Notes under the pieces: model-generated
Told to the model about the DNA's origin: nothing
Databases searched by the model: none
The model's input: the letters and a program-made list of their open reading frames with translations, nothing else
Part shown: one piece after another, positions 1 to 28,132 of the stretch
Layout of the letters: every line of letters starts with the position of its first letter
Position numbering within the stretch: the first letter of the stretch is position 1
Translations under genes and position numbers: made by a program
IMG/VR virus record: IMGVR_UViG_3300034101_001713
Location: 1-28,132 of that record
DNA length: 28,132 bases
Direction: 5' to 3' (one strand)
Origin: a virus

Positions 1-296
1 GCAGATAAATCATCAACCCTGCGTCTTTCATTTGAGTCAAACCTTACGCCACCGCTGACATTGTCAATGCTTAGGGTTTGATTTCCAATAATTTTAGGGT
101 ATTGAAAGTTTGACCTCATGACATTGGTTATGTTGTCAGACGGCTCTCTTACAGGTATGTCTGCGCCACGCACATTAATCGAATTTATCGCTTCTGCCGC
201 CCTGCGTATAGCACCGCCGCCAGCCAATCGCTGCGGCTCCATCAGCTCAGAGGCGAGTGCATCGATCTTCTTCTGGTCGTACTGTGCGTGCTTCAT
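1..296 (-). CDS. Partial phage protein downstream of terminase (5' part only)
   Basis: An open frame starts at an ATG on the minus strand at 296 and runs off the left edge, giving 98 residues that begin MKHAQYDQKKIDALASELM. The visible part is polar and rich in charged residues, with no recognisable domain. It follows the HNH gene by 11 bp in the leftward late operon. In many phages the gene after terL and its small companions is the portal or an accessory head gene, but the N-terminus seen here does not look like a portal. I do not recognise the family. Codon-by-codon reading shows no stop to the edge, so the gene is real but incomplete. Confidence 0.7.
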   Translation of the reverse strand, partial: MKHAQYDQKKIDALASELMEPQRLAGGGAIRRAAEAINSINVRGADIPVREPSDNITNVMRSNFQYPKIIGNQTLSIDNVSGGVRFDSNERRRVDDLS

Positions 297-307
297 AGGG
301 TCACCAC

Positions 308-766
308 TTAACTTTGTCTATTAACCCAGTAGTTTCTAGGTAGTCTGTTATCTACTTGCTGCTGTCTTGTCGCCCATCTTACGTTGTCAGGCTCGTAGTG
401 TCCTAGCGGGTTAATCCTGTCTATCGTATGCCCTTCCGGCCTCGGGCCAAGTAAAGCATAAAACTCCTCAAACGATTCAAATTTAAACTCTACAGCTTCA
501 TAAGCTGCATGGTGTTTTGATCCTTGAGAACTTCGTCTCTTGGCTCTTGTGTAGCTTTTGTATGCCCCTAACATTTCAGGGCTGTTTTTGACTCCGGTTC
601 CTTTTGTTGGATGACCCTTCTCACTGAAGCGGAGTTTATTTCTACAAGGCTTGCAATAAAGCTGTCGGTTTTCTCTGGCCGCTTTTCTTACAACATCTCC
701 TCTAGCCTCTCTTGACTGTAAACAGTGTGGACATGTTGTTGTCAGCATTAAGTTGTAGTTGGGCAT
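308..766 (-). CDS. HNH homing endonuclease-like protein
   Basis: 152 residues. The N-terminus carries two CxxC pairs (CPHC and CKPC, about residues 12-44) that look like a zinc ribbon. The C-terminal part has the hallmark HTIDRINPLGHYEPDNVRWA (about 113-132), typical of small phage HNH endonucleases in which the H and D/N residues bind metal and cut DNA. Start choice: the ATG at 766 has a good AGGGG ribosome site 6 bases upstream. The gene overlaps the end of the preceding frame (702-1082) by about 65 bp. It sits between terminase-linked genes and the gene at the left edge, a common place for free-standing homing endonucleases. It is likely a selfish insertion rather than a virion gene, although some HNH proteins assist terminase in packaging. 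Confidence 0.85.
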   Translation of the reverse strand: MPNYNLMLTTTCPHCLQSREARGDVVRKAARENRQLYCKPCRNKLRFSEKGHPTKGTGVKNSPEMLGAYKSYTRAKRRSSQGSKHHAAYEAVEFKFESFEEFYALLGPRPEGHTIDRINPLGHYEPDNVRWATRQQQVDNRLPRNYWVNRQS

Positions 767-1082
767 GTGCTTCCCCTTGTGTCATTGACAAGAGAAGTAC
801 AACACCAATTGGTGCGATTGTCCACTTAACTTTATGCGACCAAAACCGAGCCGACATCTTGTCTGGGGAAGGGTCTTGGGCATCATGGCGTGCGTAGTAG
901 GATGCCTTGCGTGCTTTCTCTGACTCGGTCTTAGGGGCTTTGCCAGCACCCTTCACACCTTGCTGTCCAAAACGAATCAACTTCTCCTCACCGTCCTTGC
1001 ATGCCTTAACAACATGCGACTTTGTCGGGTGCGATGGGGTTCGCTTGGGAGTGTTGCACTTCATCTTAGACTTGTCGCTCAT
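702..1082 (-). CDS. Small Lys-rich terminase-linked protein with hydrophobic C-terminal extension
   Basis: 126 residues. The first 87 form a Lys/Arg-rich soluble protein with segments KLIRFGQQGVKGAGK and KMSARFWSHKVKW. I recognise this pattern from small conserved proteins beside terL in aquatic phages (DUF5872-like, recalled not searched). Such proteins usually end at the KVKW motif. Here the frame continues with 39 residues that include a hydrophobic stretch (IAPIGVVLLLS, about 90-100) and AHAQ, resembling a membrane or secretion segment. The extension overlaps the HNH start at 766. The ATG at 1082 overlaps the upstream stop in an ATGA, so translation is coupled. The function is unknown; basic charge suggests nucleic-acid contact. 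Confidence 0.75.
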   Translation of the reverse strand: MSDKSKMKCNTPKRTPSHPTKSHVVKACKDGEEKLIRFGQQGVKGAGKAPKTESEKARKASYYARHDAQDPSPDKMSARFWSHKVKWTIAPIGVVLLLSMTQGEAHAQLQLNADNNMSTLFTVKRG

Positions 1083-1249
1083 TTCTTTTTCTTCGCCGCA
1101 CGCATATTGTCAACGAGATTCGGGTAAGGGCGACCCGCCTTTTCAGCCATGTCTTTAGCTGATCTCTTCTGGGCTGGCTTGAGTGCTGTAGGCTTACCGA
1201 GGTCTTTAGGACGCGACTTGTCCCAGACCGGCTTCTTCTCTTTTGACAT
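1079..1249 (-). CDS. Small basic phage protein (56 aa)
   Basis: 56 residues, too short for most automatic callers. It begins MSKEKKPVWDKSRPKDLGKP and contains GRPYPNLVDNMRAAKKKK at the C-terminus. This composition and the PYPNLVDN motif match a small protein often seen next to terL in aquatic phages; its role is unknown to me. The ATG at 1249 lies 8 bp after the terL stop and the stop overlaps the next start in an ATGA, so it sits inside a tightly coupled terL-56aa-126aa run. The minus-strand frame 1066-1260 over the same DNA is a shadow: it lacks this motif. Confidence 0.75.
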   Translation of the reverse strand: MSKEKKPVWDKSRPKDLGKPTALKPAQKRSAKDMAEKAGRPYPNLVDNMRAAKKKK

Positions 1250-1256
1250 AATGACC

Positions 1257-2819
1257 TCACTGAGCGTATGGATTGATCACCTGTGTTTGCTGCGGTCTTG
1301 CTTCGTCATCATACCTGTTTGTGCGTGCAAGGGAAAGGTATCCAAGGTCTCTGATGTAGCGCAGTGCTTGGGTTACGCTGTCCGCATAGTCGTCGTGTTC
1401 AGTCTTGGGGAATCGTGATAACTCTTTCATCATTGGGTCAGCCCATGTTGGCCATGTGTCACCCCTCTTGCCTTCGGGTATCCACACCAGCCCAGCGTCG
1501 AGCAGTGGCGTTATCATGTGCGCTCTTGAGATCTTGTCCGCATTGCCGGGGTTATACTCCGCTACGATGATCTTAGCCTGAGCCAGATCTTGCAGCAGCG
1601 ACTGCCCTGATCCCTTCTTCTCAATCAGGCATAGGTCTGGTGAGCGTGCCTTGTTGGTCGGATCAGTCTTATCTCCTGCGTACTTTGCCGTCCACTCCTT
1701 GATTACCCGTGCGCGTAGGTCTGGGTACTCAAGGTAGTCATGCCATGAGTCGATGACCATGACGTTATAGCAACCCTCCCAGAAGAACAGACCCCACACT
1801 GAGCAGGCTGTAGGATCGTTCTGGGTGCTTGCAGTGAAGGCTGTGTCGTAGGACTGTAGGACGTACTCAAATGGCGGCAGAGCCTTTGTGTTAGGCCACA
1901 GACGGAACTTGTCTGGCTTGAGTATACCGCCACCCTGAGGCGCTGGCTTTTGTTGTAGCTGACCGGCGACACCGTACTCACCCAGCACCGCTTTAAGTTT
2001 ATCGATTTCATTCTTGCCGAATCTGGCTGGCCACAGCAGCTCACCCTCGGTCTTTCTCTTGTCGTAATAGCCGAGAGATGTCTTGCGCTTAACTCCATCC
2101 CACTCAGCAGGCAGACACAAGTGTTCCCATCCACCCAGCTCTTCGATCCTGCCTGAGACATCTTGTTCGTGTAGGCGCTGCATGATGGTGACCATTGCAT
2201 CACGCTTAGGGTTGTTCATGCGGGTTGACCAGACCATGTCAAACCATTCTATTGCAGACTCTCTGATGGCATCTGATTGAGCCTCTTGTGCAGAGTGCGG
2301 GTCGTCTAGGATCAATCTTGATCCACCTTCCCCTGTTGCTGTACCACCTACTGATGAGGCTATCCTGTAACCAGTGACAGTGTTCTCGAATCTGGTCTTC
2401 TGGTTCTGGTCGCCTGATAGCTCAACTATGCTTCCCCAGCGTGCCTGATACCACGGGCTGGTGATCAGTCGTCTTGCCTTGAGGTTGTCTCTTGTAGACA
2501 GGATGCCTGAGTAAGATGCTGTCAGGTACTTCTCCTGTGGTCTGTTGATCCACTCCCAACATGGCCATAGCACGCTGACTATTGTTGACTTGGCGTGCCT
2601 TGGAGGAATGTTGATCAGCAGGAAGCGTATCTCTCCGTCAGTGATAGCCTGAAGGTGTTCGCAGATGGCTTGTATGTGTGGGCCATCAACGTATGGAACG
2701 CCCGGCTCTATCACGTGCCATGCTGACTTGACGAACTCGTGCAGGCTATTGCTGCATACCTGTCTGTCGATCAGGATCATCGTCTGGTTGTACAGATCCT
2801 GTGGGACTATACTGGTCAT
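1257..2819 (-). CDS. terL: Terminase large subunit (ATPase/nuclease)
   Basis: 520 residues, normal length for TerL. It pumps DNA into the prohead and cuts the concatemer. The N-terminal ATPase shows a Walker A-like loop PPRHAKST (72-79), a Walker B LILDDP (169-174) and a coupling-type motif around TIMQRLHEQD (211-220). The C-terminal RNase H-like nuclease shows SYDTAF (Asp324), LIEKKGSG (Glu400) and HDDYADS (Asp477/480), which fits the three acidic metal-binding positions. The ATG at 2819 overlaps the terS stop in an ATGA. The RHAKS loop is the variant seen in Terminase_6-type enzymes. Packaging strategy (cos or headful) cannot be decided here. Confidence 0.97.
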   Translation of the reverse strand: MTSIVPQDLYNQTMILIDRQVCSNSLHEFVKSAWHVIEPGVPYVDGPHIQAICEHLQAITDGEIRFLLINIPPRHAKSTIVSVLWPCWEWINRPQEKYLTASYSGILSTRDNLKARRLITSPWYQARWGSIVELSGDQNQKTRFENTVTGYRIASSVGGTATGEGGSRLILDDPHSAQEAQSDAIRESAIEWFDMVWSTRMNNPKRDAMVTIMQRLHEQDVSGRIEELGGWEHLCLPAEWDGVKRKTSLGYYDKRKTEGELLWPARFGKNEIDKLKAVLGEYGVAGQLQQKPAPQGGGILKPDKFRLWPNTKALPPFEYVLQSYDTAFTASTQNDPTACSVWGLFFWEGCYNVMVIDSWHDYLEYPDLRARVIKEWTAKYAGDKTDPTNKARSPDLCLIEKKGSGQSLLQDLAQAKIIVAEYNPGNADKISRAHMITPLLDAGLVWIPEGKRGDTWPTWADPMMKELSRFPKTEHDDYADSVTQALRYIRDLGYLSLARTNRYDDEARPQQTQVINPYAQ

Positions 2820-3283
2820 TGAATTGATACGACACCGTAGCTTTCCAGTGTCTTCTTCAGTTCAATCAGTTGATCCAGTGTCAGGTCTTTGAGTGGCTCA
2901 GGTACTTTAGCCTCATGGTTTTGGTCAAACGCTTTAACACCTACGTGCTTACCTGCCATCTCAAGGAACTTGGCTGCAACAGAAGGGTTTCGCATACCTT
3001 CCATGCCAAAGTTGTTGAACACCTTTTCTTTATTGTACTTGTACGACTCAACGCATTCTTTAAGAACCCACTCGGCATCTATCTTGAGTGTTGCAGCCCG
3101 TTTGTCTTTAAGTTCTTGAATACGCTTGGCAACTCCGTCATTTTCCGTCAGGCGGGAGGCGTTTTTTGCTGCCCACTTCTTTTCGTAGCCTGCCCTCAGT
3201 GCCGCAGCGGATGCGTTTAGATCAATAAGATACTCTCTACAGAATATTTCTTGTTTATCAGTGAGTTGCTTGTTCATGCTCAC
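2816..3283 (-). CDS. terS: Terminase small subunit
   Basis: 155 residues. The opening LTDKQEIFCREYLIDLNASA followed by AALRAGY matches the Terminase_2/P27-type small subunit, whose N-terminal helix-turn-helix recognises the packaging site and whose oligomer regulates TerL. The middle (SYKYNKEKVFNNFG and RNPSVAAKFLEMAGKHVGV) fits the central oligomerisation part of this family. It is the first gene of the leftward late operon and is directly followed by terL with a 4-base overlap. The start at 3283 is preceded by GGAGTG on the minus strand. It lies just downstream of a control region with a terminator and several hairpins. Confidence 0.93.
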   Translation of the reverse strand: MSMNKQLTDKQEIFCREYLIDLNASAAALRAGYEKKWAAKNASRLTENDGVAKRIQELKDKRAATLKIDAEWVLKECVESYKYNKEKVFNNFGMEGMRNPSVAAKFLEMAGKHVGVKAFDQNHEAKVPEPLKDLTLDQLIELKKTLESYGVVSIQ

Positions 3284-3390
3284 TCCTATTGGGCTTGCCC
3301 AGTGCTGTTACCTGCTAGGCTTGATGGTCAGCCTGCTGTGACAATGATAGCGCAGATTTCGTTTTAATGCATGTGTGCGTGTTTTTGTGC

Positions 3391-3417
3391 AATAAAAATG
3401 CCCTGACAAGCAGGGCA
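3391..3417 (-). terminator. Intrinsic terminator, leftward, upstream of terS
   Basis: On the minus strand, TGCCCTG-CTTGT-CAGGGCA forms a 7-bp stem followed directly by TTTTTATT. Plus-strand reading has no T run after the stem. It would stop leftward transcripts arriving from the ninG operon before they enter terS, so it separates early-left from late transcription. Confidence 0.65.
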
Positions 3418-3569
3418 AAAAGGAACCACACCACAGTCACGGCTTCGGAGTGCCGCCACATGAGAATATCATTCTACGGACATTTTTTGCTTTTTTTGTC
3501 CATAAATAAAATCTATTGATTTTTGCTTTATCGATACAAACGATTGCTGTATTGCACTGCGCTACTTTA

Positions 3570-3587
3570 TTGCGTTGTGATACGCAC
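3570..3587 (+). promoter_or_regulatory. Operator-like palindrome E
   Basis: TTGCGT-TGTGAT-ACGCAC. It is an imperfect inverted repeat with the same 6-6-6 layout as the sites at 7999, 8044, 8067 and 9811, and matches the 9811 site at 12 of 18 positions. It covers the -35 and part of the spacer, so a bound protein would block polymerase. Confidence 0.35.
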
Positions 3588-3598
3588 TCGATTATAGT
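3570..3598 (+). promoter_or_regulatory. Rightward sigma70-like promoter for the 3640 operon
   Basis: TTGCGT, a 17-base spacer, then TATAGT (3593-3598). The -10 matches consensus at five of six positions, the -35 at three. A start near 3605 would give a leader of about 35 bases to the ATG at 3640. An imperfect palindrome fills the -35 and spacer. Confidence 0.5.
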
Positions 3599-3639
3599 TA
3601 CTCACATCGGCGGCATGGTGCGGCCAGAGGAAACGGAAA

Positions 3640-3840
3640 ATGAAAAAAGCAAAACAGACACCAGAGCAAATAGCACTCCAAATAGCACTCTTAAAAGTGC
3701 TTGAGGTCGCTGGATGCTCTATTGCTAATGCTGACCACATTATGACAGCGGCCATTGCTTTAGACATGGAGCCTTGGTTTGTAGAAGGCGCATACTTTGA
3801 TTACCTTGATGCAAACGAAAGAATAGCCGCTAAAGGCTAA
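3640..3840 (+). CDS. Small hypothetical early protein (66 aa)
   Basis: 66 residues beginning MKKAKQTPEQIALQIALLKV, mostly helical, with no recognised domain. An AGAGG ribosome site lies 9 bases before the ATG. It is the first gene after the promoter at 3570 and is followed by two more small genes with good ribosome sites, so the three are probably one early transcript. The ending DANERIAAKG is polar. I do not recognise the family; a small host-interaction or regulatory role is common for genes in such positions, but nothing in the sequence proves it. Confidence 0.65.
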   Translation: MKKAKQTPEQIALQIALLKVLEVAGCSIANADHIMTAAIALDMEPWFVEGAYFDYLDANERIAAKG

Positions 3841-3894
3841 CCAAACCACGGCCACTACCGGCCACCAACCAAAGCGTCCGAGGAGGACAACACG

Positions 3895-4203
3895 ATGATA
3901 AATTTTCAAGCTCTGGCAAAACTGCCAGAAAAAGAACTAAACAAGATGTCAAAAGCCGAAATTGTTGCTGCAATTCTGCGCGACAGGCATATGTTTGAAT
4001 ACCACGTCAACAGGGGCGATAAATTTCAGGAGCAGATTGCTCAAAATACTGCCAACGAAAGGGCGGCATGTGTTGTGCTTGCCGCATTTATCGGCTTGGA
4101 CATCCCCAAGGACGGGTACAGCAACCAGATAGACACGCGCCAGCTAAACATCCTTGAGCTTGTCGGGCTTGTAACGGCCAAGTGCGTTTCTGTCCGATTA
4201 TAA
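3895..4203 (+). CDS. Hypothetical early protein (102 aa)
   Basis: 102 residues beginning MINFQALAKLPEKELNKMSK. The N-terminal half is charged and helical; a more hydrophobic helix follows at about 60-72 (AACVVLAAFIGLDIP). No catalytic motif was recognised. The gene has the strongest ribosome site of the group (AGGAGG, 8 bases before the ATG) and lies 54 bp after the previous stop, in a stretch with GGCC-rich short repeats. It stops 41 bp before the RHH gene. It is likely co-transcribed with its neighbours from 3570. Confidence 0.65.
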   Translation: MINFQALAKLPEKELNKMSKAEIVAAILRDRHMFEYHVNRGDKFQEQIAQNTANERAACVVLAAFIGLDIPKDGYSNQIDTRQLNILELVGLVTAKCVSVRL

Positions 4204-4244
4204 CAATCAGCGGCCAAGGACGGCTACACACAGAGGATAAGACC

Positions 4245-4544
4245 ATGAACAACGACAAAGCAACCACCGCAACCAGTTTGCGTATGCCAGACGGCCTGTT
4301 GAGACAGCTCACCAAGGCTGCTCACAAGTGTGAGATGAGCCGCACAATGTACATCACAACCGCTCTACAGGCTGCTGTGGCACACGATCTGCCTAGTGCT
4401 GAGTACCGACAGGCATGGGACATGTTAAAAGCCTTCTACGATCAACTGTCGCCAGATGTTGATAGCAATGGCAATCCTGATCGGGATATGTTGCTTGCCA
4501 CTGCTTTAGAAACTGTCCTGCCAGTATTGGGAGCATCACGATGA
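4245..4544 (+). CDS. Ribbon-helix-helix (Arc/CopG-like) DNA-binding protein
   Basis: 99 residues from the ATG at 4245, which has GAGGAT 5-10 bases upstream. An upstream in-frame start at 4182 would add residues that overlap the previous gene and look unrelated. Residues about 8-45 (SLRMPDGLLRQLTKAAHK, then SRTMYITTALQAAV) have the pattern of an RHH fold: a short strand, helix A, a turn and helix B. Such proteins bind operators as dimers. The C-terminal half (AWDMLKAFYDQLSPDVD) is an extra helical region. It could regulate this operon or the nearby late promoter region. Family is inferred from pattern only. Confidence 0.7.
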   Translation: MNNDKATTATSLRMPDGLLRQLTKAAHKCEMSRTMYITTALQAAVAHDLPSAEYRQAWDMLKAFYDQLSPDVDSNGNPDRDMLLATALETVLPVLGASR

Positions 4545-4624
4545 GTCCGAGACATATTGATATGCTGTGCGGTATTGCTACCTGCATCCTGAGTGCTGGT
4601 ATGTTTATCCTGCTGTTCCTCTAA
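4541..4624 (+). CDS. Tiny membrane peptide (27 aa)
   Basis: The ATG overlaps the preceding stop in an ATGA and the frame encodes MSPRHIDMLC then GIATCILSAGMFILLFL. Apart from the first eight residues it is a single hydrophobic helix long enough to span the membrane. Its stop codon overlaps the ninG stop on the other strand (4621-4624), so the two operons meet end to end with no spacer. Peptides like this can act as holin- or superinfection-type membrane effectors, but the function is unknown. Translational coupling is the main evidence that it is made. Confidence 0.5.
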   Translation: MSPRHIDMLCGIATCILSAGMFILLFL

Positions 4625-5268
4625 TTTGCTGGCTGGCGGGTTTTTAACTCTGCCAGCTTTGCTTTGTATTCGGTGATGATTTGTTTTAGGTCATCTATCG
4701 TATATTTCTTTTCCTCATGATGGCTTTCCAGCCACTCGACTTTATCAAGCCCAATCTTGTTAATCAGGTTTAGCCGGTAGCCTTCAGATACTGTCCTACC
4801 CTTTCTGGCGTACTTTGATGACCCTGCGTTGCATGACTTGAGTTGTTTGTGGCAATTCAATTCCTCAAACCTCAATTCAGGGAACCCTCCACGGCTTAGG
4901 AAGTGACCAGCATCCCACTTGCCGCCTACCAACCAGTCCTCATCCTTTCCCCAGCTATTGCAGCAGATGCAGGGCAGCAGGTCATCCCGAAGTCGAATAA
5001 ACTTGTTGAAGGCTACTTGAGCCTCCTTCATCCATTCTGTTCGCGTTTTAAGCTTGATCTGCTGCTCTGTACGCTGTTTTCTCTGCTCACCCTTGGCTAC
5101 CCTAGCGGCCTTAACCTTTTCGCGCTCCTTTTGCCTGTGGCTCTTCTGGATGGCCAGCCTGCCAAACGCCAGCGCACATTGCTCACCGCAGCAGCCGCGC
5201 TTTTGATAGACCGTATCCGACTTGGCAAAAGTGGGAATAGGTACTTTGCAAGTGCGGCATTTCCGCAT
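4621..5268 (-). CDS. ninG: NinG-like recombination protein
   Basis: 215 residues from the ATG at 5268, which overlaps the DUF1367 stop (TGATG) and has GGAG 8 bases upstream; a TTG one codon earlier is less likely. The N-terminus has a Cys cluster (CRTCKVPIP, CCGEQC), then a long charged helix (about 40-75). The core shows CICC, WDAGHFLSRG and the later NCHKQLKSCN, matching the lambda NinG family (Rap/HNH-like Holliday-structure recombination nuclease). In lambda it acts with the Red pathway; here the matching annealase ERF and exonuclease are in the rightward operon. Last gene of the early-left operon. Confidence 0.9.
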   Translation of the reverse strand: MRKCRTCKVPIPTFAKSDTVYQKRGCCGEQCALAFGRLAIQKSHRQKEREKVKAARVAKGEQRKQRTEQQIKLKTRTEWMKEAQVAFNKFIRLRDDLLPCICCNSWGKDEDWLVGGKWDAGHFLSRGGFPELRFEELNCHKQLKSCNAGSSKYARKGRTVSEGYRLNLINKIGLDKVEWLESHHEEKKYTIDDLKQIITEYKAKLAELKTRQPAN

Positions 5269-5741
5269 CAATCAAACTCCAGCATCTGGTTGATAGTGTT
5301 CTCAGCCTGCTCTGGTGTCAGCTTTACGATGGTGGTGTTCATGACATGTCGCCAGCAGGTATTGAAGACCAGCCGGTAGACCTCAGTGAACTCATCATCA
5401 CCCATTGATGCAAAGCTGATTGATTGGGCAACAAACCTGACCTCACCCTTGATGTTGGCAACCATGTCTCTGAACCCAGCCAAGATCAGGATATCCTTGC
5501 GGAACTGATCGTAGTTCTTTTCAGGCTTTATCCCTTTGTACTCCAGATCGTCTGGGATCTCCCACAGCTCGAAAAAGAACCCGAGCATAGCAAAGAACTT
5601 CCGGTGAAACTTTGGGTTACGTGGCTGGACGAATTTACCGTTCAGTACGCTGCCATTGGCTATGTTCCTAACAGCGTCAGCGTCATGCTGGTTTGCTGGC
5701 CGGAACATACCGCCGGGCATTTTTATGAGCTGTAATTCCAT
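5268..5741 (-). CDS. DUF1367 phage protein
   Basis: 157 residues. The segments LIKMPGGMFRPANQHDADAV, NGKFVQPRNPKFHRKFFAML and EKNYDQFRKDILILAGF are characteristic of DUF1367, a family of uncharacterised proteins common in the nin-like region of lambdoid phages just upstream of ninG. That order is kept here. The C-terminal part (VFNTCWRHVMNTTI, TPEQAENTINQMLEFD) is helical. No catalytic residues are known to me. No strong ribosome site precedes the ATG at 5741; the next start is coupled through TGATG. Confidence 0.88.
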   Translation of the reverse strand: MELQLIKMPGGMFRPANQHDADAVRNIANGSVLNGKFVQPRNPKFHRKFFAMLGFFFELWEIPDDLEYKGIKPEKNYDQFRKDILILAGFRDMVANIKGEVRFVAQSISFASMGDDEFTEVYRLVFNTCWRHVMNTTIVKLTPEQAENTINQMLEFD

Positions 5742-5790
5742 TAAAAATTACCTATTTTTGCATGCCCCCCTGTTTAAGCGGGAGCATCAA

Positions 5791-6009
5791 TCAAAGCAGC
5801 AACAAAAGTTTTGGATTTTTTTCAGGCTGAACATCTGGCGTTTGGGCAAATGGATCTTGCCCACGAATAGCCTGCTGCATTCCCATTTCACCTACTCCCA
5901 TTCCCACCAGCCCAGAAATACCTTGCTTCTGTGAACGCATGGCGTTGTGGTAAGCCTCTTCCTGCTGCCTTCTCATTCTTACAATTTCTTCATAATGCAC
6001 AGACATCAT
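5791..6009 (-). CDS. Small hypothetical protein with Leu5 C-terminus (72 aa)
   Basis: 72 residues starting MMSVHYEEIVRMRRQQEEAY; the ATG overlaps the upstream stop (ATGA). An N-terminal charged helix is followed by a Gly/Met-rich segment (GLVGMGVGEMGMQQAI) and the protein ends in five leucines. I do not recognise it. It lies in the early-left operon between a coiled-coil protein and DUF1367. Confidence 0.6.
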   Translation of the reverse strand: MMSVHYEEIVRMRRQQEEAYHNAMRSQKQGISGLVGMGVGEMGMQQAIRGQDPFAQTPDVQPEKNPKLLLLL

Positions 6010-6293
6010 GCCCCCGGAAACAGCTCAGAAATGATTTTGTCGATCTGCTTTTTCCTGCGCTCTGCTAACTCAAACTCATCAATCTTGTCGATAATGCGGT
6101 CAAAGTTTAGCTCTTTTTCGGCGCACAATTTGTGGATGTCGGATTCTAGCGACACCATTTTTTCTTCCAACTTTGCCGACTCCAGATCCGCCTTTGCTTT
6201 GGCAGCTCGCGCCCTGATCGGTGCAAGAGCCTCGTCAATTTTTTCCTTGGTCATTGCTAAAACTTCTTTGAACGGTTTTACATTAAAAGCCAT
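6006..6293 (-). CDS. Coiled-coil phage protein (95 aa)
   Basis: 95 residues, almost wholly helical and charged: MAFNVKPFKEVLAMTKEKID at the start, then a Lys/Glu/Ala-rich coiled coil (about 25-90) ending ISELFPGA. Similar proteins occur in the early or nin region of lambdoid phages, from memory; their role is unknown. A GAGGG ribosome site lies 8 bases before the ATG at 6293. The stop overlaps the next gene's ATG. A structural or scaffold-like interaction role is possible given the coiled coil. Confidence 0.75.
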   Translation of the reverse strand: MAFNVKPFKEVLAMTKEKIDEALAPIRARAAKAKADLESAKLEEKMVSLESDIHKLCAEKELNFDRIIDKIDEFELAERRKKQIDKIISELFPGA

Positions 6294-6342
6294 TTTCTTT
6301 TCCCTCGCTGCGTCATGGGTGCAGCTTACCCTTTTTGTTTAG

Positions 6343-6549
6343 TTATGCCTTGATCCTGTACGCCTTGAAACGCTTGCCATCGTCGCGGGTCACCCATCGG
6401 TCAGCAATGTCGATGCCCATGTCCTTGAGGTCTCTGATCCTGCTTGCCAGCCTCATGCAGTTGAATCGAATCAGAGCCTCCAAAGCGGTTATCTCATGAC
6501 CCTGCTGCATGTGTCGCAGTATTGCTTGTGATTGTGATTCTGTGTTCAT
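6343..6549 (-). CDS. Helix-turn-helix protein (HTH_39-like)
   Basis: 68 residues if started at the ATG at 6549, which has GAGGG 7 bases upstream; the ATG two codons earlier (6555) sits only one base from that site. The pattern SQAILRHMQQGHEITALEAL then MRLASRIRDLKDMGIDI is the winged HTH_39 domain found in short phage proteins, followed by a beta hairpin (DRWVTRDDGKRFKAYRI). It lies directly after the replication gene, where lambda has P. It is too small to be a helicase loader; a DNA-binding role in replication or control is the best guess. Confidence 0.8.
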   Translation of the reverse strand: MNTESQSQAILRHMQQGHEITALEALIRFNCMRLASRIRDLKDMGIDIADRWVTRDDGKRFKAYRIKA

Positions 6550-6580
6550 TGCCATACCCTCAGTGTCAACGGTCTGTTAG

Positions 6581-7249
6581 TTATTTTGCCCATGATCTGT
6601 CGGTCAATCTTGCAACTGTGCTTTCGTATGTTTCAACTGGTTTTACTGTCGTCGTCTGATTGTCGTTTTGTTCCCACGTTCGCACACACGCTTTCCAGTC
6701 TTTGATCTTGTTCTTGCCTCGCATCCATCCATTGGCTCCATAGTGATTAATAAACCGTTGCGGGTCTACTTGGTTTCCCCTCTCGTTACAGTAAGCCATT
6801 ACCTCGCTGAGTGTGGGAGGCGTGAAACGCTGACTGGTCTTTTCTTTTACTATGGTTAATGGTTTATGGTTATTGGTTATTGGTTTATGGTTAGCATTGC
6901 CTTCGGATTGCGTTCGCAATGCGTTCGCATCGACATTATCCCAGCGTTTACGTGCTGCCTCAGATGCCTTAGCAGACTTGCCCTTGTAGGCCAGTATTTC
7001 GTTGTCTACTCGCGTGTGATGCCATGTGCCATCAATATGCTCATAGAAAAACTCTCGCAATACGGTCGCAATGCACTCGCAATGCGTTCGCATACGGATG
7101 ACTCTGGCAATGCTTTCGATGGTTTCTGGCAGGCCGCATTCATTGAGATAACAGTAGTCCAGCATACGCCGGTAGGCTATGTCCTCAATCGGGTCTAGGT
7201 GCGCTGTGTGACTAGCGTAGTCACCGATATTGAATTGGTAATAGTGCAT
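6581..7249 (-). CDS. DUF1376/YdaU-type replication protein
   Basis: 222 residues. The N-terminus (MHYYQFNIGDYASHTAHLDP, then EDIAYRRMLDYCYLNE) is the DUF1376 domain of phage replication proteins related to YdaU. A variable Asn/Lys-rich linker (about 112-140) leads to a second helical domain (VMAYCNERGNQVDPQRFINH, NGWMRGKNKIKDWKACVRTW), typical of phage replication initiators. The linker DNA consists of 7-bp and 11-bp tandem repeats and another iteron cluster lies in the N-terminal coding part, so the gene may contain its own origin, as lambda O does. The start codon is overlapped by a promoter on the other strand. No primase, helicase or polymerase gene is visible, so host replication enzymes are probably recruited. 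Confidence 0.85.
   Translation of the reverse strand: MHYYQFNIGDYASHTAHLDPIEDIAYRRMLDYCYLNECGLPETIESIARVIRMRTHCECIATVLREFFYEHIDGTWHHTRVDNEILAYKGKSAKASEAARKRWDNVDANALRTQSEGNANHKPITNNHKPLTIVKEKTSQRFTPPTLSEVMAYCNERGNQVDPQRFINHYGANGWMRGKNKIKDWKACVRTWEQNDNQTTTVKPVETYESTVARLTDRSWAK
6851..6892 (+). repeat. Six tandem 7-bp AT-rich repeats (possible unwinding element)
   Basis: Six uninterrupted heptamers on the plus strand: TATGGTT, AATGGTT, TATGGTT, ATTGGTT, ATTGGTT, TATGGTT. It abuts the first 11-bp iteron cluster. A period of 7 is not a codon multiple. AT-rich short tandem repeats beside iterons are typical of replication-origin melting regions. Confidence 0.7.
6892..6935 (+). repeat. 11-bp iteron cluster 1 (four copies)
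   Basis: Copies begin at 6892 (TAGCATTGCCT), 6903 (TCGGATTGCGT), 6914 (TCGCAATGCGT) and 6925 (TCGCATCGACA), exactly 11 bp apart, about one helical turn. The period is not a codon multiple, so the repetition is at DNA level although it lies within the replication gene. Confidence 0.65.
7055..7115 (+). repeat. 11-bp iteron cluster 2 (four copies plus one off-phase)
   Basis: Copies begin at 7055 (TCGCAATACGG), 7066 (TCGCAATGCAC), 7077 (TCGCAATGCGT) and 7088 (TCGCATACGGA), exactly 11 bp apart; a fifth (TGGCAATGCTT) lies at 7105. The copy at 7077 is identical to the one at 6914 in cluster 1. Confidence 0.65.
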
Positions 7250-7258
7250 TGCTATAAT
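7230..7258 (+). promoter_or_regulatory. Promoter for antisense small RNA
   Basis: TTGAAT, a 17-base spacer, then a perfect TATAAT at 7253-7258 on the plus strand, opposite to all genes around it. It overlaps the start codon of the replication gene. Predicted start near 7265. Confidence 0.65.
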
Positions 7259-7264
7259 GCTTCC

Positions 7265-7322
7265 CGTTTTGTGTGTTGAAGCCGTATGAGTCCCGTCAGA
7301 AGGTCATACGGCTTTATTTTTT
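7265..7322 (+). ncRNA. Predicted OOP-like antisense RNA (about 58 nt)
   Basis: A transcript from the promoter at 7230 would run about 58 nt. It ends in a stem AAGCCGTATGA / TCATACGGCTT (7279-7289 with 7304-7314, 11 perfect pairs) followed by TATTTTTT, a textbook intrinsic terminator on the plus strand. No open frame fits inside. It is complementary to the last codons of the RHH gene and to the leader of the replication mRNA. Lambda OOP RNA has the same layout: short, antisense to the 3' end of cII, with its promoter just before O. Expression is inferred, not shown. Confidence 0.6.
7279..7322 (+). terminator. Intrinsic terminator of the antisense RNA
   Basis: 11-bp perfect stem, 14-base loop, then TATTTTTT. 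In the minus direction the stem is followed by CAACACACAAAAC without a T run, so it is a terminator only for plus-strand transcription. On the leftward mRNA the same stem would still fold after the RHH stop codon. Confidence 0.75.
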
Positions 7323-7462
7323 AAAGCCTCTTCCGCAAGACAACTCAGCATATTTGAAAAGCTGCGTTTCTCACTTTCAGCCAGCAGCTTGATCTGTTCA
7401 ATCAAGTTTGCAGGTATTGTCACTGATATCTTCTTTGTGTTCATGTCGTGATTATCGCTCAT
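7304..7462 (-). CDS. Small ribbon-helix-helix regulator
   Basis: 52 residues from the ATG at 7462, four bases after the previous stop; a longer in-frame start at 7510 overlaps the upstream gene and adds unrelated residues. The core KKISVTIPANLIEQIKLLAE followed by KRSFSNMLSCLAEEALKN is a clear RHH domain (strand, helix, SFSNML turn, helix), i.e. a dimeric operator-binding protein of the Arc/CopG type. It lies just upstream of the replication gene, the place of cII in lambda, and its last codons overlap the predicted antisense RNA. It is a candidate for the protein that reads the 18-bp palindromes, though the HTH proteins at 9604 and 11063 are alternatives. Confidence 0.8.
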   Translation of the reverse strand: MSDNHDMNTKKISVTIPANLIEQIKLLAESEKRSFSNMLSCLAEEALKNKAV

Positions 7463-7466
7463 TATG

Positions 7467-7775
7467 CTACCGCCTGCAACGCTGCTCTGGTCTCTCATAA
7501 ACCACCCCATCTATAGTCGTTATGTAAAACACACCCCTGCACTCCATGATCTTCACATGACCGCTGCTGTAGGCTTTCACTGGTTCGCAGGCCGGTAACC
7601 CTTTCCTCGGCAGGTACATGCAGAAGATATCGTACTTGCTGCCCATGTAGTCTGTCAGCGGTGCTGCTGGAAGGTTCTTATCCGGCTTCATGCTGACCAA
7701 GCTGTCCCACGGGTCTTGCTTCTTGCCCTCTTCCTTTTCCAAGGAGGCCGTCCAGTCAATGCTAAAGCTGATCAT
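7467..7775 (-). CDS. Hypothetical early protein (102 aa)
   Basis: 102 residues from the ATG at 7775, which overlaps the previous stop (ATGA) and has GGAG six bases upstream; a GTG four codons earlier is possible. It starts MISFSIDWTASLEKEEGKKQ and has a second half with several aromatic and Cys residues (YDIFCMYLPRKGLPACEPVK, MECRGVFYITTIDGVVYE), suggesting a small beta-rich domain. Not recognised. It is part of the early-left operon driven from the divergent promoter near 8007-8035. Confidence 0.65.
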   Translation of the reverse strand: MISFSIDWTASLEKEEGKKQDPWDSLVSMKPDKNLPAAPLTDYMGSKYDIFCMYLPRKGLPACEPVKAYSSGHVKIMECRGVFYITTIDGVVYERPEQRCRR

Positions 7776-7978
7776 CCCAAACTCCACTGTATATTTTCGA
7801 TTGCCATTTGAATCATTAATGAGGTCGGAGTCGCTGGTGGGTGAGAATAGATTGAGTAAACCTTGTCCAGCCCATCATCACCCACAAAGTACACGTACCC
7901 GCTACCTCGTACCGCCTCAATATCAAGGTATGGAAACTGAGCCTTGATCGCTTTGTTTACCGCTGCCATGTTTGCCAC
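7772..7978 (-). CDS. Small hypothetical protein, first gene of early-left operon
   Basis: 68 residues if started at the GTG at 7978, which has GGAGG eight bases upstream; the GTG at 7984 is too close to that site and the ATG at 7969 too far. The core VNKAIKAQFPYLDIEAVRGS followed by GYVYFVGDD resembles a widespread small phage protein with an RGxGYxYF motif, of unknown function (from memory). The end overlaps the next start in ATGA. The leader is only about 22 bases from the predicted start of transcription. Confidence 0.65.
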   Translation of the reverse strand: MANMAAVNKAIKAQFPYLDIEAVRGSGYVYFVGDDGLDKVYSIYSHPPATPTSLMIQMAIENIQWSLG

Positions 7979-7998
7979 TGCCACATCCTCCGTTGTTG

Positions 7999-8016
7999 AT
8001 GCGCCATTTTAAGCAC
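7999..8016 (-). promoter_or_regulatory. Operator-like site A
   Basis: Minus strand GTGCTT-AAAATG-GCGCAT. It has the same 6-6-6 plan as sites B, C and D and overlaps the -10 of the leftward promoter. Confidence 0.5.
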
Positions 8017-8035
8017 ACTATTTTTGCAAAGTAAA
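8007..8035 (-). promoter_or_regulatory. Leftward early promoter
   Basis: On the minus strand TTTACT (8030-8035), 17 bases, then TTAAAA (8007-8012), with a TG one base before the -10 (TGC-TTAAAA), an extended -10 feature. The -10 is poor, but its surroundings (GTGCTTAAAATG) mirror the rightward promoter (GTGCTTTAATG). The predicted start near 8000 suits the GTG at 7978. Confidence 0.4.
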
Positions 8036-8043
8036 CTATTATT

Positions 8044-8061
8044 GTGCTTGCATGAGCGCAC
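8044..8061 (+). promoter_or_regulatory. Operator-like site B
   Basis: GTGCTT-GCATGA-GCGCAC, an imperfect palindrome over the -35 of the rightward promoter. It matches site D (9811-9828) in both GTGC and GCGCAC half-sites with identical spacing. Confidence 0.55.
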
Positions 8062-8076
8062 TTATGGTGCTTTAAT
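8048..8076 (+). promoter_or_regulatory. Rightward early promoter (recombination operon)
   Basis: TTGCAT (8048-8053), 17 bases, TTTAAT (8071-8076), with an extended TG before the -10. A start near 8083 gives a short leader with GAGGA before the ERF ATG at 8111. Confidence 0.55.
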
Positions 8077-8084
8077 GTGCGAAC
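8067..8084 (+). promoter_or_regulatory. Operator-like site C
   Basis: GTGCTT-TAATGT-GCGAAC. The left half is identical to A and B, the right half is weaker. It covers the -10 and start of the rightward promoter. Confidence 0.4.
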
Positions 8085-8110
8085 ACACACCGCACCACGA
8101 GGATAACAAA

Positions 8111-8659
8111 ATGACATTAGCAGCAATTCAGGCAGAACTTAAAGCCCCAAAGGGCAACTTTAATAGCTTTGGTAAATATCGGTATCGTTCGTGTGAGGAT
8201 ATTGTTGAGGCCGTTAAGCCTTTGTTGGCTGACCATCGTTGCCACCTTATCTTGTCCGACGAAATGGTGGCGGTCTTGGATCGTGTTTACGTCAAAGCCA
8301 CGGCTACCATTTACAAGGGTACTGAGGTAATTGGTCAGGCAACGGCGTTTGCCCGTGAGTCTCTGGACAAAAAAGGTATGGACGATTCGCAAATTACCGG
8401 GACAGCAAGCTCATATGCACGCAAATATGCGCTCAATGGGCTGCTGGCAATCGATGACACAAAGGATGCTGACACGGACGAACACACAGCCCAGCGCAGC
8501 AAGCCAGTTAAGACGCTGACTGTTGACGCTACTATCAGTCAGTCTATCCACGCCTGCCTTGACATTGACGCATTAAAAGCAGTGTGGAAAGGGTTGTCGA
8601 TAGAGCAGCGAGAGGCGCATTCTGGAGTGTTTGCCGAAGTGAAGGAGCGCATATCTTGA
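8111..8659 (+). CDS. erf: ERF family single-strand annealing recombinase
   Basis: 182 residues from the ATG at 8111, with GAGGA upstream; the longer in-frame start at 8024 would run through the promoter. ERF proteins form rings that anneal complementary single strands and circularise or recombine phage DNA. Seen here: an N-terminal MTLAAIQAELKAPKGNFNSF, then GKYRYRSCEDIVEAVKPLL, and the conserved GTASSYARKYALNGLLAIDD (about 119-138), the hallmark of the family. The C-terminal 40 residues are variable and acidic. It is first in the operon with the exonuclease and SSB, forming a lambda Red-like system. The 18-bp sites at its promoter suggest repression. Confidence 0.92.
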   Translation: MTLAAIQAELKAPKGNFNSFGKYRYRSCEDIVEAVKPLLADHRCHLILSDEMVAVLDRVYVKATATIYKGTEVIGQATAFARESLDKKGMDDSQITGTASSYARKYALNGLLAIDDTKDADTDEHTAQRSKPVKTLTVDATISQSIHACLDIDALKAVWKGLSIEQREAHSGVFAEVKERIS

Positions 8660-9240
8660 GCCTGTCACCAGACAGAGAAGGCAGGCTGACAGCAAGCGTT
8701 TTCGCTTCAGCCATTGGTGTTGGCTATGACTCTCGCCAAAAGCTCTGGCGGCAGCTCACAGGCCGTGAGGAGCGATTCCAAGGCAATGCTGCAACCGAGT
8801 GGGGATCAGCAAACGAGCATCACGCTATAACCGCGTATGAGTGCTTTACAGGAGAGATCGTGGAGTCCGCTGGTGGTAAGCAGGGTTTTATCATATCGCC
8901 TACCCATGACTGGCTGGGATGCACTCCTGACGGTTATGTAGGTGATGACATCGTTGTGGAGGCCAAGTGTCCCGCAAGTATGGAACTTTACGGAAAAGTC
9001 CCAGACCACTACATGCCGCAGGTGCAGGGTCAGCTTTTTATTACAAGACGAGAGCTGGCTCATTTTGTCTGCTGGACACCAGAGGGTCTTGAGATTCACG
9101 AAGTGCCTTTTGATGACGATTACTGGCAGGAGTGCATTGTGGCTTTGTCGGAGTTCTACAGTTATTGGAAATCAGATACCGAACCACCCAAGCGCAAGAA
9201 GATTGTTTTACCAACCGTTAACGTGAGGAAAATCGCATGA
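8656..9240 (+). CDS. YqaJ-like (lambda exo type) recombination exonuclease
   Basis: 194 residues with a proposed TTG start at 8656, overlapping the ERF stop (TTGA) and preceded by AAGGAG eight bases upstream. The in-frame ATG at 8584 would give a 24-residue extension embedded in the ERF gene with no ribosome site. Motifs of the PD-(D/E)xK fold: RLTASVFASAIGVG, TEWGSANEHHAITAYE, and HDWLGCTPDGYVGDDIVVEA then KCP, where Asp, Glu and Lys bind metal, and DHYMPQVQGQL. These proteins degrade one strand to feed the ERF annealase. Its last bases overlap the SSB start. Length is normal for the family. Confidence 0.92.
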   Translation: MSLSPDREGRLTASVFASAIGVGYDSRQKLWRQLTGREERFQGNAATEWGSANEHHAITAYECFTGEIVESAGGKQGFIISPTHDWLGCTPDGYVGDDIVVEAKCPASMELYGKVPDHYMPQVQGQLFITRRELAHFVCWTPEGLEIHEVPFDDDYWQECIVALSEFYSYWKSDTEPPKRKKIVLPTVNVRKIA

Positions 9241-9596
9241 GCAAAGTAGGCGTGAAGTTAAAGATTGATGTAAGCAAGATCGATAAATCCTTGTTGTACA
9301 AAGGAGCCAAAGGGATCTATCTGGACGCAACTGTTTTTGTCGATCTGGACACAGAGGATAAGTACGGTAACAGCGGCATGATCACTCAGGACGAGAGCAA
9401 GCAGAACCGTGAAGCTGGCCACAATGGCCCTATCCTTGGCAACTGCAAAGTGTTCTGGAAGGACGGTGGACAGCAAATGCAGGGCAGGAACAATGCACCA
9501 TCTCGTCAGCAGCAACACAGCAATCATGGTCGAAGGCCAGCACCGCAGCCAGCACCTGCTTACGATGATTTTGAAGACTCGACACTCCCGTTCTGA
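9237..9596 (+). CDS. ssb: Single-stranded DNA-binding protein-like
   Basis: 119 residues. The N-terminal half (KVGVKLKIDVSKIDKSLLYK, GIYLDATVFVDLDTEDKYGN) has alternating hydrophobic strands suited to an OB fold. The middle is a Gln/Asn/Pro-rich linker, and the end DDFEDSTLPF is the acidic C-terminal tip that SSB proteins use to recruit partners. Other phages carry this kind of protein beside ERF and YqaJ genes. The ATG overlaps the exonuclease stop (ATGA). The OB fold is inferred from pattern; the tail is the strongest evidence. Confidence 0.82.
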   Translation: MSKVGVKLKIDVSKIDKSLLYKGAKGIYLDATVFVDLDTEDKYGNSGMITQDESKQNREAGHNGPILGNCKVFWKDGGQQMQGRNNAPSRQQQHSNHGRRPAPQPAPAYDDFEDSTLPF

Positions 9597-9603
9597 GGTA
9601 GGT

Positions 9604-9819
9604 ATGAACAGTGAACAATTTAATCAGATACAACGCGCACTCAGTTACGACAATGCTGAGATGGCTCGGCAAATCGGCAAGAGTGAACGGCTGGTTGTCT
9701 ACATGAAATCGGGTGAAAAGCGCATCATCCCGCAGACTGTGCAATCTGTGAGGGAGGCTCTTTCTCGCAAGATTGATGAGTTAAAAATATTGCAACGGGG
9801 TATTGCAAAGGTGCGCTGA
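9604..9819 (+). CDS. Small helix-turn-helix protein (71 aa)
   Basis: 71 residues from the ATG at 9604, with GAGGTAGG just upstream; earlier in-frame starts overlap the SSB gene. ALSYDNAEMARQIGKSERLV looks like an XRE-type HTH, in which the first helix leads into the recognition helix, followed by a short helical tail with KIDELKILQRGI. It ends inside the operator-like site D, so it may control the genes after it. The small size and lack of a dimerisation domain leave this open. Confidence 0.7.
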   Translation: MNSEQFNQIQRALSYDNAEMARQIGKSERLVVYMKSGEKRIIPQTVQSVREALSRKIDELKILQRGIAKVR

Positions 9820-9828
9820 AAGGCGCAC
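9811..9828 (+). promoter_or_regulatory. Operator-like site D (perfect palindrome)
   Basis: GTGCGC-TGAAAG-GCGCAC, six perfect pairs across a six-base centre. It overlaps the stop of the gene at 9604 and directly precedes a TATACT -10-like hexamer (9829-9834). The best -35 (TTGCAA at 9803) has an overlong 20-base spacer, so a promoter here would need help. As RNA it could also fold as a hairpin. Confidence 0.5.
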
Positions 9829-9860
9829 TATACTCGTACACACATTTTGAGGGTACGGCA

Positions 9861-10568
9861 ATGCAAACAACAACAGTCCACAAGCACTTCCAGTTTGGCA
9901 CGGCTCCATTCAGGTTTGTTGCTGTATGGTCTGCTCCTTCCAAGTCTTTGCAAGAAGCTAATCCAGAGGCGTACAACGCTCAGATGCGTAGCAAGCCCGA
10001 GTTCTGCCACTTCTCTTGTGATCACTGTGGTACTTGCATTAACAATCACTGCATCATCGTTGACGCTACTGGCGCAAAGTTCTGTGTAGGTACTGACTGT
10101 GTGCTGAAAACCACACACACTGAAGTGATCAGCAAAGTCAAACTTGCTATCAAGCAGAAAGCCAAAGCAGTACGTGAAGCCAAGCGTCAGGCAGAGCAGG
10201 CTGCTCGCAAGGCTGCATACGATGCAGAGCTGCAAGCGCAGCGTGATGCCAACGGTGGCCTTACTGACTCTGAGGTCGCCCACAAGAAGGCATACGCAGC
10301 ACGTAAGGATCAGTTGGCTCGTACCAATACCATCGTTGCTCCGGTAGTCAGTGTTCTGGATGCCGCTGGTGGCGACTTCTGCTTCAGCATCGCGCAGGGC
10401 TACCGCAACGGCTATGTCCCACAAGGCCGAGCCAAGGACATCGTGATCGAGATTGTTGCCAAGCAATCTGGTCGCAAGGGTTCAGCAGCTTATGACGCTG
10501 CTCTGGCTGGCGCTCAAGAGCTGGTTGAGTCAATCGAAATAGCAATTAAGCAGAACTACAGAGGATAA
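9861..10568 (+). CDS. Hypothetical Cys-cluster protein (235 aa)
   Basis: 235 residues. The N-terminal region holds a likely zinc site: FCHFSCDHCGTCINNHCIIV (about 48-67) and KFCVGTDCVL. A long basic helix rich in Ala, Lys, Arg (about 96-133) follows, then an alpha/beta tail (DFCFSIAQGYRNGYVPQGRA). The Cys cluster followed by a DGxxFxVGxDC-like turn is known to me from plasmid and phage hypothetical proteins without assigned function. It has GAGGG before the ATG and begins 27 bp after the TATACT at 9829, so it may head its own transcript. Nucleic-acid binding is a fair guess. Confidence 0.75.
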   Translation: MQTTTVHKHFQFGTAPFRFVAVWSAPSKSLQEANPEAYNAQMRSKPEFCHFSCDHCGTCINNHCIIVDATGAKFCVGTDCVLKTTHTEVISKVKLAIKQKAKAVREAKRQAEQAARKAAYDAELQAQRDANGGLTDSEVAHKKAYAARKDQLARTNTIVAPVVSVLDAAGGDFCFSIAQGYRNGYVPQGRAKDIVIEIVAKQSGRKGSAAYDAALAGAQELVESIEIAIKQNYRG

Positions 10569-10572
10569 CAAC

Positions 10573-10857
10573 ATGACCTTGCAATCAGCACAGACACGAT
10601 ACGACAACATGCTCCCGCCAGAGTACCCAGAAGGTCACGAGTACACTGGTGAAGTGTATGTTGAGGATGAAAGCGGAGAGCCTACCCTGTTTGAGTTTGA
10701 AGAAGGCAAGATTGTCGCCGTTTCAATTGACGAAGACGCAACCATGATTTCATACGCCAAATGGAATGGCTGCGACAAACTGGTAGCTAAGGCTGATGCA
10801 GAAGCATCTGAGTTGTGGAATGCAGAACTTGAGGAGATACAGAATGACTACTACTAA
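10573..10857 (+). CDS. Acidic hypothetical protein (94 aa)
   Basis: 94 residues, strongly acidic (EYTGEVYVEDESGEPTLFEF, VSIDEDATMISYAK), predicted beta-rich in the first half and helical at the end (SELWNAELEEIQNDYY). Acidity of this kind occurs in DNA-mimic anti-restriction proteins, but no family is recognised. GAGG stands eight bases before the ATG. Its end overlaps the start of the next gene. Confidence 0.65.
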   Translation: MTLQSAQTRYDNMLPPEYPEGHEYTGEVYVEDESGEPTLFEFEEGKIVAVSIDEDATMISYAKWNGCDKLVAKADAEASELWNAELEEIQNDYY

Positions 10858-11044
10858 GTGGGTTTTGTGCCAGTACACAGACGAAGGGGAAATGACAAAC
10901 CAAGAGTTTGTTGACGCTCCAGATGACAGCATGTGGTGGGTTGACGGCGTAGGGGCTTGCCACACTGTAAAAGAGAAATGCCGAATCTTGGGTTACCCAA
11001 GCCGCATAGCCAGAGTGCTGCACCCAGATGATTTGCCTCTTTAA
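10844..11044 (+). CDS. Small hypothetical protein (66 aa)
   Basis: 66 residues from the ATG at 10844 (preceded by GAGGAGA); the longer frame from 10796 lies inside the previous gene. It reads MTTTKWVLCQYTDEGEMTNQ, with several Trp residues (MWWVDGVGACHTVKEK). Family not recognised. It overlaps the acidic protein by 14 bp, suggesting coupled translation and possibly a shared function. Confidence 0.6.
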   Translation: MTTTKWVLCQYTDEGEMTNQEFVDAPDDSMWWVDGVGACHTVKEKCRILGYPSRIARVLHPDDLPL

Positions 11045-11062
11045 TAACAAAAAGGATTAATT

Positions 11063-11332
11063 ATGAAAACTCAAACTGTTGTAATCGAAATACCCAGCGA
11101 CTCAAGGCATGAGTTGTTTATGCAGATTATAGGCAGGCTGTGGGGCTACAACGATGCTGGTTTGTGTGAGCTGGCTGAAGCTGCCAACTGTCATTGGACT
11201 ACGTTGTACAAGTGGAAAAGTGGCGGCACGATGACTCCTCGGCTAGATAAGATTGCTGCTGTTGCGCTTGCTATGGGTTACGACATAGTGCTGAAAAAAC
11301 GCGGCAAGCCAACGCTGCGGATGATCAAGTGA
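11063..11332 (+). CDS. Helix-turn-helix DNA-binding protein (89 aa)
   Basis: 89 residues. The central part ELAEAANCHWTTLYKWKSGG followed by PRLDKIAAVALAMGYDIV is the pattern of a Cro/CI-type HTH, with WTTLYKW as recognition helix. The C-terminus is basic (LKKRGKPTLRMIK). Such proteins regulate phage promoters. AAGGA lies eight bases upstream of the ATG. Because it is in the rightward operon it could feed back on the divergent promoter, like Cro. Which operator it reads is unknown. Confidence 0.75.
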   Translation: MKTQTVVIEIPSDSRHELFMQIIGRLWGYNDAGLCELAEAANCHWTTLYKWKSGGTMTPRLDKIAAVALAMGYDIVLKKRGKPTLRMIK

Positions 11333-11341
11333 TTACAGCCT

Positions 11342-11393
11342 TGAAACACAACGCACACTACATTAAATGGCTACTGCACCGCATTGAGTGCAG
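11342..11393 (+). repeat. Repeated leader element, copy 1
   Basis: 52 bp that align without gaps to 11580-11631. It ends in a hairpin CTGCAC-CGCATTGA-GTGCAG (11374-11393), just before the ribosome site of the 58-residue membrane gene. Confidence 0.6.
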
Positions 11394-11405
11394 CAGGGGT
11401 GGGAA

Positions 11406-11582
11406 ATGACACTAAACATACTTTTAACCGCGTTTATATTTTACATGCTCTTTTTTGCGATAGCGCAAACGGTAGAGCCAAGGGACGTATCTAATCGGGT
11501 GGCGGCTGTGATTGTCTTGGGCTACTTAATATCCGCTGCGACCATAGTCATAACTGCGCTTGTTTTGGTGTGGACGCGATGA
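11406..11582 (+). CDS. Two-helix membrane protein (58 aa)
   Basis: 58 residues from the ATG at 11406; a GTG at 11388 lies inside the leader hairpin and is less likely. Two hydrophobic segments, TLNILLTAFIFYMLFFAIAQ (2-21) and VAAVIVLGYLISAATIVITA (about 33-52), are separated by a short charged loop (EPRDVSNR). Small size and two membrane helices resemble class II holins, but the gene is far from the endolysin and in an early operon, so a superinfection or host-membrane role is equally possible. It is preceded by the repeated leader hairpin. Confidence 0.6.
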   Translation: MTLNILLTAFIFYMLFFAIAQTVEPRDVSNRVAAVIVLGYLISAATIVITALVLVWTR

Positions 11583-11631
11583 AGCACAACCAACATTACA
11601 TAACTTATTTGCTGCACCGCATTAGGTGCAG
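11580..11631 (+). repeat. Repeated leader element, copy 2
   Basis: Begins at the stop of the membrane gene and ends in the hairpin CTGCAC-CGCATTAG-GTGCAG (11612-11631), followed by GAGGGCGAG and the ATG at 11641. The same 52-bp layout as copy 1. Confidence 0.6.
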
Positions 11632-11640
11632 GAGGGCGAG

Positions 11641-12078
11641 ATGAGCAGAGAAGCGTTTGAACATTGGTATGCCGACTACACCGGAGACGCGCATATTTAT
11701 AAATACTGCGACAGCACAGGGCGCTACCAGTCGAATGCTATGGAGTCGGCATGGCGGACTTGGCAAGCATGGCAAGCAGCCCTACAACGCAGCGCGGAGC
11801 CCGTGGTTTTTACCTGTCACGGCAATAATGCGCCAGCATACGGATGTAATAAGCCGGGCGACATGAGCGGTACGTATTACAAAGCCCCGCAGCCGGTGGT
11901 TCCTGACGGCTACAGAGTTGAGCGAGGCTCTGTGACTTATAACGAAATCTTGGTCACTGCTCCCGATGGAGGACAGCAGACATTTTGGCCTGATGACGCG
12001 GCGTACGAATTAATAAAAGCCCTGCTGACAACAGGCAAGGAGAACAAGAATGATAACAATAACACTGGAAAAAATTGA
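11641..12078 (+). CDS. Accessory phage protein with Trp-rich N-terminal module (145 aa)
   Basis: 145 residues from the ATG at 11641. The N-terminal module (EAFEHWYADYTG, then MESAWRTWQAWQAALQ) is a building block seen in many mosaic phage accessory proteins (Ead/Ea22-like), usually followed by a variable segment. The middle has PVVFTCHGNNAPAYGCNKPG, and the end is Asn-rich (KENKNDNNNTGKN). Its last 29 bases overlap the next gene, and its CAGGCAAGGAG end forms the first copy of the junction repeat. Function unknown. Confidence 0.7.
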   Translation: MSREAFEHWYADYTGDAHIYKYCDSTGRYQSNAMESAWRTWQAWQAALQRSAEPVVFTCHGNNAPAYGCNKPGDMSGTYYKAPQPVVPDGYRVERGSVTYNEILVTAPDGGQQTFWPDDAAYELIKALLTTGKENKNDNNNTGKN

Positions 12079-12685
12079 AGCTCACAACCCATGTGAATCA
12101 GGCTGGGAAAAACTGTTGGCGTCAAAAGGCGGTAACAAAGCCGATATGTCTGTCGAGTTTCCGGTCACCGACATACTGGACTCGAATGATCTGGACGACA
12201 CGCTGTGGGTGTTGCGCTGTTTGCCAGAGCATAGCAATCTCTGGCGAAAATACGCCGTCTGGTGCGCCAGACAAGTGCAGCACTTGATGACCGACCGACG
12301 AAGCATTGACGCGCTTGATGTGGCATGGAGACATAGCGAGGGTCTGGCGACAGACGCAGAGTTAGAGTCTGCGAGGGATGCTGCGTGGGATGCTACGTGG
12401 GATGCTACGTGGGATGCTGCGAGGGATACTGCGAGGGCTGCTGCGTGGGATGCTGCGAGAGCTGCTGCGTGGGCTGCTGCGTGGGCTGCTGCGAGGGCTG
12501 CTGCGAGGGATGCTGCGAGGGATGCTACGAGGGCTGCTGCGAGGGATGCTACGAGGGCTGCTGCGGCGGATGCTGTGAGGGTGGCTGTTAGGGATGCTGT
12601 TATGGAGGCGCAAAAGCAAAAACTTGCGCAGATACTGACAGCGGGCGAATGGATTGATGATTCAGCAGGCAAGGGGACGGTATGA
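12050..12685 (+). CDS. Phage protein with tetrapeptide Ala-repeat helix (211 aa)
   Basis: 211 residues. The N-terminal 105 residues form a conserved-looking domain (CESGWEKLLASKG, LDDTLWVLRCLPEH, YAVWCARQVQHLM, RSIDALDVAWRHSEGLAT). I recognise it from memory as a common accessory protein of proteobacterial phages, function unknown. Residues 108-184 are about 19 four-residue units of the type A-(R/W)-(D/A)-A that would form a long amphipathic helix. The C-terminus ends SAGKGTV within the junction repeat. AAGGAG lies seven bases before the ATG. Confidence 0.8.
   Translation: MITITLEKIEAHNPCESGWEKLLASKGGNKADMSVEFPVTDILDSNDLDDTLWVLRCLPEHSNLWRKYAVWCARQVQHLMTDRRSIDALDVAWRHSEGLATDAELESARDAAWDATWDATWDAARDTARAAAWDAARAAAWAAAWAAARAAARDAARDATRAAARDATRAAAADAVRVAVRDAVMEAQKQKLAQILTAGEWIDDSAGKGTV
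12371..12601 (+). repeat. 12-bp tandem minisatellite
   Basis: About 19 imperfect copies of a 12-bp unit near GATGCTGCG(A/T)GG, inside the Ala-repeat gene. Because 12 is a multiple of 3, several other frames on both strands stay open here; these are artefacts. Confidence 0.85.
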
Positions 12686-12945
12686 GTGACGCAATTCAGC
12701 AAGCGATAGAGGCGATGGACAAATCAAAACCGTACATGTCTGCCTATTCTCCCGACCGAAAAATGATTGACAAAGCCATCGCCGCACTCCAAGCACTGCA
12801 AGGAGGGGAGCCGGTGGTTCCTTCACAATGGAGAGTTGTCATGCGCGGGATGGTGGAATATGCAGAGTGCAATGATCCCGGCAATCCGTATCTTCCACAA
12901 GCGCAAGCACTGCTATCAGCAGGCAAGGGGACTGATCGTGGCTAA
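12682..12945 (+). CDS. Small accessory phage protein (87 aa)
   Basis: 87 residues. MSDAIQQAIEAMDKSKPYMS then DKAIAALQALQGGEPVVPSQ resembles the N-terminal module of mosaic accessory proteins in enteric phages, where the helical AIEAM...AIAALQ part is followed by a variable tail. The end SAGKGTDRG is encoded by the junction repeat. The ATG overlaps the previous stop (ATGA). Function unknown. Confidence 0.7.
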   Translation: MSDAIQQAIEAMDKSKPYMSAYSPDRKMIDKAIAALQALQGGEPVVPSQWRVVMRGMVEYAECNDPGNPYLPQAQALLSAGKGTDRG

Positions 12946-13162
12946 CAAAGACCGAGTGGAATACTACAGTGGGAAAGGAATGGTTGCTTGGGTCGAGTCG
13001 TCGATAGTCCCTGCGCCCGGTTCATTTATCAGCATAAGGGGTAGGACGTGGGAGGTTGAATCCGTGTCTTACGCATTAGACCACTCCGACAATCCGCTAG
13101 AGAAAGCAATGCGGGCAAACGTGGGGTTGATTCACCCAGAAGCAGGCAAGGGAGGTGAGTGA
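12938..13162 (+). CDS. Small accessory protein with GTG start (74 aa)
   Basis: 74 residues from a GTG at 12938, seven bases after AAGGGG of the junction repeat and overlapping the upstream stop. The in-frame ATG at 12767 would place 57 residues inside the previous gene and lacks a ribosome site. The protein (ANKDRVEYYSGKGMVAWVES, then PGSFISIRGRTWEVESVSYA) looks like a compact beta-barrel domain of a small phage protein. It ends PEAGKGGE through the next junction repeat. Function unknown. Confidence 0.65.
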   Translation: MANKDRVEYYSGKGMVAWVESSIVPAPGSFISIRGRTWEVESVSYALDHSDNPLEKAMRANVGLIHPEAGKGGE

Positions 13163-13425
13163 TGTACGACTACAAAGAGCAAAAGCACAGCCTGTTTACA
13201 GAGTCAGGCATAAAAATGCTGTTGGCGGTCAGGGACTCTGTAAATGAAAAGCTTAAACTTTCTGGCGCGGTGCGCTCAGGGGAAGCGATAAGCAATGTAA
13301 CAGGCGATGTATGGACTAGGCTGGCTTGTCTTGATTACCTCGTTGAAACCTACGAAATAAGAGAGATAACTGGATCAAATGCTGCGGGTCAAGATCGCGT
13401 GTTTGTACGCAGGCAAGGGAGGTGA
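13162..13425 (+). CDS. Small accessory protein (87 aa)
   Basis: 87 residues from the ATG at 13162, which overlaps the previous stop as TGATG; the GTG just before it is less likely. It contains FTESGIKMLLAVRDSVNEKL and TGDVWTRLACLDYLVETYEI, suggesting a helical bundle with a winged-helix-like ending (REITGSNAAGQDRVFVRR). A small DNA-binding role is possible but unproven. Flanked on both sides by near-identical junction repeats. Confidence 0.65.
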   Translation: MYDYKEQKHSLFTESGIKMLLAVRDSVNEKLKLSGAVRSGEAISNVTGDVWTRLACLDYLVETYEIREITGSNAAGQDRVFVRRQGR

Positions 13426-13428
13426 GTG

Positions 13429-13686
13429 ATGGGAAACACTCAAAAAGCAATTAACCGAGTGTGCGACTATCGCGGCATACCTCCTGTGAAAAAGGGTATG
13501 AGATGTTCGGTTAACGGGGAGGCCGGGGCAATAGTCGGAGGTAACTCATCAGCGAATTTCAATGTTCGATTTAATGATAGCAACAAGGTTTTAAACTGCC
13601 ACCCTTACTGGAAATTCCAGATATTTACCGAAACCGGCGCGGTTTATTACGATCACCATGCGTCAGCAGGCAAGGGAGGTCAGTGA
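13429..13686 (+). CDS. Small accessory protein, SH3-like (85 aa)
   Basis: 85 residues from the ATG at 13429. The segment RGIPPVKKGMRCSVNGEAGA, IVGGNSSANFNVRFNDSNKV and HPYWKFQIF has the alternating pattern of a small beta-barrel: this motif is common in phage accessory proteins as a C-terminal domain. It ends SAGKGGQ through the junction repeat. Function unknown. Confidence 0.65.
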   Translation: MGNTQKAINRVCDYRGIPPVKKGMRCSVNGEAGAIVGGNSSANFNVRFNDSNKVLNCHPYWKFQIFTETGAVYYDHHASAGKGGQ

Positions 13687-13850
13687 TGGGATTGATAGCC
13701 CGAAGAGGTAACTACAACCGTTTTAAGTTTCGCTGCCTGATTAAACAGCACCGAGGCATCCTAAACATCATAAGAAGAACAGAGTACAGAAATCCTGTAC
13801 AAAACCGGCTGCATGAAAAGCTCGTGGCGAATTCGCCAGCGTGGAGGTGA
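13686..13850 (+). CDS. Small basic protein (54 aa)
   Basis: 54 residues, below the usual length cut-off. The ATG overlaps the preceding stop (TGATG) behind the GGGAGG of the junction repeat. MGLIARRGNYNRFKFRCLIK is followed by HRGILNIIRRTEYRNPVQNR, giving a strongly basic protein that may bind nucleic acid. Its own end (GTGGAGGTGA) supplies the ribosome site of the next gene. Not recognised. Confidence 0.6.
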   Translation: MGLIARRGNYNRFKFRCLIKQHRGILNIIRRTEYRNPVQNRLHEKLVANSPAWR

Positions 13851-13853
13851 GTG

Positions 13854-14066
13854 ATGGAACTTATAATCTTAATAATTGGCATTGCACTTGGCTACCTAAT
13901 TGGCACTCACAGCACACGCTATCAACGCAGTGATGACATCCAGAGGCTGATTGACATTGATGCTACTCAGCGGAAAGCGGATGGAATACACAGGGTCGGT
14001 GACATACACACTGAGTACCAAGCACACGAGTGCGGAGCCGGTAGGCCAAGAGAGGTGACACGATGA
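13854..14066 (+). CDS. Small single-pass membrane protein (70 aa)
   Basis: 70 residues from the ATG at 13854. The first 18 residues (MELIILIIGIALGYLIGT) are a membrane anchor, and the rest is soluble and charged (IQRLIDIDATQRKADGIH). It may place a cytoplasmic or periplasmic tail at the membrane. The ribosome site GGAGGTGA comes from the end of the previous gene, and the stop overlaps the next ATG. Confidence 0.6.
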   Translation: MELIILIIGIALGYLIGTHSTRYQRSDDIQRLIDIDATQRKADGIHRVGDIHTEYQAHECGAGRPREVTR

Positions 14067-14272
14067 GTCCAATGACATCAGCAAGGTTAACAAACAAGCG
14101 ATGCATGTGTCCTACTTGCAAAGAGGTATTCAGCACTTTAAGCAACTTTGACAGACACCGTGTGGGTACGCATGGGGAACGGGTTTGCGTTGCTCCTAGC
14201 TCAACAGGCATGGAGATTAAACATGGTTCAAACGGTACTTGGTGGGGAATGCCGGGGAGGACTGAAACATGA
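14063..14272 (+). CDS. C2H2-type zinc-finger phage protein (69 aa)
   Basis: 69 residues. CMCPTCKEVFSTLSNFDRHR followed by VGTHG gives a CxxC...HxxxxH pattern spaced like a C2H2 finger. The FDRHR element followed by a Cys and a GMEIKHGSNGTWWGM tail is familiar from short phage proteins that likely bind nucleic acid. The ATG overlaps the previous stop (ATGA). GAGAGGTGA lies upstream as the ribosome site. Confidence 0.8.
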   Translation: MSPMTSARLTNKRCMCPTCKEVFSTLSNFDRHRVGTHGERVCVAPSSTGMEIKHGSNGTWWGMPGRTET

Positions 14273-14514
14273 CAGACACAATTACATTTTTAAACTCTTT
14301 TAAAACACTGTCTGCGGCTAATAAATATCAGACTAAACTCAAAGAACCCACAATAGTAATTCACCTGTGGGCTGACGAAAGCACTGAACTTTTTGCCGCC
14401 CTTAGTATTCAGGAAGCATTTCTTATAAGCAAAGCAATCAGTGCCAAGATAAAAGACGCGGCACTACAGTCCGCACTAAAGGAGAGTTATGAAAGACACA
14501 GTAACCAAGCTTAG
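14269..14514 (+). CDS. Small hypothetical protein (81 aa)
   Basis: 81 residues, beginning MTDTITFLNSFKTLSAANKY. Mixed alpha/beta with a helical end (LSIQEAFLISKAISAKIKDA). Not recognised. The ATG overlaps the previous stop and its last 26 bases overlap the next gene. Confidence 0.6.
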   Translation: MTDTITFLNSFKTLSAANKYQTKLKEPTIVIHLWADESTELFAALSIQEAFLISKAISAKIKDAALQSALKESYERHSNQA

Positions 14515-14626
14515 AGAAAAGCACGAAGCTGAAGCAAAGAAAATGGTCAAGGAGTCTATGATCATCTGCGGTACAATCATTGTTCTTGCGATTACTATTT
14601 TCGTTGTGTTTTTCAGCAGGCAGTAA
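14489..14626 (+). CDS. Small tail-anchored membrane protein (45 aa)
   Basis: 45 residues, missed by length filters. AAGGAGAG stands just before the ATG at 14489. A charged helix (MKDTVTKLREKHEAEAKKMV) leads into one membrane span (IICGTIIVLAITIFVVFF) and a short SRQ tail. The stop overlaps the next ATG (TAATG). It could be a spanin-like or holin-accessory peptide, but no lysis gene is adjacent, so the role is open. Confidence 0.55.
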   Translation: MKDTVTKLREKHEAEAKKMVKESMIICGTIIVLAITIFVVFFSRQ

Positions 14627-14928
14627 TGTTATTAGACAATGATTTTTTGCGGTACGCGATTGATGAAAAAGAGTGGCAGGCTACAGTTGCGCGAGATCCA
14701 ACAAAGCTAAACATAGAGATCAGTGTGCTTAAAAGAAAACTGGAGGAAGCAATGGAAAATGATATTCGCAAAAAGTTAGACGAAGACATGAAGAAATTCT
14801 TTGAGGCTGGTGGCCAGATCGATGTTAAAAAGCGAGGCGAGTCAGTTAGTTTGGATGCGACTAACAAAATGCCTGCGGGTTTTTACATTGACGACAATCT
14901 TGAATTCCACAAGAAAAGGCCACGATGA
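14626..14928 (+). CDS. Charged hypothetical protein (100 aa)
   Basis: 100 residues from MLLDNDFLRYAIDEKEWQAT, then a coiled-coil-like stretch (IEISVLKRKLEEAMENDIRK, about 28-50) and a beta tail (PAGFYIDDNLEFHKKRP). Not recognised. The start overlaps the previous stop and the end overlaps the next start (ATGATG). Confidence 0.6.
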   Translation: MLLDNDFLRYAIDEKEWQATVARDPTKLNIEISVLKRKLEEAMENDIRKKLDEDMKKFFEAGGQIDVKKRGESVSLDATNKMPAGFYIDDNLEFHKKRPR

Positions 14929-15122
14929 TGCGATTCGTTAAATACCCATCAGGAGCCGTCCTATGCTGCGCCCCACACGAGCAAGGCGCAATCATAGTAG
15001 TATGTGCCGACCTAACGCTTACGGCTCACCAGCGAGCCTACAGAGCCTGTTTAGAGGCTAAGGCATTAATAGCCAACTTAGAATCGCCCAAAAGCCTGCA
15101 CATGAGAGCCACGCTCCATTGA
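14925..15122 (+). CDS. Last gene of the rightward operon, hypothetical (65 aa)
   Basis: 65 residues, MMRFVKYPSGAVLCCAPHEQ then GAIIVVCADLTLTAHQRAYR. A small alpha/beta protein with three Cys; not recognised. It is the final rightward gene, meeting the leftward late genes 51 bp later. Confidence 0.55.
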   Translation: MMRFVKYPSGAVLCCAPHEQGAIIVVCADLTLTAHQRAYRACLEAKALIANLESPKSLHMRATLH

Positions 15123-15134
15123 TGCATAGGCAAC

Positions 15135-15188
15135 GGTGACGACAGCCGCCGCACTCGCGGGAAGTGTCGTGCCTTACTCCTCGTCACC
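15135..15188. repeat. Nested inverted repeats at the convergent operon junction
   Basis: GGTGACGA (15135-15142) pairs with TCGTCACC (15181-15188), and inside it ACGACA (15139-15144) can pair with TGTCGT (15165-15170). The two folds compete. It lies where the early rightward and late leftward operons meet. There is no T run on either side, so it is not a classic terminator, but it could slow or block polymerase. Confidence 0.35.
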
Positions 15189-17240
15189 CTCGTCTCTGAT
15201 CGGCAAGCCAGCCTCTCCAGACATGCCTTGAACGCCACCAACGAAGCCAGTTGACGCTGCTCGACGACTGCCGAAGGTAGGCACAGCAGTAGCCTGATAT
15301 TGCTCAAGCTTCTGCACAACAGCGGCAATCTTCTGCGGATCGTTAGATGTCAGCCACTCTGCCATTTTTGCAGCCAGATCGTCAGACAGCGTACCTCTCT
15401 GAACTAGGTTTAAAACGCTGTTAACAAGACCTGTTTCAAAGCCTTGTTGAACAAATTGCGATGCGGTATCAAGCAATGGATCTTCTGTAAACTCTCTCAT
15501 GCCAGCAGTTCTGCGTGCCGTTGGTGAGCCAGACAGAACCCTCGTTGCCCCAGCATACAAGTCTTTTTCGCGCAACAACGCTGCCTCAAAAAGATCGTAT
15601 GAGCCTTGTGAGGGGAACATTATTCTTAACTTTTCACGTTCCGCTGGTGAATTAATTACGTCTCTTGCAAAGTTACGGTCTTGAGTTGGGTTCATCACTG
15701 TAGACCAAATCTTTCTGGCCGAGCCAGTGCGATAGGCTTGTTTTTCACTATCACTAAGAGTGCTAAACATTCTTGCCAACACTTCTGGTGGCGTGTCTTT
15801 GTATTCATTAAAGCCAGCCGTTAAAGCGTTTTCAATTTGTTTATCGCCAGCGTATGCAGCACGAGCCGCAGCATACTCAGGAACCACTATGTCAAACCGT
15901 TCTACGAATCTATCGCGCAAATCTTCAACAGCGCCTGCACTGTCACGAATTGCTTTGTTCTCACTGGAGTACAATGAGTTCACCATGTTGTCCAACGACA
16001 CTTTAATTTGATGCAAGGTATTTACGTCAGGTACAACTGTTTCTGCCATTTCCATTGCAGAGTCGCCTGCGCTAGACAAGTACTCAGTAATTCTATTTTC
16101 AGGTATACCCATTTCGCGCAATCTTTGAATTGCAGCGGGATCAAAATTGCCAGTTGGTCGCATTATTCTTGATAGCTCAAACTCTGAAGGATCTTCACCC
16201 AAAGCAATTGCTGTATTCTTTCTGATGTCAGCAGCTCTTGATGCCGTCCTGTAAGCGTCTTGAATTATTGGATGCTGCATAAAGTTTAATATTACAGGAT
16301 CATCAACTGCACCTACTGCTCTAGCCGCGTCATACAGCGGTTTAGCCCTAGCCTGCATTCCTTGTTGCAAGTTTTGGAGATCATCAAAATACGTTGTTGG
16401 CGCAAGGTTATTTCTTATCTGGCCAACAATCCTGTTTCGTACATCACCGCGCTGACCTTCAAACGCGCCTTCAATCACGTTGGCGGCTTGATTGGGCATT
16501 TGTGCAATTATTTCTGCTGTATTTAGCAAACCTCTATTTGCATTTGCAGGCATACTTGGAACGCCAAGCAGCGCATCCTCATTAATTCGCTGCATCATTT
16601 CTTGGGGAGTCATGTCTCCAAGACTTTTTGTCATTCTTCTCGCAGCAGCAACCTCAATGGGTGTCAAATCAGGCGGGTTAATTTGCGGTGCTGTTAATGG
16701 CAAATTGTCACCTGACCTAAACCTATCGCCCAATCTTCTGTAAGTCGCTCCAGCAAGCGCAGGCGCAAGCTGTGCAACAGGCGCAAGTACGCCACCCATA
16801 CCAGCACCAAAAGCACCACCAACTAACCGATCACCCTCAGTTGAGCCAGCACCAGAAATTGCTCCAGTGGTTATGCCCGTGCCAGTTGCCCGAAGCACGT
16901 TCTGGCCAGTGGATCTGCCGCCGATAATTGCTTTTGCTGCCTGTCCCAATGCACCGAGCGTTCTTGCTCCAGACACTGCGCCAGCAGCCTGACCGCCCGG
17001 CACGAACATCGCAGCAATTGACGGAGCTATACCACCAGCAAACTCCATTAATGGAGCGCCTATTGGATTGTCTTGAGCAAACTGGCTGTACTCGTTACGC
17101 ACTTGTGCCAGAGCCTGTTCGTATGGCATCCCAGTCGTAGATGAACGCTTTTTCGCTTCTGCTTCGTCACTCCAACCCATTGACAGACCTTGACCAAGAG
17201 CGCGTGTGTATCCACCTAAGCCTGATAGAGGTTTTGACAT
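15174..17240 (-). CDS. Internal virion / ejection protein (688 aa)
   Basis: 688 residues. The N-terminal third is rich in Gly and Ala (GGYTRALGQGLSMGWSDEAE, IAPSIAAMFVPGGQAAGAV, GAFGAGMGGVLAPVAQLAPA), with segments hydrophobic enough to insert in membranes. The remaining two thirds are long charged helices (LQNLQQGMQARAKPLYDAAR, VNTLHQIKVSLDNMVNSLYS). This is the composition of podovirus internal or DNA-ejection proteins, which leave the capsid before the DNA and build the channel through the envelope. It is the last gene of the late operon. No lytic transglycosylase motif was seen. Confidence 0.7.
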   Translation of the reverse strand: MSKPLSGLGGYTRALGQGLSMGWSDEAEAKKRSSTTGMPYEQALAQVRNEYSQFAQDNPIGAPLMEFAGGIAPSIAAMFVPGGQAAGAVSGARTLGALGQAAKAIIGGRSTGQNVLRATGTGITTGAISGAGSTEGDRLVGGAFGAGMGGVLAPVAQLAPALAGATYRRLGDRFRSGDNLPLTAPQINPPDLTPIEVAAARRMTKSLGDMTPQEMMQRINEDALLGVPSMPANANRGLLNTAEIIAQMPNQAANVIEGAFEGQRGDVRNRIVGQIRNNLAPTTYFDDLQNLQQGMQARAKPLYDAARAVGAVDDPVILNFMQHPIIQDAYRTASRAADIRKNTAIALGEDPSEFELSRIMRPTGNFDPAAIQRLREMGIPENRITEYLSSAGDSAMEMAETVVPDVNTLHQIKVSLDNMVNSLYSSENKAIRDSAGAVEDLRDRFVERFDIVVPEYAAARAAYAGDKQIENALTAGFNEYKDTPPEVLARMFSTLSDSEKQAYRTGSARKIWSTVMNPTQDRNFARDVINSPAEREKLRIMFPSQGSYDLFEAALLREKDLYAGATRVLSGSPTARRTAGMREFTEDPLLDTASQFVQQGFETGLVNSVLNLVQRGTLSDDLAAKMAEWLTSNDPQKIAAVVQKLEQYQATAVPTFGSRRAASTGFVGGVQGMSGEAGLPIRDEGDEE

Positions 17241-19639
17241 TAGATGACTCCTGTTTCTTGACCAGCGGTCAATTCAGTGGATTCTGGTGCTACGAAATCT
17301 TCATACTGCATAAATTCACGCGAGTTAATTCTTTCAATCAAACTTGTTAGATATGTGTTGCGTCTATTAGCATTACCCAATAGTTCTTTGAAACTTTCAT
17401 CCCTCGCCTCAACAGATTTTGATTCAAGACCTTGTGTTGCCAGAGCAATGAGACGTTCTCCTTCGGTTACGTTGCCGCCAAACATTGATTTTAGGCTGCT
17501 TAACAAGTTTGTAGTTACCAATTGTTCCATCAACTGTGTTGCTACGACCCTTTCATTATCAGGGTTTATGATTTTTGCTTGTGCGTAAAGAATTTGATCA
17601 GGAATAGATTTTGTGTAGGCAGTTTCCGATAATGCTATTGCTTTGTTTATAGCATCAATTGCAATTTCTGATTGTAGAACTTCTCGTTCAGCATCAAGTT
17701 TTGCTCTTGCCTCAGTTGTACTCATGCGTGCCGGTGCTGCATTAGCTGCTGTTAATCTCGCTAAATTAGTTTGTTCTTTTATCTCTCGCGCCCTTGCGGC
17801 GAACTCAGGCGTACCCGGTATTAAACCTTCGTCATAAGCAGCTTTGCCTTCAGGAGAAATTGGAAGACCTGACTCACTTTCCATTTCCATAATATCACGC
17901 GCACGAGTGACATCAGCCTTAGCCAGTTCAATGGCCAAGTCTCGTCTCTGTTGTGCCGCAGCAGACTCTGCCGCCCTTACATCACCCTTGTAAGCAGCAA
18001 GCTCTGCACCAGCGTTACCCAGCGACTCAAAGAAGTTGCCAGTCGGTGTGGGCTTGGCAAACGCAGAAGCCAGACGGAAGTACATCTCAGCCTTTGATGG
18101 GCCAGCAGCCACAGGGGTTGCCTCGGACGCGCTCATCATTGCCTGCTTCAGTCTCTCGGATGCCTGATCATAATCTTGGCGCGTGTTACTTGTGCGACCA
18201 ACATTGTACTGTTGCATCATCTGGTTAAGACCGTCCTCGCGCATTGGTGGTTGGCCAATCATCGCAGGACGAGCCGCAGGAGCCTGACCCAACATAGAGT
18301 TGAAGTCGGTTATACGGTTGCTGCCGCCGACTTGATACTTTTTCATCATGCCATCAAGACCCACGGAGCCGCCTTTGGCAAAGCCATAAACTTGTTTATA
18401 GGTGTCTGGACGATACGCACGCATCCAGTCCTTTACGTTCTCTTTACCCATAGCGTCTTCAATTTCGTTGAGACCGATTGCACCTTGTTGGTAAAGGTCG
18501 AACACCCTGTTCTCACCGCTTTGCGTACCGCGATTCGCAACATTAGGATCGTCTGGTCTGCCTTGTGCTGCAAGGTTCTGAATTGCGTAAGCACTGAACG
18601 TCTTATCTGGGTCAACATTTTTTGCAAGCCATTCATCGACATTTTCTCCACCGCGTTGAGATACAAGATCTCTCACAAGGTTTTCACTCAAATTGCCTTT
18701 GCTCATCGCGTTGTAGATGTCGTACTCGCCAGCCTGTGGGCTTTGGTAGTATTTGTTAAACAACGCCAATTGCTCAGGGTCTGGTACGCACTCGCCAGTT
18801 GCTGATCGCACGTAACCGCTTGGGCAAGGTGTAGGTGTAGTTGTTTGTGCAGGTATGGGAATGCAAACCCCAGACGCATCACGGTTAAAGCCGGGTGGGC
18901 AAGGAACCTGCATTGACTTGGCCACACAGTTGCCAGAGGCATCTGCTTCATAGCCAGCAGGACAACCCTTCGGAACACAAATCCGGTTAACAGGATCAAG
19001 CGTTGTGTTGGGTGGGCAGGTCGGCATTGGCTGCTTCTCACTCTGAGACTGACCGCCAGTTAACAGACCTGTGTTCATAGTCGGAACACAGCTTCGTGAT
19101 ACAGGATCAAAGTTAAAGTCAGGAGGACACTGGTTACCGCCAATATTCGGAGTGCCTGTTGTAATGCGTCCAGATGCCGCTCCTGCTGGATCAGTCACGC
19201 TCACATTCGTGTTGGTCACAGGATCATAACGAGATCCAGCAGGCGCAACCGCTTGGCCGGGGTAGAACCGCGTCATAGGGCCAAACGGTGAGGCAATGTT
19301 CCCGAGACCAATATTCAGGTACTGGTCAAATAAACCGTTACCCGTTGGTGTCTGGTACATCGGAGTCTGCAACTTTTTAAAATACTGGTCAATCAAGCTT
19401 TGGTCAGTCGTTCTCGGAGCAACTGGAGAGTTAACCCCGTACTGCTTCATTAGTTGCTGAAGTTCGTACCCGTAAGTGGGTATGTTTGCAGGCTTTGGCG
19501 TTGCTGCGGTAGTCGCGGTATTGGCAATAGTTCCAGTAGACTGCACAGGTGGCGTTGTTGTTGGATTAGTAACACCATCAGCCACCGCTTCATCGTATGA
19601 GTTATACTCGTTCTTAGTTACTGGATCGTAATATTTCAT
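17240..19639 (-). CDS. Large internal virion protein with Cys-pair repeats (799 aa)
   Basis: 799 residues. The N-terminus is Thr/Pro-rich with repeated DPVT-like motifs. Residues about 171-284 hold five short Cys repeats, each of the type CPPxF...DxxxxxCVP with the two Cys 12-13 apart (171/184, 208/221, 226/238, 247/259, 272/284). A helical segment follows (GFAKGGSVGLDGMMKKY at about 419-435) and a long Ala-rich coiled-coil C-terminal half (AESAAAQQRRDLAIELAKAD). Its place between other ejection-type proteins suggests a virion component. Disulfide-capable repeats imply part is exposed outside the reducing cytoplasm. Not assigned to a known family. Confidence 0.7.
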   Translation of the reverse strand: MKYYDPVTKNEYNSYDEAVADGVTNPTTTPPVQSTGTIANTATTAATPKPANIPTYGYELQQLMKQYGVNSPVAPRTTDQSLIDQYFKKLQTPMYQTPTGNGLFDQYLNIGLGNIASPFGPMTRFYPGQAVAPAGSRYDPVTNTNVSVTDPAGAASGRITTGTPNIGGNQCPPDFNFDPVSRSCVPTMNTGLLTGGQSQSEKQPMPTCPPNTTLDPVNRICVPKGCPAGYEADASGNCVAKSMQVPCPPGFNRDASGVCIPIPAQTTTPTPCPSGYVRSATGECVPDPEQLALFNKYYQSPQAGEYDIYNAMSKGNLSENLVRDLVSQRGGENVDEWLAKNVDPDKTFSAYAIQNLAAQGRPDDPNVANRGTQSGENRVFDLYQQGAIGLNEIEDAMGKENVKDWMRAYRPDTYKQVYGFAKGGSVGLDGMMKKYQVGGSNRITDFNSMLGQAPAARPAMIGQPPMREDGLNQMMQQYNVGRTSNTRQDYDQASERLKQAMMSASEATPVAAGPSKAEMYFRLASAFAKPTPTGNFFESLGNAGAELAAYKGDVRAAESAAAQQRRDLAIELAKADVTRARDIMEMESESGLPISPEGKAAYDEGLIPGTPEFAARAREIKEQTNLARLTAANAAPARMSTTEARAKLDAEREVLQSEIAIDAINKAIALSETAYTKSIPDQILYAQAKIINPDNERVVATQLMEQLVTTNLLSSLKSMFGGNVTEGERLIALATQGLESKSVEARDESFKELLGNANRRNTYLTSLIERINSREFMQYEDFVAPESTELTAGQETGVI

Positions 19640-21015
19640 TAGTTGCTCCCCATCTCACGAAGTCCAGCAAATGTACCAAACCCTGTCGCCAACTGTGCAA
19701 GCGGTGACTGACCCATCTCAGTAGTATAGCCACTTTGAGTCGTCGTAGATGGCAAATATTGACCAGTCCCCTTAAGCTGCGCTTGATACCAATCAAGCTG
19801 CTGCTGTGGATACCGCTGCTGCTCTTGGAACTGCTGGTAGGCTGCATCAAGCTCACGTTGTTTCTGAGACTGTTGCGCCTGACCAATCGTCTCCATCGCC
19901 GCCGCATCTTGTGCAACCATGCGCTGTTGGTTAGTGCCAAGATCAGCCAACTGACCAAGTGCGCTCTGCTGTCTCTGGGCTTCGCTCAACGACAGACTGC
20001 CAATACCCTGACCAATGTTCTGCAAGGCTGAACCGTAGTTCTGAGTTGCACCCGCAACCTGTTGGCCGAGACCCGCGTACTGCTCTGCACCCTGCATGAT
20101 TCTGCTGAGATCCTGACCACGGATACCAGCAAGGTTTTGTGCGCCTTGCATGAGAAGCTGTTGTTGCTGCGCCGTCATGCCGCCAGCAGTCTGACCCAAC
20201 TGAGCCTGTTGACTGCCTGCCTGAAGCATACGAGCCAGATCGGTCTGTGATGCCCCTAGAGCCTGACCGTAGCCTTGTTGCAGTGCCTGTGACTGCTCAC
20301 GCAGTACAGCCTCTTGCGTGTCTCTCAAAGCCCTTGCGCCGAACTCGCCCATGCGAGAGCCGCCAAACTGACCTGCACGGATAAACTGATCCGATACCGC
20401 AGGCAGAAGGTTCTCACTTAAGTTCCGTCCACCTAACTGCGCGATTTGATTGGTAACCGCTTGCGTATAGGGGTTCAGGTAGTTCATGGCCAACGGAGCA
20501 GAACTCTGTGCCGCGTTCAAGCCAAGGGCGCTACCTTGCATCAAAAACGGTGCAGCAGTCTCAAGACCCGACATACCCATCGCTTGGTAGGTCTGTGGTG
20601 CGGCTACGTTAAACGCATTCTGACGCAGCGCGTTGCCCAGTTCAGCAGATGACTGGTTGATGTACGGCTGTTGGGTCAGCATCGGGTTGTAGCCAGCAGC
20701 AGCCTGCATGTAGCCTACACCAGAGGTCACGCCGGGCGTTTCACCGGCCAGTGACTGCGTACCTTTCATCGCCACATCGTAAGACGGTTGCCATGCGCCA
20801 ATATTCTGACGTACCGATTGATATGCCGCAGTCTGGTCAGGTGTCTGACCTGCAACTCTCGGCATTGAGTACGGTTCAAAGGGCATGTCAGCGACAGCTT
20901 TCGCAGCCGACATCTGCTGATACAGCAAGTCCTGATACCACTGCGGGGTTTGTCCAGCGGTTGCAGTCTGCCCAGAAGTAGCCTGTGTAGGTGTGCCTTC
21001 AAAGAGACTTGACAT
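19639..21015 (-). CDS. Gln/Ala-rich internal virion protein (458 aa)
   Basis: 458 residues, very rich in Gln, Ala and Gly. The N-terminus (TAGQTPQWYQDLLYQQMSAA) leads to long helical stretches such as TQEAVLREQSQALQQGYGQA and LAQLGTNQQRMVAQDAAAM-like segments. No Cys or catalytic motif is visible. Such proteins in podoviruses with SU10- or P22-like tails are ejection proteins packed near the portal. Coupled to its neighbours by stop/start overlaps at 21015 and 19639. The function is inferred from composition and position only. Confidence 0.65.
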   Translation of the reverse strand: MSSLFEGTPTQATSGQTATAGQTPQWYQDLLYQQMSAAKAVADMPFEPYSMPRVAGQTPDQTAAYQSVRQNIGAWQPSYDVAMKGTQSLAGETPGVTSGVGYMQAAAGYNPMLTQQPYINQSSAELGNALRQNAFNVAAPQTYQAMGMSGLETAAPFLMQGSALGLNAAQSSAPLAMNYLNPYTQAVTNQIAQLGGRNLSENLLPAVSDQFIRAGQFGGSRMGEFGARALRDTQEAVLREQSQALQQGYGQALGASQTDLARMLQAGSQQAQLGQTAGGMTAQQQQLLMQGAQNLAGIRGQDLSRIMQGAEQYAGLGQQVAGATQNYGSALQNIGQGIGSLSLSEAQRQQSALGQLADLGTNQQRMVAQDAAAMETIGQAQQSQKQRELDAAYQQFQEQQRYPQQQLDWYQAQLKGTGQYLPSTTTQSGYTTEMGQSPLAQLATGFGTFAGLREMGSN

Positions 21016-22850
21016 TATTTAGCCCTCGCTTTCATGTATTGCAGTGGCGACTTTGCCTTCTGCGGAATGTCTTTAACACCAGCACTACGATAAGACCTGC
21101 GAACATTTTCCATCAGCTTGTACAAAGCCTCAGAACCTTTCTCAATCGATCCGTTGCCAAGAGCCATTACCGCCGCACGAGGCACGCGGAACTCACCATC
21201 GCTGACCAAGGCAGGCACAGCGTCAGATCCTGAACCCATCTCCTGATCACCAACTGCGCTGCCAACCATCGACTCAAGCGCACGCACACCCGCGCTGGTA
21301 GAGCCAGAGCCTAATGCACTGACAACGTCAGCAGAGATGATAAAGTCACCGTCAGTCAAGTCCATGCGAATAAGGTCATCCTGTCCATCGCCGGGGCCAC
21401 CAATGGCCAACCGTGTGGGATCACCATCAACATACCCACCCTCGGCGTATCGTGCCAGACCGCCAACTTTAGCGCCCATCACAGGCTGAGAAAGTTTAGG
21501 CGCATTCTGGCTGATGGAGTTCATGAACATGCCAAAGTTCTGGGCAAAGCACGCGCCAAAGTGCGGAGCGTTATCGCACGCAGTGAAGTTGGACATTGCA
21601 TCGTAAACAGGGCGTGTATCAGGGTTTGCGCCCAACATGCTTGCAGCCTGTACCGCAGCCTGTTTGTTAGGCACTTGCGATAACTGAGAGATCACTGCCG
21701 ATATTTCTGGTCGGTTGATGTCGATCAGGTTGCTGACCGCTGGGGCTATGCCTGCCGCAAGTTGTGTAGGCGCAGCCGCAGGCGATCCAATATTATACAA
21801 GCCAGATGGGCCACCAGCCATTGGAGAAGGCATCATGATGCCTGACGCAGGATCAAAGTATCTGTTTCTTTGCAGTGGATCTTGTTGATTAATGCCATAA
21901 GATGTTGCCTGACCTGATCGGAACTTTGCCAGAGCCTCATCTGCTGCGCTCATAGCCCCGCCCAGCACGCCCCCCGCGATTGCACCTCGACCAATGTCAC
22001 CACCCGTCTGGCCAGCGATATTCATACCCTGTGCAGCCCCTAGAGCCGCCTGCTGCATTAGTGGGCTACCAGCAAGACCTTGCTGCACGAAATTGGAGTT
22101 GCTGATCTGGTCAGCACCGTAGCCAGCGCCAGCAGCCGTCAGAGCGCCTGTCAGTGGGTCTCTGCCTGTTAACGCAGCACCACCAGCGCCAGCAATGCCG
22201 CGACCTATGGCGGTCTGTATCTCAGGGTTCTGCACGCCCGGCACGACACTGCCAAGGCTTTGTGCTACGCCCGGCGTTGATGCGAATGCACCCAGACCAC
22301 CAGTGATTGCACCCTTCTTTCCACCAGTGATACCGCCAGCAATAGCACCAGAGGCCAATGTGTTTGCTGTGCTGCTTGCCGCAAGGAGTTTCGGAGCAAT
22401 CTTGCCGAGTGCGCCTGAGACCAATGTGTTTAGTCCCGGTATCGGGGTAAACAGACTCAGCACGCTCAGTACAGGCGCAATCTTCTTCAGAGCCTTCTTA
22501 ACCTTGCTAAAGAACCCGTACTCTGGAAGACCAGTCTCTGGGTTGATGATTGGATCACCAAATGCTTTACGCATCTGTTCAAATTCATCAGGGTTAACGT
22601 GGATCAAGATAGTGTCATCATGACGACCCGCACCGCGAACTTGTTTCGCCGCCTTGTGCAGACCACCCTTCTTGTAGGACATGTACTCGCCCATCGACCC
22701 GTCTACATCAGGATCAAAGCCACGGATGACTAACGGTCTGCGACCTGCACCACCACGAAGGTACTCGTCAGGCAGATAAATCTCGCGCTCCTCCTCGACT
22801 GCTGGACGGTCACCAATCTTGATCTTGCTCTTCTCGTAGCCTTGCATCAT
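21015..22850 (-). CDS. Internal virion protein with duplicated C-terminal motif (611 aa)
   Basis: 611 residues from the ATG at 22850, overlapping the previous stop (ATGATG) with GGAGAG six bases upstream; a start 30 bases earlier would lie in the previous gene. Residues 105-300 are Gly/Ala-rich and partly hydrophobic (KKIAPVLSVLSLFTPIPGLN, ITGGKKGAITGGLGAFAS). The C-terminus carries two related units (about 488-520 and 539-571): LTDGDFIISADVVSALGSGS and LVSDGEFRVPRAAVMALGNG, each followed by a helix. I know this DGEF...ADVV...LGNGS motif from internal virion or tape-like proteins of aquatic phages. An ejection role fits. Confidence 0.75.
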   Translation of the reverse strand: MMQGYEKSKIKIGDRPAVEEEREIYLPDEYLRGGAGRRPLVIRGFDPDVDGSMGEYMSYKKGGLHKAAKQVRGAGRHDDTILIHVNPDEFEQMRKAFGDPIINPETGLPEYGFFSKVKKALKKIAPVLSVLSLFTPIPGLNTLVSGALGKIAPKLLAASSTANTLASGAIAGGITGGKKGAITGGLGAFASTPGVAQSLGSVVPGVQNPEIQTAIGRGIAGAGGAALTGRDPLTGALTAAGAGYGADQISNSNFVQQGLAGSPLMQQAALGAAQGMNIAGQTGGDIGRGAIAGGVLGGAMSAADEALAKFRSGQATSYGINQQDPLQRNRYFDPASGIMMPSPMAGGPSGLYNIGSPAAAPTQLAAGIAPAVSNLIDINRPEISAVISQLSQVPNKQAAVQAASMLGANPDTRPVYDAMSNFTACDNAPHFGACFAQNFGMFMNSISQNAPKLSQPVMGAKVGGLARYAEGGYVDGDPTRLAIGGPGDGQDDLIRMDLTDGDFIISADVVSALGSGSTSAGVRALESMVGSAVGDQEMGSGSDAVPALVSDGEFRVPRAAVMALGNGSIEKGSEALYKLMENVRRSYRSAGVKDIPQKAKSPLQYMKARAK

Positions 22851-23080
22851 GCTAACTCTCCGCACACCCGTTCTGCCCACTCTTTCCAGTCGTCAAACTG
22901 GTAAGGGCTGGGGATATTAAAACCACCGAGACTCAGAGGCGCAAGTAATTGAACGCCCCAGTCCTGCCATTTGTTGTCATCCATCAGCTTGCCAAATATG
23001 CCATACTTATCAAGATCATTTGATATCTGGTCAGCCCAATCTCTAAGCTTCATGCCTGTCGGTCTGGTAATAATGATCAT
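22847..23080 (-). CDS. Small structural-region protein (77 aa)
   Basis: 77 residues, MIIITRPTGMKLRDWADQIS, then DKYGIFGKLMDDNKWQDWGV and WKEWAERVCGELA, rich in Trp and charged residues. It sits between the nozzle-like protein and the 611-residue ejection protein, with overlaps at both ends, so it is translated with virion genes. Not recognised; likely a minor tail or chaperone component. Confidence 0.65.
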   Translation of the reverse strand: MIIITRPTGMKLRDWADQISNDLDKYGIFGKLMDDNKWQDWGVQLLAPLSLGGFNIPSPYQFDDWKEWAERVCGELA

Positions 23081-24906
23081 CCTAGCACCGTGTGGTCGCC
23101 AGTATCGATCTGGGCAATGATCTGACCCATCTGATATGTCCCGCCGACAGCGTTAGAGGTGAAAGTTAATCGAAGCTCACGCCTCTGCTCCTTCAGCATC
23201 ACAATTTCTTCATAAGGCTGCGAGGCAGACTCAGGGAACTCAAATACCGTACTAAACACCTCTGGCGCTCTGGCGTTAGCTCGACCAACTACCTGCAATG
23301 TCATTGGCCCTGACTGCACAAAGTCTGGCTCAACAGCCATCACCCTAACCTTGGCATTCATTGACTGCGAGGCCACAACTGAAATGTCAGCCGTTGTGAA
23401 AAAGCTGTTAATAGGTTGTAGATTAATTCCATCAATCTCATCAACACCCTTCTCGTGCAGCCACACTTTGTAGCCGTCATCAGTCGGCACAACACCAGTG
23501 AGGATCGGAGCCTGCAAACCGTTGTTGTACACCCCTGCCGACCTACCAAGGTTAGGCAGCTCAGTGTCGTACCATGTGTTCTCTCGGACGTTGTAAATTA
23601 CCGCATGGGTACACTCAGTAGCGTCACCCCTCGGATAACACCACCAGATCTCACCAAAGCGAGGCACTTTGAATGCAAACACCTTTGGTCTGTTACCTTC
23701 GGTGACATTATCAAAGAAGTAGTTCAGATTCAGAGTGTTTTCGACCTCACGAACCACGCCATTGAACATCAAGAATCTGTCAACACCAGCCCAGTACAGG
23801 ACACCGTCATAGTCAACCACGCAATTGGGTGACATGATCGAAGTCTCTGTGGCAATAACGTCAAACTGGAACACAGTTGCGCCACCAGTAAACGACATCC
23901 GCACCACCGCGTCATAGGCGAACAGCAAGGCAGCAGGGGCGTTACCCGCGCCAGCACGCAGTGAGACACCCTTTATAAACTTCTGGCTCCACGGCCTTGC
24001 CTGACCGCTTCCAGAACCTGTGAGATCTGCCGGAGCGCCCGGCACTGACCAGCCAACCATCCCATCCGTACCGAAGTACACGAGGTATGGGTGGGCAACA
24101 ACAATCCCGCCAGTGGCATTCATCCCCGAAGGCAGCGGTATGTTCTCAAGCTTACTTGTTCCGAGAGCATCGCCATAAAATATCTGCCCACCAACGTCAT
24201 TGCAGGTACAGCTTAAATTCGGCGCAACATGTGCAAGGATATAATTCTGTGACGCACTCGGATCGTACTGAAAGTCAAACATCCACATGTTCAGTGGATT
24301 GCTCTCAAGCGGAACCTGACCACCCGCAAGATTGGTAGTCGTCGTGGTTATGGTTGTGCTGGTGCATGCAACAACGTCTCCGTTCTGCGCCGTACCCTCA
24401 GTGACTGAGGTGATCGTAATGACTGCGCCTACTGCCGAAGCAGTAAAGTTAACCGTAAAAGCATTGATGTTTGCCGCTACGTTTGCTGCTGTGGTCGCCA
24501 GATCTGTATCAAATGTTTCTGCGCCAGACATAATCTGGACACCGTCAACGGTTATCCCATCAACAGAACCGCTTGCGCCGCCAGTAAGCTCAACAGAGCC
24601 TGATGGAGCCACGCCGGGCGTTCTGTCCGTGATGATTGATGTGTTACCACTGCCGTCAATTGTAAATCGCTCCAGCACGCTTTCTGAACCGCTGTGGCAG
24701 TATTGGAAGCCTTGCTGTGTCCACGCACTGATGCCGCGAGAGACCTCTGTCAAATACTTACTGATGGATCGGTAACCGCCAACCTTTCGTGGAAGCCCAC
24801 GCTGAAATCTTACCCACTGGCCATCAGTGTAATTGTCGCCCTCAAAAATAGTGCCGTCCCGCTTGATGCCGGGCTTGGACGCTATGATTGTGGTCATGAT
24901 TGGCAT
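23077..24906 (-). CDS. Tail nozzle / DNA stabilisation protein (P22 gp10-like) with inserted domain
   Basis: 609 residues. The N-terminal part (DNYTDGQWVRFQRGLPRKVG, GYRSISKYL) and the long beta-rich repeats that follow (RMSFTGGATVFQFDVIATET, CVVDYDGVLYWAGVDRFLMF, VFAFKVPRFGEIWWCYPRGD, YNVRENTWYDTELP) fit the beta-propeller-type nozzle/packaged-DNA stabilisation protein that closes the short tail. Residues about 103-196 (SVDGITVDGVQIMSGAE, TTAANVAANINAF, Thr-rich end) look like an inserted Ig-like domain breaking the propeller. The C-terminus is a beta domain (MTLQVVGRANARAPEVFSTV). Starts as TAATG on the tail fibre-like gene. Confidence 0.75.
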   Translation of the reverse strand: MPIMTTIIASKPGIKRDGTIFEGDNYTDGQWVRFQRGLPRKVGGYRSISKYLTEVSRGISAWTQQGFQYCHSGSESVLERFTIDGSGNTSIITDRTPGVAPSGSVELTGGASGSVDGITVDGVQIMSGAETFDTDLATTAANVAANINAFTVNFTASAVGAVITITSVTEGTAQNGDVVACTSTTITTTTTNLAGGQVPLESNPLNMWMFDFQYDPSASQNYILAHVAPNLSCTCNDVGGQIFYGDALGTSKLENIPLPSGMNATGGIVVAHPYLVYFGTDGMVGWSVPGAPADLTGSGSGQARPWSQKFIKGVSLRAGAGNAPAALLFAYDAVVRMSFTGGATVFQFDVIATETSIMSPNCVVDYDGVLYWAGVDRFLMFNGVVREVENTLNLNYFFDNVTEGNRPKVFAFKVPRFGEIWWCYPRGDATECTHAVIYNVRENTWYDTELPNLGRSAGVYNNGLQAPILTGVVPTDDGYKVWLHEKGVDEIDGINLQPINSFFTTADISVVASQSMNAKVRVMAVEPDFVQSGPMTLQVVGRANARAPEVFSTVFEFPESASQPYEEIVMLKEQRRELRLTFTSNAVGGTYQMGQIIAQIDTGDHTVLG

Positions 24907-26093
24907 TAGAACGTGCCTCCAGACAATGTCCCAAGAGCCGCATAAGCAGCAGCTTGTGAAGCAGCCGTGAACAGCGCATCGCCTACAGTGGTCGCACCCA
25001 AGTTAATCCGCGCAGCAGACGCTGTAGTTGCGCCTGTGCCACCTTGGTTTATTGCAACAGGCAATGAGATCGTGGAGGTGTCTGCGTCAACAACGTCAGA
25101 GCCATCGCAGTAGAAAATGCCTCGCGCACCAGCAGAGATGGTTACGCCTGTGCCGCCTGATGTCTTAACTGTCAGCGTGTACGAGCCAGTGGTTGAGTTA
25201 GTCACCCAGTACTGCTGTACCGTGTTAGGGACAATGATGTTTCGGTTGCCGGTCAAAGCCCCTGTAAAGTTATAGGCAATACGGTTCAGCTCGTTACCTG
25301 CCAAAACGTAGTTACCTGTTCCTGCCACTGCAATCGTTGTGTAGTCAAAAGCAAACTGAGCAGGCTGACCAAGACCAATGGTGTAGAATTTTGTGCCATC
25401 GGTAACAATGATCGATGAAGCTTCGGGCTGGTAGGCAAGCGAAGCCAGATCGTCGATTGTTGCAGTCCCGCCCGGCGTTGCCGTCACGTTACCGCCACCA
25501 GCATTACGCAAAACAATAAACCAATTATTGCCCACAGTAATAGGGTCAGGCAGTGTCAACGTACCCGAGCCAGATCCAGTCCAGACAAATGTGAATGCCC
25601 TGTCAGATACACCAGCCGTGTAGTTTGAGTTAAACGTGTTAACAGGCATTGCTGTTGACAGCGCCGTGCCAATAGCCTTTAAACCTGTGCCTGCCAGCAA
25701 AGATGCGTTTGCAGCACTGACTGATGCGCCGTACTGGAATACCTGCCACACACCAGCAGCAGTGTTGTTGTTGGACAGGTATATCTGAAACACGCTACCA
25801 GCAGCAGCACTGAGTATTTGCGTACCTGCGTTGTTTTGGACAATGAAGCTAAACGATCCCAAGTTGTTGAACAGGATAGTCTCGCCATCACCAGCCTCGT
25901 CAGCAGGCGGTAACTTGATTACTCGACCAGCCTGATCTTGAGTAACGTCTATAATCCGAGCCGTGAAGTTGCCAGTGGCAGATGACTCTACCGGCCAGTT
26001 CAGCGTTACGTTTGCCGTGAGGTTGTATGATGCATACGAGATTTCACTCGGGTAAATATTTGCACCACCGAATACATCGGTATATGTGGTCAT
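24906..26093 (-). CDS. Tail fibre-like structural protein
   Basis: 395 residues, Gly/Thr/Ala/Asn-rich with beta-solenoid-like repeats and almost no Cys: NLTANVTLNWPVESSATGNF, GAGDGETILFNNLGSFSFI-like strands, GTGNYVLAGNELNRIAYNFT. Near the C-terminus is NQGGTGATTASAARINLGAT (about 349-368), the well-known tail-fibre repeat motif, followed by LFTAASQAAAYAALGTLSGG. It probably binds the host or links the fibre to the tail. It lies between the adaptor and the nozzle-like protein. No chaperone or peptidase domain is visible. Confidence 0.75.
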   Translation of the reverse strand: MTTYTDVFGGANIYPSEISYASYNLTANVTLNWPVESSATGNFTARIIDVTQDQAGRVIKLPPADEAGDGETILFNNLGSFSFIVQNNAGTQILSAAAGSVFQIYLSNNNTAAGVWQVFQYGASVSAANASLLAGTGLKAIGTALSTAMPVNTFNSNYTAGVSDRAFTFVWTGSGSGTLTLPDPITVGNNWFIVLRNAGGGNVTATPGGTATIDDLASLAYQPEASSIIVTDGTKFYTIGLGQPAQFAFDYTTIAVAGTGNYVLAGNELNRIAYNFTGALTGNRNIIVPNTVQQYWVTNSTTGSYTLTVKTSGGTGVTISAGARGIFYCDGSDVVDADTSTISLPVAINQGGTGATTASAARINLGATTVGDALFTAASQAAAYAALGTLSGGTF

Positions 26094-26722
26094 GCGTCCG
26101 TCCTCACTGCTGTTCTGTCAATGATGCGCTGGATGTCCTGACCAGACATGGACTGCGCTGCCCTGTCGTACATGGTCTGCCATGTCTGAATACGCTCATC
26201 GTTCTTCAGGAACGGAGTCGCCTCAAGCAGGCAAGCGTACAACAATAGATTCGGTGCAAAGTTGGTGAGCCAGTTCTGCTGGTTCTCGTCGTCAATCGGC
26301 TGGGGTAGCTCGTAGTAAAGAATCTCCAGAGCCGTGTTGGCCACAGGAGTGCCAGCGAACAACCAGTGTTGGTAGTCGTAGTCAGCATAAAACTCAACCA
26401 CGCCAAGTTCAGACTCGTCAGGCCAGTAGTTTCTTAGATAGTCGTAGGATCGTGTGAAGATTGGCGTGCCGTTGGCAGTAATGGATATGGTATCGCGCCA
26501 TCGGTCTGGCTTCAGAAGCACTGCAACACCCGCAGGCAGGGTGACGTTCATCGCACGAATGAACCCCTGTAGTTTAAGCTCAGTAGCAATTCGACGCTCT
26601 GCCAGCGCAACAAGCCTTGGCAATTGTTCAAATACTATCGGGTCGCTCTGCTCTGTAAATCCGCGCTCAAGGTATCTTCTCAGATCCACGAGCAGCGAAC
26701 TGTATGTCATCACGTATGCCAT
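26090..26722 (-). CDS. Head-to-tail adaptor protein (SU10-like)
   Basis: 210 residues. MTYSSLLVDLRRYLERGFTE, ALAERRIATELKLQGFIRAM, VAVLLKPDRWRDTISITANG, then LEILYYELPQPIDDENQQNW and FAPNLLLYACLLEATPFLKN match podovirus adaptor proteins that sit under the portal and connect it to the nozzle. The leader of about 87 bases before the ATG contains a good sigma70-like promoter (26775-26803). Its stop overlaps the fibre gene start. Family recalled from sequence pattern, no search done. Confidence 0.78.
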   Translation of the reverse strand: MAYVMTYSSLLVDLRRYLERGFTEQSDPIVFEQLPRLVALAERRIATELKLQGFIRAMNVTLPAGVAVLLKPDRWRDTISITANGTPIFTRSYDYLRNYWPDESELGVVEFYADYDYQHWLFAGTPVANTALEILYYELPQPIDDENQQNWLTNFAPNLLLYACLLEATPFLKNDERIQTWQTMYDRAAQSMSGQDIQRIIDRTAVRTDA

Positions 26723-26774
26723 GCGAGTCTCCGGTTCTTGGAGGGATGCTCATACAGCTTCCGCAATTTACATC

Positions 26775-26803
26775 ATTGTACTGAATTTACTCTATTATTC
26801 CAA
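26775..26803 (-). promoter_or_regulatory. Internal late promoter before the adaptor gene
   Basis: On the minus strand TTGGAA (26798-26803), a 17-base spacer, then TACAAT (26775-26780, five of six). It lies in the only sizeable gap of the late block and would give the adaptor, fibre and nozzle genes their own transcript. Confidence 0.5.
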
Positions 26804-26809
26804 TCAGAG

Positions 26810-27010
26810 TTACCAGCGCCCATCAGGGCAGCTCACGCCCTTGAATAACGCTTTCACAGGCATGTAGCAGCCACACTTGCGGCACACACTCAGGTCGGTC
26901 AGGGACGGACACGAAAAGCACTTCTGAAGCCTTTCGGCTACCGTCTCTGTGCGATCTTCTTGAGGCTCAGTAGTTAGGATTGCTGGGCTTTGATTTTCCA
27001 CCCGCAGCAC
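26810..27010 (-). CDS. Small zinc-ribbon protein (66 aa)
   Basis: Up to 66 residues; the start is uncertain because only GTG codons (27010, or 27001) are available upstream. The conserved core CFSCPSLTDLSVCRKCGCYM followed by PVKALFKGVSCPDGRW has five Cys positioned as a treble-clef or zinc ribbon. T4-like and cyanophage genomes carry short proteins with CGCFMKVK...CPxGKW near virion genes (from memory). The start overlaps the previous small gene by about 44 bp. Possible role in tail or baseplate assembly, unproven. Confidence 0.65.
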   Translation of the reverse strand: MLRVENQSPAILTTEPQEDRTETVAERLQKCFSCPSLTDLSVCRKCGCYMPVKALFKGVSCPDGRW

Positions 27011-27143
27011 CGCCTTTCTTCATTGCTCCACCAGAAGGGTAGCCCTTTTTGGACATGCCGCCGCCAGCCATCTTTTCAGTGCCGCCTGCTGCCTCGCCTT
27101 TCTTGTTCATGCCGCCTGCCGCCATGCCCTTAGCTTTCATCAT
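26967..27143 (-). CDS. Low-complexity Gly/Met/Lys-rich protein (58 aa)
   Basis: 58 residues, below usual cut-offs. It consists of repeats of the type GGM-KKG: MMKAKGMAAGGMNKKGEAAG, then MAGGGMSKKGYPSGGAMKKG. A GGAG ribosome site stands seven bases before the ATG at 27143, and the start overlaps the end of the upstream gene by 14 bp. Such Gly/Met/Lys peptides recur in late clusters of aquatic phages, function unknown; a DNA-condensing or virion filler role is possible. Confidence 0.6.
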   Translation of the reverse strand: MMKAKGMAAGGMNKKGEAAGGTEKMAGGGMSKKGYPSGGAMKKGGAAGGKSKPSNPNY

Positions 27144-27813
27144 TTTCTTTCTCCGCGTACAAGTTGTTAAAAGTAACTGCTGGGTCTAAATACGAATCGT
27201 CTTGCTCCGCACAGTGTATCCACTGCGAAGGTTTAAAGTCCGGTGCGCCTTCACCTGTTACCCAGTAAGCTGGGCTGGTGACGCGGACTCTGTTGTTAGG
27301 CAATGCTACGATGTTACCCGTCCATTTGCCAGCATCAGTTAAGATCAGGACGTGTGTCTGCTTGTGCTGCGCTGGGTCTTCAGCCACTTCGCTCTCAGCG
27401 TAGTCAACCGTGAACAGGTAGCGTCCCTTGAAGAACTGATTGTCGATCTTGCACAGCCACTGGGACGGTTTGGCGCGGTCGATGGATATGATGGAGTGGT
27501 GGTAAGAACTGCAATCCCACGGCTGCACAAAGTGCGTTTCCATCCTTTCCGGCCACTCTTCCAGCGGTATGTCACCAACCAAAGCTGTGATGGGCATTCT
27601 TGCCCACATCGCGCCGCCGTGTACGTTGGGTTGACTACCATCGTCTGCTTCGCACCCAGTAAAGATCAACTGAAAAGACAGACACCTGTCAGGCATGGTG
27701 GTGACCGCAACCGCCAGCGCATGGACATACTCGCCGTGATAGCCCTGATGGCCGTTGGTAAACTCTTTGCGTACCCAGCATTTAAAGTACGGAATGTTGC
27801 TTATAAGATACAT
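27130..27813 (-). CDS. Hypothetical late protein (227 aa)
   Basis: 227 residues, MYLISNIPYFKCWVRKEFTN, GYHGEYVHALAVAVTTMPDR, SLSFQL-type strands and HGGAMWARMPITALVGDIPL, rich in Trp and Cys, beta-sheet dominated. It is directly after the endolysin (stop and start adjacent at 27813/27814). I recognise it as a conserved unknown of aquatic phages but know no function; minor structural is the best guess from position. Confidence 0.7.
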   Translation of the reverse strand: MYLISNIPYFKCWVRKEFTNGHQGYHGEYVHALAVAVTTMPDRCLSFQLIFTGCEADDGSQPNVHGGAMWARMPITALVGDIPLEEWPERMETHFVQPWDCSSYHHSIISIDRAKPSQWLCKIDNQFFKGRYLFTVDYAESEVAEDPAQHKQTHVLILTDAGKWTGNIVALPNNRVRVTSPAYWVTGEGAPDFKPSQWIHCAEQDDSYLDPAVTFNNLYAEKENDES

Positions 27814-28132
27814 CTAGCCCCCAGACAAAAACAATGCGCGTTCAGCTTCTCTGCGTCTGACCAGTCCGTTAAGGACTTTACCGCCAGCTTTGTTCCACTT
27901 CAGGAACTCTTCTGCTGCGCCATCGTAGTCGCCGCGATTGTACTTCATTCTTAGGGTGGAAGACTGAAGTGACCCTAACCCCACATTGAAAGCAAACGAG
28001 ACCATTGCGTCAAGGTGGCACTGATTATCAGCAGCAGCAGGACATAGTCGTAGTACCCCTGCCTCAAAGCGTTGTAAATCCTCCTCAAGAAGCGCGTCAA
28101 TTTCATCACCTGAAAATGTCCTGTTATGCTCA
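27814..28132 (-). CDS. Endolysin, GH24 lysozyme family (C-terminal part)
   Basis: The minus-strand frame is open to the right edge, giving 105 residues of the C-terminal part. SGDEIDALLEEDLQRFEAGV, then DAMVSFAFNVGLGSLQSSTL and GGKVLNGLVRRREAERALF are the unmistakable core of T4/P22-type lysozyme (GH24), which cleaves the glycan chain of peptidoglycan. The catalytic Glu, Asp and Thr sit near the N-terminus and lie beyond the window, so signal or SAR segments cannot be judged. No holin is seen beside it within the window. Confidence 0.93.
   Translation of the reverse strand, partial: EHNRTFSGDEIDALLEEDLQRFEAGVLRLCPAAADNQCHLDAMVSFAFNVGLGSLQSSTLRMKYNRGDYDGAAEEFLKWNKAGGKVLNGLVRRREAERALFLSGG

Follow-up and report, generated by a model that had tools for sequence, protein, structure and literature searches.

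Does the junction between a small regulator gene and a replication gene of this virus carry an antisense transcription unit like that of OOP RNA in phage lambda and, if so, which of the two genes would the RNA control? The window, i.e. the whole stretch of DNA analyzed, is IMG/VR record IMGVR_UViG_3300034101_001713, positions 1–28,132 (28,132 nt, virus).

The predicted antisense unit and its flanking genes

All genes surrounding the junction are on the − strand, opposite to the antisense unit. The downstream gene (6581–7249, −) is a DUF1376 primosomal/replication-initiation gene (Pfam DUF1376, E 1.2e-18; PHROG annotation: primosomal protein); in Vibrio phage 1.003.O a DnaB-like helicase gene follows the DUF1376 gene. 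The upstream ORF (7304–7510, −) codes for an RHH (CopG/Arc-like) regulator (Pfam RHH_5, E 1e-10; PHROG Arc-like repressor, E 1.8e-5), with a probable gene start near 7462. The intercistronic leader is 54 nt long and contains a weak Shine-Dalgarno-like GGGAAG (7260–7265, −), putatively that of the replication gene.

Elsewhere in the window we saw a second candidate Arc-like RHH gene at 4182–4544 (weak PHROG match, E 5e-4), as well as an Ala/Arg/Trp/Asp-rich ORF at 12050–12685 with a highly repetitive middle (AARDAARDATRAAARDATR...), where several frames are open on both strands.

On the + strand a −35 box, TTGAAT (7230–7235), lies inside codons of the replication gene, and TATAAT (7253–7258) is situated just upstream of the replication start codon. 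With TG at 7250–7251 the latter makes an extended −10 box, TGC TATAAT (7250–7258); the 17-nt spacer between TTGAAT and TATAAT contains the complement of the DUF1376 start codon (7247–7249). The first-pass annotation had described a promoter opposite to the local genes and over the replication start codon, a hairpin, a T run and a 19-base overlap with the 3′-end of the RHH gene; read directly, all of its coordinates proved right, and the TG is an addition to them. The predicted terminator hairpin (7279–7314, +) has arms AAGCCGTATGA (7279–7289) and TCATACGGCTT (7304–7314) forming 11 perfect pairs around a 14-nt loop (7290–7303). The T run of the intrinsic terminator, TATTTTTT (7315–7322, +), follows directly; it reads on the other strand as Lys/Asn codons of the RHH gene and is kept in relatives as TTTGTTTTTT, TTTATTTTTT or TTTTTTTT. 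Neither the −10 box nor the 5′ hairpin arm is coding; the last RHH codons run through the 3′ arm.

The antisense RNA is predicted to have ∼57 nt (7266–7322, +), its 5′-end being placed by analogy with lambda OOP (−10 box, 7 nt, G), just past GGGAAG. The RHH gene, whose ORF ends at 7304, would be overlapped by 19 of the 57 nt and the leader by about 38. The segment 7265–7322 folds at −19.7 kcal/mol (z −4.55), with none of 200 shuffles as stable; the 82.6 bits given to it by covariance model R1 are a match by construction. Rfam covariance models run against the window gave no family above the gathering cut-off.

A simple promoter scan of the window was at chance level (5 found versus 4.9 expected), and a simple terminator scan missed the antisense hairpin because of its 14-nt loop. 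Promoter–terminator units this strong, on the other hand, are rare: the window has one, and 400 dinucleotide shuffles had 10 (0.025 per window). Promoter, hairpin and T run share one strand, and there is no neighbouring + strand gene that would need a terminator. We do not count conservation of the −35 box as evidence, since the coding of MHYYQFNI forces TTGAA(C/T) (QFN codons); the box is replaced in loci L084–L088 and L101, which carry another replication gene.

Persistence in relatives and recurrence with unrelated sequences

Relatives were gathered via the replication protein, the RHH protein and DNA patterns. In L002, 7221–7322 is present without a mismatch, with 88.6% identity in the replication CDS and 71–86% in ORFs upstream of the RHH gene; in L093 the identity is 94.8% for the RNA, 84.7% for the replication CDS and 68% for the RHH gene. 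The −10 box and the hairpin are present in all close relatives.

The antisense unit outlives exchange of either neighbour gene. Seven loci (L084–L088, L101, L108) have a different replication gene (MPRIRTVKPEFW...), with no BLASTP similarity to the window protein; TATAAT and the hairpin stay, at a similar distance from the new start codon. The unit is also kept in L112, whose replication protein is related to this second family (MPRIRTVKPEFW...), in L102, with yet another replication protein, and in L153, over a DUF1376 protein with another N-terminus. In L092 it is the RHH gene that is absent, and the unit is kept. The junction of the replication-gene swap falls within the promoter.

The replication proteins of L085, L092 and L153 have unrelated N-termini and similar C-terminal stretches (e.g. 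QRDTRDKAAIAADQAFG / QRDTRDRAQRAADEAFG), as if N-terminal domains had been exchanged on a common tail.

Most DUF1376 phages (e.g. L003–L081) are without the antisense unit. Loss of the −10 box or the hairpin with the coding sequence kept, named in the first-pass annotation as a sign against the unit, was seen only in the more distant DUF1376 phages; all closer relatives keep both elements. Many of the distant phages that lack the unit hold other RNA elements in the leader.

One such element is the int-alpA RNA (RF02996), found on the gene strand upstream of the DUF1376 ATG (L017:4908–4977, L019:4912–4978, L036:2598–2665). It occurs in many of the L018–L081 leaders, three times at or above the gathering score and more weakly in the others. 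These leaders likely form a pseudoknot, in which a CUCCC-type stretch pairs with a GGGAG-type stretch near the start codon, the two changing in concert. At none of the loci looked at do int-alpA RNA and the antisense unit occur together. A Betaproteobacteria-1 RNA (RF02932, 103 bits) precedes the DUF1376 gene at L021:955–1071, with similar long hairpins in L020 and L078; in L003, L005 and L010 long near-perfect inverted repeats of other sequence (e.g. AAGGTGGCCTCTG...CAGAGGCCACTTT) fill the DUF1376 leader. The junction upstream of DUF1376 genes seems to attract RNA-level control.

Does the layout recur with other sequences? By one procedure we scanned 201 starts from three groups of replication genes and, on the same contigs, 500 other operon starts. 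Near a start codon, TATAAT, or five of its six letters together with TG, was taken as a strong antisense box; the counts leave out near-duplicates as well as loci that had been picked up by the hairpin pattern. Thirteen of the 14 replication starts with a strong box had a terminator within 110 nt on the same strand, the distance from −10 box to hairpin being 11–23 nt; in the fourteenth (L189/L188) a perfect 9-bp hairpin is followed by a weak T run. Where the box was missing, 25 of 135 replication starts had a terminator, near the control rate (75 of 472). Among control starts a strong −10 box was seen in 4 of 472, and box plus terminator in none of the 472. The association of box and terminator gave a Fisher p of 4e-8 when redundancy was cut at 85%, or 1.4e-6 when it was cut at 60%. 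Of the 14 boxed starts, seven had been chosen by the −10 box alone, the rest by proteins and none by the hairpin; the terminator is therefore an independent finding. No sense-strand terminator was observed in the strong-box set.

Some of the 14 loci are related to each other; at least eight hairpins are without evident relation. A second case of exchange is provided by L123 (DUF1376) and L199 (MPRARN type), which have one hairpin over different replication genes. Upstream genes of the analogues code for small proteins (41–107 aa), mostly of RHH or HTH type as judged by eye, with a profile check made for the window RHH only. Three of the 10 DUF1376 phages from INPHARED have the unit, all of them Vibrio phages: 1.003.O (MG592390), Seahorse (MN512538) and vB_VaM_H2 (OP125534); the other seven are without it. 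For replication proteins of the M(A/P)RARNIK family a prediction had been set down beforehand; it led to only one new locus, L277, with TATAAT, hairpin and T run, which agrees with the prediction, a single locus being too few to count as replication.

What L123 and L199/L200 share is the antisense hairpin (CCCGCTAGACCTGCAAGTCT...ATGCGGG) and the small upstream gene (MKKLIDFK...); the replication genes are unrelated. Several candidates were rejected: in L117 and L122 the −10/start pattern was a chance match in unrelated sequence, with no hairpin; four Clostridia loci from a scan of genome contigs are probably due to chance; L096, L098–L100, L103–L107, L109, L111, L113 and L115, from the hairpin-pattern scan, were chance matches or ordinary terminators.

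Probable target and mode of action

Promoter, terminator, strand, conservation, covariation, recurrence and a geometry like that of lambda OOP and P22 sar can be read in the sequence, and quite probably they mark the gene of a short cis-antisense RNA that limits synthesis of the replication protein by pairing with its leader, as a copy-number signal. We infer the following course of events. RNA polymerase with the ordinary sigma factor would start transcription at ∼7266 from the extended −10 promoter over the replication start codon, and would be stopped by the hairpin and T run where the RHH gene ends. The transcript would match the intercistronic leader of the RHH–replication mRNA with full complementarity; its 14-nt loop would meet the complementary hairpin loop of the mRNA and seed the pairing (kissing). 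The duplex would hinder ribosome loading beside the Shine-Dalgarno site, as for sar, and would allow RNase III to cut the mRNA at the junction, as for OOP. The presumed sign of the effect is negative: the replication protein, and to a lesser extent the RHH regulator, would be held down by a signal that rises with phage copy number, closing the putative feedback.

Given the division of the predicted RNA between leader and RHH gene described above, the leader is the likelier target, and with it the replication protein. The RNA lies over the leader because the upstream gene ends 44–73 nt before the replication ATG, in relatives and in unrelated analogues alike (110 nt in L092). Blocking of ribosomes by the RNA is not certain, since the RNA is predicted to begin ∼16 nt before the ATG and hardly extends to the Shine-Dalgarno site. 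We also considered that the sense loop might sequester this site; inspected by eye, such sequestration is not conserved.

It is unlikely that the RNA works truly in the OOP mode, acting mainly on the 3′-end of the RHH transcript so as to lower the regulator, with the replication gene as a bystander. The 19-nt overlap with the RHH gene and the small, mostly regulator-like upstream genes of the analogues would suit such action, and lambda OOP does act on cII through RNase III (PMC5869508 and its references 19 and 20). In the unrelated analogues, however, the distance between upstream gene and ATG leaves the RNA in the leader with slight overlap, and L092 keeps the unit without an RHH gene.

Improbable, too, is the idea that the act of transcription is what matters: the start-codon promoter would block or collide with the polymerase of the operon, or would open or close an origin, and the hairpin would just shorten the transcript. 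The promoter on the start codon is indeed the most constant feature, and lambda oop-ori plasmids silence replication initiation, a purely antisense cause being doubted by the authors (PMC3349717). Yet the whole transcribed stretch, loop included, is conserved in close relatives, which would be needless beyond any terminator.

The stem itself bears on which strand is read. Stem cells were paired in 96.2% of cases over ten family members and in 95.8% over nine rows with L153; two adjacent pairs vary, as U-A/U-G/C-G and A-U/C-G/U-A. The covariation score was matched by none of 500 shuffles (ten rows) and by one of 500 (nine rows with L153). The compensatory changes are modest evidence: they come from nine or ten related sequences, in which one or two pairs have changed in both arms, and the final codons of the RHH gene lie in the 3′ arm, so that part of the hairpin conservation has another cause. 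G-U pairs occur in the stem in 6 of 10 rows, where an RNA of the gene strand would have A-C mismatches; the antisense strand folds better than the gene strand in 9 of 10 rows; the T run is one-sided. These features say that the + strand RNA is the one under selection.

That the hairpin is a leader structure of the sense mRNA (for processing or translation control), next to an accidental promoter, is thus very improbable. Many DUF1376 leaders do carry sense-strand structures at this place (int-alpA RF02996, Betaproteobacteria-1 RF02932), but the T run is found on the antisense side only and the G-U pairs are valid only there, while terminators co-occur with the −10 box, none is seen on the sense strand in the strong-box set, and in the relatives −10 box and hairpin stay together through cassette swaps. 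It is hardly to be expected, finally, that the RNA acts chiefly in trans, on mRNAs of the phage or its host, via the loop CCCGUCAGAAGG and the U tail: the core of this conserved loop is kept in L092 and L112 though stem and neighbours differ, but L153 has the same stem with another loop.

Comparison with lambda OOP, P22 sar and ArrA

OOP has so far been treated as a lysis–lysogeny device of lambdoid phages. Our search of the literature, largely of papers open without subscription, found OOP RNAs only in lambdoid phages, and earlier descriptions of units like the present one are possible.

Lambda OOP (pO–tO, 77 nt) and the oop of P22/BTP1 are, as is the unit described here, antisense at the junction of a small regulator gene and a replication-initiator gene. 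By the same reading of the public record, lambda pO has TGtCATAAT on the O start codon, i.e. an extended −10 overlapping the initiator start codon as here, and a 4/6 −35 box at 17 nt; P22 oop and sar are alike. In lambda, too, the intrinsic terminator overlaps the regulator gene at its 3′-end. The joins of module swaps fall inside the promoter in our set, as does that of the lambda/P22 hybrid pO promoter (PMC3349717). Differences are seen in the genes: the upstream gene is of CII type in lambda and RHH_5/Arc-like here, and the replication gene here is of DUF1376 or MPRxR type, unlike that of lambda. They are also seen in the overlap, as only ∼19 of 57 nt are within the regulator gene here versus 52–55 of 77 nt of OOP within cII (52 according to PMC5869508; 55 in our reading of the public record).

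The geometry here is nearer to that of P22 sar. The gene upstream of sar, arc, is also an RHH gene; the RNA (70 nt, 68 of them in the arc–ant leader) lies over the intercistronic leader, with its 3′-end on the arc stop codon, and its promoter is within the start of the downstream gene, as here. The downstream gene is the antirepressor ant in P22 and a DUF1376 primosomal protein gene here. Sar hinders translation (PMC12197685). Covariance model R1, which represents the family described here, had no match in lambda or P22, and sar model RF00262 had none in the window, P22 being its only match (97.8 bits). The unit is thus OOP- and sar-like by layout and, as far as tested, homologous to neither.

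No integrase (tyrosine or serine) and no S24 repressor were found in 12 records carrying the unit; these include the complete 45-kb Seahorse genome, most of the others being fragments where such absence is weak evidence. A lysogeny role is therefore not indicated, and the lysis–lysogeny role of OOP is unlikely to carry over here. Since, moreover, the RNA is mainly over the leader, damping of replication-protein synthesis fits better; a gene-dosage brake on the initiator is our best guess. What the first-pass annotation had proposed, an independently promoted OOP-like counter-transcript at a regulator/replication junction, is strongly supported by the comparison, with two amendments: most of the RNA is complementary to the leader, and a lysis–lysogeny role is not to be expected.

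We suggest tentatively that a short antisense RNA placed where a small DNA-binding gene meets the initiator gene may be a general, repeatedly invented copy-number brake of phages, used also without lysogeny genes, whose box and terminator travel with the regulator as a cassette. If so, lambda OOP would be one instance of a wider design that is not specific to lysogeny. The layout over DUF1376 and MPRxR genes, in phages apparently without integrases, points to a shared control of replication proteins. A simple rule for annotation of metagenomic phages would be to look for an antisense TATAAT a few bases from the start codon of the initiator gene and for a terminator no more than 110 nt away, and the three sequenced Vibrio phages (1.003.O, Seahorse and vB_VaM_H2) carry the unit in testable form. 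Such control can be likened to the antisense copy control of plasmids. It can also be likened, by layout, to ArrA of Bacillus subtilis: this RNA, too, runs antisense to an initiator leader, that of dnaA, and lowers dnaA mRNA and protein (PMC12112137); unlike the unit described here it is chromosomal and inhibited by DnaA.
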